The position numbers were made by a program, and so were the translations under genes. 64,000 nt of DNA from Gloeobacter morelensis MG652769 (GTDB lineage: Bacteria; Cyanobacteriota; Cyanobacteriia; Gloeobacterales; Gloeobacteraceae). Below are positions 1-64,000 of this stretch, piece after piece. The stretch is taken from contig NZ_CP063845.1 of NCBI RefSeq assembly GCF_021018745.1, forward strand, positions 2,976,001-3,040,000. Reading direction: 5' to 3'. A model generated the notes under the pieces. That model ran no database searches. It was not told the DNA's origin and saw nothing but the letters and a program-made list of their open reading frames with translations. How positions within the stretch are numbered: position 1 is the first letter of the stretch; every line of letters begins with the position of its first letter.

Positions 1-505
1 CAACAAATGCCATCTTGTCGCCTCCAATCGCATTGAAGGTCAATGACTTGTTTCGAAACTCCCGCTCAACCAGGCCGATGTCAACCTGGCCTGCCGCAAC
101 CCACTCACCGATTTCTTCTGTGTTGCCAGAAACCACTTTGAGTTGCACTTTCGGATATTGCTGACGGAATCTTTGCAGTTGCGGCGGCAGCCACCAGCTT
201 GCTACTGTTTGACTGCTGCCAATGTACAGTTCTCCCCTTTGCAAGCTTTTGGTTTCGCGGAGTTTGCTTTCGATCGTTGTGATTTCTTGAATGACTTTGT
301 GGGCTTCGGTCAACAAAAGCCGTCCCGAGTTTGTCAGCTCGATTCGCCTGCCCATTCGATTAAACAGAGGAACCTTGTAGTACGTTTCGAGGGATGCTAC
401 CGCCGAGCTAACCGCCGGCTGCGAGAGGGAAAGTTTCTCTGCTGCACGGGTAAAATTTAGATGCTCAGCAACAGCTACGAACACCCTAAGCTGCTCAAAG
501 TTCAT
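1..505 (-). CDS. LysR-family transcriptional regulator (3' end outside window)
   Basis: Translating the minus strand from the ATG at 505-503 gives a typical LysR start: MNFEQLRVFVAVAEHLNFTR, then a winged helix-turn-helix with AAEKLSLSQPAVSSAVASLE and the linker FNRMGRRIELTNSGRLLL. The effector-binding domain begins around residue 90 (GELYIGSSQTVASWWLPPQL). The reading frame stays open to base 1, so about 168 residues are visible and roughly half the protein lies outside. LysR proteins usually control a divergent or adjacent gene, but the 330 bases upstream hold no convincing divergent gene. Its codons are less GC-biased than those of the genes to the right, which could mean transfer. The family call is firm; the effector is unknown. 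Confidence 0.9.
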   Translation of the reverse strand, partial: MNFEQLRVFVAVAEHLNFTRAAEKLSLSQPAVSSAVASLETYYKVPLFNRMGRRIELTNSGRLLLTEAHKVIQEITTIESKLRETKSLQRGELYIGSSQTVASWWLPPQLQRFRQQYPKVQLKVVSGNTEEIGEWVAAGQVDIGLVEREFRNKSLTFNAIGGDKMAFV

Positions 506-835
506 CGTTTACTCCCGAATTTGTTTGCAGGCAAGTGATCTAATTGCAGCAGCAGCATCACAGATGAATAAACATTGGGCCTCGGCTTTCAACGATTTAA
601 TCTGAGTGTATTTGTTCGATTTAGTTTTGACCAGAAAAGATTGTAAATTTAAAAGACTTAAGGAAAATGGCCATGACTTGCAAGCGCGCTTCGGGCATAA
701 CCCGCCGCGCGCAAGCCCGAGGATACCAAAGCAGGCGGCCGGCCGCCTGCGGTCATGGGTGCGGTGCCCAGCCCTGGAGGATTTCACTGGTGTGGATTAG
801 GGGCGGGCACCGGCCGTTGCTGCTTTGGAGAAGGT
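506..835. other. Intergenic region without a supported gene
   Basis: The left part (about 540-670) is AT-rich and could carry the promoter of the LysR gene. The right part is GC-rich and contains the 20-bp perfect palindrome at 731-750. Short open frames exist on both strands, but none has a ribosome site or recognisable domain. Confidence 0.5.
731..750. repeat. 20-bp perfect palindrome, GC only
   Basis: GCAGGCGGCCGGCCGCCTGC reads identically on both strands with no spacer. It lies downstream of the monooxygenase-fold gene (minus strand, ending at 836), so as RNA it could fold into a short strong stem. It has no T run, so it is not a canonical rho-independent terminator. It may be a dispersed palindromic repeat or a protein binding site. 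Confidence 0.6.
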
Positions 836-1132
836 CTAGCGGATGCGCTCGAAAAAACGAATCTCGAGGGGTTCGGCAAGCCAGGCCGGGCTCTCGGCGA
901 GCATCGCTTTGAGATACGGCATGGCCAGGTGGGCGTCGAAATCGGCCTGCGACCGCCAGTTCTCATAGAGCTGGTACACACAGGGATCCTCTGTCGAGCG
1001 GTGCAGGACATATTCGATGCATCCGGGTTCTTCGCGGGTCGGGGCGACCAGCGCTTCGAGCGATGCGCTCAACTGCCGCTCCAGACCGGGCCGGGCCCGG
1101 AATCGGGCGAAGAGGGTCAGCGGTTGTGTCAT
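836..1132 (-). CDS. Antibiotic biosynthesis monooxygenase (ABM) domain protein, YgiN-like
   Basis: This 98-residue protein has the ABM/dimeric alpha-beta barrel pattern: an opening strand (LTLFARFRARPGLERQL), the EEPGCIEYVLHRS region near residues 34-46, and YENWRSQADFDAHL around 55-68. Such proteins are small homodimeric cytosolic enzymes that oxidise quinols or aromatic substrates, but many members have no known substrate. It lies 25 bp downstream of the SDR gene on the same strand, so they are probably co-transcribed. A quinone reductase lies divergently, so a role in quinone or electrophile handling is an inference from context only. Confidence 0.8.
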   Translation of the reverse strand: MTQPLTLFARFRARPGLERQLSASLEALVAPTREEPGCIEYVLHRSTEDPCVYQLYENWRSQADFDAHLAMPYLKAMLAESPAWLAEPLEIRFFERIR

Positions 1133-1157
1133 TTTGGATATTCCTGAGAATTAGGCT

Positions 1158-1964
1158 TCAAGCGATGGAGTACCCGCCGTCGGCGAGCAGGCCGTGGCCG
1201 GAGACAAACGAAGCGTCCTCTGAAACCAGGAAAGCGACCACTTTGGCCATTTCTTCAGCCGTGCCGGCCCGGCCGGCGACCGTCGCGTTGGCGAAACTGT
1301 TTTTGGCTTCGGTGCTCGGCCAGATGCGATCCTGGAAGGGCGTGTCGATGATGCCTGGGCAGATGGCGTTAACGCGCACGCCCCGGCGGTACCACTCAAG
1401 GGCGGCACTCTTGGTCATGCCCAGCACCGCGTGCTTGGTGGCGATGTACAGTGCGGCATTCTCAAAGCCGATGACACCACCCATCGAGGCGTTATTGACG
1501 ATGACCCCTCCTCCCGCGCCGAGCATCGCCTGCGCCTGGTGCTTCATCGAATAGAATACGCTGCGCACATTGGCGTCGAAGACAAGGTCGTAGGTCTCTT
1601 TGGTCTGTTCGAGCAAGGGGGCGAAGACCCCCTCGGTGCCGGCGTTGTTGAAGGCGATATCCAGCTTGCCGTAGGTCGCTATTGCCTCAGCTACGAGGCG
1701 CTCGACGTAGGCTTCGTCGGTGACGTCCGCCTGTACGAAGGTCGCCTCGTGGCCTTCGGCGCGGATGGCTTCCACCAGTTCGAGCGTCGGGCCAACGCGC
1801 CGGGCACTGGCGACTACTTTGGCGCCCCGGCGCGCCAGTTCGAGGGCGGTGGCCCGCCCAATGCCGGAACTGGCGCCGGTGACGATTGCCACTTTGTCCT
1901 CGAGGGGGCGGGCGAAGACAGGCGGTGCAATTTGAAGCTGGGCGGTGCTCGCAATGCGGTTCAT
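1158..1964 (-). CDS. Short-chain dehydrogenase/reductase (classical SDR)
   Basis: The 268-residue protein shows the classical SDR fold. The NAD(P)-binding TGASSGIG lies at about residues 30-37, FNNAG at about 104-108, the catalytic serine in NNASMGGVIG, and the YxxxK pair as YIATK. The cofactor-side PG motif follows (NAICPGIIDTPF). The C-terminal FVSGHGLLADGGYSIA is typical of 3-oxoacyl-ACP reductase-like SDRs. An N-terminal extension of about 20 residues precedes the Rossmann fold, so the true start may be later. It is divergent from a quinone reductase and co-oriented with an ABM protein. The substrate cannot be told from sequence. Confidence 0.93.
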   Translation of the reverse strand: MNRIASTAQLQIAPPVFARPLEDKVAIVTGASSGIGRATALELARRGAKVVASARRVGPTLELVEAIRAEGHEATFVQADVTDEAYVERLVAEAIATYGKLDIAFNNAGTEGVFAPLLEQTKETYDLVFDANVRSVFYSMKHQAQAMLGAGGGVIVNNASMGGVIGFENAALYIATKHAVLGMTKSAALEWYRRGVRVNAICPGIIDTPFQDRIWPSTEAKNSFANATVAGRAGTAEEMAKVVAFLVSEDASFVSGHGLLADGGYSIA

Positions 1965-2289
1965 AGGTCACTCCGTAGGTGAACCCACCGCTGATGGCGG
2001 TGGTCTGTGCACAGCGTAGGAGGAAGCGCCGGGCGCCATCATCCGGTTTGAGAGAATGGCTTTGGTGATAGGAATTCACCAAACACCCCGCCCCTGCGCC
2101 CCCAACTGCCGCCGAACCAGAGTCACAGCCGATGCCCGCAGGCTGGGGCGCTCATCTTGAAGCCACTCGATTGATGAATCCAACGCATTTCTGTCTTTCC
2201 GGTACCCCGGATGACTGGGCGGGGAATCTCAGGTAGTTCTAGAGGAAGGCCCTGGACGGCCTGTTGCTGGAATCCAGCGGGGAGGGGAC
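1965..2289. other. Divergent promoter region with a hairpin
   Basis: This gap separates the SDR (minus) from the quinone reductase (plus) and must hold both promoters. A stem CCACCGC / GCGGTGG with a 5-base loop lies at 1985-2003, just upstream of the SDR start. A strong Shine-Dalgarno (GGGGAGGGG) precedes the ATG at 2290. No confident -10 or -35 pair was identified. Confidence 0.4.
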
Positions 2290-3291
2290 ATGCGCGTCGT
2301 TCAGTTTCGCGCTTTCGGTGAATCTGAGGTGCTCGAAGTTGCCGATGTGGCGCTCCCGAAGCCCCACCGCGGCGAAATCGCCGTGGACGTCCGCTACGCG
2401 GGGGTCAATTTCGCCGATATCATGTTGCGGCGGGGTGCCCTGGCGGGCACGCCGTTGCCCATGGTGCCAGGGCTCGAAGTCGCCGGCACCGTCGCTGAGA
2501 TTGGGCCCGGGGTGAGCGGATTTGCCTACGGCGAGCCGGTGGCAGCCTTTTCATGGACACCCGGCAAAGCGATGGGCGGCTATGCGGAGCGGGTTGTGCT
2601 CGATTCCCACCTCGCTGTGCCGCTGCGCAGGGCCGAGCGGGAACTCGGATACGAAGAAGGGGCCGGCTTTGCCTGCGCCGCCGTTACCGCTTACCAGTTG
2701 CTGGCCGATGTCGCCCGGCTCCGACCGGGCGAAACCGTGCTCGTCCAATCCGCCGCCGGCGGGGTGGGATCGCTGGCGGTCCAGTTCGCCCGCGCCCTCG
2801 GCGCTTCGCGTATTTTCGGTGTGGTCGGCTCTGCGTCCAAGGTGGAGGTCGCTCTGGCTGCCGGTTGCGACCAGGTCGTCCTGCGCGAAGGCTCGATAGA
2901 GGCGGTGCGCTCGTTGACCGGCGGCCGCGGTGTCGACATCGCGCTTGAGAGCGTCGGGGGCGCTAGCCTGGCGGCTTGTCTGCAGGTGCTCGCCCCGTTC
3001 GGGCGCGTCGCGTATTTCGGCGACGCTTCCGGGGCCGGTCCGATTGCTCTGCCGGCGTTCGACCTGTGGTTCGGGACCAAGGGCGTGCTCGGATACAACA
3101 TCGGTGGCCTCGCCGCCGCTTCGCCCGAAAATTGGAACGGCGCGGCCAACCGCGCCATCGAACTGATCGCCAACGGCGCGGTGCGGCTTGCGCCGACGCG
3201 AATCTACCCGCTGGAGCGGGCAGCCGAGGCCCAGCGGGCCCTCGAAACGCGCGCCTCGACCGGCAAGATGCTGCTCCAGGTCACAGGCTGA
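2290..3291 (+). CDS. Zinc-independent NADPH:quinone oxidoreductase (MDR family)
   Basis: The 333-residue protein is a medium-chain dehydrogenase/reductase of the quinone-oxidoreductase type. The N-terminal GroES-like domain has VRYAGVNFADIMLRRG, the family signature without the zinc-ligand cysteines of alcohol dehydrogenases. The nucleotide-binding motif VQSAAGGVGSLAVQFARALGA (AAGGVG) lies at about residues 153-172. The C-terminus RASTGKMLLQVTG is the usual family ending. Such enzymes reduce quinones or enones with NADPH in the cytosol. The start is supported by a GGAGG-type ribosome site. It is divergent from the SDR/ABM pair and followed by a convergent LysR gene. Confidence 0.92.
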   Translation: MRVVQFRAFGESEVLEVADVALPKPHRGEIAVDVRYAGVNFADIMLRRGALAGTPLPMVPGLEVAGTVAEIGPGVSGFAYGEPVAAFSWTPGKAMGGYAERVVLDSHLAVPLRRAERELGYEEGAGFACAAVTAYQLLADVARLRPGETVLVQSAAGGVGSLAVQFARALGASRIFGVVGSASKVEVALAAGCDQVVLREGSIEAVRSLTGGRGVDIALESVGGASLAACLQVLAPFGRVAYFGDASGAGPIALPAFDLWFGTKGVLGYNIGGLAAASPENWNGAANRAIELIANGAVRLAPTRIYPLERAAEAQRALETRASTGKMLLQVTG

Positions 3292-3306
3292 GGCGCAGGG
3301 AAAATC

Positions 3307-4272
3307 TTAGCGTCTTACTGGCGGCGGCGGGGCAGATACCGGGAGCCTGTCCCAGGGCGGCGGATCGGCAAAGGTTTTGACCAGTAAATCGACAGCGCTG
3401 CGCACCTTGGTGGACAGTTGCCGGGCTGAAGGGTAAACAGCGTGGACGGCTGTCGGTTCGAATTCGTGCTCCGGCAAGACACGCACCAACTCACCGCGCA
3501 TCAACAGATCCACAGCCACAAACGTCGCGGTCGGACAGATGCCCAGGCTTTCGAGGGCCGCTTCAAGGAGGGCATCGCCGTTGTTTGCAATCAACCGGCC
3601 CGTCACCGAGACGCTCGTGGTGCCTTCCGGCCCGACCAGCCGCCAGTCGCGCGGCCGGGTGAGCGCCGTGAATATCAAACAGGAGTGCCGGGTGAGATCG
3701 GCCGGGCGCACAGGGATGCCGGCGCGGGCCAGATAATCGGGGCTTGCGACGAGGATGCGCCGGTTGGTGCAAAGGCGTCTGGCGATCAGCCGGGAGTCCG
3801 GCAGGGCACCGATGCGCAGGGCAAGGTCGATCCCCTCCTCGATTAGATCGACGAACCGGTCGGTCAGGGTCAGCTCGACGGCAAGTTCGGGAAACTGCCG
3901 CATCAGGCGGCCGATCAAAGGCGCTACGTGCAGCCGACCAAACACCACCGGCACGCTCAGCTTCAAAGTGCCCCGCGGTTGGAGGTTCGCCGCCGCCACT
4001 TCCGCCTCGGCTTCGGCAACGTCCGCCAGGATCTGTAGGGCCCGGGCGTGGTAGATGGTGCCCGCCTCGGTCAGCGACAACTTGCGGGTGGAGCGCTGCA
4101 GCAGCCGCGCGCCGAGGCGCAGCTCAAGGCGGGAGATGATGCGACTGACAGCCGAGGGGGTGAGGTTGTGTTCTTCAGCGGCCCGTGCAAAGCTGCCGAA
4201 ATTGACGACGCAGGCAAAGATGGCCATGTCGCTCGTGTCGCTCGGGAGTGCCCTGTTTCTTGCCTGTGTCAT
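3307..4272 (-). CDS. LysR-family transcriptional regulator
   Basis: The protein has the LysR winged helix at its N-terminus (AIFACVVNFGSFARAAEEHN, then LTPSAVSRIISRLELRLGAR). A substrate-binding domain follows, with GTLKLSVPVVFGRLHVAPL near residue 105. Its RRLCTNRRILVASPDYLARAG block is typical of the DsdA/YafC-like LysR group. I chose the ATG at 4272 (321 residues) because the frame further upstream adds 21 low-complexity residues before the HTH. It converges on the quinone reductase with a 15-bp gap, so it could regulate that locus, but this is only positional. Confidence 0.9.
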   Translation of the reverse strand: MTQARNRALPSDTSDMAIFACVVNFGSFARAAEEHNLTPSAVSRIISRLELRLGARLLQRSTRKLSLTEAGTIYHARALQILADVAEAEAEVAAANLQPRGTLKLSVPVVFGRLHVAPLIGRLMRQFPELAVELTLTDRFVDLIEEGIDLALRIGALPDSRLIARRLCTNRRILVASPDYLARAGIPVRPADLTRHSCLIFTALTRPRDWRLVGPEGTTSVSVTGRLIANNGDALLEAALESLGICPTATFVAVDLLMRGELVRVLPEHEFEPTAVHAVYPSARQLSTKVRSAVDLLVKTFADPPPWDRLPVSAPPPPVRR

Positions 4273-4487
4273 CCAGGCGCTCCTGATGGCGGCGCTGTGG
4301 GAAGGTCGGCGATGCCCGGCGGTTGTGCTGGGCAATTCCCAGCAATCCTACCACGTGGCACAGTGATTCATTGGCAAAATTACCGGCTTTGCCGTGTCGA
4401 CAATGTTCAGCGACACCCTGCCCGTCTACGACAGGTTGAGTCGCTGTGAGTGCTGCTTTTGTCGCCCATAGCGATCAAGCCCTCGCG

Positions 4488-5558
4488 CTAATGCACCTGG
4501 CGAAACGCACACCCTACCGCTTGCTGCAAGTGTTTGAACCCGGAGCGCTCGCTGTGGGCAGCCAGGCCGGCGAGAATGCGGCGCACCATCCAGGGGCCTT
4601 CGTAAATCCAGCCGGTATAGACCTGCAGCAGGCTGGCGCCATGGGCAATTTTCTCCCAGGCGTCCTCGCCGCTGAAGATGCCCCCCACGCCGACAATCGG
4701 TAACCGCCCCTCGGTGCGCTTCCAGATGTGGGCAATGACTGCGGTGGAACGGGTGCGCAGCGGCGCTCCGCTCAGTCCTCCCATCGCTTGAATATCGCTT
4801 TTCAAGCCCGTGCGGGCGATCGTCGTGTTGGTGGCGATCACACCCGCCAGGCGGTGCTCGCCGCACAGATCGACCACCGCATCGATAGCCTCCCAACTTA
4901 GATCCGGGGCTATCTTGACCAGCAGCGGTTTGGATTCGCTATTTGCAAATTGCAAACGGGCCAGGATTTCCCCCAGGCGGTCCGCCTGCTGCAGTTCGCG
5001 CAATCCCGGCGTGTTGGGGGAGCTGACGTTGACGACAAAATAATCGCCCAGACCGTAGAGCCGCTCAAAACTGTACAGGTAATCGTCGCTCGCCTGCTCC
5101 AGCGGCGTCACTTTCGACTTGCCCAGGTTGATGCCGATCGGGATCCCCCACCGTCGCCCCGCCAGCCGCGACGCCAGGGCATCGGCCCCGTCGTTGTTGA
5201 AACCCATGCGGTTAATAGCCGCCCGATCGGCGGGGAGCCGAAATAGGCGCGGGCGGGGATTGCCGGGCTGGGCGTGGCGGGTGACGGTACCCACCTCCGC
5301 AAAACCGAAACCCAGGTGTTCCCAGGCGCCAAGCGCCTCGGCGTTTTTGTCGAATCCGGCTGCGAGTCCGAGCGGATTGGCAAAAGACAGTCCCCACAGC
5401 TTTACCGCCAACCGAGGATCCGGGCATCCAAATACTGAATCCAACCGCCCGGCCCAGGGCTGCTCCGCCGCCCAGGCCAGTGCACCGAGCGCCCGGTGAT
5501 GGGCATCCTCCGGATCGGCCCGAAAGAGCAATGGACGCACCAGCCGGTAAAGGTCCAC
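4488..5558 (-). CDS. pyrD: Dihydroorotate dehydrogenase, class 2 (quinone-linked)
   Basis: The enzyme oxidises dihydroorotate to orotate in pyrimidine synthesis, using FMN and membrane quinone. The 356-residue protein begins VDLYRLVRPLLFRADPEDAH, the amphipathic membrane-binding helix of class 2 enzymes. It has NPLGLAAGFDKNAEA, GFVEVGTVT-type FGFAEVGTVT, INRMGFNNDGAD, and the class 2 loop NVSSPNTPGLRELQ with its catalytic Ser. IATNTT and GVGGIFSGEDAWEKIAHGAS complete the FMN site. The start is the GTG at 5558-5556, which shares one base with the TAG stop of the upstream MOSC gene. This gives translational coupling in a gyrA-MOSC-pyrD operon. A longer upstream frame only shadows the MOSC gene. 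Confidence 0.95.
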   Translation of the reverse strand: MDLYRLVRPLLFRADPEDAHHRALGALAWAAEQPWAGRLDSVFGCPDPRLAVKLWGLSFANPLGLAAGFDKNAEALGAWEHLGFGFAEVGTVTRHAQPGNPRPRLFRLPADRAAINRMGFNNDGADALASRLAGRRWGIPIGINLGKSKVTPLEQASDDYLYSFERLYGLGDYFVVNVSSPNTPGLRELQQADRLGEILARLQFANSESKPLLVKIAPDLSWEAIDAVVDLCGEHRLAGVIATNTTIARTGLKSDIQAMGGLSGAPLRTRSTAVIAHIWKRTEGRLPIVGVGGIFSGEDAWEKIAHGASLLQVYTGWIYEGPWMVRRILAGLAAHSERSGFKHLQQAVGCAFRQVH

Positions 5559-6373
5559 TAGACAGGCCCGGCAAGGGCGACCATTTCGACCGCATCGCCC
5601 AGGGCGAGCCGACCGGGGGAGGTATGGACCATGTTCTGGCCGAAGATCTGGCCTTTGTCGATTTGCCGGTAGGTAGCGAGGGTGCGCAGGGGCTCCTCGC
5701 CCATCGGGCGGGCGGTCTGTTGATCGATGGTCGTGATCTTGCAGCGCACGCAGGGTTTGGCGGCGCGCAGGATCACTTCGCCCACGCGCACGGCGGGCCA
5801 GGTGTCCTCGGCGTAGGGCTCGCAGCCGCTCACCACCAGATTGGGCCGAAAGCGGTCCATGGGAAGCGGCTGCACGAGGCGGGCATTGAGATCCGCCAGC
5901 GAAGCTTCCGAGAGGGCCAGGAGCGGATAGCCGTCGGCAAAGCCCACCTGGGATCCGGGCGGAGCGTAGCGGGGGTTGACCGGCCGCACCCAATCGGGAT
6001 CCATGCGCACCAGACGGCAGGGGGTCTGGAGCAGCGCGCCGAACCAGCGGGCCGCTTCCTCGCCTTGATCCACTGCTGCGCAGCGGTCGCCCCAGACGGT
6101 CACCGCGGCGGCGGCACCCGGCTGGGGGGCAAGGGGCACTTCGATAGATTCCATCCCCGGGGCGCTGAGCCGCAGCCGCGCCTCGGTGAGCGCCGTTTCG
6201 ACCAGGGCGAGCCGCGCGTAGCTGCGCTGGCTGACAAAGGTGCCGCGCTCGTTGACCACCATCCACTCGCGGTCGAAACGGATGCCCCGGGTACCCAGTT
6301 CGGCCGCCTCCAGGGCGATCCCCCGGCAGGATTTGACCGGATAGACGAACAGACCCGAGACGTGGATGGCCAT
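5558..6373 (-). CDS. MOSC domain-containing protein (YcbX-like)
   Basis: The 271-residue protein has the N-terminal MOSC_N beta-barrel (VSGLFVYPVKSCRGIALEAA, DREWMVVNERGTFVSQR). The MOSC domain follows, with RFRPNLVVSGCEPYAEDTW and the conserved cysteine region KPCVRCKITTIDQQT. The cysteine in this motif is the usual molybdenum/sulfur ligand in mARC/YcbX relatives. These proteins reduce N-hydroxylated compounds or handle Mo-cofactor sulfur. The domain ends around IFGQNMVHTSPGRLALGD. There is no 2Fe-2S ferredoxin domain, so it would need an outside electron donor. Its ATG directly follows the gyrA stop (TAAATG), and it overlaps pyrD by one base. Confidence 0.9.
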   Translation of the reverse strand: MAIHVSGLFVYPVKSCRGIALEAAELGTRGIRFDREWMVVNERGTFVSQRSYARLALVETALTEARLRLSAPGMESIEVPLAPQPGAAAAVTVWGDRCAAVDQGEEAARWFGALLQTPCRLVRMDPDWVRPVNPRYAPPGSQVGFADGYPLLALSEASLADLNARLVQPLPMDRFRPNLVVSGCEPYAEDTWPAVRVGEVILRAAKPCVRCKITTIDQQTARPMGEEPLRTLATYRQIDKGQIFGQNMVHTSPGRLALGDAVEMVALAGPV

Positions 6374-8896
6374 TTATGCTTCTGTTTCCTCTTCTTCTTC
6401 GGCAGCAAAGGTGCCGCCGCCGTCTTCCGCCGACTCCGGCACCACGGCGACGCCTACGATCGTATCGTCTTCGTCGAGCCGCTGTACCCGCACCCCGGTG
6501 GCTGCCCGCGACTGCTGGGAGATTTCTTCACTCTGCTGGCGGATGATCACCCCCCGGGCGGTGACGATCATCAGTTCGTCCTCGCAGCCCACCACGCGCA
6601 GGGCCGCCAGTTCGTCCCCCTGGTCGCGGAATTTGGTGGCAATCACCCCCATACCGCCCCGGTTCTGGGCGCGAAACTCGCTGAAGGGCACGCGCTTGCC
6701 GAAGCCGTCGGCGGTGACCACCAGCACCCACGGACCGCACTCGCCGTTCGCTTCGGCCCGTTCGCGCTGCTCGCAGCTCAAGATATCCATGCTCACCAGC
6801 TCGTCGCCCTTGCGCAGTTCCATCGACTTGACGCCGCGGGCGGTGCGGCCCAGGGGCCGCAGCTGCTCTTCGTCGGCGCGAAAGCGAATCGCCATCCCGG
6901 CGCGCGAACCGACCAGGATATCGTCCTCGGCGCGCGCCCGGCGCACCCAGCGCAACTCGTCGCCCTCCTCAAGGCCGATGGCGATGAGGCCGTTGGCCCG
7001 CAGGTTGGCAAAAGCGGCCAGGGCCGTTTTTTTGATAAAGCCCGTGCGGGTGAGCATCACCAGAAATTCGTCGCTCGCAAATTCCTGCACCGGCACAATT
7101 GAAGTCACCTTCTCCTCGATCGGAATGGGCAAAAGCTGCACGACGGGCGTGCCCTTGGCGGTGCGCGAACCGGCTGGGATCTGGTAACCGCGCAGGGCGT
7201 AGACGACGCCCCGGTTGGTGAAAAACAGCACCGTGTCGTGGTTGCAGCAGGTGATAAAGTGCTCGACCGCGTCGTCCTCGCGCATGCGGGCGCCGGACTT
7301 GCCGCGGGTGGCCCGCCGCTGGCGATCAAACGTATCGACGGGCAGCCGCTTGATATAGCCCTGCTCCGTCACCAGCACCACCATCTCCTGATTGGCGATG
7401 AGGTCGGTGTCGTCGATTTCGCCCTCGGCTTTTTCGATGATCGTGCGGCGCGGGTCATTCAGGCGCTGCTTGGCGGCCAGCAACTCGTCGCGGATGATCT
7501 GGTCGATGCGCTCGCGCCGCTCCAGCACATCGCTGAGATCGGCGATTTTGGCGAGCAATTCGCGGTGTTCCGCCTCGATGCGCCCCGCCTCCATGCCGGT
7601 GAGTCGCCGAAGCTGCATTTGCAAAATCGCTTCGGCCTGGGCCTCGCTCAGCTCGAAGCGGTTCACCAGTTCGGCGCGCGCCGAGGCCGTATCGTCGGCG
7701 GCGCGAATCAAGGCGATCACCGATTCGAGGTTGGCAAGCGCCACCAGCATCCCCATCAAAATGTGGTCGCGCTCGCGGGCTTTGCGCAGCTCGTAGTGGG
7801 TGCGGCGGGTGATCACTTCGGCGCGAAAATCGATAAAAGTCTGCAGGAACTCCTTTAAATTCAGCAGGCGCGGCTCGCCGTTGACCAAGGCGAGCATGTT
7901 GCAGCCGAAGTTGGTCTGCAGGGGCGTCAGTTTGAAGAGGTTGTTGAGCACCACCCGCGGGTAGGCATCGCGCTTCAGTTCGATGACCGCCCGCAAGCCG
8001 TCGCGGTCCGATTCGTCGCGGATGTCGCTGATGCCGTCGATGCGCTTGTCGTTGACCAGTTCGGCGATCTTTTCGATGAGGGCCGCTTTGCAGACTTGAT
8101 AAGGCAATTCGGTGATCACGATCGCCTCGCGATCCGGTCGGCCGCGCACCTGAATTGTCTCGATGGCCGCCACGCCGCGCATCGTGATCGAGCCGCGGCC
8201 GGTGGTGTAGGCTTCGCGAATGCCCGACTGGCCCAAGATCGTGCCACCGGTCGGAAAATCGGGGCCGGGAATGTAGCGCATCAACTCGGGAAGGCTCAAA
8301 TTGGGGTTGGCGAGCAGCGCGACCACCCCATCGACCAGTTCGCCCAGGTGGTGGGGGGGAATATTGGTGGCCATACCGACGGCGATCCCGGCGCTGCCGT
8401 TGAGCAACAGCTGCGGCAAGCGCGAGGGGAGCACCGTGGGCTCCTGCTGCGAACCGTCGAAGTTGTCGCTAAAATCGACCGTCTCCGCTTCGAGATCGGC
8501 CAGCAGCGTGTCGCGGGTGAGGGGGGTCAGGCGGCACTCGGTGTAGCGCATCGCCGCGGGCGGATCGTTGTCGACCGAGCCAAAGTTGCCGTGGCCGTCG
8601 ATGAGCAAATAGCGGGTCGAAAAATCTTGCGCCAGGCGCACCAGCGCGTCGTAGACCGCCGAGTCGCCGTGGGGGTGGTATTTGCCCAAGACATCGCCGA
8701 CGACGCGGGCGCATTTGCGGTAAGGACGGTCCGGCCCCAGACCCAGTTCGTGCATCGCAAAGAGAATGCGCCGGTGCACCGGTTTGAGGCCGTCGCGGGC
8801 ATCGGGCAGTGCCCGCCCGACAATCACGCTCATCGCGTATTCGAGGTAGGAGCGCTGCATCTCGTTGCGCAAGTTGGTCGGGATGATCGTCGTCAT
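6374..8896 (-). CDS. gyrA: DNA gyrase subunit A (GyrA/ParC family) with atypical GyrA box
   Basis: The 840-residue type IIA topoisomerase subunit opens with [20 protein letters not shown] and [15 protein letters not shown]. The active-site tyrosine lies in [13 protein letters not shown], and [20 protein letters not shown] and [14 protein letters not shown] follow. The C-terminal pinwheel repeats run from about residue 500 ([14 protein letters not shown] and similar blades). The GyrA box, normally QRRGGRG, reads QRRATRG here ([15 protein letters not shown]), so the consensus is only partly kept. The protein ends in an acidic tail EEEEETEA. It heads the operon with the MOSC gene and pyrD. It nicks, passes and reseals DNA as a GyrA2GyrB2 complex. 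Confidence 0.95.
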
Positions 8897-9033
8897 GTAC
8901 CTGTGGGCTCCCAGAGAAGATGACCGCCCGCCTCCCTGCGCTCATAGCGTCAGTGAAGCGGGCGATCAATGCGGCTTAAAATGTCCAATGCATTACATTA
9001 TCTTAGCATTTTGCCCCGCCCGCCGGGCCGGGT

Positions 9034-9318
9034 TCAGGGCTTGAGGGCGAGGCTCACGTAGGCGTGGACGGTGCCGTCGGGATCGTTCAAGTGCAGTACC
9101 GTCAGCGTCGCGGGCAGATTCTCCTCGGTCTTCTCGTCGATCGGGTTCATCACCACCCGCCCGGCCTCGCGCTCCTCTGCAACATGGCGGGTCAGTTGCT
9201 CGACGCTCAACCCGAACGCTTCGCCGATGGCCCGCAGCGACAGAAAGGGATAACCGAATTTCCCCTCCTGCGCGTCTGAAAGTGCCTTGAGCCGCTTTTG
9301 AAACTCCCGCTGATTCAC
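9034..9318 (-). CDS. Small conserved-looking protein of unknown function
   Basis: A 94-residue protein beginning MNQREFQKRLKALSDAQEGK. Residues 20-45 (FGYPFLSLRAIGEAFGLSVEQL) look like a helix-turn-helix-like segment, followed by charged residues and a C-terminal beta-rich part. I do not recognise a family. Its start lies 7 bp downstream of the nucleotidyltransferase gene on the same strand, so the two are probably an operon. Confidence 0.65.
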   Translation of the reverse strand: MNQREFQKRLKALSDAQEGKFGYPFLSLRAIGEAFGLSVEQLTRHVAEEREAGRVVMNPIDEKTEENLPATLTVLHLNDPDGTVHAYVSLALKP

Positions 9319-9325
9319 GCCCTGT

Positions 9326-10309
9326 CTACAACGTCGGTACGCCGAGTGCTACCTGTTTATCATTTCCGTAGATCGAGCGCACCAGTTCATCTGCCACAGT
9401 AAGCGAAATCTGCTCCGCCGCCCAGACGATGCTGTCGAAGACCGTCGCCCCCGAGCGCACCACGCAGCCGTCGCCGATGCAGCTGTAGCCCATCACCACC
9501 GCACCGCGCTCGATGTGGCAATTCTCGCCAATCAGGGCATGGCTGGAGAGGATCGCCCCCGGCTCGATTACGGTGCCTGCGCCGATGCGTTGCTTGAGGT
9601 GCGGGTGACAGAGCAGATCCCAGTGGGTATAGAGGTACTGGCCCAGGGTGCCGACATCGGACCAATAGTCGCCTGTGCGCATCGCAAACACCGGCGCGCC
9701 CTTTTCGACCAGGGCCGGGAACAGATCCTTGCCGAAATCGTAGAACTGCCCCTTGGGAATCCAGTCGAAGACCTCCGGTTCGAAGACATAGATGCCTGTA
9801 TTGGCCAGGTTGGAGCGCTCGGTACCGGCGGCGGGCTTCTCCTGGAATGACTGGATCTGCCCCGCCCCGTCGGTGACGACGATGCCGAAGCGGCTCGGAT
9901 CGCCCACCTCTTTGACCGCCATGGTTGCAATCGCCCCGTGGGCTTTGTGGAAGTGCACCAGACGGGTGATGTCCAAGTCGGTGACCACATCGCCGGAAAT
10001 CACCAAAAACGTGCCGTCCCCCAAAAACTCTGCCTGGCGGCGCACACCGCCCGCCGTGCCCATCAGCTCTTTTTCCCAGGAATACTCGAGGCGCACACCG
10101 TACTGAGAACCATCCTCGAAATGGCGGCTGATCTTCTCGCCTTTGTAGTGCAGATTGGCCACGACTTCGTCAAAACCGTGGGTGCGGCACAGATCGAGCA
10201 CACGGGCCATCACTGGCCGGTTGAGCACCGGCACCAGCGGCTTGGGGATGTCGTCGGTGAACGGGCGCAGGCGGGTACCCTTGCCGGCGGCGAGCACGAA
10301 GGCTTTCAT
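9326..10309 (-). CDS. Sugar-1-phosphate nucleotidyltransferase (mannose-1-P guanylyltransferase-like)
   Basis: The 327-residue protein has the nucleotidyltransferase signature AFVLAAGKGTRLRPFTDDIP followed by KPLVPVLNRP. The metal-binding D lies in VISGDVVTDLD and the sugar-binding region in EKPAAGTERSNLANTGIYVF. The C-terminal part is a left-handed beta helix of hexapeptide repeats (IEPGAILSSHALIGENCHIE). It makes an NDP-sugar for surface polysaccharide. Length and repeats fit GMP-mannose or glucose-1-phosphate enzymes. It lacks the phosphomannomutase domain fused to many cyanobacterial homologues. The exact sugar and nucleotide cannot be fixed from sequence. Confidence 0.87.
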   Translation of the reverse strand: MKAFVLAAGKGTRLRPFTDDIPKPLVPVLNRPVMARVLDLCRTHGFDEVVANLHYKGEKISRHFEDGSQYGVRLEYSWEKELMGTAGGVRRQAEFLGDGTFLVISGDVVTDLDITRLVHFHKAHGAIATMAVKEVGDPSRFGIVVTDGAGQIQSFQEKPAAGTERSNLANTGIYVFEPEVFDWIPKGQFYDFGKDLFPALVEKGAPVFAMRTGDYWSDVGTLGQYLYTHWDLLCHPHLKQRIGAGTVIEPGAILSSHALIGENCHIERGAVVMGYSCIGDGCVVRSGATVFDSIVWAAEQISLTVADELVRSIYGNDKQVALGVPTL

Positions 10310-10436
10310 GGGTGGTTCCTCACACGAAGGTTGGCTGACAAGCGCAGCGGATAATGCAACATTTCAACCCTATACATCTCGTCAAGTCCAGTCATATTCC
10401 CATGGGAACATAGTAAAGGCTCAGTTACCTTCTGTC

Positions 10437-11663
10437 CTACACCAAAAGCATGAAGACTTCGTTGGACAGCAGCAGCCCCTCCGGGACGCTCAGCCGCAGG
10501 CGGCCGTCGGATAGTATCAACAGTCCCCGCTCCAGGGCGCTTTGCAACGCAGCGAGCCGGCGGGCGACTGCAGGCTGACCGAAGCGCTGCACAAGTGCAC
10601 TCACCTCCACCCCTTCGAGCAGCCGCAGGCCCAACAGCAGCGTGTCGGACAGGGCTTCCTCGGGCAGGACCGGTGCACCCGCCGGAAACTCACCCCGCTC
10701 GACCCAGACAAAATAATCGTGCAATCGGCGCGGTCTCTCGACGCGCGCCCCCCAGACATAACCGGTCGCACCGTTGCCGATCCCGTAGTAGGGCCGGTTG
10801 TCCCAGTAAACCCGGTTGTGGCGGCAGCGAAAACCGGGTCGGGCAAAATTGGCAATCTCATACTGCCGGTAGCCGTGCGCCTGCAACCGCTCGCAGGCGC
10901 GCAGGTACATCGTGACAGTGTCGTCGTCGCCCGGAAGCGGCGCCTGTCCCCCTAGGAACTGCCGACCAAAAGGGGTCTCTTCTTCGAGAATCAGGTCGTA
11001 GAGCGACAGGTGGGCAGGCTCCAGCCGCAAAACCTCCGCGAGCGAAAACTCCCAATCGGCAAGGCTCTGGTGGGGCAGGCCAAAGATGAGGTCGAGGTTG
11101 AAATTCTCGAAACCTGCCGCCCGCACCGTCGCCACGCAGGAGTAGATGTCCTCCAGTCTGTGGGAGCGGCCGCAAAGGGCGAGCAGGTGGGGCTGAAAGG
11201 CCTGGACGCCGACGCTCAGGCGGTTGACCCCCAGCGAGCGGTAACCGGTGAGTTTTTTGTAATCAAAAGTGCCGGGGTTGGCCTCCAGCGAAATTTCGGC
11301 ATCGGGGGCAAAACCGCCGAAGTGTTCCCGCAGAGCTGTCAGAACGCGCCCGAGTTGTTCGACCGACAACAGCGACGGCGTGCCGCCTCCGAAGTAGACC
11401 GTATCGAGTCCCTGGCCCCCGCTCGGGGTCAAGGCGATCTCTGCCAGCAAAAAGCGCACGTACTTTTCGATCAGCCCTTCGGTGCCGACGGTAACGGCGA
11501 AGTCGCAGTAGCGGCAGCGCGTGCGACAAAACGGAATGTGCACGTAGGCGGCAGTGGGCAGTCCACCGAAGCGCCCCGGGCAAGTTTGAGGAAGTGTTGC
11601 ACAGGGAGGATGCGGGACGGTAGAGGCTATAATCTGTGTGTTCGCCTCGTCCTGTCGTTCCAT
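10437..11663 (-). CDS. hemW: Radical SAM heme-related protein HemW (CPO3-like)
   Basis: The 408-residue protein has the radical SAM cluster motif CRTRCRYCDF near residue 49. It also has the HemW/HemN features VYFGGGTPSLL, SLEANPGTF, GVNRLSVGVQAFQ and DLIFGLPHQ, and a C-terminal HemN_C region (YEIANFARPGFRCRHN). The N-terminus lacks the extra cysteine of true HemN, so it fits the HemW-type heme chaperone rather than coproporphyrinogen dehydrogenase. The ATG at 11663 is the only in-frame ATG or GTG before the cluster; it gives a 37-residue lead. It is divergent from the PIN/TRAM gene with starts only 21 bp apart. Confidence 0.88.
   Translation of the reverse strand: MERQDEANTQIIASTVPHPPCATLPQTCPGRFGGLPTAAYVHIPFCRTRCRYCDFAVTVGTEGLIEKYVRFLLAEIALTPSGGQGLDTVYFGGGTPSLLSVEQLGRVLTALREHFGGFAPDAEISLEANPGTFDYKKLTGYRSLGVNRLSVGVQAFQPHLLALCGRSHRLEDIYSCVATVRAAGFENFNLDLIFGLPHQSLADWEFSLAEVLRLEPAHLSLYDLILEEETPFGRQFLGGQAPLPGDDDTVTMYLRACERLQAHGYRQYEIANFARPGFRCRHNRVYWDNRPYYGIGNGATGYVWGARVERPRRLHDYFVWVERGEFPAGAPVLPEEALSDTLLLGLRLLEGVEVSALVQRFGQPAVARRLAALQSALERGLLILSDGRLRLSVPEGLLLSNEVFMLLV
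11628..11633 (+). promoter_or_regulatory. -10 element TATAAT for the PIN/TRAM gene
   Basis: A perfect TATAAT lies 51 bp before the ATG at 11685, inside the 5' coding end of divergent hemW. No good -35 hexamer is visible at 16-18 bp spacing. This suggests a transcription start near 11640. Confidence 0.5.
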
Positions 11664-11684
11664 TCGCGAGCGGAATTGTTCCGG

Positions 11685-12767
11685 ATGTTAGATGTTGCCA
11701 TCGTTTGCCTTTTCATCCTAGCAGGGGCAGGAATCGGCTTTAACAGCATCGCTTTTCTGCCTTCCTCCTGGACGGCAAACGCCGACATCAGCGGTGTGCG
11801 TTGGGTGACTTTGGGGTTTGGTTTTGTCTTCGGCGCCGCCCTCGGGGCCGTCGTGCGCTCCGCCTACCGACGCCTGGAGCGCAACATCCGCGAGATGCCC
11901 ACCGACGCGCTTTTGACCCGCTCGGTCGGTCTGGTGGGCGGTCTGTTGCTTGCGAACTTTCTGCTCGGTCCCATCTTTTTGTTTCCGTTTCCCGAGTCGC
12001 TTGCGTTTATCAAGTTTCTCGCGTCGATTTTGGCGAGTTTGGTGTTTGCGTACCTGGGCATGACCCTCTCCGATGTGCACGGCCGCACGTTGCTCAGGCG
12101 CTTCAACCTCAATAGCCTGAATGCGGGCACCGAGTCGGGGCAATTTCAGGGAGATGCCCGGCCCAAGATCGTCGACACCAGCTGCATCATCGACGGCAGG
12201 CTCGAAGAATTGCTCGGCACCGGATTTCTCGAAGGCTATCTGGTGGTGCCGCGCTTTGTGCTCGACGAATTGCAACTGCTCTCCGACAGCGCCGACGCCG
12301 ACAGGCGCTCCAAGGGCCGGCGCGGCCTCGATATCCTCAGCCAGTTGCAGACGGGCTTCGGTGAGCGGCTCGTCCTGCACGAACTCGATTACCCAAAGCT
12401 TGCCACCGTCGACGCCAAACTGGTGCGCCTCACCCAAGATCTCGAAGGGGCGCTCATCACCAACGATTTCAACCTCAACAAAGTAGCCAACCTGCAGGGG
12501 CTCACCGTCCTCAACGTCAATGATTTGGCCAGCGTGCTCAAGCCGCGCTTTCTGCCCGGGGATCTGTTGCAGGTGAAGGTGCTGCGCGAAGGCAAAGAAC
12601 CCCACCAAGGCATCGCCTACCTCGAAGACGGCACGATGGTCGTCATCGAAGAAGGCAGCGGCCACATCGGCGAGCAGGCGAGCGTCTCGGTGACCTCGGC
12701 TCTGCAGACCTCCGCCGGCCGCATGATCTTTGCCCGTCTGCAAAACCGGCCTGTGCCCAAGGTTTGA
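11685..12767 (+). CDS. Membrane-anchored PIN/TRAM domain protein (YacL family)
   Basis: The 360-residue protein has four predicted membrane segments in the first 130 residues (for example VAIVCLFILAGAGIGFNSIA and GLLLANFLLGPIFLFPF). A PIN nuclease domain follows, with VDTSCIIDGRLEELLGTGF, DELQLLSDSADADRRSKGRR and ALITNDFNLNKVA, where the acidic metal-binding residues are kept. A TRAM RNA-binding domain closes the protein (LLQVKVLREGKEPHQGIAYL). It matches the YacL family found in Firmicutes and cyanobacteria. The ATG at 11685 sits before the first membrane helix. A longer upstream frame overlaps hemW and was rejected. Confidence 0.9.
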   Translation: MLDVAIVCLFILAGAGIGFNSIAFLPSSWTANADISGVRWVTLGFGFVFGAALGAVVRSAYRRLERNIREMPTDALLTRSVGLVGGLLLANFLLGPIFLFPFPESLAFIKFLASILASLVFAYLGMTLSDVHGRTLLRRFNLNSLNAGTESGQFQGDARPKIVDTSCIIDGRLEELLGTGFLEGYLVVPRFVLDELQLLSDSADADRRSKGRRGLDILSQLQTGFGERLVLHELDYPKLATVDAKLVRLTQDLEGALITNDFNLNKVANLQGLTVLNVNDLASVLKPRFLPGDLLQVKVLREGKEPHQGIAYLEDGTMVVIEEGSGHIGEQASVSVTSALQTSAGRMIFARLQNRPVPKV

Positions 12768-12788
12768 ACCGGCAGCCCGCAGAGCGCA

Positions 12789-12804
12789 TGGTTCAGTTGA
12801 ACCA
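12789..12804. repeat. 16-bp near-perfect palindrome downstream of the PIN/TRAM gene
   Basis: TGGTTCAGTTGAACCA has two 7-base arms around a GT centre. It lies 22 bp after the PIN/TRAM stop and about 190 bp upstream of the subtilase start, so it could be an operator of the subtilase. The loop is too short for a terminator hairpin. Confidence 0.35.
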
Positions 12805-12993
12805 AGATTAATCTGTATCAAAAGTGACCAAGTTTGACTGACTTTGCGCGGAGCGGTTCTCCCCTTGCGTTTGCGGGAAACCAGTCATAGAGGCGTTTGC
12901 CTATGCGTGGGCAGTCCATACTTGATTGCCAGGATTGAGCGACATCCGTGCATACGGTATGAACTTTATGGTTCAATTTCCATTGAAGTCGCG

Positions 12994-15900
12994 GTGAGCT
13001 TTACTTTGCTACCCAATTTTGCTGCCCCAAGGTTCCGAACCACTGCCTTGCGTTTTCAGGCCATCGCCATGTCTCTGGCCGTCAGCCTGCCTTTGACGAC
13101 GTGCCCACTGTTGGCGGCAGAGCGCCTTGCTGTCGGTTTTCAAAAGAAAGTGCCGTTTGCCCAGACCCAAAATCCGCTGCGCTCCCCTGCCGCAGGAGCC
13201 GTGGTGCCCGCCGACTCTCAGGGGCGGGTGCGCGCGATCGTCCAGTTTGTCGAGAAACCGACGGTTCGGTTGCGCCCGGGCATCGACTTGCGTAGCGCCG
13301 AAGCTGGAGACTATGCCGAGCAACTGACCAGGCTGCGCGCTCCAAGGCTGGCGCAAATCGAGCGGCTCGGCGGCCGGGTGCAAAGTGTCCTGTCGAATGT
13401 CCTCAACGCCGCCGTCGTCGAGGTGGCCCAAGATCGTCTCTCCCAGATCCGGCGGTTGGCCGGGGTGAAATCGGTGCGCCCCGTCCGCCTCTACCGCCCC
13501 GATCAGAGCCCGCCCGGCAGCGTCGGCGAACTGATCGGCACCACGGCTTTGCAGCAGGCCGGGATCACCGGCGTAGGCGTGGTGATCGCCGTGATCGATT
13601 CGGGCGTTGATTATACCCACGCGGCCCTGGGCGGTACGGGCACCGTCGCCGCCTACCAAACGGCTGTGCGTGGTTCAGCCCCCCTCGTCGTCGGCGACGC
13701 GCCGGATTTTCCGAACGCCAAGGTAATCGGCGGTTTTGATTATCTGGGCGAGACCTGGACCGGTAATGCCGCCGATCCGGGCGGGCTCGCGGTCACCCCC
13801 GATCCGGACCCGGTCGACAACAAACAGACCGACACCGATTTTGCCGGTCACGGCACGGCGGTCTCTTCAGCCTCGGCGGGCCTGCCGCTGCCGGAAAGTG
13901 GGCTGGCAGGAGGAACCGCGCCGGGGGCCAAGGTGCTCGCCTACCGCGGTTGCAGCCGCATCAGCGCCAGCTGCGAAGGCAGCGCTTTGCTGAGCTCAAT
14001 CGAAGCGGCGGTTGCCTTCGATGTCTCCGATGCCTTCCCCGGCTATCCAAACCCGGTGCGCAAGGTGATCAACCTCTCGCTGGGGGCGGCCTTTTTCGAT
14101 CCGTCGGTGGACGATCTGTCGGAGGCGGTGCGCAATGCGGTCGAGGCAGGCGTGGTCGTCGTGGCCTCCGCCGGCAACAGCGGCGATCTTCCTTACGCCA
14201 CCGGCACCCCAGGATCGACGGAGACGGTGATCGGCGTGGCTGCGAGCCTGCCGCCGCTCAACATCGGACCGGGATTGGAAGTGCCTACCCTGGGCGTCAC
14301 CTACCAACTGGGCGTCGCCCAGTTCGGCCCGGCGCTGACCGAGCCTTTGACCACCACCTTCAAGCTCGCGGGCAGCGCGGAGATTAACCTCGCCTGCAGC
14401 AATCCGCCCAACCAGAATCCGCCCGCCCCCGCCGAGCCGCCGATTGCCGATCTGACCGGCAGCACCGGCATCGCCGATCGCGGCGATTGCGAATTTTCTG
14501 AAAAAGTCTACAACCTCCAGCAGGCAGGCGCACTCGCCGGGCTCATCGTCAACAACGCCCCGGGTGTGCTCACCATGGCCCCGGGGGCGGCGGCTTCGCT
14601 GGTGACCATTCCGTCCTTCATCGTAGATCAATCCCAGGGCAACGCACTCAAAGCCTCTGTAGCAGCTGATCCTGGCCTGACGGGCATCTTTTTGCCGCAG
14701 GTGTCGATTCCGAATACCAGCTTCGATCAGATCGCCGATTTTTCGTCGCGCGGCCCGAGCCCGGCGCTCAACCGGATCAAACCCGACATCACCGCTCCGA
14801 CTAACACCTTTGAAGCCAACATCGGCACCGGCGCTCTGGGAGCAGAATTTGGCGGGACTTCCAACTCCGCTCCAGTAACTTCCGGTGTCGCGGCGCTTGT
14901 GCTCTCCAAGCACCCCACTTATACCCCCAACCAGGTCAAAACCGCCCTGATGAATAGCGCCAATCCCCAGGTCTTTGCTGACAAGGCGGCGGGGACGGTG
15001 GTGCCGATCGCCCGCCAGGGGGCCGGGCGGGTGCAGGCGGACCGGGCGGCGAACTTAGAGACCCTCGCCTTCGACGCCGCCGATCCGGCCCAGCCCGCTT
15101 CGCTGTCGTTCGGCTACCGGGTCTTTCCCCAGCCTGAGACCCTGACGCGGACGGTTGCCGTTCAGAACCTGTCCGCCAGCGCCAAAACCTACAAGCTCGC
15201 GGTCCAACCGCGCTACCCCGAAGATGCGGGTAAAGGGGTGAGCTTCCAGGTGCCCGAGACGCTCAGTGTACCCGCAGGCCAGACGCGCACCTTCCCGGTG
15301 AGCATCAACGTGCAAAGCGATCTGTTGCCCGCAGGCGGCCTCGATGCGGGCCTCGGGGGCAACGATACCGCCGCCTTCAGCGCCTTCGAGCAGGACGGCT
15401 TCATCACCATCGACGGCGGCAGTGACAACACGGTCTCGCTACCGTATCTGTTGCTGCCGCGCAAGGGATCGGCGGTGGGGGCCAGTCGCCTTGCAGAATC
15501 TCAGGTGGCCCTGGACAATGCGGGCGTCGCGGCCACCACCGCCCAGGTCTTTAACCTCGTGGGCAGCGACCCGCTGGATCTGCCCGCTGCGGAGCAAGGC
15601 GAAAACCTGATCAATACCGACATCAAAGACGTGGGCGTGCGCTTCCTACCGGCTGCGGGCGACACCGCCGAGACGGTTGAATTTGCCGTCAGTCTGTATC
15701 GCCCTTTTACCAATCCGCGCAATTCGCCGGTGCAAATCGATGTCGATGTGACCGGCGACGGTGTTGCTGATTACTTCGTCTTCAACTACGACCTGGAACT
15801 GTTGAGCGGGGCTACCACCGGCCAGAATGTCACCTATATTTTGGAGGCGGCGACGGGGCTGCTGTTGGCGGATTTTTACACCCAGATCAACTACAACGCC

Positions 15901-16245
15901 AGCCAGCTGGTGCTGCCGGTTCTCGCTTCCTCGATCGGGGCGACCGCCCAGACCCGCCTGCAGTTGCGGGCGATCACCGGCTCGACGGCGCTGGGCTTTT
16001 TTGGGCTCACCGACACGGCGCCGGATGCGGGGCTGTACGCTTTTACGCCGGGTGCGCGGGTCACCGTTGCCGGGGCCACGGCGGTGTCGGTACCGGCGCT
16101 TGGCAGTGCGAATGTCGAATTTACCGTCAATCGCGCCAACGCCGGGGCTTCACCCTCGGATGCGGGGCTGCTTTTTGTGCTGCCGGACAATCCGCTGGGC
16201 TCCCAAAGCGCCACTGTGCGGACCGCCCGCGGGAGTCAGCCTTAA
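12994..16245 (+). CDS. Secreted subtilisin-like serine protease (S8) with PA domain insert
   Basis: The 1083-residue exported protease has a signal peptide (hydrophobic IAMSLAVSLPLTTCPLLAAE) and an I9-like propeptide (residues about 70-165). The S8 triad is clear: Asp in IAVIDSGVDYTHAAL, His in DFAGHGTAVSSASAG and Ser in GGTSNSAPVTSGVAAL. A protease-associated domain is inserted between His and Ser (TGIADRGDCEFSEKVYNLQQ). The C-terminal 400 residues are beta-rich Fn3-like modules (FGYRVFPQPETLTRTVAVQN). I chose the GTG at 12994; an ATG at 13069 just before the signal core is an alternative, and the frame stays open upstream to 12844. It is probably cell-surface or extracellular. Confidence 0.9.
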   Translation: MSFTLLPNFAAPRFRTTALRFQAIAMSLAVSLPLTTCPLLAAERLAVGFQKKVPFAQTQNPLRSPAAGAVVPADSQGRVRAIVQFVEKPTVRLRPGIDLRSAEAGDYAEQLTRLRAPRLAQIERLGGRVQSVLSNVLNAAVVEVAQDRLSQIRRLAGVKSVRPVRLYRPDQSPPGSVGELIGTTALQQAGITGVGVVIAVIDSGVDYTHAALGGTGTVAAYQTAVRGSAPLVVGDAPDFPNAKVIGGFDYLGETWTGNAADPGGLAVTPDPDPVDNKQTDTDFAGHGTAVSSASAGLPLPESGLAGGTAPGAKVLAYRGCSRISASCEGSALLSSIEAAVAFDVSDAFPGYPNPVRKVINLSLGAAFFDPSVDDLSEAVRNAVEAGVVVVASAGNSGDLPYATGTPGSTETVIGVAASLPPLNIGPGLEVPTLGVTYQLGVAQFGPALTEPLTTTFKLAGSAEINLACSNPPNQNPPAPAEPPIADLTGSTGIADRGDCEFSEKVYNLQQAGALAGLIVNNAPGVLTMAPGAAASLVTIPSFIVDQSQGNALKASVAADPGLTGIFLPQVSIPNTSFDQIADFSSRGPSPALNRIKPDITAPTNTFEANIGTGALGAEFGGTSNSAPVTSGVAALVLSKHPTYTPNQVKTALMNSANPQVFADKAAGTVVPIARQGAGRVQADRAANLETLAFDAADPAQPASLSFGYRVFPQPETLTRTVAVQNLSASAKTYKLAVQPRYPEDAGKGVSFQVPETLSVPAGQTRTFPVSINVQSDLLPAGGLDAGLGGNDTAAFSAFEQDGFITIDGGSDNTVSLPYLLLPRKGSAVGASRLAESQVALDNAGVAATTAQVFNLVGSDPLDLPAAEQGENLINTDIKDVGVRFLPAAGDTAETVEFAVSLYRPFTNPRNSPVQIDVDVTGDGVADYFVFNYDLELLSGATTGQNVTYILEAATGLLLADFYTQINYNASQLVLPVLASSIGATAQTRLQLRAITGSTALGFFGLTDTAPDAGLYAFTPGARVTVAGATAVSVPALGSANVEFTVNRANAGASPSDAGLLFVLPDNPLGSQSATVRTARGSQP

Positions 16246-16676
16246 AGGCTGCCGATTCCTTCTACAGGCAGAAAATGTCGAGCCGTCGCAATCGGCGTAG
16301 GCGGCGATCGCGACGGCTCTGGCGTAGCAGCGGCCGTGCACACCCAACAGACCGATCACCGACTGGACAATCGCCAGGATGGTGCGCTTGCGCCCGACCG
16401 CTCCAGCGCAACCTGCAGGCCAGCTGCTCGACCAGGGCGCGGGTCTGCTCGGCCGTTTGCACCTGCGCCTTCGCCAGGTCACCGGCGTCGAAGGGCATAC
16501 TTCAGCTTCGAGAATTTCTGCGGGCACTATCGGCAGAGCCCAAGCCAATATGGGTGGCTTGAGAGCTTTAGACCTTGCAGGGAGGTGAAACCCTGCTCGG
16601 TTCCCGCAAAGCAAGGGATTACAAGGCTTTGTGTTAGAGCTGATTCGTAAAGTTGTTAAGCAGTTGTCAGCGTAGG
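16246..16676. other. Intergenic region, possibly decayed sequence
   Basis: There is no supported gene in this gap between the subtilase and the IS5 remnant. On the minus strand, 16262-16498 encodes a short frame (MPFDAGDLAKAQVQTAEQTR) that appears to continue in another frame (KRTILAIVQSVIGLLGVHGR). That pattern fits a frameshifted remnant of an unrecognised gene. The end of the IS5 remnant probably lies near 16640. Confidence 0.35.
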
Positions 16677-17046
16677 CTAAGCAGCGGTCAATCTTCGCAG
16701 GACCAGCCGAATATTTGCCAGATAGATCATCGACTCACTGCTCTCCGCCCACTGCTCGTAGTCTTTACTTAAACGCCTTTCGTGCAGCAACCATCCGCAG
16801 GTGCGTTCGATAATCCAACGCTTGAACTGGGGCAAAAATCCCTTGCGTTTCGGCTCAGGCTGGCTCACTTCCACCTCCCAACCACACACATTTTTGACCG
16901 CTTCCCCGATCGGACCTGTGTAACCTTGATCCACCAGGATCTTCTTCAGGCGCGGCAGTCTGCCCTTCATGCTCATGGCCAGAGCAGCTAACCCTTGCCG
17001 GTCGCCTGAGTTCGCCGCTGCCACGAACTGGAATGGATCCCTTGGC
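16677..17046 (-). pseudogene. IS5-family transposase, C-terminal fragment
   Basis: The frame reads DPFQFVAAANSGDRQGL, then VDQGYTGPIGEAVKNVCGWE and RTCGWLLHERRLSKDYE, ending YLANIRLVLRRL. This is the C-terminal part of an IS5-family DDE transposase, with the final E-region WIIERTCGWLLHERRL. The N-terminal two thirds are missing. The frame is cut exactly at the inverted repeat of the IS3 element at 17047. The missing part is not found beyond the IS3 element, so the insertion came with loss of flanking DNA. Confidence 0.85.
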
Positions 17047-17058
17047 TGAGACAGGTAG

Positions 17059-17925
17059 TTAAGCAGGGTCTGGCATAGTCAACCTCTGCTCGAACTCAGC
17101 GGGAGGCAGATATCCGATGGATGAGTGCAGTCTTTTCTGATTGTACACCTCCTCCAGAAAATCACCTATCCGATTTCGTGCCTCCGTCATGTTCTCGTAT
17201 TCAAACATGTAGACTTCCTCATACTTCAAGGTCTTCATGAAACTCTCTGCTTTCGCATTGTCGTACGGATTTGCTCGACGACTCATGCTGATTTGAATGC
17301 CTCTTTCTTTCAATATGTCTGTGTACTCTTTCGAGGCATACTGCACACCACGGTCCGAGTGATGCACCAATTCTGACCCGAATGAGCGCGAGGTAATCGC
17401 CATTCTTAAAGCCAGAACTGCCAACCCAGCATCCAGAAATCTTTCCAATGACCATCCAATCACTCGGCGACTGAAGGCATCCAGAATCACCGCCAAGTAC
17501 ACAAACTCGCCTGACAAACGAATGTACGTCAGATCCGCCACCCACAACTGGTCGATTCCGCTCAACTGCAGGCCCGCAGCCAGGTTTGGGTAAACGCTCA
17601 AACCATGCTCCGAATCCGTCGTTTTTACAAACTTCTGCTTGCGCAAGCACAGCAGGTTATCCTCTCGCATCAGTCGTTGCACCCGCTTGCGGTTGACAGT
17701 CAACCCCTGACGTTGCAATTCGAATCTGATGCGACCAGAGCCGTAACTTGGCCACTCCAGAGCAATGGCTTGAATCCGAACGCGCACCTCCATATCGCTG
17801 TCGCTTTTGTGCACAGCACCTTTGCACCGATAGTATTCGGCTCGACTCAAACCCAACGTCCGACACGCTTGGGCAATGGAAAGCTCGGCCCCGGCGTCCG
17901 ACTCTTCCGCCACCAGTTGCAGCAT
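17059..17925 (-). CDS. IS3-family transposase OrfB (integrase catalytic subunit)
   Basis: This 288-residue DDE integrase has an N-terminal HTH_21 region (ACRTLGLSRAEYYRCKGAV; YGSGRIRFELQRQGLTVNRK). The rve core carries Asp in LWVADLTYIRLSGEF, Asp in LVHHSDRGVQYASKEY and Glu in NAKAESFMKTLKYEEV. It ends with LEEVYNQKRLHSSIGYLPP. It cuts and joins the element ends. Its ATG shares one base with the orfA stop (TAATG), so coupling rather than a long -1 overlap seems likely. It appears intact and potentially active. Confidence 0.95.
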   Translation of the reverse strand: MLQLVAEESDAGAELSIAQACRTLGLSRAEYYRCKGAVHKSDSDMEVRVRIQAIALEWPSYGSGRIRFELQRQGLTVNRKRVQRLMREDNLLCLRKQKFVKTTDSEHGLSVYPNLAAGLQLSGIDQLWVADLTYIRLSGEFVYLAVILDAFSRRVIGWSLERFLDAGLAVLALRMAITSRSFGSELVHHSDRGVQYASKEYTDILKERGIQISMSRRANPYDNAKAESFMKTLKYEEVYMFEYENMTEARNRIGDFLEEVYNQKRLHSSIGYLPPAEFEQRLTMPDPA

Positions 17926-18242
17926 TATTTGCTGCCATCCGGCCGCGTCGGTCGGCTTCTGCTCTCGAGCCGCGTCAAGGCCTTTTTTAAAAGGACGTTC
18001 TCCATGGTCAACTGGCCGACCATCCGTTCCAACTCGGCAACCCGGGCCTCTTGCTGATAGGGACGACCATTACCCGAGAAGGCCTTATCCGCGTACTTGG
18101 CGAGTTGTTGGCGCCATTTGGTAATCAGCGTCGGATGGATTTGGTGCTCGCGGGCCACCACGGCCACACTCTGGCCGGCTTCGATCTGGGCAAGGATGTG
18201 GAGTTTGAGCTCGCGAGAGAAGCGCCGTCTGGGCAGGGACAT
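17925..18242 (-). CDS. IS3-family transposase OrfA
   Basis: This 105-residue protein carries the HTH_8/IS3-IS911 OrfA helix-turn-helix (RRFSRELKLHILAQIEAG; VVAREHQIHPTLITKWRQQL). A leucine-zipper-like coiled coil follows (ARVAELERMVGQLTMENVLL) and serves dimerisation. It binds the element ends and works with OrfB. Confidence 0.93.
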   Translation of the reverse strand: MSLPRRRFSRELKLHILAQIEAGQSVAVVAREHQIHPTLITKWRQQLAKYADKAFSGNGRPYQQEARVAELERMVGQLTMENVLLKKALTRLESRSRPTRPDGSK

Positions 18243-18296
18243 GGAATTTTGCTCCTGTGCTTAGTGGAGCTTAACTCTCTGTCTCAAATTACGGGT

Positions 18297-18560
18297 CCAG
18301 TCCAGCTGGTCCCTCCCGCCAGCCTACATACGGGCGAAGCACACCAACGCCAAGAACGACGACGGCAGGTGTTAGCGGCGGCCTATGCCGAGCATCCGGA
18401 CCGCTTCGTGCGCAAAGCCCCCGTAGCTTGCTTCCCCGCAGGGGTGCCGCCAGCCCTGCCGACGGCGGTGTGGATCAATCCGCCGCAACCAAGTAGTACA
18501 GCTTCTTCTGGGGATACTCAGGAGAAAAGCTCTGTGCCAGATTCAGAAAGTCGTCTCTAA
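18297..18560 (+). pseudogene. C-terminal remnant of another IS3-type integrase
   Basis: The plus-strand frame after the IS3 border reads PASLHTGEAHQRQERRRQVL, then AAYAEHPDRFVRKAP and PPALPTAVWINPP. This is the characteristic tail of a different IS3-family integrase group. A short insertion lies between RKAP and PPALP, and no catalytic domain remains. It is a fragment left by the IS3 insertion or by earlier decay. Confidence 0.65.
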
Positions 18561-18750
18561 ACTATTGACACATTCCGGTCGGGTGAAGCTATGATAATTC
18601 CATTTACACAAATTTATTGACAGACTCCCGGGTTGTTGCCGGTGCCGGCATACCTATTGCAGGCGAGTTTGCTAGATGCCATACTGGTCTCGATTCGTGC
18701 GTACTGGCCATTGTGCTAAACCATATTCAATCCTATTTCAGAGTCATCCC

Positions 18751-19275
18751 ATGCTGGGCCGCAGAGCTTTCCTTTTAACCTTTCTAGTCTCGTGCGCGTT
18801 GCTTAAGGCTGCCCTCGAAAGGATTGTCGGCGCCGAAGCCTACGCTAAGGGAGTTACAGGTTCCGAAATACACTTCGACATCCATTCCGAGCCCGAAGCA
18901 GCGTGCGATTTCTGCTCCTCGATTCCGCAGGACGCCACAATGCTCGTGGCTACCCCTCCCGGTGGACAAGTGCGGATTTGGCGAGAAGACCCACCTTGGC
19001 AGGTGAACCCTACCAAGCCCGGTTGGGTGGTGCGCGACCACCTGAATATTTGTAGCAACTGTGTCCAGTCAGGCAGCGAGTTGGTGGCCAATATTGCTAC
19101 CGAAGGGCGTTTCATCCCGCAGAGCATCCCCCCGGAGCTGGCGGGTGTCAATGTTCTCTATTGTTCCTTTTGCGAGGCGACGCGGCTTGAGGTGATGCTG
19201 CTGGTGGCCGGTTCGGGTGGATCCGTCAATATTTGTGATGTTTGTTTGGGCCTTTGCAGCCGGGTACTGGCTTGA
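18751..19275 (+). CDS. Exported protein with ClpX-like C4 zinc fingers
   Basis: Starting at the ATG at 18751 gives 174 residues. The N-terminus MLGRRAFLLTFLVSCALLK resembles a twin-arginine signal (RRxFL plus a hydrophobic core), with AEAYA as a possible cleavage site. The C-terminal part LYCSFCEATRLEVMLLVAGS followed by VNICDVCLGLC has the spacing and residues of the ClpX zinc-binding domain (CSFCGKSQ...ICDECVELC). An earlier CDFC...ICSNC pair (about residues 51-113) looks like a second, diverged copy with a long insert. There is no AAA+ ATPase domain. An ATG at 18676 would add 25 residues. It is flanked by IS remnants. Function unknown. Confidence 0.72.
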   Translation: MLGRRAFLLTFLVSCALLKAALERIVGAEAYAKGVTGSEIHFDIHSEPEAACDFCSSIPQDATMLVATPPGGQVRIWREDPPWQVNPTKPGWVVRDHLNICSNCVQSGSELVANIATEGRFIPQSIPPELAGVNVLYCSFCEATRLEVMLLVAGSGGSVNICDVCLGLCSRVLA

Positions 19276-19956
19276 GTGTTGGTCCGAGAAGCGACTGCCC
19301 GTACCGCTGGCATTGCTGCACCAGCCCTCCTGCCTAGGCGGGTGAAGATCTCGATGCTTTTGACGTGGCCTTCTTCCGGCTTTCTTGGCTCAGCGAAAAT
19401 AGCCCTGACCGCGGCTTCGTAAGCCTCGGCAGTCTATGGCCTGCCGACCGAGCGTGATTTCCGGAAATTCGGGGCTCTAACGCTGTTCTGGTGATCCAGG
19501 CGCTGACCCGTCGCTCGCTTGGCAGTTACTAGAATCAAGGTATTTGAGGCGTACTGCCTTTGGTGGGCGAGCTACACTTTTGAGCACCCGCCCCAGAAAT
19601 GAGAGTAATGACGACCCATCATTCAGGCATTCAGGCTCACCAAAACGCGTACTTATCAACCGGCGGATTCTGCTAGTCGCTGCCACCCTGGACACGGTCC
19701 CAACCTACACTTTTCTCCGCAAACTCAGGGCAGCTGGAACAAACCAAGACCGTCGGCTGAGCGCTGTGCGCTGGATCAACCGTCAGGAGGAACTGGCTAA
19801 AGCCCTGAAAGCTGGCTCAATCTCCTATCTCGCCTGGCACGACGAGGTCAATACGGCTCTCCTGAGTGCATGGTGTATGCTGTATAGCAGCATACATTCT
19901 GCCGATGAGTATCGAACTGACGCAACTGCTCGGGCTACCCAACGTTTATGTCGGAG

Positions 19957-21297
19957 TCTGTACAGTAAATTGTGTAAGTGGTCTCAGCAAAGAAAGTACA
20001 ATACTCTCTCAGATAGGAGAAGCTGATGACTATCCGCAAAGAGATCCTTGACGAACTGCTCAAAGACTACGACGGCACCGACCCGCAGACCATCCTCGGT
20101 GAGAGCGGCCTGCTCAAGCAACTGACCAAGGCCGTCATTGAACGCGCGCTCGAAGCCGAGATGGAAACTCACCTCGGTTACAAGAAGCACGAAGCAGTCG
20201 GCAAAGGCACCGGCAACTCCCGAAACGGCAAAAGTCAGAAGACCCTCCAGGCCGAATGCGGTCCAGTCGAACTCCACATCCCCCGCGACCACAACGCCGA
20301 GTTCGAGCCGGTCGTTGTGCGCAAAGGCCAGACACGCTTGGCGGGACTGGATGAGAAGATTCTGGCGCTGTATGCGCGCGGAATGACGACCCGTGATATT
20401 CAAGCCCAACTGCAGGAGATGTACGGGGTCGAAGTATCACCAACGCTGATCTCGAATGTCACAGATGCGGTGATGGACGAGGTGCGTCAATGGCAGAATC
20501 GTCCGCTCGAAACCGTCTACCCGATTGCTTATTTTGACTGCCTGCAGGTGAAGGTACGCGACAACGGTCGGGTGGTGAATAAAGCCGTCTACCTGGCTCT
20601 GGGTGTAGACCTGGAGGGCCAGAAAGAGCTTCTGGGTATTTGGGGGTCGTTGCCCCAACGACCCTGGCTTTCGGCCCATGAGGGTGCAAAGTTTTGGTTA
20701 GGAATACTGACGGAACTGAACAACCGTGGCCTGAAAGATATCTTGATTGCCTGTGTGGACGGCTTGACCGGGTTGCCGACAGCGATTGAGTCGATGTACC
20801 CGGGTTGCTTGGTGCAGTTGTGCATGGTACATATGGTGCGCGATTCGTGCAAATATGTGTCATGGAAAGACCGCAAAGCCTTGTGCGTAGACCTGCGCGC
20901 TGTCTACAGTGCAGCGACTGAAGAAGAGGCAGAGTTGCATCTGGAATTACTGTGCGAGAAGTGGGGCAAACAATATCCGAGCGTGGGTCGGATGTGGCGG
21001 GAGAACTGGGTACGGGTGATCCCAATATTCCGGTTTGGCGAGGACATCCGAAAGGTAATCTACACGACGAATGCGATAGAATCACTGAACATGACGATCC
21101 GCAAAGTCAGTCGTAACCGTCGGATCATGCCGAATGACGAGTCGGTGATAAAGATGGTGTATTTGGCAATTCAAAACCAGATGAAGAAGTGGACGATGCC
21201 GATTCGGGCCTGGCGTCCTGCCTTGAACCGGCTGATGATTGAGTTCGAAGGAAGGCTAAAAGTATGACAAAATCACTTACACAAAATAATTGACAGA
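19957..21297 (+). mobile_element. IS256-family element
   Basis: The ends are inverted: TCTGTACAGTAAATTGTGTA at 19957 and, on the complement from 21297, TCTGTCAATTATTTTGTGTA, both followed by AGTG. It carries one transposase gene. No 8-bp target duplication is seen at its borders. This fits an insertion accompanied by deletion of the ISL3 interior. Confidence 0.85.
20026..21267 (+). CDS. IS256-family transposase
   Basis: The 413-residue protein is a full-length IS256/mutator-type DDE transposase. It opens LTKAVIERALEAEMETHLGY, shows GNSRNGKSQKTL and DEKILALYARGMTTRDIQAQ. The catalytic Asp lies in YPIAYFDCLQVKVRDNG, with GIWGSLPQRPWLSAHEGAKF following. The second Asp lies in ILIACVDGLTGLPTAIESMY, with CMVHMVRDS after it, and the Glu is in YTTNAIESLNMTIRKVSRNR. 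It appears intact. Confidence 0.96.
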   Translation: MTIRKEILDELLKDYDGTDPQTILGESGLLKQLTKAVIERALEAEMETHLGYKKHEAVGKGTGNSRNGKSQKTLQAECGPVELHIPRDHNAEFEPVVVRKGQTRLAGLDEKILALYARGMTTRDIQAQLQEMYGVEVSPTLISNVTDAVMDEVRQWQNRPLETVYPIAYFDCLQVKVRDNGRVVNKAVYLALGVDLEGQKELLGIWGSLPQRPWLSAHEGAKFWLGILTELNNRGLKDILIACVDGLTGLPTAIESMYPGCLVQLCMVHMVRDSCKYVSWKDRKALCVDLRAVYSAATEEEAELHLELLCEKWGKQYPSVGRMWRENWVRVIPIFRFGEDIRKVIYTTNAIESLNMTIRKVSRNRRIMPNDESVIKMVYLAIQNQMKKWTMPIRAWRPALNRLMIEFEGRLKV

Positions 21298-21576
21298 TCC
21301 CATCAAGTTAATCAAACGCCAGGGCTACGGCTTTACAAACTTTGAGAACCTGCGCTTGCGGCTGCTCGCTGGCTTTGCCAAGAAGGGCTGCTGCTCACCT
21401 TGAACTCAGGAGAGCCGTCAATACGATGGCCCGGGAAGTCGATATCTCCCAACTTTTGGCGGAGACCAGTCGGGCTCGGGGAAGCCCTCGCATCCCCTTC
21501 ATGCGTGATCCCGTCAAGCGCAGTATCACCTTCGGCGATACCGACAGTAAAAAGTTTACTGGGAGATGACTAATTT

Positions 21577-21670
21577 TCAGCAGATCTCCGCCACGTCGAT
21601 GACACTTGCCGCCCGCTGCAAAGCAAAGGCAATCTGCTGCTCAGTGAAGTTGGACTTGCGCGCTTGAGTC
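21577..21670 (-). pseudogene. IS3-type OrfA, N-terminal remnant
   Basis: The minus strand reads RKSNFTEQQIAFALQRA then SVIDVAEIC and a TGA. This matches the first about 28 residues of the widespread IS3 OrfA (RKSKFTEEQIAFALRQAE...VAEVCRK). Nothing else of that element remains nearby. Confidence 0.65.
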
Positions 21671-21815
21671 CTCTAGACTAGGAAAAGTATACTGTGTAGG
21701 TTTTTCCCGGTTTCCCCTGATCTAGTTTTACGGGTCAAGACCAAGTATTCGGAGCAGTCTGGGGATTTCCGAATTATTGCCCGGGTTGCAGGTTGGTGCT
21801 AGCACAGACAAATTT

Positions 21816-21845
21816 TTGTTAGACTTACGAGATCTGTGCTACAAT
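21816..21845 (+). promoter_or_regulatory. Probable sigma-70 promoter of the interrupted exported protein
   Basis: TTGTTA at 21816-21821 and TACAAT at 21840-21845 are separated by 18 bp. They lie 26 bp before the GTG start at 21871. This is the best promoter match in the region. Confidence 0.5.
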
Positions 21846-21972
21846 TTAGCGTCTATCCAGAGATAATACTGTGGCTACAAAAAATGTGATCGCGTCCGGC
21901 GTGCTGTCTCTAACTGTCGCGGCACAGATGTGTTTTATCTCTCCTGCTTTGGCCCAAAGCATAACTTTTAAC

Positions 21973-23203
21973 GGCTCTCCTGAGTCCATGGTGTATGCTG
22001 TATAGCACCATACATTCTGCCAATGAGTATCGAACTGACGCAACTGCTCGGGCTACCCAACGTTTATGTCGAACGGCAGTCCATCGATGAACGGGGCATT
22101 ATCTTCTATCTCAAGCCGCTTGCTCCAGGTATACTCTGCGGCGGTTGCGGCCAGTTTACCGACCGCGAACATCAAGCACGTCCCCTGCACATCCGAGACT
22201 TGAAAATACGTAAAATGCCCGTATTTTTGCACATTCCTCGAAGACAATTTTACTGCCAAACCTGCGAACGCTACTGTACCGAACAACTGGATTTCGTCGA
22301 TTGGCGACGGCGACACACCCGCCGTTTCGAGCAGGATATCTACGAGCGGGTACCCGCCTCAAGTCTCGAACAGATTGCGCGCGAAGAAGGCATCAGTCCA
22401 GACGAAGTACGAGGCATGTTCGAGCATGTGGCCAGGCAGTTAAAAAAAAGACTGGGGCCCCGTCAAGCGCATCAGCATCGATGAGTTTAGTGGGCGGCGC
22501 GGCCACGATTTTAAAACGGTACTTTGCGATATCGAGACTGGCGAATTGCTGGAGGTCATCGATAGTCACAAACAAAAAGAGATCATTGAAAGCCTTTGCC
22601 TGCAAGCGCTTGAGGTGCGCGAAGCTATTGAAGAAGTGAGCATCGACATGTGGGGAGGTTTTCGAAAGGTTGTCCAGGAAGCCTTTCCCAATGCTGTGAT
22701 TGTCTACGACCGGTTTCACGTGATGCGGATGGTGAACGAAGAGGTCAAGAAGATTGCTCGCCAATGTGGCTTGGGCAAGCGCAAGGAGCAATTTTTGCTC
22801 CTAAAGAATGGAGTGGACTTGAATGCCGGGCAGAAAGTTCAGCTAGAAACCTATCTGCAGATCGACAAACGTTTACGCAAAGCGTATGAATACAAAGAGG
22901 AATTTCGGTGGATTTATGAGAGGAGTCAGAGTGTAGATGAAGGTCAGCAGAAGTTGGAAGACTGGCTTTTGAAAGCCCGCAAGGTATATGGGAAGGTGGT
23001 GCAGACCATTACAGAACATTTCGAGGGGGTCTGCAACTATTTTATCCGTCGGTCGAGTAGTGGAGTGATGGAGGGCATCAACAACCGCATCAAGTTAATC
23101 AAACGCCAGGGCTACGGCTTTACAAACTTTGAGAACCTGCGCTTGCGGCTGCTCGCTGGCTTTGCCAAGAAGGGATGCTGCTCACCTTGAACTCAGGAGA
23201 GCC
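21973..23203 (+). mobile_element. ISL3-family insertion sequence, full length
   Basis: Terminal inverted repeats are GGCTCTCCTGAGTCCATGGT on the left and the complement of the sequence ending at 23203 (GGCTCTCCTGAGTTCAAGGT). The flanks have a perfect 8-bp duplication, CTTTTAAC (21965-21972 and 23204-23211), as expected for ISL3. One transposase gene is present, split by a frameshift at an A8 run. Confidence 0.93.
22023..23190 (+). CDS. ISL3-family transposase, two frames joined at an A8 run
   Basis: The first frame (22023-22484) encodes the N-terminal zinc-ribbon (CGGCGQ...FYCQTCERYC) and HTH (ASSLEQIAREEGISPDEVRG). It reaches ARQLKKR at the run of eight A (22442-22449) and then goes astray. 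Moving one base forward gives KKDWGPVKRISIDEFSGRRG, which runs to the stop at 23190. The DDE residues lie in this second part: ISIDEFSGRRGHDF, AVIVYDRFHVMRMVNEEV and GVMEGINNRIKLIKRQGYGF. Either transcriptional slippage on the A8 run joins them or this copy is dead. The total would be about 388 residues, normal for ISL3. Confidence 0.85.
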
Positions 23204-23701
23204 CTTTTAACTTTGGGGCACTGATTCCGAGTAACTTAGTCGCTAATGACTGGTATCTCAGTGCAAGAGATCTTGAGAAGCGAGTTTTCGATGTCGACGA
23301 AAATCAAACGAACAATGGAACCCTTACGGGTTATGGACTCAGTGTTAGTAGCGCTAATTTTTCACCATTGCCCTCGCCGCTTTCAAATATTGATAATTTT
23401 AGTTTTTACACTCAATATCGTGTCAGAAATTATGAATTGTTTGCTGCCCAAGTAGAAAATGGTGGATTTCCTCTTCAAGGCTTCTTGCCACAACCGAATC
23501 CAAACGCCCAGTTTGGAGTCTTCTTCGGACGGAACTTCGGCACCATTTTTACAGGCAGTGCATTTCCTTACAAATTCATTGCGCGTTACAGACAGTCAAG
23601 AAACACGCATACAAAGAAATCTGCGTCCCAAATTGATAATTCTTCCAAGATTGATCCTTTTTATTTTAGAGTTTCCACTGGTAACTGGGCTGCATGTCCC
23701 A

Positions 23702-26203
23702 ATGAAAATCAGTCTTTACACTCCCATAGTTACCCTTGCCGCTCAGACTGTTTCCAACACCTATCCTCTCTTTGGAGATTTTGAGAGAGATTCGGTAACC
23801 GATCCCACATATTTCGACAAAGCCAGTGGCAATTGGAGTTCTTACTTATCCCTCGTCGGCCAGACGGTCAATTTGGGAGCATTCGGCAGCCCCAGTAGAG
23901 GTGATGTGCCTGCCGTCGAGGACTTCGATGCTGACGGGATCGCAGAGCGCATGATTTTCCGCGGCGGTACCGGAGATTGGTTCGCAATTTACAGCTCACT
24001 GCTATTCAACTCGGGCAGAGTCATCCGTGTTCCCAGCAGTGGCAACCTCCACACGGTTTTACCCACGGGGAGCGGCACCCTCGCCTGGACATACCGCTCA
24101 TCTTCCTCCACCGCCGCCTGGAGCCCCCCTGCCTACTTCGGCTCCGGTGTCACCGGCAACCCCGCCTTGATCCGGCTAGCCTACGACAGTTCTTTGAGAG
24201 CCGTGTACCGCAATACCTCCGGTGGCCTCACCGAGTACAAGCTGCCGGCTGGCGGTTCCGGATGGCAAAAAGTCGCCGACTTCGGTTCGGGGATCGTTGG
24301 CAATCCGTCCCTGGTCGAGACCGTGGGCGGCAACATGTGGGTGGTCGCCCCCAACAGCTCCGGCGGCCTGAGCGCCTACAGCAAGGTTTACAACACCTCC
24401 TGGGGACTTTTCTCCAATTTCGGCTCGAACGTTTTCGGCACCCCCGCGCTCATCCGGCTCGCCTTCGACGGTTCGCTCCAAGTCGTGGTGCCCAACGGCG
24501 ACGGCCTCGCGCACTACCAACTGCCCCCGTACGGCAGCTGGCAAAAAATCGCCGACTTCGGTTCGGGCGTGCTCAGCAATCCGACGCTGCTTGAAACGGT
24601 CAACGGCAACATGTGGGCACTGGTCGGCAACAGCTCGGGTGGCCTGACCGCCTTCAGCAGGGTCTACGGCACCACCTGGGGCGCAACCAGCTTCGGCTCG
24701 GGCCTCACCGGCACCCCGGCCTTCGCCAAAAGAACCAGCGACGGCGCCTTGGAGGCAATAGCGATCAAGCAGACCGGCGGCCTAGTCGAGTACCGCCTGC
24801 TGCCCGGCGGCACCGCCTGGACCAAGCAGGCCGACTTCGCCACCAGCGTCACCGGCAACCCGCTGCTCATCGACACCACCGGTGGCAACCTCTCGGTCAT
24901 CGCCCCGGGCGTCTCCGGGGGCCTGGCCCACTACGGCCGCGGCGCTTCGACCGGCTGGAGCGGTGCGGTCGCCTCCGCGTCGATGCCCGGACGGGGGGCC
25001 TCTTTGGGGGCTTTTCCCGCCGCCGGTTTCGTCGGGCGGCCCATCCCGGCGGACTACGACGGCGACGGCCGAGCCGACCGCGCCGCCTTCGGTGCCAGCT
25101 CCTACACCTACCAGATCAAGCAAAGCTCCGACGGCGCCACCCGCACCTACGGGCCTTTCTTCACCAGTTCCGGCGGCACAATGGTCTTCGAGTTGCCCGG
25201 CGACTACGACGGTGACGGCAAGGTGGACCCGGCGGCGGTCAACGCCTCGACCTACAGCGGCTGCCCCTTCTCCCCGGACGGGCTCTACACGAACTTCGAT
25301 ATCGTCTTTCGCTCCTCCGCCAACGGCGGCACCAACCTGCAGACGAGTGTCGTCGCCTACGGCGGGCCGCCGATAAACAATTACCTGTTCCCGGCCGTGG
25401 GCGATTTCGACGGCGACGGCAAGTCCGACCCGGCCTACTTTTTCCCGGCTTTCAACGTCACCTACTACGTCTCCAGTCTCAACCAGACGGTGGTGGAGAG
25501 CGGCCCGGGCTGCGGCTACGGCTACGACACCGTCAACAATTTCACCAACGCCGGCATCAACTTCTCCATCTCGCCCATCCTCATCGACACCAAAGGCGAC
25601 GGCTTCGCGCTCACCTCCGCCGATGGGGGCGTCCTTTTCGACCTGCAGGGCCGCGGCGGCATCGCCAAAAACGCCTGGACCGAGACCGGCTCCGACGACG
25701 CCTTTTTGGTGCTCGATCGCGACGAGAACGGCACCATCGACGACGGTAGGGAGCTATTTGGCAACCACACCGCCCAGCCCGCCAGCGTCAACCCCAACGG
25801 CTTTTTGGCCCTCGCCGAGTTCGACAAACCCGCCCACGGCGGCAACGGCGACGGGGCAATCTCCGCCGAGGACACGGTTTTCAGCTTGCTGCTGCTGTGG
25901 ACCGACCGCAACCACAACGGAATTTCGGAGCCGGAAGAGTTGAAACCATACTCCGACTCCGGCCCGACCGCTATCTCATTGACGATGTGGCCCACCAAGG
26001 TCGCAGATGCCCACGGCAACTGGTTTCGGTGGGTGAGCAGGCTGGAGGGGGCCGCGGCCCTCGGCATGGGTAGCAAGGTCGTCGACGTCATCTTTGCCAC
26101 CGAGAAACGCCCGGACGCCCGCCCGTTACCGACGGGCACCAAAGGAGAACCCCGCACCGGTGAAACACCCACCGGCACCACAGACGATATTTATTGTTTT
26201 TGA
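23702..26203 (+). CDS. Intact downstream portion of the propeller/VCBS/EF-hand protein
   Basis: From the ATG at 23702 the frame is open for 833 residues. FG-GAP/VCBS-like segments come first (GDFERDSVTDPTYFDKASGN; VEDFDADGIAERMIFRGGTG). Six related propeller-type blocks follow (see the repeat at 24131-24963). Three further VCBS units carry Ca-binding loops: ADYDGDGRADRAAF, GDYDGDGKVDPAAV and GDFDGDGKSDPAYF. The last 180 residues hold EF-hand-like loops: LDRDENGTIDDGRELFG, GNGDGAISAEDTVF and DRNHNGISEPEEL. It lacks its own signal peptide, because that lies before the ISL3 element. The frame is open from a GTG at 23459, but the translation before 23702 is not protein-like. It probably was a Ca-dependent surface or secreted lectin-like protein. 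Confidence 0.75.
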   Translation: MKISLYTPIVTLAAQTVSNTYPLFGDFERDSVTDPTYFDKASGNWSSYLSLVGQTVNLGAFGSPSRGDVPAVEDFDADGIAERMIFRGGTGDWFAIYSSLLFNSGRVIRVPSSGNLHTVLPTGSGTLAWTYRSSSSTAAWSPPAYFGSGVTGNPALIRLAYDSSLRAVYRNTSGGLTEYKLPAGGSGWQKVADFGSGIVGNPSLVETVGGNMWVVAPNSSGGLSAYSKVYNTSWGLFSNFGSNVFGTPALIRLAFDGSLQVVVPNGDGLAHYQLPPYGSWQKIADFGSGVLSNPTLLETVNGNMWALVGNSSGGLTAFSRVYGTTWGATSFGSGLTGTPAFAKRTSDGALEAIAIKQTGGLVEYRLLPGGTAWTKQADFATSVTGNPLLIDTTGGNLSVIAPGVSGGLAHYGRGASTGWSGAVASASMPGRGASLGAFPAAGFVGRPIPADYDGDGRADRAAFGASSYTYQIKQSSDGATRTYGPFFTSSGGTMVFELPGDYDGDGKVDPAAVNASTYSGCPFSPDGLYTNFDIVFRSSANGGTNLQTSVVAYGGPPINNYLFPAVGDFDGDGKSDPAYFFPAFNVTYYVSSLNQTVVESGPGCGYGYDTVNNFTNAGINFSISPILIDTKGDGFALTSADGGVLFDLQGRGGIAKNAWTETGSDDAFLVLDRDENGTIDDGRELFGNHTAQPASVNPNGFLALAEFDKPAHGGNGDGAISAEDTVFSLLLLWTDRNHNGISEPEELKPYSDSGPTAISLTMWPTKVADAHGNWFRWVSRLEGAAALGMGSKVVDVIFATEKRPDARPLPTGTKGEPRTGETPTGTTDDIYCF
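24131..24963 (+). repeat. Six tandem about 46-residue propeller-type repeats, alternating A and B types
   Basis: Each unit begins with an aromatic-FGSG-like motif (AYFGSGVTGNP, ADFGSGIVGNP, SNFGSNVFGTP, ADFGSGVLSNP, TSFGSGLTGTP, ADFATSVTGNP). Units 1, 3 and 5 continue with ALIRLA.D.SL-like text, and units 2, 4 and 6 with LVET..GNMWVV-like text, so the duplicated block was a pair. The pattern resembles PLL/tachylectin-type beta-propeller blades. Confidence 0.75.
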
Positions 26204-26231
26204 GTCTTGGGCAGGGTGCGGCCCGGGTGGA

Positions 26232-26262
26232 CAGTCCGAGTTCGTTAGAGAACTCGGGACTG
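26232..26262 (+). terminator. Hairpin downstream of the VCBS/EF-hand gene
   Basis: CAGTCCGAGTTC and GAACTCGGGACTG pair around a 6-base loop (GTTAGA), with one bulge, 29 bp after the stop. No T run follows, so rho-independent termination is uncertain. The rest of the gap to 26494 shows nothing recognisable. Confidence 0.45.
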
Positions 26263-26494
26263 CCGACTTCTACCGCTTGCCGGGCTGATCCAGTGCCTGC
26301 ACGACCGGAGCGACGAGCACAACCTGCAGCTTCGCATTCACCCGCACCCGCCTGAGGGTGAAGAGCGTTTTGCGTAGTCGTGAGTGCCCGGCCTGAGCAA
26401 CCGCACAGCTTTCTGGGAGGGAATGCTTCGGTCTTGGCCAGGCCCTCGGAACGTTGAATGAGTGGATAAAATTCTTCCAGACAATACACCTGCA

Positions 26495-27574
26495 CTACGC
26501 AGAGACCTTCGCTGCAATCGCCTCGGCCATCTGGCGGGTGCCTACGGGCGTGGATCCCGCCGGGGCCAGGTCGTAGGTAACACTTTGGCCCTCGGCGATC
26601 ACGTCGGCGACGGCCTGCTCGACGCGCACGGCGGCCTCCTGCTCGCCCAGGTGCCGAAGCAACAGCGCGCCGCTCAAGATGAGTGCCGAGGGATTGACCT
26701 TGTTCTGACCGGCGTAGCGCGGGGCCGAGCCGTGGATCGCTTCGAAGACGGCGTAGCGATCGCCGATATTGGCCCCCGGCGCCACCCCAAGGCCACCCAC
26801 CAGCCCGGCGGTCAGATCGGAGACGATATCGCCGTAGAGGTTGGGCAGCACCAGGACATCGAACAGTTCCGGCTTCTGGACCAGTTGCATGCACAGATTG
26901 TCGACGATCCGATCTTCAAACTCGACATCCGGATACTCCGAGGCTACCTGGCGGGCCGCTTCCAGAAACAGACCGTCGGTGTGCTTCAAGATATTCGCCT
27001 TGTGCACGGCGGTGACTTTACGGCGGGCGTTGCGGCGGGCGTACTCGAAGGCGAAGCGGGCGATCCGCTCGCTCGCCTCGCTGGAGATCGGTTTGACCGC
27101 AAGGCCGGATCTTGGAAAGATTTTTTTGCCGCCCAGGCGCACGAGCATCTCGATTACTTCAAGAGCCTGGGGAGAATTTTTTTCAAATTCGATGCCGCTG
27201 TAGAGGTCCTCGGTATTTTCACGCACGACCACCAGGTCGATATTGTCGTAGCGCGAGTGCACCCCGGGCAGGGTGCGGGCCGGGCGCAGGTTGGCGTACA
27301 AGTCGAGGGCCCGACGCAAGGCGACGTTGACCGAACGGATGCCCGCACCTGTGGGGGGGGTGATCGGGCCTTTGATGGCGGCGTCGCTCGCGCGCACCGC
27401 TTCGATCACTGGGGCCGGAAGGGGTGTGCCGGACTTCTCCATCACCTCGGCGCCGGCATCGACCACAACCCACTCAAAGTCGATTCCGGTGGCATCGAGC
27501 ACGATCCGGGCTGCCTGCGTCACTTCCGGGCCGATCCCATCGCCGCGGATCAGTGTGACACGATATGGGGACAC
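26495..27574 (-). CDS. NAD-dependent isocitrate dehydrogenase type (IDH/IMDH family)
   Basis: The 359-residue protein belongs to the beta-decarboxylating dehydrogenases: [14 protein letters not shown], the substrate loop [34 protein letters not shown] and [19 protein letters not shown]. The nucleotide end is [32 protein letters not shown] and the short length match NAD-linked isocitrate dehydrogenases (eukaryotic IDH3/Thermus-like) better than 3-isopropylmalate dehydrogenase or homoisocitrate enzymes. It would convert isocitrate to 2-oxoglutarate. Most cyanobacteria use a longer NADP enzyme. It is divergent from the tocopherol operon. Confidence 0.85.
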
Positions 27575-27753
27575 GGACGAACTCCCGCAATTCTACAGAG
27601 TAAGAACGCCCCCATACGATACCGCTCCTGAAGATGACCCGGCAGTCCCAGGGGGCGGCATTTTCCAACCCCGGACGGGCGAAGGGAGGGAACCGGCGTT
27701 TTAAATTGAAATGTTGGCCGATCACCCACACCACCCACACCTGCACCTGCACC

Positions 27754-28845
27754 ATGCCGCTTCCCGCCGCCGTCCTCACCACCCCCCACAGCGGCTACCA
27801 CTGGCCGGGGTCGCTGCTGTCGCCCCGCAATCGCCGCTTCTTCGAAGGCTGGTACTACCGGGTGAGCCTTGCCGAGGAGGGCGAATCGTTCGCCTTTATG
27901 TACGCAATCGAAGATCCGGCCGGCGGAGCGCCGACCAGCGGCGGTTTTGCCCAGGTGCTCGGTCCTGAAGACGGCCGCACCTACCAGCTCTTTGCTGGCG
28001 TGGAGGGCTTCTGGGCGACCCCCGACCGCCTTGCCCTCGGCCACCGGCAAGATCCGCCCGGACCGGCGGGGTATCTGGAGCCGGCGGATTTTGAAGCGCA
28101 AGTGCGCCGGGGCTACCAGGCCACCGACAGCCTCAACCAGGGCTGTATCGAGGACAAGACAGGCGAGATCACCCGCTGGTGCTACCGGATCCGGCCGGTA
28201 CACGGTTGGGGAGCACCGGGGCGGCCGGTGGCGACGATGGGCTGGCTGTCGTACCTGCCGGTGTTCGAACCCGGCTGGCAGATCTTGATGGCCGACGGCC
28301 TGGCCGAGGGCTGGATCGAATGGCGAGGACGTCGCTATACTTTCACCGGTGCCCCCGCCTACGGCGAAAAAAACTGGGGCGGAGCCTTTCCCACCCAGTG
28401 GTTCTGGGCGCAGGCCAACGCCTTCGAGGGTTCCCCGGGCGCGGCACTGGTGGCGGGGGGCGGACGGCGCGGGGTGCTGTGGTGGGAAGAATCGGTGGCG
28501 ATGGTCGGCTTCTACTGGGCCGGGCGATTCTACCGGTTTACGGCCGGGCAGGAAAAGCTCACCTGTACCGTCGCTCCCTGGGGCCACTGGCACATCGAAG
28601 CACTCTCGCAGCGCCACCGCATCGAAGTCAGGGGCACCGTCGCCCCGCAGGGCGGCATCGAGCTGTTGGCACCCACGGCGAACGGCTCGCGCTTCGTGTG
28701 CCGCGACACCCTCAAGGGGGAGGTGCGGGTGCGCCTGGAGCGGCGCTGGGGCGACCGGGCAGTATTATTCGACGGACGGACACCTCTAGGAGGGCTGGAG
28801 ACCGGCGGCGGTCCGTGGGACGGTGAGTGGCGTATTTCTTGTTAG
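27754..28845 (+). CDS. Tocopherol cyclase (VTE1/Slr1737-like)
   Basis: The 363-residue protein shows the tocopherol cyclase pattern: TPHSGYHWPGSLLSPRNRRF followed by FEGWYYRVSL near residues 30-40, FAFMYAIEDPAGG, and GAPAYGEKNWGGAFPTQWFW, with WFWAQANAF after it. It closes the chromanol ring from 2-methyl-6-phytyl-benzoquinol derivatives and is membrane-associated, as in plastids. I chose the ATG at 27754 rather than one 40 residues upstream because homology-like sequence begins at LTTPHSGYHWPG. The methyltransferase starts 11 bp downstream and HPPD follows it. All three serve vitamin E synthesis. Confidence 0.9.
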   Translation: MPLPAAVLTTPHSGYHWPGSLLSPRNRRFFEGWYYRVSLAEEGESFAFMYAIEDPAGGAPTSGGFAQVLGPEDGRTYQLFAGVEGFWATPDRLALGHRQDPPGPAGYLEPADFEAQVRRGYQATDSLNQGCIEDKTGEITRWCYRIRPVHGWGAPGRPVATMGWLSYLPVFEPGWQILMADGLAEGWIEWRGRRYTFTGAPAYGEKNWGGAFPTQWFWAQANAFEGSPGAALVAGGGRRGVLWWEESVAMVGFYWAGRFYRFTAGQEKLTCTVAPWGHWHIEALSQRHRIEVRGTVAPQGGIELLAPTANGSRFVCRDTLKGEVRVRLERRWGDRAVLFDGRTPLGGLETGGGPWDGEWRISC

Positions 28846-28856
28846 ACGAGGTGGCA

Positions 28857-29702
28857 ATGGGCGAGCGAACGGTTCTCAACGAAAATATCCGGCGGTTCTA
28901 CGACGTGTCTTCCGGGTTGTGGGAGGAGGTCTGGGGCGAGCACATGCATCACGGCCACTGGGAAGTGGGGGAAGCGGACAAAGATCGCCGCGTCGCCCAG
29001 GTGGATCTGGTCGTGCGTCTGCTCGACTGGGCGGGGATCGACCGGGCCGGGTCGATCGTCGATGTCGGCTGCGGTATCGGCGGCAGCAGCCTGTTGCTGG
29101 CGGAGCGCTTCGGCGCCCGGGTAGAAGGGATCACCCTCAGCCCCGTGCAGTGCAAACGCGCCGCCGAGCGCGCCCGCGAGCACCATCTGGACGGGCGCGT
29201 GCACTTTCAGGTGGCCGACGCCCACCGAATGCCCTTCGCCGACGGCCGGTTCGACCTGGTCTGGTCGCTCGAAAGCGGTGAGCACATGGCCGACAAGGCC
29301 CAATTTTTGCGCGAATGCCACCGGGTGCTCAGGCCCGGCGGCCGGCTGGTGTTCGTGACCTGGTGCCGTCGCCACGGCGCCTTGGACGCGCGGGATCAAA
29401 AATGGCTGGAGGCTATCTACCGGATCTACCACCTGCCCTACATCCTCTCGATCGAGAGCTACGCGCAGTTGCTGGGTGAGACGGGGTTCTCGGGCATTCG
29501 GACCACCGACTGGTCCGATCGGGTGGCCCGCTTCTGGTCGCTGGTGATCGATTCGGCCCTCGAACCGGCGGTGCTGTTGAAGGTGATCGCCCAGGGACCG
29601 ACGGTAATCAAAGGCGCGCTCGCCATGCAGTTGATGCGGCGCAGCTACGCGCGGGGGCTGGTGCGCTTCGGGGTGTTCGCGGCCCAAAAGGCGGAGGGAT
29701 AA
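28857..29702 (+). CDS. Tocopherol-type methyltransferase (gamma-tocopherol C-methyltransferase-like)
   Basis: The 281-residue class I SAM methyltransferase has motif I IVDVGCGIGGSSLLLAERFG, FDLVWSLESGEHMADKAQFL and VLRPGGRLVFVTWC. YDVSSGLWEEVWGEHMHHGH at the N-terminus is typical of the gamma-tocopherol/MPBQ methyltransferase group (Slr0089-like). The ATG at 28857 has a GAGG ribosome site 4-8 bases upstream. The stop overlaps the HPPD start by one base (TAATG). Operon position supports a role in tocopherol methylation; which ring position is methylated is not shown by sequence alone. Confidence 0.88.
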   Translation: MGERTVLNENIRRFYDVSSGLWEEVWGEHMHHGHWEVGEADKDRRVAQVDLVVRLLDWAGIDRAGSIVDVGCGIGGSSLLLAERFGARVEGITLSPVQCKRAAERAREHHLDGRVHFQVADAHRMPFADGRFDLVWSLESGEHMADKAQFLRECHRVLRPGGRLVFVTWCRRHGALDARDQKWLEAIYRIYHLPYILSIESYAQLLGETGFSGIRTTDWSDRVARFWSLVIDSALEPAVLLKVIAQGPTVIKGALAMQLMRRSYARGLVRFGVFAAQKAEG

Positions 29703-30736
29703 TGCTGCTGGGGTTCGCCTGGATGGAGTTGTTCGTCGAGTCGGCACAGGCGAGCGCCGAGCGCCTGTGCACCCAGATGGGCTTTACCCCGGTGGGCCGC
29801 TTCGAAGATTGTAATACTTTTAGTCTCGCGATACGCAATGGCGGTGTGCTGCTGGTGGTCAGCGAGGCGCTGGGAGCAACCGGTCCGGTGCAGCAGTACC
29901 TCGATGGCCATCCCCAGGGGATCGCCGATGTCGCTTTTTGGACGGAAGCGCTTCCGGGCGGCCCCGGCACGCTCCCCGGTCGCCTGCCCGCCACCGGACA
30001 AATCGTGGGGCCGGCGGGGATCACCCATACGTTCGCGCCTCCCCAGCCGGGCAATTTGCCGCCGGGTTTTCTGCCGCTGCCCGGTGCCGCGCTGCGCTGC
30101 GATCTGGCTGGGATCGACCACGTCGTGCTCAACCTCGGCACCGAAGCCTTCCAGCCTGCCATCCACTGGTACCGGCAGGTGCTTGGGCTCGAAGCGAGCC
30201 GCTACTTTGAAATTTCTACCCCCCGCTCGGCGCTCAAAAGCTGGGTACTCACCGACGCTGCCCATCGCGTGCGCCTGCCGCTGAATGCCCCGCTGAGCGC
30301 CAACTCCCAGGTGAGCGAATTTCTGGAGGCCAACGGCGGCCCGGGAGTGCAGCATGTTGCCCTGCGCACGACGAATATTGCCCACACGGTCGCTCACCTG
30401 CGCACCCTGGGGGTGGAATTTCTCGACTCCCCGGCCGCCTACTTCGAGCGCCTCGGCGATCGCGTCGATCTGGCCGGCCTGGACATGGAGACCTTGCGCC
30501 GATTGCATATCCTCGTCGACCAGGACGAAAGCGAAGGCCGAATCTTGCAAATATTTACCCGACCGCTGTTCGCGGAGCCGACTTTGTTCTTCGAATTTAT
30601 CGAGCGCCAGGGAACAGCCCTCGGCTTCGGCGAAGGCAACTTTCAGTCGCTTTTTGAAGCGATCGAACGGGAGCAGCAGTCGCGCGGCACCCTGGAGGCA
30701 AAGCGCAAACCCGCCTCCCGGCAGGATGCACTATAA
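29702..30736 (+). CDS. 4-hydroxyphenylpyruvate dioxygenase
   Basis: The 344-residue protein has two glyoxalase/VOC domains. The iron ligands are His in GIDHVVLNLG, His in GVQHVALRTTNI and Glu in LFFEFIERQG, as in HPPD. The C-terminal FGEGNFQSLFEAIEREQ is the family ending. HPPD turns 4-hydroxyphenylpyruvate into homogentisate, the head-group precursor of tocopherol and plastoquinone-like compounds. It is coupled to the upstream methyltransferase. The stop TAA at 30734-30736 lies inside the -10 element of the next operon. Confidence 0.93.
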   Translation: MLLGFAWMELFVESAQASAERLCTQMGFTPVGRFEDCNTFSLAIRNGGVLLVVSEALGATGPVQQYLDGHPQGIADVAFWTEALPGGPGTLPGRLPATGQIVGPAGITHTFAPPQPGNLPPGFLPLPGAALRCDLAGIDHVVLNLGTEAFQPAIHWYRQVLGLEASRYFEISTPRSALKSWVLTDAAHRVRLPLNAPLSANSQVSEFLEANGGPGVQHVALRTTNIAHTVAHLRTLGVEFLDSPAAYFERLGDRVDLAGLDMETLRRLHILVDQDESEGRILQIFTRPLFAEPTLFFEFIERQGTALGFGEGNFQSLFEAIEREQQSRGTLEAKRKPASRQDAL

Positions 30737-30753
30737 TAGCTAGACAGTCTAGC
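30732..30753 (+). promoter_or_regulatory. Promoter -10 and palindromic operator of the phd/vapC-type module
   Basis: TATAAT at 30732-30737 is followed at once by the perfect palindrome GCTAGACAGTCTAGC at 30739-30753 (7-base arms, one central base). This lies 18 bp before the antitoxin ATG. The position fits autorepression by the antitoxin or the toxin-antitoxin complex. Confidence 0.75.
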
Positions 30754-30771
30754 CAAAAAGGTGGCTCGACG

Positions 30772-31014
30772 ATGCAGTGGCAACTGGCTGACGCGAAAAA
30801 CAGATTTAGCGACCTCGTGGAGCGCGCCTTACGGGAAGGTCCTCAAACGGTGACAAAGCGGGGTATCGAAGCTGTGGTCGTGCTGTCGGCTGAGGAGTAC
30901 CGTCGATTGTCTGGAGCAAAGCCGAGCTTCAAGGCTTACTTGATGCAGGGACCGTCCTTCGAGGGACTGGACCTTGAGCGCGATCAAAGTGCTGAGCGGT
31001 CTGTAGAACTGTGA
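30772..31014 (+). CDS. Phd/YefM-family antitoxin
   Basis: The 80-residue protein starts MQWQLADAKNRFSDLVERAL and continues VTKRGIEAVVVLSAEEYRRL, the Phd/YefM DNA-binding fold. The C-terminal acidic, flexible part (FEGLDLERDQSAERSVEL) would wrap the toxin. It has its own promoter and operator upstream. The stop overlaps the toxin GTG start by 4 bases. Confidence 0.93.
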   Translation: MQWQLADAKNRFSDLVERALREGPQTVTKRGIEAVVVLSAEEYRRLSGAKPSFKAYLMQGPSFEGLDLERDQSAERSVEL

Positions 31015-31442
31015 GGCTGCTGCTGGATACTTGCGTGATTGCCGAGTTGCGCAAGCCGCGTCCCGAGCCCACGGTGGTGGATACCATCGGCGCTGTTGCC
31101 GACGATAATCTGTACCTCAGCGTGCTGACGGTTGGCGAGATTTTCAAGGGGATCGGATTGCTCCCGCCGGGCACAAAAAAACAAGAGTTGAACCATTGGC
31201 TGCTCGGCCTGCAGGTGCAGTTTGCAGAGCGTATTTTGGCAGTTGACGCAGAAACAGCGGAAATCTGGGGTAAGGGCGTTGCTGCCGCTACACAAGCTGG
31301 AGTGACTGTGCCGACGATCGACAGCCTGATTGCCGCGACCGCCGCCCGTCACGGTCTAGCAGTTGCTACGCGCAATGTGCGCCACTTTCACAGGTTCGGG
31401 GTGAGCGTTGTAAACCCCTGGGATGGCCAAAATGCCCCGTAA
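31011..31442 (+). CDS. VapC-family PIN-domain toxin (FitB-like)
   Basis: The 143-residue PIN nuclease begins at GTG (overlapping the antitoxin stop as GTGA) with RLLLDTCVIAELRKPRPEP. It shows LSVLTVGEIFKGI, PTIDSLIAATAARHGL and LAVATRNVRHFHRFGVSVVN. The four acidic metal-binding residues (D7, E43, D-in-TIDS and the later N/D position) are in the usual places. It would cleave tRNA or mRNA when free of the antitoxin. Confidence 0.93.
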   Translation: MRLLLDTCVIAELRKPRPEPTVVDTIGAVADDNLYLSVLTVGEIFKGIGLLPPGTKKQELNHWLLGLQVQFAERILAVDAETAEIWGKGVAAATQAGVTVPTIDSLIAATAARHGLAVATRNVRHFHRFGVSVVNPWDGQNAP

Positions 31443-31453
31443 ATGCGGGTCAA

Positions 31454-31816
31454 TCAGTTTGTGCGGGTGCTTTGCTCACGCGACAATGCGATCGCGGGTT
31501 GGTGCTCGCCGGCATTGAAGACCGACTCCGCCCCGCTCAACCGTTCGAGCGTCTCGCGCGCGTCGATGAGGCGCTTGAGGAGCACCTGGGCGATGCCCTG
31601 GACGGCGGGATTGGTGGACTGCTCGGTGCGCTTCACTTCGACCATCACCACCGCTTCTTCAGTCCGGTAGAGCCAGAAGGCCTCTCCCTGCTCGACGATC
31701 CCCAGGTTGATGCGCTCAAGCAGGGGTTTGCGCCGCTGCACCAGATCGTCCCAGATCCCTGCGCTATCCCACACGCGGGCGACTCTCCACCCTTCAGCCA
31801 AAAAAAAGTACTTCAT
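31454..31816 (-). CDS. Conserved cyanobacterial-type hypothetical protein
   Basis: About 120 residues starting MKYFFLAEGWRVARVWDSAG, with RRKPLLERINLGIVEQGEAF and WLYRTEEAVVMVEVKRTEQS. The C-terminal half is helical (VLLKRLIDARETLERLSGAE). The aromatic opening and the length resemble small proteins seen across cyanobacteria; no function is known to me. It converges on the vapC gene. Confidence 0.7.
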   Translation of the reverse strand: MKYFFLAEGWRVARVWDSAGIWDDLVQRRKPLLERINLGIVEQGEAFWLYRTEEAVVMVEVKRTEQSTNPAVQGIAQVLLKRLIDARETLERLSGAESVFNAGEHQPAIALSREQSTRTN

Positions 31817-31891
31817 AAACAAACAATCCGATGAATCTTGCGTGGCATTGCATCTATGCCCAACTTTACATGGGTCGCCGCAAAAAATCCG

Positions 31892-32194
31892 TCAACGACC
31901 GGCGGAAGATTGGGGTTGTCCCAGGGTTGGAACGTACAGTCCAGCGATACCGTGGGCAATGCGCGACGGGTTGGCTTGCGCCAGATTGGCCAGGACGATG
32001 ATGGTGAGTTTGTCGTCGACGTAGCGGGCGATGTGGGCGGTAAATCCCTGCCACTGCCCTGCGTGCTCGATGAGGCGGCGCCCGGCCACCGAGCCGAGCG
32101 CCCATCCGAAGCCGTAAGGGTGCGTCTTGCCGTCGTTGAGCGTCACCGGCGTCCACATCTGCTCAAGGCTGGACTTTGTAAACCATCTTTTCAT
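31892..32194 (-). pseudogene. C-terminal fragment of a class C beta-lactamase-like serine hydrolase
   Basis: The 100-residue frame carries [40 protein letters not shown] and [20 protein letters not shown]. This is the last third of the beta-lactamase/penicillin-binding-protein family, including the H-A-G equivalent of the KTG triad. The SxxK and YxN motifs are absent, because the frame starts at the edge of the epimerase gene. Its ATG overlaps the epimerase stop by 4 bases, by chance or by fusion during a deletion. Confidence 0.7.
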
Positions 32195-33261
32195 GACAAC
32201 AACCGAACGCCCAGACCGGGCGCTTCGCGGGTGGATAGGTAACCGTCTTTGAGCACAAAACCGCCCGTCACCACGTCGCGAGCCAGGTCCAGGCTGCCGT
32301 CAAGGTCGAGGTAGCGGGTGGCGGGACAGGCGAGGGCGGCGTGGAGGGCCGCGGTGATGCTGACGATGCTCTCGTCCATGCAGCCCCACATCAACTCGAT
32401 GGCGCCGATTTCGGCCAGATTGGCGATGGCCAGAGCCGGGCGGATGCCGCCGCACTTCATCAATTTGACGTTGAAGATGCCGCAGGCTGGGGAGGGAGTC
32501 AGCAGCTTCAGCGCGTCGCGTTCATCCAGCAAGCTCTCGTCGGCGGCGATGCGGATGCGGATGTCGGGGGGCAAGGCGCGCAGGGCGGCGATGTCCCCGG
32601 CGGGGATGGGCTGCTCTAAAAATTCGAGAAACAGATGCGCCGTGCGGCGCACGAACTGCTCCACCTCGGCGACGCTGTAGCCCTGGTTAGGATCGACTCG
32701 CAGGTGAACGGCGTCGCCCACCTGTTCACGCAGGCGGGCAAGCCGCTCGATGTCTCCTTCGAGATCGAGGCCGGTCTTGACTTTGAGGATGCGAAAACCG
32801 CGCCCGAGGTACTCCCTGGCCTCCGCGAGCGTCTCGTCGAGGGGTTTGATGCCGATGGTGATCGAGGTGGGCAGGCCGGGGTGGACACGGCCCAGCATCG
32901 CCACCAGCGGCACCCCCAGGTGTTGGGCCAGCAGGTCGTGCAGGGCGATATCGACCGCCGCCCGCGCGGCGGGCCTGCCTGCCATCCGCTCCCCCAGCCG
33001 CCGACAGAGCTTCGGCAATTCTCGGATGTCTTCGCCCACCAGCCAGCCGATGGCCCCGCCCAACAGCGCTTCGCGGCAGGCTTGCTCGCTCTCACCGGTC
33101 ACGTCCGCAGCCGCAGAAGCCGCCCCCAGACCGAGCAGCCCCGATGCGCTCTGCAATTGCACAATCACGTTCTCGACGGTGCCGACGTGCCGCAGGGCGA
33201 TGGTGTAGGGCCGCACCAGACCGAACGCCTCTACCCGGGCGGTGGCCTGGACGATTTTCAC
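32191..33261 (-). CDS. Enolase-superfamily epimerase (dipeptide epimerase / DgcA-like)
   Basis: The 356-residue protein is of the muconate-lactonising/dipeptide epimerase branch. It has [20 protein letters not shown] (catalytic KxK), metal ligands in [19 protein letters not shown] and RIAADESL, and the second catalytic lysine in [35 protein letters not shown] is the Ala-Glu epimerase-type loop. Family members epimerise L-Ala-D/L-Glu. A related enzyme, DgcA, racemises N-acetyl-D-glutamate. It overlaps the DUF1611 gene by 4 bases (ATGA), the usual partner of DgcA, so I favour that role. Confidence 0.88.
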
Positions 33262-34328
33262 CGGGCCGTCTCCGCCTGGAGGAATGCCCGGATCGGTTCC
33301 ACCAGGGCACCTACACCTTCTTCGAGGGGGCGCACCACCGGCAGGGCCAGCTGCTCCACCAGTTGCTTCTGAGCGCGGATAAGTGCGTCGCCCGTCAGTG
33401 CTTCGCCGTTGAGTGTAACTGCCAGAACCCGGGCTCCCAACAGCTCGATGAGGGCGATCTCCTCGGCGATGGGCGGGATGCGGATGCCTTCTGCTTCGAA
33501 GCCGCTGAAACAGAGCCTCCCCGGCGCGTGCTGAAGAATAACGCCGCGCGCTCCGCCTGAGAGGATAAATTCGGAACCGCAGGGACCGGCGGGGTTGCGC
33601 AGGGCCGACTGGCCTTCGAGCAAGATCAGTTCCGGGGCAAAGCGCTCAGCGCAGCTCAAGATGGCGTGTTCGATTTCGCCGCTTACAAAATCGTTGACCA
33701 CCGCATCGAGCACAAAACCGCAGGGGGCACCCTGCATCCAGCCGGTCTGGCCGGTGAAAATCAGTTCGGTGCGGATCCCCGCTTTGGTGCAGGCCTCCAG
33801 CAAAAAGCGGCTGGTGGTGCGTTTACCCAGGGCGCAGTCGGTGCCCAGCACGGCGATGCGGGGGGTCAAAAGCGCCTTGATCTTGCCGGTCCAGAAGTGA
33901 AGTTGATCTTTGGGTTTGGGCTTGCGGATATCGGTAATCGTGAGGCCCAGGTGCTTGGCAGTCCCAGCCAGGGCCGTGTCCTCAGAAGCGTACTCGTGCA
34001 GACCGCTGACGACGTGCATCCCGGCTTCGAGCGCCTCGCGCAGCTGAGCGCGCAGGCTGGGGGTGAGCTTGCCGCCATTGGTGGCGATGCCGACCACGGC
34101 GTAAGCGGGCCGTACCGGGAGCTGCGCCAGTGCCTGGGCGATCGTGGCGCAAATCGGTATATTGCGGTGGCGGTCATCGAGCAGCTGCCCGGCATCCTGC
34201 CCGGCGGTCGGCTCGTCGATCACCGCCAGAATTTTGTATCGCTCGGTCTCGCGCACCAGGCCGTGGGCCGTCTTGCCGCTGCCGGTGGCATAGAGGCCGT
34301 CGCAAAGGACAATCGCCGTGCCGTCCAC
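33258..34328 (-). CDS. DUF1611 protein, D-glutamate N-acetyltransferase-like (DgcN)
   Basis: The 356-residue protein has an N-terminal Rossmann-like half (LCDGLYATGSGKTAHGLVRE; AYAVVGIATNGGKLTPSLRA). The C-terminal half is P-loop-like, with AVLGTDCALGKRTTSRFLLE and LIFTGQTGWMQGAPCGFVLD. This layout matches DUF1611. A member of that family, DgcN, has been described as a D-glutamate N-acetyltransferase working with DgcA. The start lies 22 bp after argF on the same strand. Together the pair could convert D-Glu from peptidoglycan into N-acetyl-L-glutamate. Confidence 0.85.
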   Translation of the reverse strand: MDGTAIVLCDGLYATGSGKTAHGLVRETERYKILAVIDEPTAGQDAGQLLDDRHRNIPICATIAQALAQLPVRPAYAVVGIATNGGKLTPSLRAQLREALEAGMHVVSGLHEYASEDTALAGTAKHLGLTITDIRKPKPKDQLHFWTGKIKALLTPRIAVLGTDCALGKRTTSRFLLEACTKAGIRTELIFTGQTGWMQGAPCGFVLDAVVNDFVSGEIEHAILSCAERFAPELILLEGQSALRNPAGPCGSEFILSGGARGVILQHAPGRLCFSGFEAEGIRIPPIAEEIALIELLGARVLAVTLNGEALTGDALIRAQKQLVEQLALPVVRPLEEGVGALVEPIRAFLQAETAR

Positions 34329-34350
34329 ATCCCTCTCCGCTTGCCTGAAA

Positions 34351-35292
34351 CTACCGGCCGCCCATCAGTGCTGCGAGTACCGCCTTCTGGGCGTGCAGCC
34401 GGTTTTCGGCCTCGTCCCAGATGCGCGAGCGGGCGCCTTCCATGACTTCGTCGGTGATCTCCTCACCCCGGTGGGCGGGCAGGCAGTGCAGCACAATCGC
34501 CTCCGCCTCGGCGCAGTGCAGCAGCGCCGCGTTGATCTGGTAGTGCTCGAACAATTGCAACCGGCGCTGGGTCTCGGCCTCCTGGCCCATACTCGTCCAG
34601 ACATCGGTATAGAGGACGTGCGCGCCGCGGGCCGCCTCGAACGGGTCGCGCAGGATCTGCACCTCGGCACCGGTGCGCCCGGCAATTTCACTGGCGCGCG
34701 CGCCCACGGCGGGGTCGGGGGCAAAGCCCTCGGGGGTGGCGACTGCGATCGAAACGCCCGCCTTGGCACAGCCCAACAGCAGCGAATGGGCGACGTTGTT
34801 GCCGTCGCCCACGTAGGCGAGCTTGAGCCCGGCAAGCCGCCCAAAATTTTCGCGAATGGTGAGCAGGTCCGCCAGGATCTGGCAGGGGTGCTCGTGGTCG
34901 GTGAGGGCGTTGATGACCGGGATCCCCGCGTATTGGGCGTACTCCTCCAGTTCTGTCTGGGCGAAGGTGCGAATGGCCAGACCGTCGACGTAGCGGCCCA
35001 GGACGCGGGCGGTGTCGCGCACCGGTTCGCCCCGGCCCACCTGGGTGGTGCTGGGGCTGAGGTCGATTACCTGGCCACCCAACTGGTACATCGCGACCGT
35101 AAACGAGACGCGGGTGCGGGTGGAGGCTTTGAGAAACACCAACCCCAGCACTTTGCCGTGCAGGTTCGCCACCCGCTCGCCGCGCTTGAGCTGGTGGGCG
35201 AGGGTCAGAAGCGCGTGCAATTGCGCTTCGTCGAGGTCGTCGAGACTCAGCAGACCCGGCCCCAAGCGCGTCGCCCCCAGACTCGCGCTCAT
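34351..35292 (-). CDS. argF: Ornithine carbamoyltransferase
   Basis: The 313-residue enzyme forms citrulline from ornithine and carbamoyl phosphate. It shows the carbamoyl-phosphate motif FLKASTRTRVSFTVAMYQLG, HPCQILADLLTIRENFG, the ornithine loop VLYTDVWTSMGQEAE and HCLPAHRGEEITDEVMEG. The start ATG overlaps the ctp stop by 4 bases (ATGA), so it is coupled to the protease gene upstream. It is followed closely by DUF1611. Confidence 0.96.
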   Translation of the reverse strand: MSASLGATRLGPGLLSLDDLDEAQLHALLTLAHQLKRGERVANLHGKVLGLVFLKASTRTRVSFTVAMYQLGGQVIDLSPSTTQVGRGEPVRDTARVLGRYVDGLAIRTFAQTELEEYAQYAGIPVINALTDHEHPCQILADLLTIRENFGRLAGLKLAYVGDGNNVAHSLLLGCAKAGVSIAVATPEGFAPDPAVGARASEIAGRTGAEVQILRDPFEAARGAHVLYTDVWTSMGQEAETQRRLQLFEHYQINAALLHCAEAEAIVLHCLPAHRGEEITDEVMEGARSRIWDEAENRLHAQKAVLAALMGGR

Positions 35293-36626
35293 GGCGTCGC
35301 CACCGGCGTCTGGCGCTCGGCAGCCATCGGCTGGCGCTCGGCCGGCAAAGGTTTGCCGGCCGCCGCCACCACCTGCTCGACGGGCATCCCGGCGATTTGC
35401 TGGCCGAGCACATCGACGGCACGGGCGTACTGCGGGTCGGCGAGGGTGGCCACCTGATCGGCCTTGAGGTTCTTGGCCATCTCTTTGGTGATCTCGACTT
35501 TGATGTCCGGGTCGATGCCTTTTTTGTTGATGTCCCGGCCGGCGGGTGTCTGGTAGTGGGCGATAGTCACCGCTACCCCCGAACCGTCCGAGAGCGAGTG
35601 CACCGACTGCACCAAACCCTTGCCGTAGGTGCGCATGCCCACCAGCACCGCCCGATGATGATCCTGCAGCGCGCCGCCCAAAATTTCACTGGCCGAGGCG
35701 GAAGCACCGTCCACCAGCACCACCAGCGGTTTGCTGGTCATGGCGGGGCGGCTCACGGTGATGCTCTCGCGCTGGCCGTCGCGATCCACCGTCGAGACGA
35801 TCGTGCCCTCGGAGAGCCACAGCCGGGCGATGTCGGCGCTGGCATAAAGCAGTCCGCCGGGGTTGCTGCGCAGATCGAGGATGAAACCGTCGGCCTGCTC
35901 GCGGGTGAGCTGCGCCACGGCGCTGCCCATATCCTTGGCGGCGTAGGCGTTGAACTGCGACAGACGAATATAGCCGATGCGCCGGTCGCCCTCGGTGCGC
36001 AGCGAATATTTGACGGGTTTGAGTTCGATGCGGGTGCGCACCAGCGACAGGGTGAGTGGTTTGCCTTCGCGGCGAAATTTGAGCGCGACGCTGGTGCCCG
36101 CCTGGCCGCGAATCAAGTTGACCGCCTGGTCAATATCCATACCCCTGGTAGAACGGCCGTCGATCGCGAGGAGCACGTCTTTGGGTTTGACCCCGGCCGT
36201 AAACGCCGGGGTATCCTCGATGGGCGAGACCACCGTCAGTTCGTGGGTCTTTTCATCGAGGCCCAGTTGGATACCGACCCCCTGGTAGTCGCCGCTGGTC
36301 TCGACTTTCATGCTCTCGTACTGCTTGGGGTCCATAAAGCGCGTGTACGGATCTCCCAGACCCTTGAGCATCTCGCGCGTGCTCTTGTAGGCGTCCTCGC
36401 GGCTTTTGTAGTCTTTGGCCAAAAATTTGCGGCGGGTCTCCTGCCAGTTCTGGTTGTTAAAGGTGGGATCGACGTACTCGCGGTTGACTACCTGCCAGAC
36501 TTCGTCGATGATCTCCTTCGGCGCATCTTTGAAGTTGGCCCAACTGGGCATATTAAACGCGCTCAACAAACTCAAAACGGTCGCGCAGGCAAGGCCGACC
36601 GGCAGCAAAAGCTTGGGTGTCTTCAT
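35289..36626 (-). CDS. Carboxyl-terminal processing protease (CtpA/CtpB type, S41)
   Basis: The 445-residue protein has a signal peptide (KLLLPVGLACATVLSLLSAF...SWA) and an N-terminal helical domain. A PDZ domain follows (GVGIQLGLDEKTHELTVVSP...KPKDVLLAIDGRS). The S41 core has GFILDLRSNPGGLLYASADI, the nucleophile Ser in VDGASASASEIL and the Lys in RTYGKGLVQSVHSL. Cyanobacterial homologues act in the periplasm/lumen, and one (CtpA) trims the D1 protein of photosystem II. Which paralogue this is cannot be told. The C-terminus ends in a Gln/Ala/Pro-rich tail. Confidence 0.92.
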   Translation of the reverse strand: MKTPKLLLPVGLACATVLSLLSAFNMPSWANFKDAPKEIIDEVWQVVNREYVDPTFNNQNWQETRRKFLAKDYKSREDAYKSTREMLKGLGDPYTRFMDPKQYESMKVETSGDYQGVGIQLGLDEKTHELTVVSPIEDTPAFTAGVKPKDVLLAIDGRSTRGMDIDQAVNLIRGQAGTSVALKFRREGKPLTLSLVRTRIELKPVKYSLRTEGDRRIGYIRLSQFNAYAAKDMGSAVAQLTREQADGFILDLRSNPGGLLYASADIARLWLSEGTIVSTVDRDGQRESITVSRPAMTSKPLVVLVDGASASASEILGGALQDHHRAVLVGMRTYGKGLVQSVHSLSDGSGVAVTIAHYQTPAGRDINKKGIDPDIKVEITKEMAKNLKADQVATLADPQYARAVDVLGQQIAGMPVEQVVAAAGKPLPAERQPMAAERQTPVATP

Positions 36627-36812
36627 AGGTAGCTATTCTCGGCGGCAACAACGGTGGAGGCGGTGCTTCGATTGGGTAGGGACACTTTAGCACGCACCAC
36701 CGCCCGCACTGAACTGCGCGCCCGCCAAATATTGGACCGCAACCAGCAGCTGTCCTCTACCTTGGGCAGGGTTTTCGGACAGCCAGCGAGAACCGCCTGA
36801 TAACGAACAGCT

Positions 36813-37388
36813 TCAGTCGATCGTACCTACCCGTTCGAGGGGCCAGAAACGGAAGACGGCCCGGCCGATGACGTTCTGGCGCGGCAGAAAGCCCCACAGG
36901 TGCGAGTCGAAGCTGTTGTTACGGTTGTCGCCCATCACAAAAAAATGCCCCGGCGGTACTTGCTGTCGGGGCAGGACGTAGGCGGGGGGAGCGGCGGTAT
37001 AGGGCTCGTTCAGGGCCGCTCCGTTGAGGATAACTTTGCCGTTGTTCACTTCGATCGTGTCCCCCGGCAGGCCGATGACGCGCTTGATGAAGGCTTGATC
37101 GATGTTGGTGCGCTTGGGCGGCATAAACACGATCACCTGGCCGCGCTCGGGCTGTTGAAATTCGTAGCTAAGCTTTTCGACGATGAGCCGGTCGTCGATG
37201 CGCAAGGTCGGCTCCATCGAACCGGAAGGGATATAGCGCGCCTCGGCGACGAACGAGCGGATCAATAGCGCCAGGAAGACGGCGAGGAGGATGGTCTGGA
37301 TGTTTTCGCGCTGGCTGCTCAGCCGACGCCAGAAACCGTGGCCTAAGGATGACCGGGACGGCTCTGTCGAATTCGGATGGTCCACCAC
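36813..37388 (-). CDS. lepB: Signal peptidase I
   Basis: The 191-residue membrane protease has a single N-terminal membrane helix (IQTILLAVFLALLIRSFVAE). The catalytic Ser lies in RYIPSGSMEPTLRIDDRLIV and Lys in FIKRVIGLPGDTIEV. FFVMGDNRNNSFDSHLWGFL and NVIGRAVFRFWP complete boxes C to E. It removes signal peptides from exported proteins. I chose the first of two GTG codons (37388), which has GGGGAG 6-7 bases upstream and starts 28 bp after ccsA. The ATG at 37475 would overlap ccsA. Confidence 0.93.
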   Translation of the reverse strand: MVDHPNSTEPSRSSLGHGFWRRLSSQRENIQTILLAVFLALLIRSFVAEARYIPSGSMEPTLRIDDRLIVEKLSYEFQQPERGQVIVFMPPKRTNIDQAFIKRVIGLPGDTIEVNNGKVILNGAALNEPYTAAPPAYVLPRQQVPPGHFFVMGDNRNNSFDSHLWGFLPRQNVIGRAVFRFWPLERVGTID

Positions 37389-37416
37389 GTCGGGCTCCCC
37401 ACACTCGTGACGCGCT

Positions 37417-38433
37417 TTAGTTTCCGGATAGCCAACCGTAGCTGTGCAGGCCCTGGGCCAGGAAGTTGACCCCAAGATAGGTAATCCAGACTGAGACGAA
37501 GCCTAGGGCGGCGAGCAGGGCCGGGCGGCGGCCCTGCCAGCCCCGGGTAATGCGCGCGTGCAGATAAGCCGCAAAGATGAACCAGGTAATCAGCGACCAG
37601 GTTTCTTTGGGATCCCAGCTCCAATAGGAACCCCAGGCTTCGTTGGCCCAGACCGCCCCGGCGATGATGCCCACAGTAATCAGCGGAAAACCGAGGCCAA
37701 TCAGGCGATAGCTCAAATTGTCGAGGGTCTCGGCCAGATTCGAGCGGCGCAGGGCGGTAGCAGCAGTCGGGGCGCAAGAAGTCAGCGTCACCGTGGTGTC
37801 GCCGCCCAACCCCCCCAGGCTCGCAAACGTCGAAGCCGTGGGCGTTGTCCCCTCAGCATCGGCGTACTCGGCTTTCTGGAAGCCGCCGGTGCCTACCGAA
37901 CTGCCGCGCAATTCGGGGTCTTTTTGCTTCCAGGTGACGATCAAAAAGGCGATGGCCACCAGCGAACCGACCATCAGTGCGCCGTAGCTGAGGATCATCA
38001 CGCTCACGTGCATCATCAGCCAGTTGGATTTGAGGGCAGGCACCAGCGGTCCGCCGGCCTTCATCGCGGGCGTGAGGGTAAACGAAGAAAAAGCGACCAT
38101 GCCCAGCGCCACCGGCAGGGTGAACACGCCCACCAGCCGCTGGCGGGCGAAGGCCTCAGCGGCGATGTGCACGGCAAGCACGCACCAGCACAAGAAAAAC
38201 AGTGATTCGTAGAGGTTGCTCACCGGAAAGTGGGCCGTCTCGATCCAGCGGGCGGTGAGTAGCCCCGTGACGCTCAAAAGCGCCACCGCCGAGGCGCCGG
38301 TGCCCAGTTCGTGCAACAACGGCACCCGGCGAAAGGCAGCGGCCAGCCAGTAGAGAGCGGTGGCCACCATCAAAGCGGCAAAGGCGGCGTTGTCGAGAAG
38401 CACCTGGATGGCGACGAGCTGGCTCGCGTTCAT
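37417..38433 (-). CDS. ccsA: Cytochrome c biogenesis protein CcsA (System II)
   Basis: The 338-residue multi-pass protein has the CcsA/CcmC heme-handling tract [20 protein letters not shown] with its tryptophan-rich WWD-like motif. Conserved His residues flank it ([40 protein letters not shown]). About eight membrane helices are visible. An approximately 60-residue loop between helices 5 and 6 ([11 protein letters not shown] to [10 protein letters not shown]) is poorly conserved-looking. Together with Ccs1 it ligates heme to apocytochrome c on the outer face of the membrane. Ccs1 ends 8 bp upstream on the same strand, so they form an operon. Confidence 0.95.
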
Positions 38434-38441
38434 ATGGACCG

Positions 38442-39815
38442 TTACTCCTGTGCGGCGGATAGGGCGTCGGAAGTGCGGGGACGGGGGGTCTGGACGGCGG
38501 CCACCATGCGGACCAGTTCGCGCTCAAAACCGATCTGCGCCCGGTTGGTGCGCCCGGCGACGTGCAGCTGGCCGTCGCGGTAGATGGCCCACACCTGGGA
38601 GTGGCTGAGATAGCTCATTGCCAACCCTACCATCAACAAAGCGAACCCGGCGTAGACCACCGGGATGCCGGGATCGGCCTTGATCTGGATGCCGGTCTGG
38701 CCCACCAGTTCTTCGATGACCAGCCGCTGACCCAGGATATTGACCGGCTTGCCGACCCGGGCGGGGGTGGCCGCCTCGCGGACGGTTTCACCGGTGCGCG
38801 GGTTGAAGGGCAACAGCATCAGGCTGCCCTGCAGGCCGCGGGTGACCATCTGCAGAGCCACCCGGCCGTCTTTGTCGAAGGGGATCGCCTGGCCCCAGGC
38901 TTCTTGGCCATTTGGGGCTTCGATAGGCTGCATCGGAATGGTGAGCACAGGGCTGTCGTTGAGGCGCAGCTTAAAAGCACCGACCGCCCAGCTCGCCTGG
39001 TACATCGTCACCCCGTCATAAATCAGCGGGTCGTTGACGGAGATGGTTTTGCGCGTCAGTTCTTCGCCCGCGGGGCTCACCACCGAGAGATCCGAGTGGA
39101 ACTGGTCCACCGAGCCGTCCGGGCGGTAGTCGATCCAGAATTTGTTGACGCGTACTGTCCAGTCGGGCGTGCGCGCGAGCGACAGACGCGACTGCTCGAC
39201 TGCCTTGATATCGAAACTGTCGCCTGCGAGGGTCATCCGCTGGGTCTGGTAGCCGCCGAACGCCCCGATCATCGCCCCCGCCATAATCAGCAGCAGGCTG
39301 ACGTGCACGACGATCGGTCCTACCCGGCCGATGGTGCCCTTGGTGGCATAAATCAAGTCGTCGCGCTGGTAGACTTTGTAGCGGCCGGCGCGCAGTTGCT
39401 CGGCCAGCGGCCCCGTGCCCCCGGCGGGAATGGCTGTGCGCAGGGCATATTTGCTGAGCTGGCGCGGTTCGGTATAAAATTTCCAGTTTTGCGCCGCCTT
39501 GAGCATCGGGATCTGGCGGCGGAAGGTGCAGATGGTGAGGCTCGTGGCCAACAGCAGCAGTAGGGCCACAAACCACCAGCTGCGGTAAACTTCGTCGAGC
39601 CCGAGGCTGATGATAAAGCGCCAGGTGACAAACCCCCAGACCACCGCACCGGAATCGGGATAGTTCTGGCGATAAAAATCGGTTGATTCGCCCTGGGGGA
39701 TGACCGTGCCGGCGATGCTCGCAGCGGCGATGGCCAGAAAAAGCCCGATGGCCAGTTTCAACGAACCGAGCCAGGCGGCCACCTCATGCCGGATATCCCG
39801 CCAGAGGGATGTCAT
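38442..39815 (-). CDS. ccs1: Cytochrome c biogenesis protein Ccs1/CcsB (ResB-like, System II)
   Basis: The 457-residue protein has the ResB/Ccs1 layout. Three N-terminal membrane helices come first ([20 protein letters not shown], then [36 protein letters not shown]). The fourth helix with the conserved His follows ([20 protein letters not shown]), then a large periplasmic domain, and a final helix ([20 protein letters not shown]). I chose the ATG at 39815; an ATG 10 codons upstream is also possible. It presents apocytochrome and works with CcsA downstream. Confidence 0.94.
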
Positions 39816-39926
39816 AAAGCGATGCTCCAGGGATCTCGCCACCATTGTAATCCGCCGCTTCCCGCGCCCCCCAGCCGGGGGATCAAAGGGATGAGCACCG
39901 CCCGGCGCTAAGATTGGGGTACGGCG

Positions 39927-40577
39927 ATGAGGCTTCGACCCATGGCACCGCAGACTGCTTCGAACATTTACTCCGGCCGCTTCGGCACCTACGAAATCAC
40001 CGAGGCCGATCGCCGGGGCGTGCTCATCTACCGTCTGGCCCTGCTGGCGGTGGCCGTCAGTTTCGCGGCGGGGGGCGCTGTGACCCTGGCGGGCGGCTCG
40101 CCCTGGGTGGTGACGGCCCTGTTTGCCCTGCTGGCTGCCGCCCTCGGAGTCGCCCTCGCCACGGTCCACATCTACATGCTCGCCCTGCACCGGGCCCTGT
40201 GGCTGTTGTGGGCAGTGGGGGTGACGGCGAGTACCGTCCTCACCCTCAATACCGGCACCCCCCTGGCCCTCATCGCCTACAGCGAGCCGGTCGGTCTCAT
40301 CGCCACGGGCTTTGTCTTCGCCGCCCTCACGGGCATTTGCATCAAAGAATCGTTCTGCTTCGGCTGGTGGGAGACGGTGCTGGTGGTGCCCGCTCTGCCG
40401 CTGTTGCTGCTCGGGCATTTAGGCGGAATTCTCAGCCCCGCAGTCGAGACAGGCCTGTTCGTCGTTTGCGCCGTGTCGCTGTTGATCTTTGCGATTCGCA
40501 AGTTTTCGGTGCCCGCCCCCAATGATATCGGCGACAAGTCCGTCCACGCCTACGTGCGGGGGGAAATCCATGGATGA
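39927..40577 (+). CDS. Integral membrane protein, DUF2301-like
   Basis: The 216-residue protein has about six membrane helices (LALLAVAVSFAAGGAVTLAG; VVTALFALLAAALGVALATV; VLVVPALPLLLLGHLGGILS). YSGRFGTYEITEADRRGVLI precedes the first. IKESFCFGWWETVLVV carries conserved-looking aromatic and charged residues. The pattern fits the cyanobacterial DUF2301 family; function unknown. The stop overlaps the next gene (ATGGATGA), so the two are coupled. Confidence 0.8.
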   Translation: MRLRPMAPQTASNIYSGRFGTYEITEADRRGVLIYRLALLAVAVSFAAGGAVTLAGGSPWVVTALFALLAAALGVALATVHIYMLALHRALWLLWAVGVTASTVLTLNTGTPLALIAYSEPVGLIATGFVFAALTGICIKESFCFGWWETVLVVPALPLLLLGHLGGILSPAVETGLFVVCAVSLLIFAIRKFSVPAPNDIGDKSVHAYVRGEIHG

Positions 40578-40908
40578 AGTACCCTGGTGGCTCGAAGAGT
40601 GGTGCAGGCAAAACGGCTACAGCGACCCGTGCTGGGTCGATGAACCCGATCAGATCCTCGGGGGGCGCTGGTGGGCTTTTCCACCCCACGGCGTCATGCC
40701 GCTGCCTATCGATCCGCTCGGGGTGGGCGAGGTGTTCCAGGCTTTCGATCGCGCCATGGACAGAGTCGAACTGGTCGTCGACGAGGCGCTGGTCCAGGTG
40801 GACACCCACGTCAGCCCCCTGGTGCATCGCTTCGAAGAAGCCTGCGAATCGGCCTTCAAAGCCTGGGGCCTCGACCGGCTGTTCGAGGAAGACGAACACA
40901 GGCGGTGA
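40570..40908 (+). CDS. Conserved cyanobacterial-type hypothetical protein
   Basis: A 112-residue soluble protein starting MDEVPWWLEEWCRQNGYSDP, with WWAFPPHGVMPLPIDPLG and an acidic helical C-terminus. Its ATG lies within the 3' end of the DUF2301 gene. The aromatic N-terminal box looks like a conserved cyanobacterial family without assigned function. A pair with the membrane protein upstream is likely. Confidence 0.78.
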   Translation: MDEVPWWLEEWCRQNGYSDPCWVDEPDQILGGRWWAFPPHGVMPLPIDPLGVGEVFQAFDRAMDRVELVVDEALVQVDTHVSPLVHRFEEACESAFKAWGLDRLFEEDEHRR

Positions 40909-40946
40909 AGGCGCCGGCGATGGACGGCTTGTGATATTCTGTCCAT

Positions 40947-41567
40947 ATGCAAACCAGCGCCACCGTCCTCCTTGCAGAAGCCGTCGACCACCTCAAGCGG
41001 TCGGACCCGATACTGGCCGCGCTCATCGAGCGGGTGGGCGACTGCGGCTACCAAACTGCGGCGGCGGGCACCCATTTCGACGCGGTGGTGCGCGCCATCG
41101 TCTACCAGCAACTGTCCGGCAAAGCCGCCGCCACCATCCACAAACGTCTGTGCGACCTGTTTGGCGGCCGACCGCCCCTGCCGGCCGAGTTGCTGGCGGT
41201 GGAAGATATCAGCTTGCGTGGCGTCGGCCTCTCGCGCCAGAAGCTTTCTTATCTGAAGTTTCTGGCAGCCCAGGTGGAGTCGGGCGCCCTCGCCATCGAA
41301 ACGCTGCATACCCTTGAGGATCAGGCGATCCTCGCCGAACTGGTGCGCCTCAAAGGGATCGGCCGCTGGACCGCCCAGATGTTTTTGATGTTTCGCCTGG
41401 GAAGGCCCAACGTTTTGCCAGAGGGCGATCTGGGTATCCAGAAAGCTATCCAGATAGCCTACGGCCTCGAAGCGCTCCCCACTGCCAGGCAGATGGCGGC
41501 GGTCGCCGAACCCTGGCATCCTTACTGCACGATTGCCTGCTGGTATCTGTGGCGCAGTCTTGAATAG
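40947..41567 (+). CDS. DNA-3-methyladenine glycosylase II (AlkA-like, HhH-GPD)
   Basis: The 206-residue protein has the HhH-GPD fold: VVRAIVYQQLSGKAAATIHK, the helix-hairpin-helix LVRLKGIGRWTAQMFLMFRL and the catalytic Asp in VLPEGDLGIQKAI. WHPYCTIACWYLWRSL is the AlkA-type C-terminus. It removes alkylated bases from DNA in base-excision repair. It lacks the N-terminal TATA-like domain of E. coli AlkA and the Fe-S cluster of Nth, so it belongs to the short AlkA group (MagIII/YfjP-like). Confidence 0.92.
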   Translation: MQTSATVLLAEAVDHLKRSDPILAALIERVGDCGYQTAAAGTHFDAVVRAIVYQQLSGKAAATIHKRLCDLFGGRPPLPAELLAVEDISLRGVGLSRQKLSYLKFLAAQVESGALAIETLHTLEDQAILAELVRLKGIGRWTAQMFLMFRLGRPNVLPEGDLGIQKAIQIAYGLEALPTARQMAAVAEPWHPYCTIACWYLWRSLE

Positions 41568-41600
41568 GGCTGCTCCCGTCCTTATTCGAGTGTTCTGTTT

Positions 41601-42182
41601 TCAGACGAGAAACTTCGAGACGGTTACCCCAAAACCTGGCAGCAGGGGTGAGGTGATCTCATCTTCTTCAAGCAGCGTTATCACAAGGACCAGTTGGGCT
41701 TTATCCCGGCGATAGACTTCGAGCTGCCTGGCAAAGCGATCGACGATCCAGTACTCGCGGACGCCTTTAAGTGAGTACAGTTTCAACTTCGCTTCTCGAT
41801 CGCGGCGCAGGTTCTCAGGACCGGCGGACAGCACTTCGATCACCAGCTCCGGTGCGGCAGTCAAGTGACCGGCCTCGTCCTCGGTCTGGGTGAGCAGAGA
41901 ACGGCTCACCCAGACCAGATCCGGAATGACATTGTCCGTGTCCGAAAAGATAATTCCAGGTGAAATCACCACTTCTCCCAGACCACTGGCCTCAGACCAG
42001 CTATCGAGCTGCCGGGCTATTTTCACACAGACCTGTTGGTGTTTGCGGTGCGGGGCACGGGCCACAAATAATTCCCCGTCGATAATCTCGTAGCGGATCC
42101 ATTCATTTTCAGGAAGCACTTCCAGATCTCGCGTGGTCCAGCGTATACCCGAGCCTGCAGCGCCTCTGGTCAACTCTTCCAC
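41601..42182 (-). CDS. Uma2-family PD-(D/E)XK nuclease-like protein
   Basis: The 193-residue protein has the Uma2 pattern: YEIIDGELFVARAPHRKHQQ, the first acidic box NVIPDLVWVSRS and the second ELVIEVLSAGPENLRRDREA. KLKLYSLKGVREYWIVDRFA follows with the conserved Y-x-x-x-G-V-x-E-Y-W. These proteins are abundant in cyanobacteria and of uncertain biological role, possibly DNA-linked. Confidence 0.9.
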   Translation of the reverse strand: MEELTRGAAGSGIRWTTRDLEVLPENEWIRYEIIDGELFVARAPHRKHQQVCVKIARQLDSWSEASGLGEVVISPGIIFSDTDNVIPDLVWVSRSLLTQTEDEAGHLTAAPELVIEVLSAGPENLRRDREAKLKLYSLKGVREYWIVDRFARQLEVYRRDKAQLVLVITLLEEDEITSPLLPGFGVTVSKFLV

Positions 42183-42295
42183 ATCAGACCTCCAGGAGAA
42201 ATGCCTGCATAAGCTGACCGAGCATCAACGCTCCCTTGCTTGGCTACATTATGACCCTGCCGCCGCAGGTTACCAGATTCAGGTCGATATCGTGC

Positions 42296-43417
42296 TTATT
42301 CCAGTTGTTTGCGAAAGCGGTTGGCGCTGATGGCCAACAGCAAAAATGCAGAAGCTCCAAGCGCCAGCACGTTGGGCCAGAGCACCTCGAAGCCGACGCC
42401 CTTGAGGAGCATGCCCCGGACGATGGCGATGTAGTGGCGCAGCGGATCGGCCAGCGAGATGAACTGGAAAAATTCGGGCATCGTCTCGATAGGAGCGATC
42501 GCCCCGGATAGCTGGATCAAAGGCAGGTTGACAAAAAACGACGTGAGCACCACCTGGGTCTGGGAGCGGGCGATAGTGGCGAGCATCATGCCGATGCCCA
42601 CCCCCACGCAGATATAGAGGCTGGTGAAGACCATAAACCCCAAAAAATTGCCCCGAAAAGGCACCGCGAAGACCAATCGGGCGATCCCCAAAGCGAGCAA
42701 CGCCTCGCCCACCAGCAGTACGAATAGCGGTGCCAGTTTGGCCAGCAGAATTTCCCAGGCAGCAGCCGGGGTCATCAACAGCTGTTCGAGGGTGCCCACG
42801 TCCTTTTCGCGCACCACCGTGGCCGAGGAGACCAAAGAAGAAGTAAGAGTCAGGACAAGACCCAATACCCCCGGCACAAAAAACCAGCTGCTGCGCAGGC
42901 CCGGGTTGTACAAAATCGCCACCATCGGGTCGATGGCCTGGGGCGAAATGTCGCTCAGCGTGTAGCCGAACTGCCGGACGATCTGGCTGGCGTAGCCGCT
43001 TGCGATCCCGGCGGTGTTGGCATCGACGGCGTCGATGAGCAGCTGCACCTCGGGAGTCTGGCCCCGGGCCAGATCGCGCTGAAACTCCGGTGGAATGATC
43101 AAAGCGGCGGTGACCCGGCCGGTGCGCACCGCCTCAGCTACAGCCTGGGGACTGTGGGAAGCTGCCGCTACATCGAAGATGCCGTTGGTGGTGAAGGCGG
43201 CGACCAGTTCGCGGCTGGTGGCGGTGCCCGCGTAGTCGGCGACGGCAAGCTTCACGTGCCTGACGTCGGGACTGAGGGCAAAACCAAAAATCAACAGCTG
43301 CACCGTGGGCGGAAAGAGCAACAAAAACAGCAGCTGCCGGTTTTTGAGAATCTGGATGGTCTCTTTGCGTATCAGCGCCCACAGACGGCTCTCAAGCAGA
43401 CTTTCAAGAAATTTCAT
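42296..43417 (-). CDS. ABC-2 type permease (YbhR/YhhJ-like)
   Basis: The 373-residue permease opens ALIRKETIQILKNRQLLFLL and has six membrane helices with a large periplasmic loop after helix 1. ATVVREKDVGTLEQLLMTPA is the ABC2_membrane_3 coupling region. Its C-terminal helices include GMMLATIARSQTQVVLTSFF. It pairs with the permease 4 bp upstream, the fused ATPase and the HlyD protein as an export system. The ATG at 43417 was chosen because the frame upstream is a shadow of the neighbour gene. Confidence 0.93.
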   Translation of the reverse strand: MKFLESLLESRLWALIRKETIQILKNRQLLFLLLFPPTVQLLIFGFALSPDVRHVKLAVADYAGTATSRELVAAFTTNGIFDVAAASHSPQAVAEAVRTGRVTAALIIPPEFQRDLARGQTPEVQLLIDAVDANTAGIASGYASQIVRQFGYTLSDISPQAIDPMVAILYNPGLRSSWFFVPGVLGLVLTLTSSLVSSATVVREKDVGTLEQLLMTPAAAWEILLAKLAPLFVLLVGEALLALGIARLVFAVPFRGNFLGFMVFTSLYICVGVGIGMMLATIARSQTQVVLTSFFVNLPLIQLSGAIAPIETMPEFFQFISLADPLRHYIAIVRGMLLKGVGFEVLWPNVLALGASAFLLLAISANRFRKQLE

Positions 43418-43421
43418 AGCC

Positions 43422-44522
43422 CTACCCCGGCAGTTGCATGCGTTTGAGGTTGCGGAAACTCGCCATAAAAAACACTCCCCCCAATACCGCCAACAGCAAC
43501 GGCGCAGACCACACCCCGGCCCAGCCGGTGCCCCGCACAAAAGCGTCGCGGGTAATCTCGATAAAGTAACGCGCCGGGACGATATTGGAGACCAGCGACA
43601 GTGGAAAGGGAATGTTGCTGAGTGGATAGATAAACCCCGAAAGCAACAGCGCCGTCAGAAAACCGCTGGTGGCCACCGCCTGCACCGCGGCGCTCTGGGA
43701 GGTCGTGCGCGTGCCGATAAATAAACCAAAAGCAATGCTTGCCACCAGCATCAGTACCGTGCCCACCACCAGCGGCGTCGGATCGCCCGCCAGGCGCAGA
43801 CCGAACAGCACCGCCCCGAGGGCGAAGACCGCCACCGCCTGGGCCACCCCGACCAAAAAATACGCCAATCCCTTGCCCAGCAAAAATTCCACCGCGCTCA
43901 GGCTGGAGGCGTAGACCTGGATAATCGTGCCCTGCTCCTTCTCGCGCACCATGGCGATGGCCATCAACAGCGGCGGCCAGATGGCGAGGACTACCGCGAA
44001 CACCCCCGGCACGATGTAGAGCGCTTCTTCCCGCCCGGGGTTGAACCACAGCCGCGAACGCAAAGCAATCGCCGGGGCGGTATCCGCGCGGGTACTCAGA
44101 TAAAAATTGGTCACCTGGCGGATGCTGTTGCGGATGACCCGGGCATTGTTGCTGTCGGTGCCGTCGATGAGCGCCTGGACAGGGGCAACTTTGTTGGCTT
44201 CCAGGCGGCGGCTGAAATCCGCAGGAATAATCACGACCGCCCTTGCGACCCCCGCATCGAGTAGCGCCTCGGGGTCGCCCCGGCCGTCCCAGCGCACCGG
44301 CACGAACTGGTTGGTGGCATAGAAGCGCTGGCCGTAGGCACGGCTGGTGGGGGATCCCTCCAGATCCTGCACGGCCAGGGGAATGTTGTTGGCTTCCAGG
44401 CGGATGGCGTAGCCGAAGATGAGCAGGGTCGCCATCGGCAACAGGACCGCGAGGGCGACGGTGAGCCGGTCGCGGCGAAACTGGGTGAGTTCTTTGGCGC
44501 ACTGGGCGAAGATGCGTTTCAT
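43422..44522 (-). CDS. ABC-2 type permease (YbhS-like)
   Basis: The 366-residue permease opens AQCAKELTQFRRDRLTVALA and has a periplasmic domain (PLAVQDLEGSPTSRAYGQRF) and helices including LAIWPPLLMAIAMVREKEQG, which is the coupling segment. The C-terminal half contains FLTALLLSGFIYPLSNIPFP. It overlaps the ATPase gene by 4 bases. With the second permease it would form a heterodimeric channel. Confidence 0.93.
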   Translation of the reverse strand: MKRIFAQCAKELTQFRRDRLTVALAVLLPMATLLIFGYAIRLEANNIPLAVQDLEGSPTSRAYGQRFYATNQFVPVRWDGRGDPEALLDAGVARAVVIIPADFSRRLEANKVAPVQALIDGTDSNNARVIRNSIRQVTNFYLSTRADTAPAIALRSRLWFNPGREEALYIVPGVFAVVLAIWPPLLMAIAMVREKEQGTIIQVYASSLSAVEFLLGKGLAYFLVGVAQAVAVFALGAVLFGLRLAGDPTPLVVGTVLMLVASIAFGLFIGTRTTSQSAAVQAVATSGFLTALLLSGFIYPLSNIPFPLSLVSNIVPARYFIEITRDAFVRGTGWAGVWSAPLLLAVLGGVFFMASFRNLKRMQLPG

Positions 44523-46435
44523 GAAGTCTCCTGCCGGGCGCGCTGGACCATCGAGATAAAGGCGTCCTCCAGCGAGTAGCCGACTTGGCGGGTCGGACCG
44601 AGAGCCTGCAGTTGCTCTAGATGTGCGTCCGGTTCGTCGAGCACCACGTGCAGCCGGTCACCAAACAGCGACACCCGCCAGGATTGCTCAGCAAACAGCG
44701 CGCGCAGCGCGCGCACCGCCCGGGGCAGATCCGCGCTGATGACTTCGTACAGTTGTCCGGGCTGGCGGGCTTTGATCTCGCCCGGCGTGCCCTGGGCGAC
44801 CAATTGGCCTGCCACCATGAAGCCCAGCCGGTGGCAGTGCTCAGCCTCCTCCAGATAGTGGGTGGTGACCAGCACTGCTGTGCCCGCGCGGGCGAACATC
44901 TCGATAAGCCGCCAGAACTGCCGCCGGGCGAGCGGATCGACACCGGAGGTCGGTTCATCGAGAAAGAGCACCTCCGGCTGGTGCATCACCGAAGCGCCGA
45001 AGGCGACCCGCTGCTTCCAGCCCCCCGGCAGCTGGCCGGTGAGCAGATTTTCCTGGCCCCGCAGTCCGCAGATGTCGATGACCCAATCGATGCGCTCGCG
45101 GCGCAGACGGCGGGGCACACCGTAGACGCCGCTATAAAATTCGAGATTCTGGGCAATGCTCAGATCGTCGTAGAGCGTGAATTTCTGGCTCATATAGCCC
45201 AGGCGGCGGCGCAACTCGCTGGTGCGCAATCTGTCCTTCTCACCGGCCAGGGTGACGGTGCCCGCGCTGGCAGGCAGCAACCCGCACAGCATCTTGATGG
45301 TCGTCGTCTTGCCCGCACCGTTGGCTCCCAATAGCCCATAGATCTGGCCGGGGTGGATTTTGAGGCTGACATTGTCTACCGCCCGAAATTGCCCGAAAGT
45401 TTTGCTCAGCTGCTCAGCACCAATGGCGACCGCGTCGGCAGAAAAAGAGCGATACAGCGGCGAAGGAAAATCCAGCAAAGGCGGGTCGGAACCCTGGCGG
45501 CGCAGGCGGGTCACAAAGACGTTCTCAAGCGTCGGATCGGCGCGGCTCACCCCCGCAGAAAGCCCCCCAAGGGCCTGCGCCACCGCCCGCTCGCCCCGGG
45601 CGGGGTCCGCTACCAATACATCGAGCCGGTCGCCAAAAGTTTGTACATCTTCAATATCTTCAAGCTGGTGCAGCACCTGCTCGGCGCGGGCAAGATCGCC
45701 GGCGTGCACCTCCAACCGGGAAAGCCCCAGACCGGCGCGCAGGCGGGCGGGGGTGTCGGGCGATTCGAGTTTGCCCCCGTACATCAGGGCTACCCGGTGG
45801 CAGCGCTCGGCTTCGTCGAGGTAGGGAGTGGCGACCACCACGGTCACCTGCTCCTCAGAAAGTGCGGCAAGCACATCCCAAAATTCGCGGCGCGAGACCG
45901 GGTCCACGCCGGTGGTCGGCTCGTCGAGCAGCAAAATTTGCGGTTGGGGGATCAAAGCGGCGCACAGGGCGAGCTTTTGTTTCATACCGCCGGAAAGTTG
46001 CCCGGCCAGCCGGTCAGCAAAGCGATCGAGATCGACCAGCTTGAGATAGCGAGCGCGGCGCTCCTCAAAGAGCGCTTCGTCCACCTGCTTGAGCCCGGCG
46101 CTGTAGCGCAGGTTCTCATCGACGGACAGATCGAGATACAAAGAAAAAGGCTGGGTGATATAGCCAATTTGCAACCGCGCGTCGCGCGGCGGCCGGCCGA
46201 GCACCGAGACGGTTCCGGCGGTCGGCTCCATCACCCCCGCCAGGATCTGAAAGGTGGTCGTCTTGCCCGCCCCGTCCGGCCCAATCAGGCCAAATACCTC
46301 GCCCCGGCGCACGGCAAAATCGACGCCGTCCACCGCCGCAAGCTGCTTGTAGCGCTTCACCAGACCTTGAACGACGATGGCGGCCACCTCGGCAGAGGCC
46401 GGTGGCAACAGCCCGGCCGGTTGCAGTAAAGTCAC
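44519..46435 (-). CDS. ABC transporter ATPase with two fused nucleotide-binding domains (YbhF-like)
   Basis: The 638-residue protein carries two complete ATPase domains. The first has Walker A GPDGAGKTTTF, signature QLSGGMKQKLALCAALIPQP and Walker B ILLLDEPTTGVDP. The second has Walker A GANGAGKTTTI, signature QLPGGWKQRVAFGASVMHQP and Walker B VLFLDEPTSGVDP. In domain 1 the switch His is replaced (VATPYLDEAERC), while domain 2 keeps TTHYLEEAEHC. The same fusion is seen in E. coli YbhF. It powers the two permeases. Its start overlaps the HlyD stop (ATGA). Confidence 0.95.
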   Translation of the reverse strand: MTLLQPAGLLPPASAEVAAIVVQGLVKRYKQLAAVDGVDFAVRRGEVFGLIGPDGAGKTTTFQILAGVMEPTAGTVSVLGRPPRDARLQIGYITQPFSLYLDLSVDENLRYSAGLKQVDEALFEERRARYLKLVDLDRFADRLAGQLSGGMKQKLALCAALIPQPQILLLDEPTTGVDPVSRREFWDVLAALSEEQVTVVVATPYLDEAERCHRVALMYGGKLESPDTPARLRAGLGLSRLEVHAGDLARAEQVLHQLEDIEDVQTFGDRLDVLVADPARGERAVAQALGGLSAGVSRADPTLENVFVTRLRRQGSDPPLLDFPSPLYRSFSADAVAIGAEQLSKTFGQFRAVDNVSLKIHPGQIYGLLGANGAGKTTTIKMLCGLLPASAGTVTLAGEKDRLRTSELRRRLGYMSQKFTLYDDLSIAQNLEFYSGVYGVPRRLRRERIDWVIDICGLRGQENLLTGQLPGGWKQRVAFGASVMHQPEVLFLDEPTSGVDPLARRQFWRLIEMFARAGTAVLVTTHYLEEAEHCHRLGFMVAGQLVAQGTPGEIKARQPGQLYEVISADLPRAVRALRALFAEQSWRVSLFGDRLHVVLDEPDAHLEQLQALGPTRQVGYSLEDAFISMVQRARQETS

Positions 46436-47700
46436 GGCGTCTCCTCGGTAAGAATTTCGGCGTCGGCGGGCATGCCGGGCTTGGCAAACCCGGCCGGATC
46501 GTCGAGCAGCAACTTCACCCCAAAGACCTGGCGGACGCGCTCGTCGCGAAAGTAGATGCTCTCCGGCGTAAAGGACGCCTGGGGATCGACTGCTGCCACC
46601 CGGGCTGCCAGGGGCCGCTCGGGAGCGGAATCGAGAAACACCCGCGCCTTTTGACCGATGCGCACCCGACCCAGTTGCCCTTCCGGGATATAGCCCCGCA
46701 GATAGACCGTCCGGTAATCGAGCAGGGCGAGGACGGTCCTGCCGGCGGTGACCACCGCCCCCGGCTCGACGCTGCGGGCGGTGACCACCCCGTCGATGGG
46801 ACTTGTGATATTGAGATAACCAATCTGGGCCAACAGCTGGCGGCGGGTGGCTTCTGCGTTTTTGACCTCCTCTTGTGCCGCCAGAAGCTGTGAGCGCGCC
46901 TGGGCGAGCTGGCGGCGCACCACTTCCAGCTCAGCAGACCGTACCGCCGGGTTGAGCGCTACGGTGCGCGTCTGGGTGAGGGTGCCTTCGGCGGCAATCA
47001 CCTGCTTGCGCGCGGCGTCCACGGCCGCCTTGCGGGCGGCGAGGGTGGCCTGGGCAGCATCAAACGTGGTCTGGGCCTGGTCGAACTGTTGGATAGAGGT
47101 GGCGCCCTCGCGCACCAATTGCTCGAAGCGGGTGCGGTTGGCGGCGGCAAGCTTGAGGTCCGCCTCCGCCTGGCGCACCTGCGCTATCGCCTGGGCCAGT
47201 TGCGATTGGGCGGAGGCTACCTGGGCGGCGGCCTGCTCGATGCGGCCCCGGGCATCACCGCGCGATTGGGTAAGGCCTAGTTGCGCCTGGGTCACCTGTG
47301 CCTCCAGCACATCGATCTGCAGCCCGGCCTGGCGCTGCTGCTGGCGGGCGGCGGCGATGCGCGCCACCGCTCCTGACAGTTGGGCCTGGATTTCGGCGTC
47401 ATCGAGCTCGACGATCAGTTGCCCACGGCGCACCGCGTCCCCTTCGCGCACCGTCACCCGGTCCACCCGCCCGGCGGTCTTCGCCCCGACATCGGTCTCG
47501 TAGCCTTCTAACCGGCCGCTCAGGGCGAGCCGGTCGGCGGGCGGCCGCGAGAGGGCAACCCATAAATACACGCCGGCTCCTGCCGCCAATAGTCCCCCCC
47601 CCAGCAGCAGAACGCGCCAATTCGGCCCTTTTTTGCGGACGGCCGCGGCCGTGGCGACCGGATCAAAAGCTGTGGCCGCGGATGTCGTGGGCTGCTGCAT
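46432..47700 (-). CDS. HlyD-family periplasmic adaptor (YbhG-like)
   Basis: The 422-residue membrane-fusion protein has one N-terminal membrane helix (VLLLGGGLLAAGAGVYLWVA). A lipoyl/barrel region follows (LEGYETDVGAKTAGRVDRVT), then a long coiled-coil hairpin (QVASAQSQLAQAIAQVRQAE to VVRRQLAQARSQLLAAQEEV), and the second barrel half ITSPIDGVVTARSVEPGAVV. It bridges the inner-membrane permeases to an outer-membrane channel. The ATG at 47700 has GGAGGAAATC just upstream. It is divergent from the tandem TetR gene. Confidence 0.93.
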   Translation of the reverse strand: MQQPTTSAATAFDPVATAAAVRKKGPNWRVLLLGGGLLAAGAGVYLWVALSRPPADRLALSGRLEGYETDVGAKTAGRVDRVTVREGDAVRRGQLIVELDDAEIQAQLSGAVARIAAARQQQRQAGLQIDVLEAQVTQAQLGLTQSRGDARGRIEQAAAQVASAQSQLAQAIAQVRQAEADLKLAAANRTRFEQLVREGATSIQQFDQAQTTFDAAQATLAARKAAVDAARKQVIAAEGTLTQTRTVALNPAVRSAELEVVRRQLAQARSQLLAAQEEVKNAEATRRQLLAQIGYLNITSPIDGVVTARSVEPGAVVTAGRTVLALLDYRTVYLRGYIPEGQLGRVRIGQKARVFLDSAPERPLAARVAAVDPQASFTPESIYFRDERVRQVFGVKLLLDDPAGFAKPGMPADAEILTEETP

Positions 47701-47734
47701 GATTTCCTCCTGGCGGAGCGAGCGGTACACTGGA

Positions 47735-47756
47735 CTTAACTACACCGTTTAGTAAA
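47735..47756. promoter_or_regulatory. Putative TetR operator in the efflux/regulator intergenic region
   Basis: On the minus strand TTTACTAAACGGTGTAGTTAAG is an imperfect dyad (ACTAAAC / GTAGTT arms around GGT). It lies between hlyD (start 47700) and the TetR gene (start 47801), where a shared operator is expected. The match is weak and was found by eye. Confidence 0.35.
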
Positions 47757-47800
47757 ATCATAGGTCAGCCCGGCTTGAATGCAACCCCTGATTTTGCCGT

Positions 47801-49138
47801 ATGTCCGAACAAGCGTGTAGTACGATCGAGCCCATGCCCGATTCTCCGCCTCTGATTGCCGATCCGGCCCGCCTGCGCGGCGAACCACCCCGCTCCGGGC
47901 GGGGGCGAGCCAAGCGCGAGCAGATTTTGCGCGGGGCGCTCGCGGTCTTTGCCCGCCACGGGTTTGTCGGTACGAGCATGGACCGGGTTGCTGGTGTGGC
48001 AGGCGTTTCAAAGCCCACCCTCTACAGTCACTTTCAGAGTAAGGAGGGGTTGTTTGTCTCACTTTTTGAGTGGGCCTGCGCTGTGTATTTGCCCAGGGAG
48101 GCGCCCGAAGCGGCCGGGGGGGGCGCGGGCGGGTTGCAGGAGCATATCGAGCAGTGGCTCGCGATGGCGTTGACCCCGGAGGCGGTGTTTGTGCTGCAGA
48201 CCGCCCTAAGCGAGTCGGCCCGATTTCCGGCATTGGGGCAGTTGTACGTGCGCACGGTCCTGGTGCCTCTGAAAAACCGTTTGCACGCCTGGCTGCTCGC
48301 CCAAGGCGATCTGGACACAGCCGATGGGGAGGCAGCTGCCACCCTGCTGTGTTGTGCGCTGTTTTCCTTTGTCGGCTTTACGGAGATCTTGAAAGGGCAG
48401 CTAGTTGTGCCGGTCCAGCGCGATGCTTTTGTTGCAGGGCTGGTGGACCTGGTCACAGGGCGAGCGAGAGTAGGGGAAGCGCAAGAAACTCCGGCGCAGG
48501 CGGCGCAATGGGCCTTGCCACCGGAGGATGCCGGGGCTGACGAGCGACGCGAGCAGACGTTGCGCGCGGCGATGGCGGTGTTTTTGGAGCATGGCTACGC
48601 CGGGACGAGCATGGACATGGTCGCGAGCAGCACGGGCCTCTCCAAGCCGACTCTGTACAGCCACTTTCAGGATAAAGAAGCCCTGTTCTCGGAGCTGATT
48701 GCCCGGGTGACGATCCGCCGCTCGTTTTTGCTGTTGCAACCGGGGCTTTTTGATGAACCGACGGCGGTGGTCTTTGCCAAGCAGGCGCAGGCTCTGCTCG
48801 CCAAAATCGACGATCCGGAGTATCACGCGCTCGTCCGGTTGGTGATGGGGGAGGCGGTGCGCTTTCCGGAACTAGGCAGGCTGTACACGCGCACAGTCAT
48901 GCAGCCGGGCTTTCGGCTTTTGGGGGCTTTTTTCGGCCGCTGCCGCCCGCGGCGGTTGCCCCCGGCGACGCTGACGGTGCTCTACTGTACTCCACTGATT
49001 GGCTTTGTCCTGCTGCACGCGCTTTTGGGGGGCGGTCGGTACTTCCCGGTCGGGCGCGAGCGCTACAGCGCCTGCCTGGTGGGTCTTTTAAGCGAAAGCA
49101 GTGCGAGTGCCCGCCAGGAAGCGGGCGATGGGGCGTGA
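47801..49138 (+). CDS. Tandem TetR regulator: two full TetR units in one chain
   Basis: The 445-residue protein contains two TetR repeats. Unit 1 (about residues 38-220) has QILRGALAVFARHGFVGTSM then VSKPTLYSHFQSKEGLFVSL. Unit 2 (about 245-430) has QTLRAAMAVFLEHGYAGTSM then LSKPTLYSHFQDKEALFSEL. Each HTH is followed by a ligand domain, with LQTALSESARFPALGQLYVR paralleling LVRLVMGEAVRFPELGRLYT. TetR proteins normally dimerise from single units, so this may work as an intramolecular dimer. It is divergent from the hlyD-ATPase-permease operon and is its likely repressor. An ATG at 47834 (MPDSPPLIADPARL) is an alternative start. Confidence 0.92.
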   Translation: MSEQACSTIEPMPDSPPLIADPARLRGEPPRSGRGRAKREQILRGALAVFARHGFVGTSMDRVAGVAGVSKPTLYSHFQSKEGLFVSLFEWACAVYLPREAPEAAGGGAGGLQEHIEQWLAMALTPEAVFVLQTALSESARFPALGQLYVRTVLVPLKNRLHAWLLAQGDLDTADGEAAATLLCCALFSFVGFTEILKGQLVVPVQRDAFVAGLVDLVTGRARVGEAQETPAQAAQWALPPEDAGADERREQTLRAAMAVFLEHGYAGTSMDMVASSTGLSKPTLYSHFQDKEALFSELIARVTIRRSFLLLQPGLFDEPTAVVFAKQAQALLAKIDDPEYHALVRLVMGEAVRFPELGRLYTRTVMQPGFRLLGAFFGRCRPRRLPPATLTVLYCTPLIGFVLLHALLGGGRYFPVGRERYSACLVGLLSESSASARQEAGDGA

Positions 49139-49179
49139 TAAGATGAGCGCCGGAATCGGTCTTTATTGAAGCAAGTATT

Positions 49180-50529
49180 GTGGCTTATTTTCGCAAGATT
49201 TTGATTGCCAACCGGGGCGAAGTGGCGCTGCGCATCCTGCGCACCTGCAGCGAACTGGGGATCGGCACGGTGGCGGTGCACTCGACAGCCGACGCGCTCT
49301 CGCTGCACGTGCAACTGGCCGACCAGGCGGTGTGCATCGGCGAACCGATGGCCAGCAAGAGCTATTTGAGCATTCCGAATTTGATCTCGGCGGCCCTGAC
49401 GCGCGACTGCGACGCCGTCCACCCGGGCTACGGTTTTTTGTCGGAGAACGAGCGCTTCGCTGAGATCTGCGCCGATCACGGCCTCACGTTTATTGGCCCC
49501 TCGCCCCGGGCGATGGTGCTGATGGGCGACAAGTCCACCGCCCGCGACACGATGAAGGCGGCGGGGGTGCCCACCGTGCCCGGCTCCGAGGGGCTCATCG
49601 ACAGCGAACCAGAAGCCTACGAGGCGGCCAAAGCGATTGGCTACCCGGTGATGATCAAGGCGACCGCCGGGGGCGGCGGGCGCGGCATGCGCATCGCGGG
49701 CAACGAGCGCGATCTCATCAAAATGGTCCAGACCGCCCAGCGCGAGGCGGAGGCGGCCTTCGGCAACCGGGGGGTCTACATCGAGAAGTATCTCGAAGAA
49801 CCCCGCCACATCGAATTTCAGATTCTGGCTGACCAGCACGGCAACGTCGTGCACCTGGGCGAGCGCGACTGCTCGATCCAAAGGCGCCACCAGAAATTGC
49901 TCGAAGAATCCCCCAGCCCCTTTCTCACCCCTGCGCTGCGCGAGCGCATGGGCGAGGCGGCCTTGCAGGCGGCGAGGTCAATCAACTACGTGGGCGCGGG
50001 CACCATCGAGTTTCTGGTCGACAAAAAGGGTGACTTTTACTTCATGGAGATGAATACCCGCATCCAGGTGGAGCACCCGGTCACCGAGATGCGCACGGGC
50101 ATCGATCTGATTGCCGAGCAGATCCGCATCGCCGCCGGGGAGCCGTTGGGCTACACCCAGTCCGACATCCGCACGGAGGGCCACGCCATCGAGTGCCGCA
50201 TCAACTGCGAGGATCCCGATAACGACTTTCGGCCCACCCCGGGCACGATCAGCGCCTACCTGGCGCCGGGTGGCCCGGGGGTGCGCATGGATTCTCACCT
50301 GTACCCGGGCTATCAGGTGCCATCCCACTACGATTCACTTTTAGGTAAGCTGATCGTCTGGGGCCGCAACCGCGACGAGGCGATCCGCCGGATGCGCCGG
50401 GCGCTCGCCGAGTGTGCGATCACCGGGGTACCCACCACGATTCCCTTTCACCTGCGGGTGCTCGACAACGCCTGGTTCCTGCGCGGCGACGTCTACACCA
50501 ACTTTGTCCAGCGGCGGATGAGCGAGTGA
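49180..50529 (+). CDS. accC: Acetyl-CoA carboxylase, biotin carboxylase subunit
   Basis: The 449-residue enzyme carboxylates biotin on AccB, the first step of fatty-acid synthesis. The GTG start gives [20 protein letters not shown]. It shows [20 protein letters not shown], the ATP-grasp glycine loop [33 protein letters not shown] and [20 protein letters not shown]. The metal-binding Glu lies in [20 protein letters not shown]. The length is normal. Its stop directly abuts the stop of convergent lpxD (TGATCA). Confidence 0.97.
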
Positions 50530-51654
50530 TCAGCCCTGGGGGGCATCGCCGGTCGTCCCGTGGCACTCGAGAGCGGCCTTTGGCGGCGACGCATCGGCCC
50601 GGCCGGATTTGCCGTTGGTCTTGAAGGGTTCTTCGAGCACGGCGATCCGCTTTTGCATCTGCTGGACCGACTTTTGCATCTGCGGCAGCTGGCGAAACAC
50701 CGCCGAAGCTTTAAGCCAGGTGTGACTGTCGCTGGCGGGGATATTGCCGTAGAGCACCTGGTTCGCCTCCACCGATTTCCAGATGCAGGATTTGACCGTG
50801 GCGACCACGTTGTCCCCGATGTGCAGGTGTCCGGCCACGCCCACCTGCCCGGCAAGCATGACGTTGCGGCCCACCGTGCTGCTGCCTGCGAGCCCCACCT
50901 GGCCGCAAAGCAGCGTATTTTCGCCGACGCTGGAGCCGTGACCGATCATCACCAGGTTGTCGAGCTTGCTGCCGGATTTGATGCGCGTCTCGCCGATGGT
51001 GGCGCGGTCGACGGTCGTGCAGGCGCCGATCTCGACGCGGTTTTCGAGCACGACGATCCCCGACTGGACAATTTTGTACCAGGTGCCGTCGGCTTGTTTG
51101 GCATAACCGAATCCATCGGCGCCGATCACGGCTCCATTTTGGACGATGCAGTCTTCACCAATCACAACGTGCTCGCGCACGACACAGTTGGAATGGATGG
51201 TGCTGTTGCGGCCGATGCGCACCCCCGGGTAGATGGTGCAGTTGGGGTAGACGGTGACGTCGTCCGCCAGAACCACCCCCTCGCCGATGACGCTCGAAGC
51301 ACCGATGCGCACGTTGTGGCCGCAGACGGCTGTGGGGTCGACGACGGCCGTGGGGTGGATGCCGTGGGGTGCCGGCGGGGGCGAATAAAACAATTCGATC
51401 GCGTGGGCAAAGGTGAGATAGGGATTGACGTGCCGCAGCAATGGGATGGGCCAGGCCGCAGAAACCTCAAAGTCGGCCGAGACGATCGCCGCCGACGCTT
51501 TGGTGTCTCGAAGCTTGACTTTGTATTTTGGATTGGAAAGAAAAGTCAAATGCCCCGGTTCTGCCTCTTCAATGCCCGCTATACCGACGATATCGACTTG
51601 CCCATCTCCCTCCAGAGCACAGCCGAGCTTCGCTGAAATATCCGATAATTTCAT
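50530..51654 (-). CDS. lpxD: UDP-3-O-acylglucosamine N-acyltransferase
   Basis: The 374-residue protein adds the second acyl chain in lipid A synthesis. It has the N-terminal uridine-binding domain (IVGIAGIEEAEPGHLTFLSN) and a left-handed beta helix of hexapeptides. GADGFGYAKQADGTWYKIVQ, IGACTTVDRATIGETRIKSG and the catalytic His in DNLVMIGHGSSVGENTLLC identify LpxD. The C-terminal helix is followed by about 30 extra polar residues. I chose the ATG at 51654 (MKLSDISAKLGCALEG). It fits an outer membrane with lipid A. Confidence 0.95.
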   Translation of the reverse strand: MKLSDISAKLGCALEGDGQVDIVGIAGIEEAEPGHLTFLSNPKYKVKLRDTKASAAIVSADFEVSAAWPIPLLRHVNPYLTFAHAIELFYSPPPAPHGIHPTAVVDPTAVCGHNVRIGASSVIGEGVVLADDVTVYPNCTIYPGVRIGRNSTIHSNCVVREHVVIGEDCIVQNGAVIGADGFGYAKQADGTWYKIVQSGIVVLENRVEIGACTTVDRATIGETRIKSGSKLDNLVMIGHGSSVGENTLLCGQVGLAGSSTVGRNVMLAGQVGVAGHLHIGDNVVATVKSCIWKSVEANQVLYGNIPASDSHTWLKASAVFRQLPQMQKSVQQMQKRIAVLEEPFKTNGKSGRADASPPKAALECHGTTGDAPQG

Positions 51655-52028
51655 AACACTTTCCATCTTTTGTTGTTCAAGTACAGAGGCACCGTTCGGC
51701 TGCCCGCAAAGACCATCGTTTGGCAAAATCCGGAATCGCTCCGGGGCAGGCCCCGTGAAGCCACCTGGGAAACTATGGCGCGGCACTCCTCGGGAAGTTG
51801 CCAGAATATGGGATACAAAAATTTAATCGACAAATCAAGTTTTCGACCCGGCCCCGGTGGGTCATGCGCAGAGCCCGCTTCAAGAATGATAACAAGATTA
51901 AAGCTTTAGCGCCCTTATCTCCGCCGAACCGCGGTCGAAAATCGCCCGGAGGCGCGGAGAATCCGGGGGCGGTTGCGGCCTGACAAAACCGGCCAAACCC
52001 CTGCAAAAGCCTGAGCCTGCCTGGCAGC
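51655..52028. other. Intergenic region upstream of lpxD
   Basis: About 374 bases between lpxD and yggT, both on the minus strand. No reading frame with a plausible product was found beyond an in-frame extension of lpxD that lacks a ribosome site. I looked for a cobalamin-type riboswitch and did not find the conserved boxes. Confidence 0.45.
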
Positions 52029-52352
52029 TCAGGCCAGCTTTGTGAGCATTGTAACGATACCTTGCTGGCCGATCAGCAATTCCTGGGCGAGAGCGACCAG
52101 GGCAAGCCAGACAAACGGGGTCATATCCACCCCGCCGAAGGTGGGGATGACCTTGCGTGTGGGGCGCAAAAACGGTTCGGTGGGCCAGGCGACAAAGTTG
52201 TAGGGCGGCCGGTTGAGGTCGAGCTGCGGAAACCAGGTGAGTACAATCCGAAACAAAAACAGCAAAATATACAGGCTGAACAACAGCCGCAACCCACTCG
52301 CCACGATCTCCCAGGTATCCACGCCAGTCCCCTCGCCGGTTCTGCTGTCCAT
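52029..52352 (-). CDS. YggT/Ycf19 family membrane protein
   Basis: The 107-residue protein has two membrane segments (VASGLRLLFSLYILLFLFRI; PFVWLALVALAQELLIGQQG) around the family loop FPQLDLNRPPYNFVAWPTEP FLRPTRKVIP. YggT proteins act in membrane/osmotic processes in bacteria, and Ycf19 occurs in plastids and cyanobacteria. I chose the ATG at 52352. The longer frame upstream is antisense to the DUF6624 gene. Confidence 0.93.
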   Translation of the reverse strand: MDSRTGEGTGVDTWEIVASGLRLLFSLYILLFLFRIVLTWFPQLDLNRPPYNFVAWPTEPFLRPTRKVIPTFGGVDMTPFVWLALVALAQELLIGQQGIVTMLTKLA

Positions 52353-52475
52353 TTTAGGCGCGAGGCTAAGCTGGATCCGGCTGCGAGGTGCTGCGATGAC
52401 GACTGAAACCGACTTTGCCAGGCTTACTCCCGCCGATGCGAGCTTGGACGCCTCGGGCGGCGGAGACTGACGGCG

Positions 52476-53069
52476 ATGGACGACCAACTGCGTATCGAAC
52501 TGGTGGCGATGGCGGCAGAAGACCAGATAGTCCGCGCCGAACTGGCGGCGGACGGGTCGCTCTTTGCTGGCTACCACCCCCGGATGGAGGCGGTGCACCG
52601 CCGCAACGCCGGGAGGCTTGAGGCGATTTTGGTGGCCTACGGCTGGCCGGGCCGCTCCCTGGTGGGTGATGAGGGGGCAGCGGCAGCTTTTTTGCTGCTC
52701 CAGCACGCGATTGGTTTTCCCGATTTGCAGCGGAGCGCTTTGGGATTGCTGCAGCAGGCGGCGGCGGCAGGCGAAGCGGTCCCCCTGCACTCAGCGATGC
52801 TCGAAGATCGTCTTTGCACCTTTGAAGGGCGGCCTCAGCGCTTCGGCACCCAATTCGATTGGGACGCGGCAGGCGATCTCAGTCCCCTGCCTATCGCAGA
52901 TCCTGAGGGTGTGGACGATCGGCGTCGGGCCGTCGGGCTCGAACCACTCGCGCAGCAAACGCGGCGGATGCGCGCGCAGGCGCTTCTCGAAGGGCAAAAG
53001 CCTCCCGTAGACTTTGCCGGGCGGCGCGCCGAGATGGAGCACTGGGCATGTTCGGTGGGCTGGCGATAA
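52476..53069 (+). CDS. DUF6624-like protein
   Basis: A 197-residue soluble protein with HRRNAGRLEAILVAYGWPGR, SLVGDEGAAAAFLLLQHAIG and MLEDRLCTFEGRPQRFGTQF. IADPEGVDDRRRAVGLEPLA follows. This series matches the DUF6624 family pattern (GWP.RSLVG, AEGRPQRYGTQF, VD.RR..VGL). Function unknown. ATG at 52476 follows a GGAG-like site. The alpha/beta hydrolase begins about 106 bp downstream. Confidence 0.75.
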   Translation: MDDQLRIELVAMAAEDQIVRAELAADGSLFAGYHPRMEAVHRRNAGRLEAILVAYGWPGRSLVGDEGAAAAFLLLQHAIGFPDLQRSALGLLQQAAAAGEAVPLHSAMLEDRLCTFEGRPQRFGTQFDWDAAGDLSPLPIADPEGVDDRRRAVGLEPLAQQTRRMRAQALLEGQKPPVDFAGRRAEMEHWACSVGWR

Positions 53070-53175
53070 CCGTGCCCGCGCCGCAAAACCCTCCGCCTGT
53101 GCGTTGCGGCGCGTCGTGAGGCAGGACTATGCTGAGGCGGCGCCCGTTCCGACTCGGCCGCACCAGGTGCATCCG

Positions 53176-53931
53176 ATGCTGGAGAACAAGCCCTTCTTTC
53201 TCAAAGCTTCCGCCGACCGCGTCTGTCTGCTGCTGCACGGGCTGGGGGGCGGTCCCTACGAGATGCAGCCGCTGGCCGAATCTCTGCACGAGCAGGGGCT
53301 TTCGGTGCTGGCGGTGGCCTACCCCGGCCACGACAAACCCGCCCGCCGCATGCCCGCCTCCACCTGGCCCGAGTGGTACGGCCACATCGAGGCTACCTAC
53401 CGCCAACTGGCTGGAGCCTTTGCAAGTATCAGCGTCGTCGGCTTCTCCACCGGCTGCCCGCTCGCTCTGCACCTGGCGGCGCGCTGGCCGGTGGCGAAAC
53501 TGGTGCTGATCAGCCCGTTTGTTGCCGTGCGCTACCGCTGGTTTTATCTGCTGCCGCCGGAAGCTTATCTGTACTCGGTGGGTTGGCTATTGCCGCAGGT
53601 GCCGCGCCGCCGCCTGCCGGTGCGCGACCGGGCGATGCGCGAGACTGCCGAGCAAGCCGCCTACTACCGCACCTTTAACCTGTCCGCCGTGCGCAGCGCC
53701 CTGGCCCTCATCGGCAAAATCAAAGCGGAACTGTCGCTGGTGCGCTGTCCGCTGCTCATTTTGCAGTCGCGCCGGGACAGCGTCGTGGCTCCATCGGGGG
53801 CCGAATATATTTACCGCCGGGTGCGCTCGCACGTCCGGCAACTGCACTGGTTCGACAAGTCCGACCATATCCTGCCGCTCGATCTCGAGCGCAAGGAAGT
53901 TTTCGAACGGGTGGGCCAATTTTTGCTTTGA
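53176..53931 (+). CDS. Alpha/beta hydrolase, carboxylesterase/monoacylglycerol-lipase type
   Basis: The 251-residue enzyme starts MLENKPFFLKASADRVCLLL with the oxyanion loop HGLGGGPYEMQPLAE. Nucleophile Ser lies in VVGFSTGCPLALHLAA. Asp is in SRRDSVVAPSGAEYIY and His in DKSDHILPLDLERKEVFERV. This layout resembles Est30/monoglyceride lipase-like esterases. The substrate is not evident. The ATG at 53176 was chosen because sequence upstream is a shadow of the preceding gene. Confidence 0.92.
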   Translation: MLENKPFFLKASADRVCLLLHGLGGGPYEMQPLAESLHEQGLSVLAVAYPGHDKPARRMPASTWPEWYGHIEATYRQLAGAFASISVVGFSTGCPLALHLAARWPVAKLVLISPFVAVRYRWFYLLPPEAYLYSVGWLLPQVPRRRLPVRDRAMRETAEQAAYYRTFNLSAVRSALALIGKIKAELSLVRCPLLILQSRRDSVVAPSGAEYIYRRVRSHVRQLHWFDKSDHILPLDLERKEVFERVGQFLL

Positions 53932-53946
53932 CCCGGGGGTGGGGTA

Positions 53947-54645
53947 CTAGTGCACCAGGCCGGAGCGCAGGGCGAGTACCGCCGCCTGGGTGCGGTCGTC
54001 GGCGCACAGCTTGCTGAGGATGTTGCGCACGTGGGTCTTGACGGTGCCCACAGTGATGTACAGCTGCTGGGCGATCCCTTCGTTGGAATGACCCTGCACG
54101 ATCAGCTGCAGCACTTCCAGTTCGCGCTCGGTGAGGGGCGAAGCTTCGAGAATCTGGGCAAGCTCAGGATCGGCCGCCTGGATCACCGTCTGGCGGGTGC
54201 CGGGAGCGGCGTGAACCGAGCGCGAGCGCACTTCGTTGAGGACAATACCCGCCACCGCCGGATCGATAAAGCTGGTGCCCTCGTGGGTCGTCTCTACAAC
54301 CTGGAGCAAATCTTTGGAGGCGATGTCCTTCATGCAGTAAGAATCGGCACCCGAGGCGAAGGCGGCAAGCACCGTCTGGGAATCGTCGCGCATCGTGAGG
54401 ATGAGCACCAGAATCTCGGGGTGCTCGCTCTTGACGCGCCGGGTCACCTCGATGCCGTCGATCCCCGGCAGCCCCACATCGACAATCGCCAGGTCCGGTT
54501 TCGTCTGCTCGATGAGCTTGAGCCCCGCTTCGCCGTTGGACGCATCTCCAAGGAGCTTGATGTGGTCGGACTGGCTGAGGGCCATGCGCAGACCGGCACG
54601 AGTGAGATCGTGGTCTTCAACGAGTATGACGCGAATCGGGTCCAT
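53947..54645 (-). CDS. NarL/FixJ-family response regulator
   Basis: The 232-residue regulator has a receiver domain (VILVEDHDLTRAGLRMALSQ; phosphoacceptor Asp in LAIVDVGLPGIDGIEVTRR; Lys in SYCMKDIASKDLLQ). The LuxR-type HTH follows (SPLTERELEVLQLIVQGHSN, then IAQQLYITVGTVKTHVRNIL). A Gly-Tyr-like linker region lies at 140-165. MDPIRVILVEDHDLTR resembles conserved cyanobacterial NarL-type regulators such as Rre1. No histidine kinase is encoded next to it. Confidence 0.92.
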   Translation of the reverse strand: MDPIRVILVEDHDLTRAGLRMALSQSDHIKLLGDASNGEAGLKLIEQTKPDLAIVDVGLPGIDGIEVTRRVKSEHPEILVLILTMRDDSQTVLAAFASGADSYCMKDIASKDLLQVVETTHEGTSFIDPAVAGIVLNEVRSRSVHAAPGTRQTVIQAADPELAQILEASPLTERELEVLQLIVQGHSNEGIAQQLYITVGTVKTHVRNILSKLCADDRTQAAVLALRSGLVH

Positions 54646-54766
54646 GTCGATGCCTCAGCCTTTGGATTGGTGTCTTGACTCTCAAGTACATCACGCCGAT
54701 GGCAAACAAGTCGTCTGCCGCAGGACAGAGCGTATAATTGATATACTTGTCTTGATTTCAGGGCGT

Positions 54767-56125
54767 TCAACGCACCAACCAGAAGCTCTCCTGGCGCCTG
54801 AAGGCCCAGCGCGGTATCCCATCAGCGCCGATCACCATGTCCTCCTCCTGGGCCATGCGCACCTTCTGGCCGCCCCACTCGGCCACCGGCACGGTCGCCT
54901 GCAGTTCGATGGAGAACCACTGGTTGGGGATCACGGCGTGGTCGCCCCGGCCGGGTACCCCTTCCTGGCGATCCCACAGGCCGATGAGTGGACCGGCGCC
55001 GTGGCCGTGCAGACCGATGGGGTGGGAATAAATGGTGCCGTCGATATTTTCGGCGCGCATGCGCTGCTGGGATGCTTTGAGAATTGCGTTGCCGGTGCGG
55101 CCCGGGCGGGTCTCCTCCAGAACGATGTCCTGCAGGCGATTGGAGCGAGTGAGGGCGGCTTTTAGCCCTGCGGGCGCCTCGCTCTCGCCGTCCTTGAGCA
55201 CGTAAGCCAGATGCTGGGTGTCCGTCTGCAGCCGCAGCGCTACGATGCCGGTGTCGCAGTGGAGTACGTCACCTTTTTGAATGACCGGGTCTTCGCCCAA
55301 CCGCTCCTCGGTGAACCCCTGGCGCTGCAGGTCGACAGAGGGCTGGAACCAGGCTGCCAAACCCCGTTCGGCGATAAACTGGCGCATCCACCAGACCACG
55401 TCGCTGGTGCGCGTCACCCCCGGGGTGATCACCTGGTTGGAAAAGGCGGTCGAGATCATTTGCCAGGTGAGTTCATTGAGCTTGCGGTAGAACGCTTCTT
55501 CTTGCGGCAAACGTGCGGCGATCAAATCGACCGCCAGGCCCTCCGCGCGGCGAAAGCGCTGGGTCCACTCGGGGCCGAGTGCTTCGCTCATCCCTTCGTA
55601 CTCGCCTGCACTGAGGCCGTCGGCAAAGGCGAACGTGCGCGAGACGTTGATGGCGATCGTTCGGGGCCGGCGCTCCTCGATCACCTCTTTGAGCATCTGC
55701 CACTGCTCGTCGCCCCACAGCTCCGCCTGGCGCCCCCCCACCGCCGCTTCCACCTTGCGCTCGGAGCGCCGGGCGGTGTAGACCCCACCCTGGGAACCGC
55801 CGCCCAAGGCCAGCATCTCGACGCCTTGGTCCGCGCCGCGATCAAAAAAGACGTAGATCGTCCGGCGGCGGGCCGAGAACGTCGTCGGGGCCACCAGGGC
55901 GCTGAAGACCGGGTCTTCGTTGTACTCGCGCATCGGGATGACCCACATCTGGGCGCCATAGCGGCGCATCAAGGGCGGCAGAACCGTTTCCATCCGTGTT
56001 TTGAGCCACTGCTGCTGCACTTCGGCCTGCTCGCGCAGGGTGCCGAAGGGCCGCAAAGAAGCGTCGGCCCGCACCGGGGAGGCCGCAGCCAGCACCAGCA
56101 AACCCGCCAGGATCGCTCGTTTCAT
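54767..56125 (-). CDS. Exported M24-family (creatinase/Xaa-Pro peptidase-like) protein
   Basis: The 452-residue protein has a signal peptide (AILAGLLVLAAASPVRA) and a creatinase N-domain. The M24 pita-bread domain includes the metal residues D...D in LHCDTGIVALRLQTDTQHLA, His in HPIGLHGHGAGPLIGLWD, Glu in FSIELQATVPVAEWGGQ and Glu in RMAQEEDMVI. All five positions are kept, so activity is plausible. Export is unusual for aminopeptidase P-type enzymes. The substrate is unknown. Confidence 0.88.
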   Translation of the reverse strand: MKRAILAGLLVLAAASPVRADASLRPFGTLREQAEVQQQWLKTRMETVLPPLMRRYGAQMWVIPMREYNEDPVFSALVAPTTFSARRRTIYVFFDRGADQGVEMLALGGGSQGGVYTARRSERKVEAAVGGRQAELWGDEQWQMLKEVIEERRPRTIAINVSRTFAFADGLSAGEYEGMSEALGPEWTQRFRRAEGLAVDLIAARLPQEEAFYRKLNELTWQMISTAFSNQVITPGVTRTSDVVWWMRQFIAERGLAAWFQPSVDLQRQGFTEERLGEDPVIQKGDVLHCDTGIVALRLQTDTQHLAYVLKDGESEAPAGLKAALTRSNRLQDIVLEETRPGRTGNAILKASQQRMRAENIDGTIYSHPIGLHGHGAGPLIGLWDRQEGVPGRGDHAVIPNQWFSIELQATVPVAEWGGQKVRMAQEEDMVIGADGIPRWAFRRQESFWLVR

Positions 56126-56287
56126 CGTTTGCTACCGGGGTGTGTCGACAAACACACGCAGTATAGCGGCCCGACCAAGGGGGAGCCATTGCCCGCCACC
56201 CATCGTGGCACCGTTTCCGGCTGCCGCCGCCCTTGGGGTGCTGGCGTCGAGTAGGGTTGTCTTGCAAGCCGGAGGTCCACACCCGTC

Positions 56288-56767
56288 ATGAGCAACATCG
56301 CGGTGAAACTGCTTGGCCCGGGCGACGAGGGCGTGCTGGAGCGCGTGGCGCCGGAGGTGTTCGACGGCCCGGTCGACCCGGTGCTCGCCCGCGCCTTCCT
56401 GGCCGAGCCGGGGCACTACATCGCCGTCGCGGTGGAGGGGGGCACCGTGGTGGGCTTCGCCTCCGGCGTCCGCCACCTCCACCCGGACAAGCCCTGGGCC
56501 TTATGGGTCAACGAGGTGGGTGTCTCGCCGGACTGGCAGGGCCGCGGTATCGGCAAGGCCGTGCTGCGCCGCTTGCTGGCGGCGGCGGCGGCGGCGGGCT
56601 GCACCGAAGCCTGGGTCGGCACGGAGGCGGACAACGCCCCGGCCCAGGGCCTCTACCGCGCGGTTGGCGGGGCGTTGGACTCAGAGGCGTTTGTGACCTT
56701 CTCCTTCTCGCTGGGCTGCGAATCGGCGCCCACCCGCGCTGAAAATCCGAGTGTCGATTGCCCCTAG
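56288..56767 (+). CDS. GNAT N-acetyltransferase (aminoglycoside-acetyltransferase-like)
   Basis: The 159-residue protein has the GNAT core: YIAVAVEGGTVVGFASGVRH, motif A VNEVGVSPDWQGRGIGKAVL and motif B GLYRAVGG. Pattern DKPWALWVNEVGV resembles the AAC(3)-I/AAC(6') clusters, but the substrate cannot be assigned. The C-terminus is hydrophilic. Confidence 0.88.
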   Translation: MSNIAVKLLGPGDEGVLERVAPEVFDGPVDPVLARAFLAEPGHYIAVAVEGGTVVGFASGVRHLHPDKPWALWVNEVGVSPDWQGRGIGKAVLRRLLAAAAAAGCTEAWVGTEADNAPAQGLYRAVGGALDSEAFVTFSFSLGCESAPTRAENPSVDCP

Positions 56768-56841
56768 TCCATCGCGGCGATCTTCCGGAGGTCGGCCTGC
56801 GGGGCGACTAGGATATTCGGGAAGTCACCTGCTCGATACGC

Positions 56842-57210
56842 ATGTCTGCAGTGAACGATTGGATGATGTTGTGCACGACCCTGGCCACCGCGCTGTCCCT
56901 TGGCGCCTGCGGCGCTCCCGAGTACCAACCCAACACCCGCACCCTCCCCATCAGCAAAGCCGAGTACGGCGAGCGCTGGCCCCTGGCGGTGCAATCGGGC
57001 GAACTCGACTGCCCGTTGCCCGGGGCGGTGGTGCTCAAGGCCGACGGCAAGACCTACGCCCTCAACGGCACCGCCGAATCGACCGCCAAGTACCAGTTGG
57101 TGGACGGAATATTGACTGCCAACCCATCCGGGGGCAAGGTCGATTCCCAGACCAAAATTGCCCTGCTGCAGCCGCTGGTGGACGCCGGATTGCAGCTGTG
57201 TACCGACTAA
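56842..57210 (+). CDS. Lipoprotein, DUF2511/YebY-like
   Basis: The 122-residue protein has an N-terminal signal with a lipobox LSLGAC near residue 23. The mature part has RWPLAVQSGELDCPLPGAVV, then KADGKTYALNGTAESTAKYQ. This matches DUF2511 (WPL.V..G.L.C, dGk.YALNGTA). Function unknown; probably periplasmic and membrane-anchored. The thioesterase begins 15 bp downstream. Confidence 0.85.
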   Translation: MSAVNDWMMLCTTLATALSLGACGAPEYQPNTRTLPISKAEYGERWPLAVQSGELDCPLPGAVVLKADGKTYALNGTAESTAKYQLVDGILTANPSGGKVDSQTKIALLQPLVDAGLQLCTD

Positions 57211-57225
57211 CCGCCGGGAGGCTCG

Positions 57226-57624
57226 ATGATGTTTGAAGATGTCGTCATCGCCCTGCCGGTGCGGCCGAACGATCTGGACAGCTTCGGCCATGTCAACTAC
57301 GCCACGGTGCTGGAGTACATGGAAGCGGGGCGCTGGGCGTGGCTGTCGCACCACCACAAGATGGAGCAGGCGAGCAGCGTGCTTCCGGTGGTCTCGCGCC
57401 TCGAAATCGCCTACCACCGCGAGATCCGCATGGAGCAGGTGCAGGTGAACACCCACCTGGAGCCGGGGGAAGAGTCGCCCTACTATGTGTTTTTCAAGCA
57501 GACGGTGGGCGTGGTGCGCGAAGGCAGGCCGATTACTGCCGTCGAAGCGCGCGTGCGCATGGTCTTCATGGACGCCGTCAAGCGCACCCTTACCACCAAG
57601 CAGGCGTTTCTGGAAAGCAAATAG
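57226..57624 (+). CDS. Acyl-CoA thioesterase, 4HBT hot-dog fold
   Basis: The 132-residue protein shows RPNDLDSFGHVNYATVLEYM and EAGRWAWLSHHH, the 4-hydroxybenzoyl-CoA thioesterase signature, where the Asp before the FGHVN box is the usual catalytic residue. VVSRLEIAYHREIRMEQVQV supports the hot-dog sheet. Relatives in cyanobacteria hydrolyse acyl-ACP or DHNA-CoA; the substrate is not known here. Confidence 0.88.
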   Translation: MMFEDVVIALPVRPNDLDSFGHVNYATVLEYMEAGRWAWLSHHHKMEQASSVLPVVSRLEIAYHREIRMEQVQVNTHLEPGEESPYYVFFKQTVGVVREGRPITAVEARVRMVFMDAVKRTLTTKQAFLESK

Positions 57625-57633
57625 TGCCTGAGG

Positions 57634-57783
57634 GTGATCCATTCTATTTGGGTGGATGGCAGCAGCCAGCAAAATGGTAAGCTCCAATCGCGCAACGTCG
57701 TCGATGAAGAATCCCTCGCCGAAGACGAAGATTTCGACGATCTCGTCGACGACGACGACACCGCCGCCGACGATGAGGAGTGA
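57634..57783 (+). CDS. Possible small acidic protein
   Basis: A GTG at 57634 (or 57652) opens a frame of 49 (or 43) residues: VIHSIWVDGSSQQNGKLQSR, then NVVDEESLAEDEDFDDLVDD and DDTAADDEE, then TGA. The strong acidic bias is protein-like and GAGG lies just before the first GTG. The product might be an RNA-polymerase-omega-like or histone-like acidic tail protein, but I recognise no family. It is too short to be certain. Confidence 0.4.
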   Translation: MIHSIWVDGSSQQNGKLQSRNVVDEESLAEDEDFDDLVDDDDTAADDEE

Positions 57784-57964
57784 TCTCAATTTCTATTGAG
57801 AAGCTTTAAAAGTCGCCCCGCGGCAAAATTTTGCCCCTAGCCTGAAAGAGCCCTCCCACGGCAGCATTCTCTCCTCAGGGCGCCGATTTATGGGGGGGTT
57901 TTTGCTGGGACTTCGTGGCATTCTGAAGGGTAAATGTTCATGGCGAACAACAGGAGGTATTGCG

Positions 57965-58441
57965 ATGACGGAGCCCCTCAGAGCCCGGATGCTGCTGTCC
58001 CACAACTTCGACACGTCCACCGCGGCGGTGGAAGCGCTCAGCCCTGCGCAATTTGCCCAGGTGTTCACCGAAGGGCTCGCCGCCTACCCGGATTTGCAGT
58101 GCCGGTGCCTGGAGGATAGCCCCCACTGGTTGGTGGAAATATATTTTCCGGTCGCCTTTACCCCGCGCCAGGTGGGCGAACTGTGCGGGCGCACCCTCGC
58201 CAAAAGCCGCGCAAACGAGCGCAAAGGCGAAGGCCGCCTGCCGGACACCTTGATACTGGGGGGTCTGAAGACCACACCGGCCCTGGGCAACGCCCCCTAC
58301 AGCCTGCGGCCGGGCGACTGGGGCGTCGATGTCGTCGAGACCGACGCGGCACAAGCCTTTTTGGCGGCCATCGGCTGGGAAGCCACTGCCGCCGGCCGCC
58401 CCCCGGATACCACCTTCAAATTCGAAATCCGGGGTGCCTGA
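57965..58441 (+). CDS. DUF2656-like cyanobacterial protein
   Basis: The ATG at 57965 has a near-perfect AGGAGGT ribosome site 7 bases upstream and gives 158 residues. MLLSHNFDTSTAAVEALSPA, FAQVFTEGLAAYPDLQCRCL and VEIYFPVAFTPRQVGELCGR follow the pattern of DUF2656. The protein is soluble, and its role is unknown to me. It stands alone, with a convergent gene downstream. Confidence 0.75.
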   Translation: MTEPLRARMLLSHNFDTSTAAVEALSPAQFAQVFTEGLAAYPDLQCRCLEDSPHWLVEIYFPVAFTPRQVGELCGRTLAKSRANERKGEGRLPDTLILGGLKTTPALGNAPYSLRPGDWGVDVVETDAAQAFLAAIGWEATAAGRPPDTTFKFEIRGA

Positions 58442-58545
58442 GCGGCGACGCCTCCCCAGAAAGCAACCTCGGCCGCAAGCGACACTAAACTTAGCCCAGT
58501 GCAGTCATTGCCCTCCGCCGGCCCGACGGTACCTTGAATGGTTCC

Positions 58546-59358
58546 TCAGCGGCGCTTGCGGTTCTGTTTGCGCGAGCGCTTGGCCATCTTGCGCCGTTGG
58601 TCCTGAGCGCGCTTAGCGCCTTTGGCGCTGCCACCCGCCTGCCCACCAAACCCAAAAATCGGGGGCAGCCAACCCCCAGGCGGTCGCTTGGGCGGTTTGA
58701 GGCCGAAGGCCACCTGCACATCGTCCCAATCGCCGATAAACATTTCATCGACGTTGCCGGTGGCAAAGGCGCCCTCGATCGCCGCCAGGGCTTCGAGGCC
58801 GTCCAACTCGATGAGACTGCCAATCAAAAAAGCATTCCACTCCGCATCGTTGGTTGCCGCTGCCGCCAGTTGGCTTGTCAGTTCTGCCACAACGGTCTCG
58901 CGCGCTTCGGGGTGTTTGCGGGCAATCAGCGTCAGGGCGGAGAGGGGACTGCCGCGCATGTCCGTCGAGAGATCGCGATTACTCACCATCGCCAGGGTGG
59001 CCGGCAGCGCCGGCATACCAATCTGCTGCAGTACCTGCGGAATTTCGATGCACACCCAGTCGTCATCCGTCAGCTGGCCCAATAGCCCGAGCAGCGGCTC
59101 GACGGCCGCCTCGGCACCCAGTTGGCCCAGGGTGCGCCAGGCGTGGACCGGTCCCCAAACTTGCGGGATGTCCGCTTCACTGGTGTGCAGCGCAACGTCG
59201 GTCGCCAGACGCGCCAGTTGCGGGATGTGCTCGGCTGTGAAGCCCATCGTCAGATAATCCGGCCATTCGAAGGCGGTGGCGTTGGCATCGCCCAGCTGCA
59301 ATAGCCCCTCTACCGGCGGCGGGTAGTCCGAAAATTCAACAGGTGCCGTATCGCTCAT
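58546..59358 (-). CDS. HEAT-like helical repeat protein with basic tail
   Basis: The 270-residue protein starts MSDTAPVEFSDYPPPVEGLL. Helical repeats follow (VWGPVHAWRTLGQLGAEAAV; LVPLLGLLGQL-type EPLLGLLGQLTDDDWVCIEI; EIPQVLQQIGMPALPATLAM; SPLSALTLIARKHPEARETV). The C-terminus is glycine- and lysine/arginine-rich (KRSRKQNRKRR), like a nucleic-acid-binding tail. It resembles the DUF1186/SEC-C-associated HEAT proteins. Longer frames upstream lack the pattern. Confidence 0.75.
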   Translation of the reverse strand: MSDTAPVEFSDYPPPVEGLLQLGDANATAFEWPDYLTMGFTAEHIPQLARLATDVALHTSEADIPQVWGPVHAWRTLGQLGAEAAVEPLLGLLGQLTDDDWVCIEIPQVLQQIGMPALPATLAMVSNRDLSTDMRGSPLSALTLIARKHPEARETVVAELTSQLAAAATNDAEWNAFLIGSLIELDGLEALAAIEGAFATGNVDEMFIGDWDDVQVAFGLKPPKRPPGGWLPPIFGFGGQAGGSAKGAKRAQDQRRKMAKRSRKQNRKRR

Positions 59359-59462
59359 CGGACGCGAGTGGGTCAATCTACTACTGTGCATTCTACAGGG
59401 GCGCAGGTAGAGACTCCTCGCGGAAGCGGAATGTTCTATGCCTGAGCGGTAGGCAGACAAGT

Positions 59463-59756
59463 TTAGGGCTCTCGAAGGACGCCAGGCCAGTCCTGCCTGC
59501 CGTGGACAACGGTGACAATCACCACCGACTCCTGCATCGGTCGGTAGACGATGACATAGGGAGTACGTGCCACCACCCACTCGCGCGTACCGCGCAGGCG
59601 ACCGACACGTCCGGATAGCGGGAAGCTCGCCATCTCGGCAATCACGGTTTCAATACGCCCGATCACCAATTGTGGCCACTCAGAGGAGACCTGGCCCGCC
59701 TCTTCCCGAATTAGGGTCAGCCGCTCGAGCGCTTCGAGCGTCCAGAGCACCTGCAT
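59463..59756 (-). CDS. ParE/RelE-family toxin
   Basis: The 97-residue protein has VLWTLEALERLTLIREEAGQ, SFPLSGRVGRLRGTREWVVA and TPYVIVYRPMQESVVIVTVV followed by HGRQDWP, the ParE-type core. Its start ATG shares one base with the antitoxin stop (TGATG). ParE toxins inhibit gyrase; whether this one does is untested. Confidence 0.9.
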   Translation of the reverse strand: MQVLWTLEALERLTLIREEAGQVSSEWPQLVIGRIETVIAEMASFPLSGRVGRLRGTREWVVARTPYVIVYRPMQESVVIVTVVHGRQDWPGVLREP

Positions 59757-60016
59757 CAGGTCGGCTTGAAGGCGTCGAAAGCAGCCTTGACCTGCTCGTC
59801 GCTCGCCAGTTCTCCACGGCGCGCCTGGTCGAGTCCTCGGGCAATCGAGCGCAAATCCGACAACTCGCGCGCCAGATACTCCTCGATCGCCGCGTTGATT
59901 ACCCAGGAGCGGTCGCGCTCGATGAGCTTTGCCACCTCGTCCAGACTGTCGCGCACCTCGCGCTCGCAACGGAAACTGACCGTCACCATGTCCCTGTCGC
60001 TAACCGGTCGCGCCAC
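59756..60016 (-). CDS. Ribbon-helix-helix (CopG/ParD-type) antitoxin
   Basis: The 86-residue protein has DMVTVSFRCEREVRDSLDEV and KLIERDRSWVINAAIEEYLA, an RHH DNA-binding fold. The acidic C-terminal part would neutralise the toxin. The GTG at 60016 has GGAGG 6-8 bases upstream; an ATG nine codons later is possible. The promoter palindrome at 60040-60054 lies just upstream. Confidence 0.9.
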   Translation of the reverse strand: MARPVSDRDMVTVSFRCEREVRDSLDEVAKLIERDRSWVINAAIEEYLARELSDLRSIARGLDQARRGELASDEQVKAAFDAFKPT

Positions 60017-60039
60017 CTTGAAACCTCCACGGGTTTTCG

Positions 60040-60054
60040 TATTATAAGATAATA
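60040..60054 (-). promoter_or_regulatory. Promoter -10 and palindromic operator of the parD/parE-type module
   Basis: TATTAT AAG ATAATA forms a perfect 6-base-arm palindrome 24 bp before the GTG. On the minus strand it contains TATAAT (60046-60041), so the RHH antitoxin probably represses its own promoter here. No good -35 was found. Confidence 0.6.
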
Positions 60055-60076
60055 TGCCTGGTTATGGCAGCCATCT

Positions 60077-60106
60077 GTCCGGTTGGTTTCTCCCGCAAAA
60101 CCGGAC
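60077..60106. repeat. Inverted repeat with 8-base perfect arms
   Basis: GTCCGGTT and AACCGGAC flank a 14-base spacer upstream of the toxin-antitoxin promoter. It may be an additional operator or a hairpin in an RNA. Confidence 0.45.
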
Positions 60107-60176
60107 TAACGGAACACCGGAAAATTTGATGCCTGAAGATAATTCCGATAGCGCCGCCCGCGGGCCGCTATATTAG

Positions 60177-61612
60177 TTTTACAGTTGTAGATCGGCTGCA
60201 AGCCTTGCGGCATAACGCTTCCAATGGTAGTAATGAGCAACGGTTTGATGCCATCTACGCCACTTGGACCAGTGTAAGCTATGCTCGACGCAGGGCAGTG
60301 CCTGCCAAACCAAATGCCACAACAACTTGCGCATTTCTGGCAGGCTCACAGGTAACAAAGGCCACGCTTGTTCTTGAACTCGGACAAACTGTTTGACCTC
60401 AGAGGTTCCCCCTTTTTTTCTTCTATCGCTTGGGAGCGGAGCACTGCCAAAAATGCATGAGCCAACAGGGACAAGGTGATGTGTCGATACCAACCGTGCC
60501 AAGAGCGCACTTCATATTGGTCGAGCCCTATCTCCTCTTTCGCAGTTTTAAAACACTGCTCAATGTTCCAGCGCAAGCCAGCAATCCGCACAATTTCTTC
60601 TGCTTGTGTTTGTGCTCTTGCATGCACTAAATAATAAGCATATTCGTCAGGATTGCTGATGCTACGACGGATAAGCAAGCCCTTTTGCCATTCACTCCCA
60701 TCAATATGAGAGTAGGTCATATACGCCCAGTCATACAGCCGTTCTCCCTTGCTACCACTGCCAGCACTCAGACGACGCCAAACCGCTGGAGGCAAGCAGG
60801 TTGCGATATCATCGACCCGTTGCTGTTCTCCTTCCAGCCACAATCTCTGTTGAGCAGTCACGGCTAAGACATAGGATTTTCCCTGGCTTTTGAGAAACTT
60901 TCGAAACTGGTAATCCCCACCGTAGACGGCATCTGCCGTCACCCACTCAAACGGCACCTCTGCTTCGATAGCGCGGGCAAGCATCGTGCGGGCCAGTTGA
61001 ATTTTGGTCTGGAACTTGATCTCTTCTGGTACGGATGTTTGTCGTCGCTGCTCTGCATCATCGACCCAGGCTTTTGGCAGATAAAGTTCGCGGTCAATGA
61101 AGGCAGTTCCTTTGGAACTAGCGTAAATCAGGAAAACGCCAATCTGGCAATTTTCAATTCTGCCCGCAGTTCCAGAGTACTGCCGTTGCACCCCAACCGA
61201 TTTTTGCCCTTGCTTGAGAAACCCTGTTTCATCGACAACTAATACACCTGGCTGCTCGGCCAGATGTTCGGTCACATATTCTCTGAGGTCATCGCGCAAT
61301 TGCTCCGCTTCCCACTGCGCCCGGCCTAACAGGTGCTGAAAAGCATAAGGGTCTTGCTCTCCTGCTTGTTCAGCCAGTTGCCAACTGTTTTTTCGTTCAA
61401 TGGGGGCGAGCAAGCCTTTCAGATAGGCGAGGGCGCGTTGACGGGCTTCCAAACGTGCAAAACGCGGAGCAATCCGTTCCCCCAGTTTCTGCAATTGTGC
61501 AGCCCAAGCAGAAACCTCCTGAACTGCAGAGTTTTGCGTTTCAAGTTGCTTGGTCATAACGCAGTTTCTTGTGGCAACTATGTTATAGCCCAATTTATAT
61601 ACAACTGTAAAA
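60177..61612 (-). mobile_element. IS701-family-type (IS4 superfamily) insertion sequence
   Basis: Both ends carry TTTTACAGTTGTA (60177-60189 and, inverted, 61600-61612). Neither side shows a clear duplicate of equal sequence. One transposase gene on the minus strand fills the element, split near its 3' end. It cuts into a tyrosine-recombinase gene on the right. Confidence 0.85.
60346..61557 (-). CDS. IS701-type transposase, C-terminus in the -1 frame
   Basis: The 403-residue frame starts MTKQLETQNSAVQEVSAWAA and shows VDETGFLKQGQKSVGVQRQY (catalytic Asp), VTADAVYGGDYQFRKFLKSQ (second Asp) and RWNIEQCFKTAKEEIGLDQY (Glu), the DDE of the IS4/IS701 group. At GAA AAA AAG (complement of 60413-60421) it runs on into SNSLSEFKNKRGLCYL. 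The -1 frame from the same point gives KKGGTSEVKQFVRVQEQAWP, then LPEMRKLLWHLVWQ..., down to about 60182, the family C-terminus. So the full protein needs a -1 shift on A AAA AAG, or the gene carries a one-base deletion. Confidence 0.88.
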   Translation of the reverse strand: MTKQLETQNSAVQEVSAWAAQLQKLGERIAPRFARLEARQRALAYLKGLLAPIERKNSWQLAEQAGEQDPYAFQHLLGRAQWEAEQLRDDLREYVTEHLAEQPGVLVVDETGFLKQGQKSVGVQRQYSGTAGRIENCQIGVFLIYASSKGTAFIDRELYLPKAWVDDAEQRRQTSVPEEIKFQTKIQLARTMLARAIEAEVPFEWVTADAVYGGDYQFRKFLKSQGKSYVLAVTAQQRLWLEGEQQRVDDIATCLPPAVWRRLSAGSGSKGERLYDWAYMTYSHIDGSEWQKGLLIRRSISNPDEYAYYLVHARAQTQAEEIVRIAGLRWNIEQCFKTAKEEIGLDQYEVRSWHGWYRHITLSLLAHAFLAVLRSQAIEEKKGEPLRSNSLSEFKNKRGLCYL

Positions 61613-61616
61613 TCAG

Positions 61617-62102
61617 GTGTTTTTGCAAAACAGGCAAGTGCTTTTCTGCGAGCGTCCGCTTGGCGGCGACGCCGCGCCGATCCGGGTTGCTTCTTCCGGC
61701 ACGGCCTGCGGGTCGGAGAGCTGGTGGCGCTGCGCTGGAACCAGGTGGAGCTGGGCGGCGGACACCTCCACGTCAACCGCCTCAAGCGCGGCACCCCCTC
61801 GACCCACCCGTTGCGCGGCCTCAAGCTACGAGCGTTGCGCCGCAACCACCCCGACGCCGCCTATGTGTTCACGAGCGAGCGCAAAGGACCGCTTACCGCG
61901 ATGCCCGGGCGCCGTCACTGGCATCGGCTCTCCAGTGCATCCAGACATGACATGCTGCGCCATGCCACCGGCTACTACCTGGCGGGCAAGGGCCCAGGAC
62001 ACCCGACCCATCCAGGCGTACCTCGGCCACAAGAACATCGTGCACACCGTCCGCTACACCGAAGTTGCCCCCGGCCGCTTCAAGGATTTCTGGCGAGACT
62101 GA
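61617..62102 (+). pseudogene. Degraded tyrosine recombinase (phage-type integrase) C-terminus
   Basis: The sequence keeps the active-site blocks in different frames: FRHGLRVGELVALRWNQVEL (first Arg), then RLKRGTPSTHPLRG, HDMLRHATGYYLA (HxxR), and IQAYLGHKNIVHTVRYTEVA, with the nucleophile Tyr in VRYTEVAPGRFKDFW. At least two frame changes (near 61915-61960 and 61985-62010) break it, and the N-terminal part is cut off by the IS701-type element. It is a dead remnant. Confidence 0.75.
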
Positions 62103-62190
62103 AGCTACAGGATTGCGAAGGCGACAATTGACAAATCGGAGCGATCCGGTGAGCAAACGCAGTTGTCAACGATCAACAGGAGAAAGCCCG

Positions 62191-62463
62191 ATGGAAGAAC
62201 GCATGGACCGAGCCGAGCAGCGCCTCGACCTGCACGGCGAGTTGATAGCCGAGCTGCGCACGGCCACCCTCACCAACACCCACAACATCGACCGGCTGAC
62301 GGAGATCAGCGAACGGTTCATCTCGGTGGCCACCGACACACTCGTCCGGCTGGACCAGGCCGTCGAGGAGCTGCGGGCCTCGAATCAGCGCCAGGAAGCG
62401 ATCAACGACTACCTCATCCGCCGCGAACGCGAACGGGGCGATGGTAATGGCTCGGCAAACTGA
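62191..62463 (+). CDS. Small coiled-coil protein of unknown function
   Basis: The ATG at 62191 has AGGAGA 8 bases upstream and gives 90 residues. MEERMDRAEQRLDLHGELIA, TNTHNIDRLTEISERFISVA and LVRLDQAVEELRASNQRQEA form one long charged coiled coil. I do not know its family. Confidence 0.65.
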   Translation: MEERMDRAEQRLDLHGELIAELRTATLTNTHNIDRLTEISERFISVATDTLVRLDQAVEELRASNQRQEAINDYLIRRERERGDGNGSAN

Positions 62464-62690
62464 ATCGAGGCTGCCGGTGGCCCCGCGACTTCGGTACTTT
62501 GACGGCCCAGAAGCGGCACCGTCATCTCCAAATTCCCAGATTGCCTTCGTACACCTACCATACGGTACGGCCGGGCTTGAAGAGCATGACATTCATTCGG
62601 ACCGTGACAGAGCCCTAGACATTCTGTCTCCTTGGACAATCGGCAACAGTCGCAATACGATCGGCGTACAAAATCGCGGGAGATTCGTGC

Positions 62691-63194
62691 GTGAGCAGCA
62701 TGCACACCAGGGCCTTTGCGCAGCTGGTTAGCCTGCTAGATGAGATGGACTACCTCGACGAGATGGACTATCTCGACATCCGGCAGGCAGCCACCCGCGA
62801 GCCCATCAGAAGATTTCGCAAACCGCCCACCTTGAATCCCAGCCCCTGGGCCGCTTGTGGTCGCAACCACTGGGCGGCCGAGCAGGAGGCCTTCGGGCTC
62901 ATCTGCCGCGACTGGCCGGACAACTTTGCGCAGCTGGGCTGCTTGTTGGCTTTGCGGGTGTTAAAGCGGCCCGAGTCCCAGACCAACCGGTGGCTGGGAG
63001 GACTGCTGTTCAACCTGCCTGAGGATTGGGAAGAAACACCATGGGAGCAGGAACCTATCTTTCTGCACTGGGAGTCGCCGCAAGGCGGGCACCGGGTTTA
63101 TCCCGTGGCTTTCTGCGACGGGCAGATTGAGGCGTCGCCCGAGCAGGACTACCCCTTCCTCCCAGAGCCGCTCCCGGTGTCGCTGGAATTTTGA
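62691..63194 (+). CDS. Unknown protein with a DEMDYL duplication
   Basis: A GTG at 62691 (GGGAGA upstream) opens a 167-residue frame. LLDEMDYLDEMDYLDIR shows a direct in-frame duplication of 6 residues. The rest (WGSRNHW-like CGRNHWAAEQEAF, RVLKRPESQTNRWLGGLLFN, PEDWEETPWEQEPIFLHWES) is Trp-rich and beta-like. I do not recognise a family. Confidence 0.6.
   Translation: MSSMHTRAFAQLVSLLDEMDYLDEMDYLDIRQAATREPIRRFRKPPTLNPSPWAACGRNHWAAEQEAFGLICRDWPDNFAQLGCLLALRVLKRPESQTNRWLGGLLFNLPEDWEETPWEQEPIFLHWESPQGGHRVYPVAFCDGQIEASPEQDYPFLPEPLPVSLEF
62739..62774 (+). repeat. Two tandem 18-bp units inside the unknown gene
   Basis: GATGAGATGGACTACCTC and GACGAGATGGACTATCTC differ at two silent positions and repeat DEMDYL. 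It is a recent in-frame duplication. Confidence 0.8.
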
Positions 63195-63226
63195 CCTTTC
63201 GGCTGTCTTGAAGAGCAATGGGGCAG

Positions 63227-63682
63227 TCAAATCCCCCCGGATAAGGGCAGACTGCGCAACGGACCGAAGTCGATCCCTTCGCACTCTCCACCCGCGTCGG
63301 CGCAGTGGTAGAAAGCTTCCAACAGATCCCACGGTCCGGGCAGGCAGCGCTCGTCCAATACCAGCAGCCAATGGCGTTCGATGCCCAACCCGCGGCGGGC
63401 CGCTTGCAACAGTTCGGAGCTCAGAATATGCAACATCGACGGGTGTGGCCGGAGCGTCAGGCAGAGGGCCACTGAAAGCGACGGCTGCCCCGGCGCGGCC
63501 GGATCCGCCAGAGACATCAGCACATCCGCCTTGAATATCACCGACAGCCAAGAGCGGACGTCCTCGGGGTCTTCCAGGCAAACGGAAAGCCGCTTGGAGC
63601 GCACCGATAGGTGCTCCCTCGTCAAAGTCTGCACCGTTTGCAGGGAGGGCGGCTCGGCGCCCAGGGTTTTCGCAGGGCGCAC
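63227..63682 (-). CDS. Unknown protein
   Basis: A GTG at 63682 opens a 151-residue frame: SLQTVQTLTREHLSVRSKRL, DPEDVRSWLSVIFKADVLMS, ALCLTLRPHPSMLHILSSEL, then GLGIERHWLLVLDERCLPGP. The even spread of charged and hydrophobic residues looks like a folded protein. No known family; the 5' end overlaps the convergent ADP-ribosylglycohydrolase fragment. Confidence 0.5.
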   Translation of the reverse strand: MRPAKTLGAEPPSLQTVQTLTREHLSVRSKRLSVCLEDPEDVRSWLSVIFKADVLMSLADPAAPGQPSLSVALCLTLRPHPSMLHILSSELLQAARRGLGIERHWLLVLDERCLPGPWDLLEAFYHCADAGGECEGIDFGPLRSLPLSGGI

Positions 63683-63943
63683 GCGGGTGTGCCGCCGGAG
63701 ACCTGGTCCGACGACGGGGCGCAGGCTTTGTGCTTGCTGGCCTCGCTGTTGGAATGTGGAAGGCTGGACACCGACGATCTGGCGCGCAGGCTTCTCGCTT
63801 GGTACGAGCGGGGATACATGGCGGTCGATGGCACGTCTTCGACATCGGGTCCCAGACTTACCGAGCTAGTGAACGGACTGCGGGGCAAGGAAATCGTCGA
63901 ACCGCTCATCGAAAAACTGATCGAAGTAGTGAAGGAGCCATGA
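63683..63943 (+). pseudogene. ADP-ribosylglycohydrolase N-terminal fragment, frameshifted
   Basis: The frame reads AGVPPETWSDDGAQALCLLA and SLLECGRLDTDDLARRLLAW, then YERGYMAVDG, the N-terminal metal-binding part (WSDDG) of ADP-ribosylglycohydrolases. Inserting one C after GATGGC at about 63829 would restore HVFDIGSQT, the next family motif. The current frame instead continues TSSTSGPRLTELVNGLRGKE and ends EVVKEP at 63943. Confidence 0.6.
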
Positions 63944-64000
63944 TCAATCCCTTCGAGATAACGTCGCACAATACCGGTTCCGTTGCAAAAAATGAGCCTG
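63940..64000 (+). CDS. Start of an unidentified gene (runs off the window)
   Basis: An ATG at 63940 overlaps the preceding stop as ATGA, after GGAG. The visible 20 residues are MINPFEITSHNTGSVAKNEP. Nothing more can be said. Confidence 0.5.
   Translation, partial: MINPFEITSHNTGSVAKNEP

Follow-up and report, generated by a model that had tools for sequence, protein, structure and literature searches.

The analyzed window, a 64,000-nucleotide stretch of the Gloeobacter morelensis MG652769 genome, contains a gene for a small protein with two ClpX-type zinc fingers and a predicted N-terminal twin-arginine (Tat) signal (Table 1). The source genome is 5.10 Mb in size, and its nearest relatives are Gloeobacter and Gloeobacteraceae. 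Translation from the ATG at 18751 to the stop codon at 19273-19275 gives 174 amino acids. The longest frame has 75 additional nucleotides at its 5' end (start at 18676, 199 amino acids); this start was ruled out, as homology was found only from the 18751 ATG onward. In both homologues described below, the frames were closed immediately 5' of MSSRR.../MPMVSRR..., and DNA similarity to the truncated homologue began 7 nucleotides 5' of 18751. A promoter scan upstream of the gene found none; a TTGACA-N19-TATGAT arrangement lies near 18564-18594, with a spacing beyond the limit of that scan.

Table 1. Features of the double-finger gene and its surroundings in the window
Feature	Coordinates	Strand	Details and basis
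Gene for 174-amino-acid, predicted exported double ClpX-type zinc finger protein	18751..19275	+	Stop codon included; ORF, Pfam, homologues
Predicted twin-arginine signal	18751..18840	+	Residues 1-30, MLGRRAFLLTFLVSCALLKAALERIVGAEA; kept in two homologues; background control
Finger 1, expanded hairpin, ~27 residues more than ClpX	18892..19101	+	Residues 48-117; C52/C55 and C101/C104; profile comparison
Finger 2, canonical ClpX-type zinc finger	19150..19272	+	Residues 134-174; C138/C141 and C162/C165; Pfam and PDB profile matches
Species-specific island holding the gene, ~10.3 kb	16231..26490	.	Flanks contiguous in two congeners; junctions read
Transposase remnant (DDE_Tnp_1_2; 16677-17024) and IS3-type element, upstream of the gene	16677..18290	-	
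Split ISL3-family element, downstream of the gene, with IS256/Mutator-type transposase inside (20026-21267)	19853..21416	+	

The original prediction of a ClpX-type zinc finger without an ATPase domain was borne out by profile searches. Pfam zf-C4_ClpX (PF06689) matched the whole protein at 56.8 bits (E = 2e-15) and finger 2 alone (residues 137-173) at 46.2 bits (E = 4e-12), both exceeding the curated threshold of 27 bits, and the best PDB matches of a two-sequence profile were ClpX N-domain structures (2ds5, E = 1.6e-9). Finger 2 aligned over its full length with the ClpX N-terminal zinc-binding domain (ZBD; PDB 1ovx, 2ds5), with a C4 spacing two residues longer. PF06689 was the sole Pfam family matched by the 174-amino-acid protein: no AAA+ ATPase domain was detected after the finger, the chain stops one residue past finger 2, and no thioredoxin-like or metal-chaperone family was matched. 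Unlike ClpX, an AAA+ unfoldase with an ATPase domain, this protein combines two fingers per chain with a predicted N-terminal export signal. The source genome had one further above-cut-off zf-C4_ClpX match, in a 480-amino-acid, ClpX-sized frame that was taken as the genuine ClpX.

The more N-terminal cysteines had been described as a diverged pair of the same kind; their relatedness to ClpX held, but what they form proved to be more than a diverged pair, namely a finger with an expanded hairpin. Finger 1 has the cysteine spacing C-x2-C-x45-C-x2-C, and Pfam run on it alone gave no zf-C4_ClpX match. When compared by hhalign with a profile of 34 cyanobacterial ClpX-type fingers, however, a two-sequence finger 1 profile scored 30.5; among 100 column shuffles in which the cysteines stayed in place, the highest score was 14.7. 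In the full-length homologue (G390), both halves of the finger aligned to the 34-finger profile as half-matches. Given these half-alignments and the shuffle-beating score, we regard finger 1 as a ClpX-type finger with ~27 extra hairpin residues; its alignment to the ClpX ZBD spans 40 columns, and its likeness to ClpX is lower in the window protein than in G390. ClpX-specific non-cysteine residues are retained in both fingers, among them the F...I/L/V hydrophobic positions of the ClpX ZBD. That domain is dimeric and serves as the hotspot where substrates and adaptors bind; its hydrophobic patch includes F16 and I46 (PMC7804408). The alignment puts these residues at F54/L111 in finger 1 and F140/V172 in finger 2. 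A tblastn search of plasmids with finger 1 alone returned ten matches, none significant, among them several ClpX fingers and one sigma factor. Two other assignments were rejected: a CxxCH in the G390 protein as a heme c motif (the window and truncated proteins have CDFCS/CDFCN) and a Fer4 match in G390 (E = 0.15), put down to cysteine spacing.

The Tat-type signal, which the 18751 start does leave in place, was kept in the homologues. Like that of the window protein, their N-termini, MSSRRTFLFAFLASCALLHTALERIAAAEA and MPMVSRRAFLLTFLASCTLLIVALESSVSVEA, have RRxFL followed by a hydrophobic core and by A-x-A or a similar site, so that the signal is common to three genera (SRRTFL in the full-length and SRRAFL in the truncated homologue); in the window protein, the first motif residue is G, not S/T. 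A-x-A lies at residues 28-30, and signal peptidase I might cleave after A-E-A. Two of the three members have Arg24 within the c-region, where a charged residue fits Tat more than Sec. A filter combining RRx[FLIVM][LIVMF], a hydrophobic core, and A-x-A was applied to 8203 distinct N-termini (in-frame N-termini of ORFs of at least 60 amino acids from the window and fetched loci), and only the three family members passed; one other N-terminus did so apart from A-x-A. RRxFL, a moderate hydrophobic core, a charged c-region, and A-x-A are shared with Tat-exported cofactor-binding proteins, and the source genome encodes TatC (E = 5.4e-63). A literature search found no known Tat substrate bearing ClpX-type fingers. 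Both the membership of the protein in the family of ClpX-type fingers and its Tat-type signal are well supported.

A search for relatives with the same two-finger layout found homologues in two other Gloeobacteraceae genera: G390, the one full-length homologue found in all, and G389, whose copy ends early, after about residue 73. The former is 47% identical to the window protein by BLAST and 50% by MAFFT and keeps 10 of 10 cysteines, the feature on which the zinc finger assignment had been staked beforehand. The closest homologue outside the source genome is on contig JACMIX010000421.1 of Gloeobacterales cyanobacterium ES-bin-141. Three other Gloeobacter and three further Gloeobacterales genomes yielded the ClpX match or chance-level matches only. 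No homologue was found in a 386-genome sample of the phylum, where the matches were nearly all ClpX-sized frames and the rest weak, nor in a scan of 84,980 genomes that relied on short patterns from two sequences and can miss remote members. Likewise, no relatives were detected in a single-sequence scan of genome contigs or a profile scan of viral contigs, and plasmid and phage collections gave partial matches only, mainly to ClpX fingers. Within these searches, the double-finger protein was confined to a few cyanobacteria that lack thylakoids. Between the window gene and the full-length homologue, dN was 0.35 and dS 1.55 (dS being near saturation, dN/dS is rough), and changes were in excess at third positions (52/41/85); together, these patterns of substitution indicate purifying selection on the protein across the divergence of the genera.

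Two neighboring genes of the homologues were also recorded. A transposase-like integrase lies near the truncated G389 copy (L054, 455-2887, minus strand), fused within a single frame to a TniB-like ATPase part as judged by eye. In ES-bin-141, a free-standing 152-amino-acid Clp_N-domain protein (L037, 522-980, minus strand) is encoded divergently from the double-finger homologue. The Clp_N protein does not lie beside the window gene, its nearest relative in the source genome being ~1.9 Mb off, and a link between the two was rejected because the neighborhood is not common to the window gene.

As anticipated from the insertion sequence (IS) remnants around it, the gene lies inside an IS-rich island. 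In two congeners (G386 and G387), DNA up to 16230 joins DNA from ~26490-26505, with 19-112 bp between, and these contiguous flanks define the ~10.3 kb as an island. The left flank is 93.6% identical to G387 versus 90.3% to G386; for the right flank, the picture is mixed. Should G386 be the outgroup, a single gain would be a more parsimonious explanation than two losses. The suggested recent arrival is thus supported for the locus in this species, with its empty site in two congeners, but not for the family: homologues in two other genera, the full-length one at ~50% identity, make it older. The IS3-type element comprises an integrase-core ORF (17059-17925) and an OrfA-like ORF (17925-18242), and the ends of the split ISL3 element are 97-99% identical to a second ISL3 copy at 21971-23203. 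The left junction alters the last residues of a subtilase-like gene (12844-16245). The island also holds a large FG-GAP repeat protein (23459-26203) that is probably surface-located or secreted.

ClpX-type fingers are reused outside ClpX in other cyanobacterial proteins. Seven non-ClpX frames with such a finger, drawn from 135 genomes of the class, were typed by eye: in four, ECF-type sigma factors, the finger is C-terminal; in two, AAA ATPases, it is N-terminal; and the last, a 157-amino-acid protein, has it at the C-terminus, behind an N-terminal MORN-like part. Some of the sigma factors and ATPases share a lengthened finger hairpin (e.g., CGKSNQQVGSLIAGPLLGDVRIYICNEC); they differ from the window protein in that a single finger is fused to sigma or ATPase domains and no export signal was seen. 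None of the seven had two fingers or an export signal. A ClpX finger fused to a sigma factor is already in the literature (PMC11119718). The claim that a zinc-binding module at work outside the cytosol, separate from the Clp protease, would be new therefore has to be narrowed: ClpX-type fingers outside ClpX were known before, and the novelty lies in two of them placed behind a predicted export signal.

Our preferred reading, which we advance tentatively, is that the Tat pathway exports this tandem of ClpX-type fingers to the periplasm, where it would bind peptides or proteins, the two fingers probably pairing within one molecule as a pseudodimer; the steps that we infer are zinc loading, export by Tat, packing into a pseudodimer, and binding of peptides or other ligands. 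The protein would most likely fold around zinc in the cytosol, before export, and the Tat pathway would then most likely carry it folded to the periplasm. Gloeobacter lacks thylakoids, and therefore no lumen competes with the periplasm as the destination. In the mature part, a single chain would carry both zinc-binding domains of ClpX type, probably packed on each other with the hydrophobic patch kept; through this patch, the protein would capture hydrophobic peptide tails or bind partner proteins, as an adaptor, a holdase-like protein, or an assembly factor. AlphaFold2 models on two-sequence alignments in both orders had a pLDDT of 40, low because of too few homologues, and count neither for nor against a pseudodimer.

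The N-terminus might instead remain uncleaved, so that the hydrophobic helix, or a lipid on Cys15, anchors the fingers at the outside of the cytoplasmic membrane; there they would tether or recruit a partner located in the membrane or the periplasm. Identity to the full-length homologue was higher in the signal (20/30) than in the mature part (61/132), which is unusual for a cleaved signal and may point to a retained anchor. Residues 12-15 form a lipobox-like LVSC, of which the L-x-S-C pattern (LVSC/LASC) and Cys15 are invariant in all three homologues, and the hydrophobic stretch runs beyond Cys15. Against lipidation, the core ahead of the lipobox is short, with some six residues, and R5 does not fit the classical lipoprotein pattern; against any uncleaved anchor, the A-x-A site follows. 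On balance, we consider such an anchor rather unlikely.

It is improbable that the cysteines, instead of serving protein binding, handle redox or metals in the periplasm (as a disulfide relay or zinc/copper buffer). The four CxxC pairs and the oxidizing compartment would suit such a role, and a protein folded before its export could be loaded with metal, yet the conservation of ClpX-specific non-cysteine residues, hydrophobic patch included, and the lack of any match to a thioredoxin-like or metal-chaperone family speak against it. Decidedly improbable is a cytosolic ClpX adaptor or decoy, in which the helix would act as an anchor and inward-facing fingers would control ClpXP by pairing with the genuine ClpX at its ZBD or with ClpX adaptors: ClpX ZBDs dimerize, which makes heterodimers conceivable, and a Clp_N protein is encoded next to the G390 relative, but this neighbor is absent beside the window gene, and the order of twin-arginine motif, hydrophobic core, and A-x-A fits an export signal. 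Decay of a functionless cargo gene of the IS island, to which the empty sites in two congeners, the truncated G389 copy, and the weaker finger 1 of the window protein could point, is very improbable given 174 open codons, the full set of cysteines, and the dN well below dS with its third-position excess, although pairwise values are blind to decay begun after the gene's arrival here.

If the preferred reading of an exported, peptide-binding tandem holds, a more specific role is possible, and we put it forward with greater reserve: that of an ATP-independent peptide-binding adaptor or holdase, in which a ClpX-type substrate-binding module, in tandem and Tat-exported, works in the periplasm of early-branching cyanobacteria. 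ClpX zinc domains are known from the cytosol, where they serve an ATP-driven protease as grasping modules; a tandem version that is exported, if true, would mean that the module can work without an ATPase or protease. In the periplasm, cysteine-zinc sites are vulnerable to oxidation, a risk that would account for export by Tat. As a compact natural candidate for a pseudodimer, the double-finger protein would lend itself to testing what the ClpX finger does alone.

Follow-up and report, generated by a model that had tools for sequence, protein, structure and literature searches.

Double TFRs are proteins in which a single polypeptide contains two complete TetR units; they are known but rare, and have rarely been studied. 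A structurally solved example is Mce3R of Mycobacterium tuberculosis (PDB 9b7y; PMC11667970), and a figure of 204 putative double TFRs in Actinomycetes has been quoted along with it (PMC11667970). According to that report, the Mce3R chain forms an asymmetric TFR that has two HTHs and a single ligand-binding domain, its halves derive from distinct TFR subgroups, and it forms a C2 homodimer of single chains, with a non-palindromic operator of 25 bp present at two sites 53 bp apart (PMC11667970). Two TetR moieties have also been joined by a peptide linker in the engineered regulators sc-TetR and sc-rtTA, for which intramolecular folding was reported (PMC1797012). Our search of the literature on double TetR proteins found the Mce3R work and these engineered Tet regulators, and a tandem layout is thus of a known kind. 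The premise of the original prediction, that TetR regulators act as dimers of single units, is therefore outdated, since Mce3R has been published as a double TFR (PMC11667970). For exporters of the type considered below, a described case is the ybhGFSR operon of Escherichia coli, the TetR-type regulator of which is YbiH, or CecR (PMC7190983).

We analysed a window of 64,000 nucleotides from the genome of Gloeobacter morelensis MG652769, which contains a natural tandem TetR gene with the following parts.

47801-49138, + strand: tandem TetR regulator gene, 445 aa, beginning with ATG (open reading frame list, Pfam, orthologues)
47909-48061, + strand: N-terminal HTH domain, residues 37-87, recognition helix SKPTLYSHF (TetR_N; dN 0.063 and dS 0.778 between genomes G000 and G001)
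48062-48466, + strand: N-half ligand/dimerisation domain, residues 88-222, TetR_C_7-like (TetR_C_7 at residues 111-217; 41% identity between G000 and G003)
48467-48538, + strand: linker, residues 223-246, fast evolving and of low pLDDT (17% identity between G000 and G003; pLDDT about 60)
48539-48700, + strand: C-terminal HTH domain, residues 247-300, recognition helix SKPTLYSHF, with Met273 where single-unit relatives have Arg or Lys (Pfam, sequence comparison)
48701-49102, + strand: C-half ligand/dimerisation domain, residues 301-434 (Pfam; 52% identity between G000 and G003)

The start at 47801 is putative, an alternative ATG being found at residue 12. Two stretches of the open reading frame match the Pfam family TetR_N (113.1 bits, cut-off 24), as expected of TetR-family HTHs, and two match the AefR-like TetR_C_7 (59.9 bits, cut-off 22); the latter score and the helical AlphaFold model point to C-terminal ligand/dimerisation domains of the helical TetR-family type. 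When the protein is split at residue 237, its halves are 35% identical over 208 columns (E 5e-31), far above chance. Genome-wide, TetR_N has 14 matches, two of which belong to this gene. The two complete TetR units announced by the original prediction are thus borne out by the doubled Pfam matches and by the alignment of one half against the other, and they recur in the orthologues. The HTH motifs that it singled out are present (VSKPTLYSHFQSKE, residues 69-82, and LSKPTLYSHFQDKE, residues 280-293), as is the pair of blocks in the ligand domains, but it had these in reversed order: LGQLYV (residues 145-150) lies in the first half and LGRLYT (residues 358-363) in the second.

Full-length tandem orthologues, with 95%, 79% and 54% identity, exist in the other three genomes of the window's genus, and an assembly or frameshift artefact can be ruled out because the two-unit layout is repeated in all three. 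In the genomes sampled outside the genus, the tandem gives way to single units. Of 388 genomes drawn evenly from the class, 194 had any match at E <= 1e-20; among the matches listed, those to both halves were confined to 4 genomes, all of the window's genus. These four stood at the top of the listing, which was ordered by E-value, and the strong matches listed below them cover a single unit. In 59 genomes of relatives, a match to both halves was likewise confined to the four genomes of this genus. Plasmids gave 606 matching records, and no tandem relative was found in the best 30 together with 40 rows spread over the set (the two samples overlap), all of which have the length of about one unit, some 620 bases at most. 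In the 95%-identical genome G002, the start region of the regulator is split over two contig ends (the right end of L155 and the left end of L001) that overlap by about 11 bases, equivalent to 47824-47834 of the window; a repeat or an insertion element at codons 8-12 might be the cause.

Both halves of all four orthologues have kept the recognition motif SKPTLY. Between G000 and G001, dN/dS is about 0.08 for the N-terminal HTH and about 0.09 for the C-terminal HTH, and between G000 and G003 the two HTH domains are 84% and 78% identical, respectively. Low ratios and high identity in both indicate that neither HTH is decaying; by these measures, both are under purifying selection. The two HTHs are nevertheless not equivalent in sequence. 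Arg62 of the N-terminal HTH is matched by Met273 in the C-terminal HTH of all four tandem genomes, at a position occupied by Arg or Lys in 106 of 106 single units, and Ser80 of the N-terminal HTH replaces an Asp that is found in the C-terminal HTH and in 100 of the 106 single units. Outside the HTHs, the ratio is about 0.25 in the N ligand domain and 0.23 in the linker, and about 0.12 in the C ligand domain. The faster change of the N ligand domain hints that the older pocket may have been kept by the C half.

Upstream of the regulator, on the opposite strand, lies an exporter operon.

46432-47700, - strand: HlyD/YbhG-like membrane-fusion protein, likely ATG at 47700 after AGGAGG, this start being placed by eye (Pfam, open reading frame list)
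44519-46435, - strand: ABC ATPase with two ATPase domains per chain, a YbhF-like layout (ABC_tran twice)
43422-44522, - strand: ABC-2 permease 1 (Pfam)
42296-43417, - strand: ABC-2 permease 2 (the listed open reading frame extends to 43540; the orthologues agree with a start near 43417)

By its domains and gene order, with an HlyD protein, a double ATPase and two ABC-2 permeases in one operon, this is a layout of the YbhGFSR type. The operon is divergent from the tandem gene in G000, G001 and G003; in G002 the operon and the regulator are found on two contigs, each at a contig end. The ATPase, too, is a fusion, with two ABC ATPase domains joined head-to-tail, so that regulator and ATPase are both tandem fusions at this locus. 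In other cyanobacteria, a TetR regulator of one unit is divergent from the same HlyD protein (at least 40% identity) in 43 non-identical loci. Single-unit loci with the same operon include L008, from a genome (G005) of another genus in the same family, and L072, from Gloeobacterales ES-bin-313. In L072 the partner of the operon is a SKAT-clade regulator, not one of the SKQT clade, which suggests that the regulators of this exporter operon have been exchanged.

The region between the divergent genes contains a candidate operator.

47701-47800, no strand: divergent intergenic region, in which a promoter-like match on the + strand (47731-47758) overlaps the candidate operator
47736-47756, no strand: proposed operator TTAACTACACCGTTTAGTAAA, with symmetry between its arms at 8 of 10 positions (found once in each of 4 genomes; aligned)

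The promoter-like match agrees at 9 of 12 positions, where 0.3 such matches are expected. Searched as TTAACTACAC[C/G]GTTTAGTAAA with at most three mismatches, the candidate operator is found once in each of G000, G001, G002 and G003; the reversed pattern, searched as a control, was found 0 times. All 20 arm positions are identical in the four tandem genomes, and the flanks diverge. The single-unit loci have a strong intergenic palindrome, typically ATCATACTAGACnGTCTAGTATGAT, and its core ACTAnACnGTnTAGT occurs, within one mismatch, in the intergenic stretch of 43 of the 43. The half-sites of the tandem operator have the same spacing as those of the single-unit palindromes, that is, the spacing for one dimer. 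Some of the single-unit loci (L004, L005 and L008) have two operators between regulator and HlyD, directly adjoining in L004. Control of the divergent efflux operon, as had been predicted, is supported by this quasi-palindromic site, conserved between the genes once per genome in all four.

At position -3 the tandem operator is a hybrid, with C in one arm and A in the other. Such asymmetry is not peculiar to the tandem: several single-unit sites, for example those of L002, L005 and L094, show as much of it, and in the SKAT and SKQT single-unit classes A/T or G/T pairs occur often. For this reason we set aside operator asymmetry as proof of a hetero-pseudo-dimer.

The base at -3 can be related to the recognition helix. 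We compiled 107 single-unit loci, starting from 120 distinct proteins and removing 3 re-reads of the tandem and 10 distant Gloeobacter TetRs; nearly all are cyanobacterial, and one (L030) comes from a record titled as a Tatlockia MAG. A site was accepted if it lay between -450 and +60 relative to the start used and had at most one mismatch; 91 loci have one, 15 do not, and one (L119) is without a readable helix. Control windows from the same loci contained the core in 1 of 1430 cases. Across the 91 loci, residue x of the motif SKxT tracks the base at -3 of the half-site: for Q the base is G in 72 of 82 half-sites, for A it is A in 55 of 82 and for I it is T in 7 of 8, and P goes with A or C in all 6 half-sites of three loci (C/C in L102, A/A in L104 and L109). 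When labels were shuffled over 67 non-redundant sites, the observed mutual information was reached in 0 of 2000 trials, a test uncorrected for kinship. Across AefR-like TetRs, this pairing looks like a simple specificity rule, and it yields concrete predictions of specificity. Both halves of the tandem have SKPT in all four genomes, and the C and A of its operator are the bases seen with the SKPT single units. In Tn10 TetR, the residue aligned to x is Pro39. A P39K mutant of that protein is reported not to recognise tet operators (PMC6570905).

Trees with the nearer outgroups place the N halves in one clade and the C halves in another, each with full support. In the best of these trees N and C together form one clade, with support of 76/47, 72/93 and 79/86, unstarred, and the AU test does not reject trees that join either C or N with single units (p 0.14-0.42). 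In a first tree, for which very distant outgroups were used, the N halves fell beside these outgroups, with long-branch warnings; with two of the distant outgroups, the free search missed the joint clade, and the likelihood rose when N and C were held together. The likeliest origin, which these trees favour and do not show, is an internal duplication of the operon's single-unit regulator in the stem of the genus. The SKPTL common to both halves agrees with a duplication that followed the change to SKPT, or with parallel adaptation of the two halves to the operator.

Structure prediction had been suggested as a check. With an alignment of 49 rows, AlphaFold2 gave the tandem TetR a mean pLDDT of 83.6 and a pTM of 0.83; with the four tandem rows only, the values were 74.0 and 0.72. 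Mce3R (9b7y) is the top match in Foldseek for the first model and in VIA-align for both models, and the single-chain models match it along both halves, with Z 20.0 for 346 residues and 20.6 for 353, as opposed to one half for the next chains (Z 15.5 and 14.6). The fold expected of a double TFR of the Mce3R kind is an omega-shaped pseudo-dimer made by one chain. The superpositions have an rmsd of 7.3-7.4 A and a TM score of 0.48-0.54, so that the halves of the models would be placed somewhat differently from those of Mce3R. The match of the models to Mce3R, the one-dimer spacing of the operator and the purifying selection on both HTHs all favour the intramolecular dimer of the original prediction, and stop short of proving it. 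That prediction also took the dimer to be obligate, possibly with two ligand pockets, both of which would be conjectures; Mce3R, for comparison, is described as having a single ligand-binding domain.

From two complete units conserved throughout the genus, syntenic single-unit relatives, a conserved site, and the way in which helix residue and operator base vary together in these relatives, we infer a single-chain pseudo-dimer that binds one operator and represses both the divergent exporter and itself until an inducer is bound, a reading to which we assign a probability of about 0.7. The two protomers are joined head-to-tail; the N and C units would pair within one chain like the subunits of an ordinary TetR dimer, and the two HTHs would occupy successive major grooves of the quasi-palindrome at 47736-47756. 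The bound repressor would block expression of the HlyD, double-ATPase and two-permease exporter as well as of its own gene, and would be released by a small-molecule inducer, probably a substrate of the exporter. One might speculate, more tentatively, that this is a natural single-chain TetR on its way to specialisation, in which the HTHs diverged after the duplication (Met273, Ser80) so that each reads its own half-site, ACTACAC or ACTAAAC. If so, the fused repressor would sit in one fixed orientation between the divergent promoters, an option not open to a homodimer bound to a true palindrome.

Other arrangements of the same chain have to be weighed. As in Mce3R, a pseudo-dimer chain might pair with a second chain and so bridge or loop two operators; the C2 homodimer and the two 25-bp sites 53 bp apart described for Mce3R make this conceivable (PMC11667970), but the intergenic region, and indeed the genome, offers a single site at up to three mismatches, and we consider such bridging unlikely. 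The same single site per genome weighs against two chains that pair symmetrically, N to N and C to C, as two linked TetR dimers, of which one would sit on the candidate operator and the other would be free or elsewhere. This is a layout that the authors of the Mce3R study also had to weigh (PMC11667970), and it would agree with an operator that is still quasi-palindromic (8 of 10 arm positions) and with the same SKPTLY motif in both HTHs. The half-sites, however, differ in the same way in all four genomes, and AlphaFold is fairly confident of a single-chain arrangement that resembles Mce3R across both halves, which leaves the linked dimers improbable. Least probable, in our judgement, is that one half has lost DNA reading or ligand sensing and that the other does the work, for example as a C:C dimer. 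The single-unit relatives are indeed closer to the C half, evolution is faster in the N ligand domain, and the basic residue of all 106 single units has gone from the C-terminal HTH; against this, dN/dS is similarly low in the two HTHs and SKPTLY persists in both halves of the four orthologues.

The single-chain pseudo-dimer on one operator can now be set beside the described systems. Like Mce3R, the Gloeobacter protein has two TetR units per chain and lies upstream of a transport operon, and Mce3R is the best match to its predicted structure over both halves. Mce3R, in contrast, is reported to have halves from distinct subgroups and to bind a non-palindromic site of 25 bp that occurs twice per region, whereas the Gloeobacter tandem has SKPTLY in both helices, a single quasi-palindrome and a syntenic single-unit relative. 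An orthologue of Mce3R would be expected to have a non-palindromic operator, and the site proposed here is symmetric at 8 of 10 arm positions. The engineered single-chain Tet transregulators have a head-to-tail pair of TetRs like the Gloeobacter tandem; they are man-made, whereas the tandem is natural and its halves have diverged. The CecR (YbiH)/ybhGFSR system of E. coli is similar in its TetR-type regulator with a membrane-fusion protein, an ABC ATPase and two permeases. CecR is one TetR unit. We rejected membership of the tandem in the CecR/YbiH family, the NCBIfam CecR model reaching 22.4 bits, over the HTH only, against a cut-off of 365. The single-unit AefR-like (TetR_C_7) regulators of other cyanobacteria resemble the tandem in place, operon and operator frame, but have one unit per chain, SKQT, SKIT or SKAT helices and mostly near-perfect palindromes. 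The Gloeobacter case is different in its near-identical recognition helices, its single quasi-palindromic operator, its cyanobacterial host and the existence of living single-unit relatives beside the same operon. Fused and unfused regulators face this operon from the same place, with candidate operators that can be read for both, and the step from a homodimer on a palindrome to a single chain on a hybrid operator is therefore directly testable.
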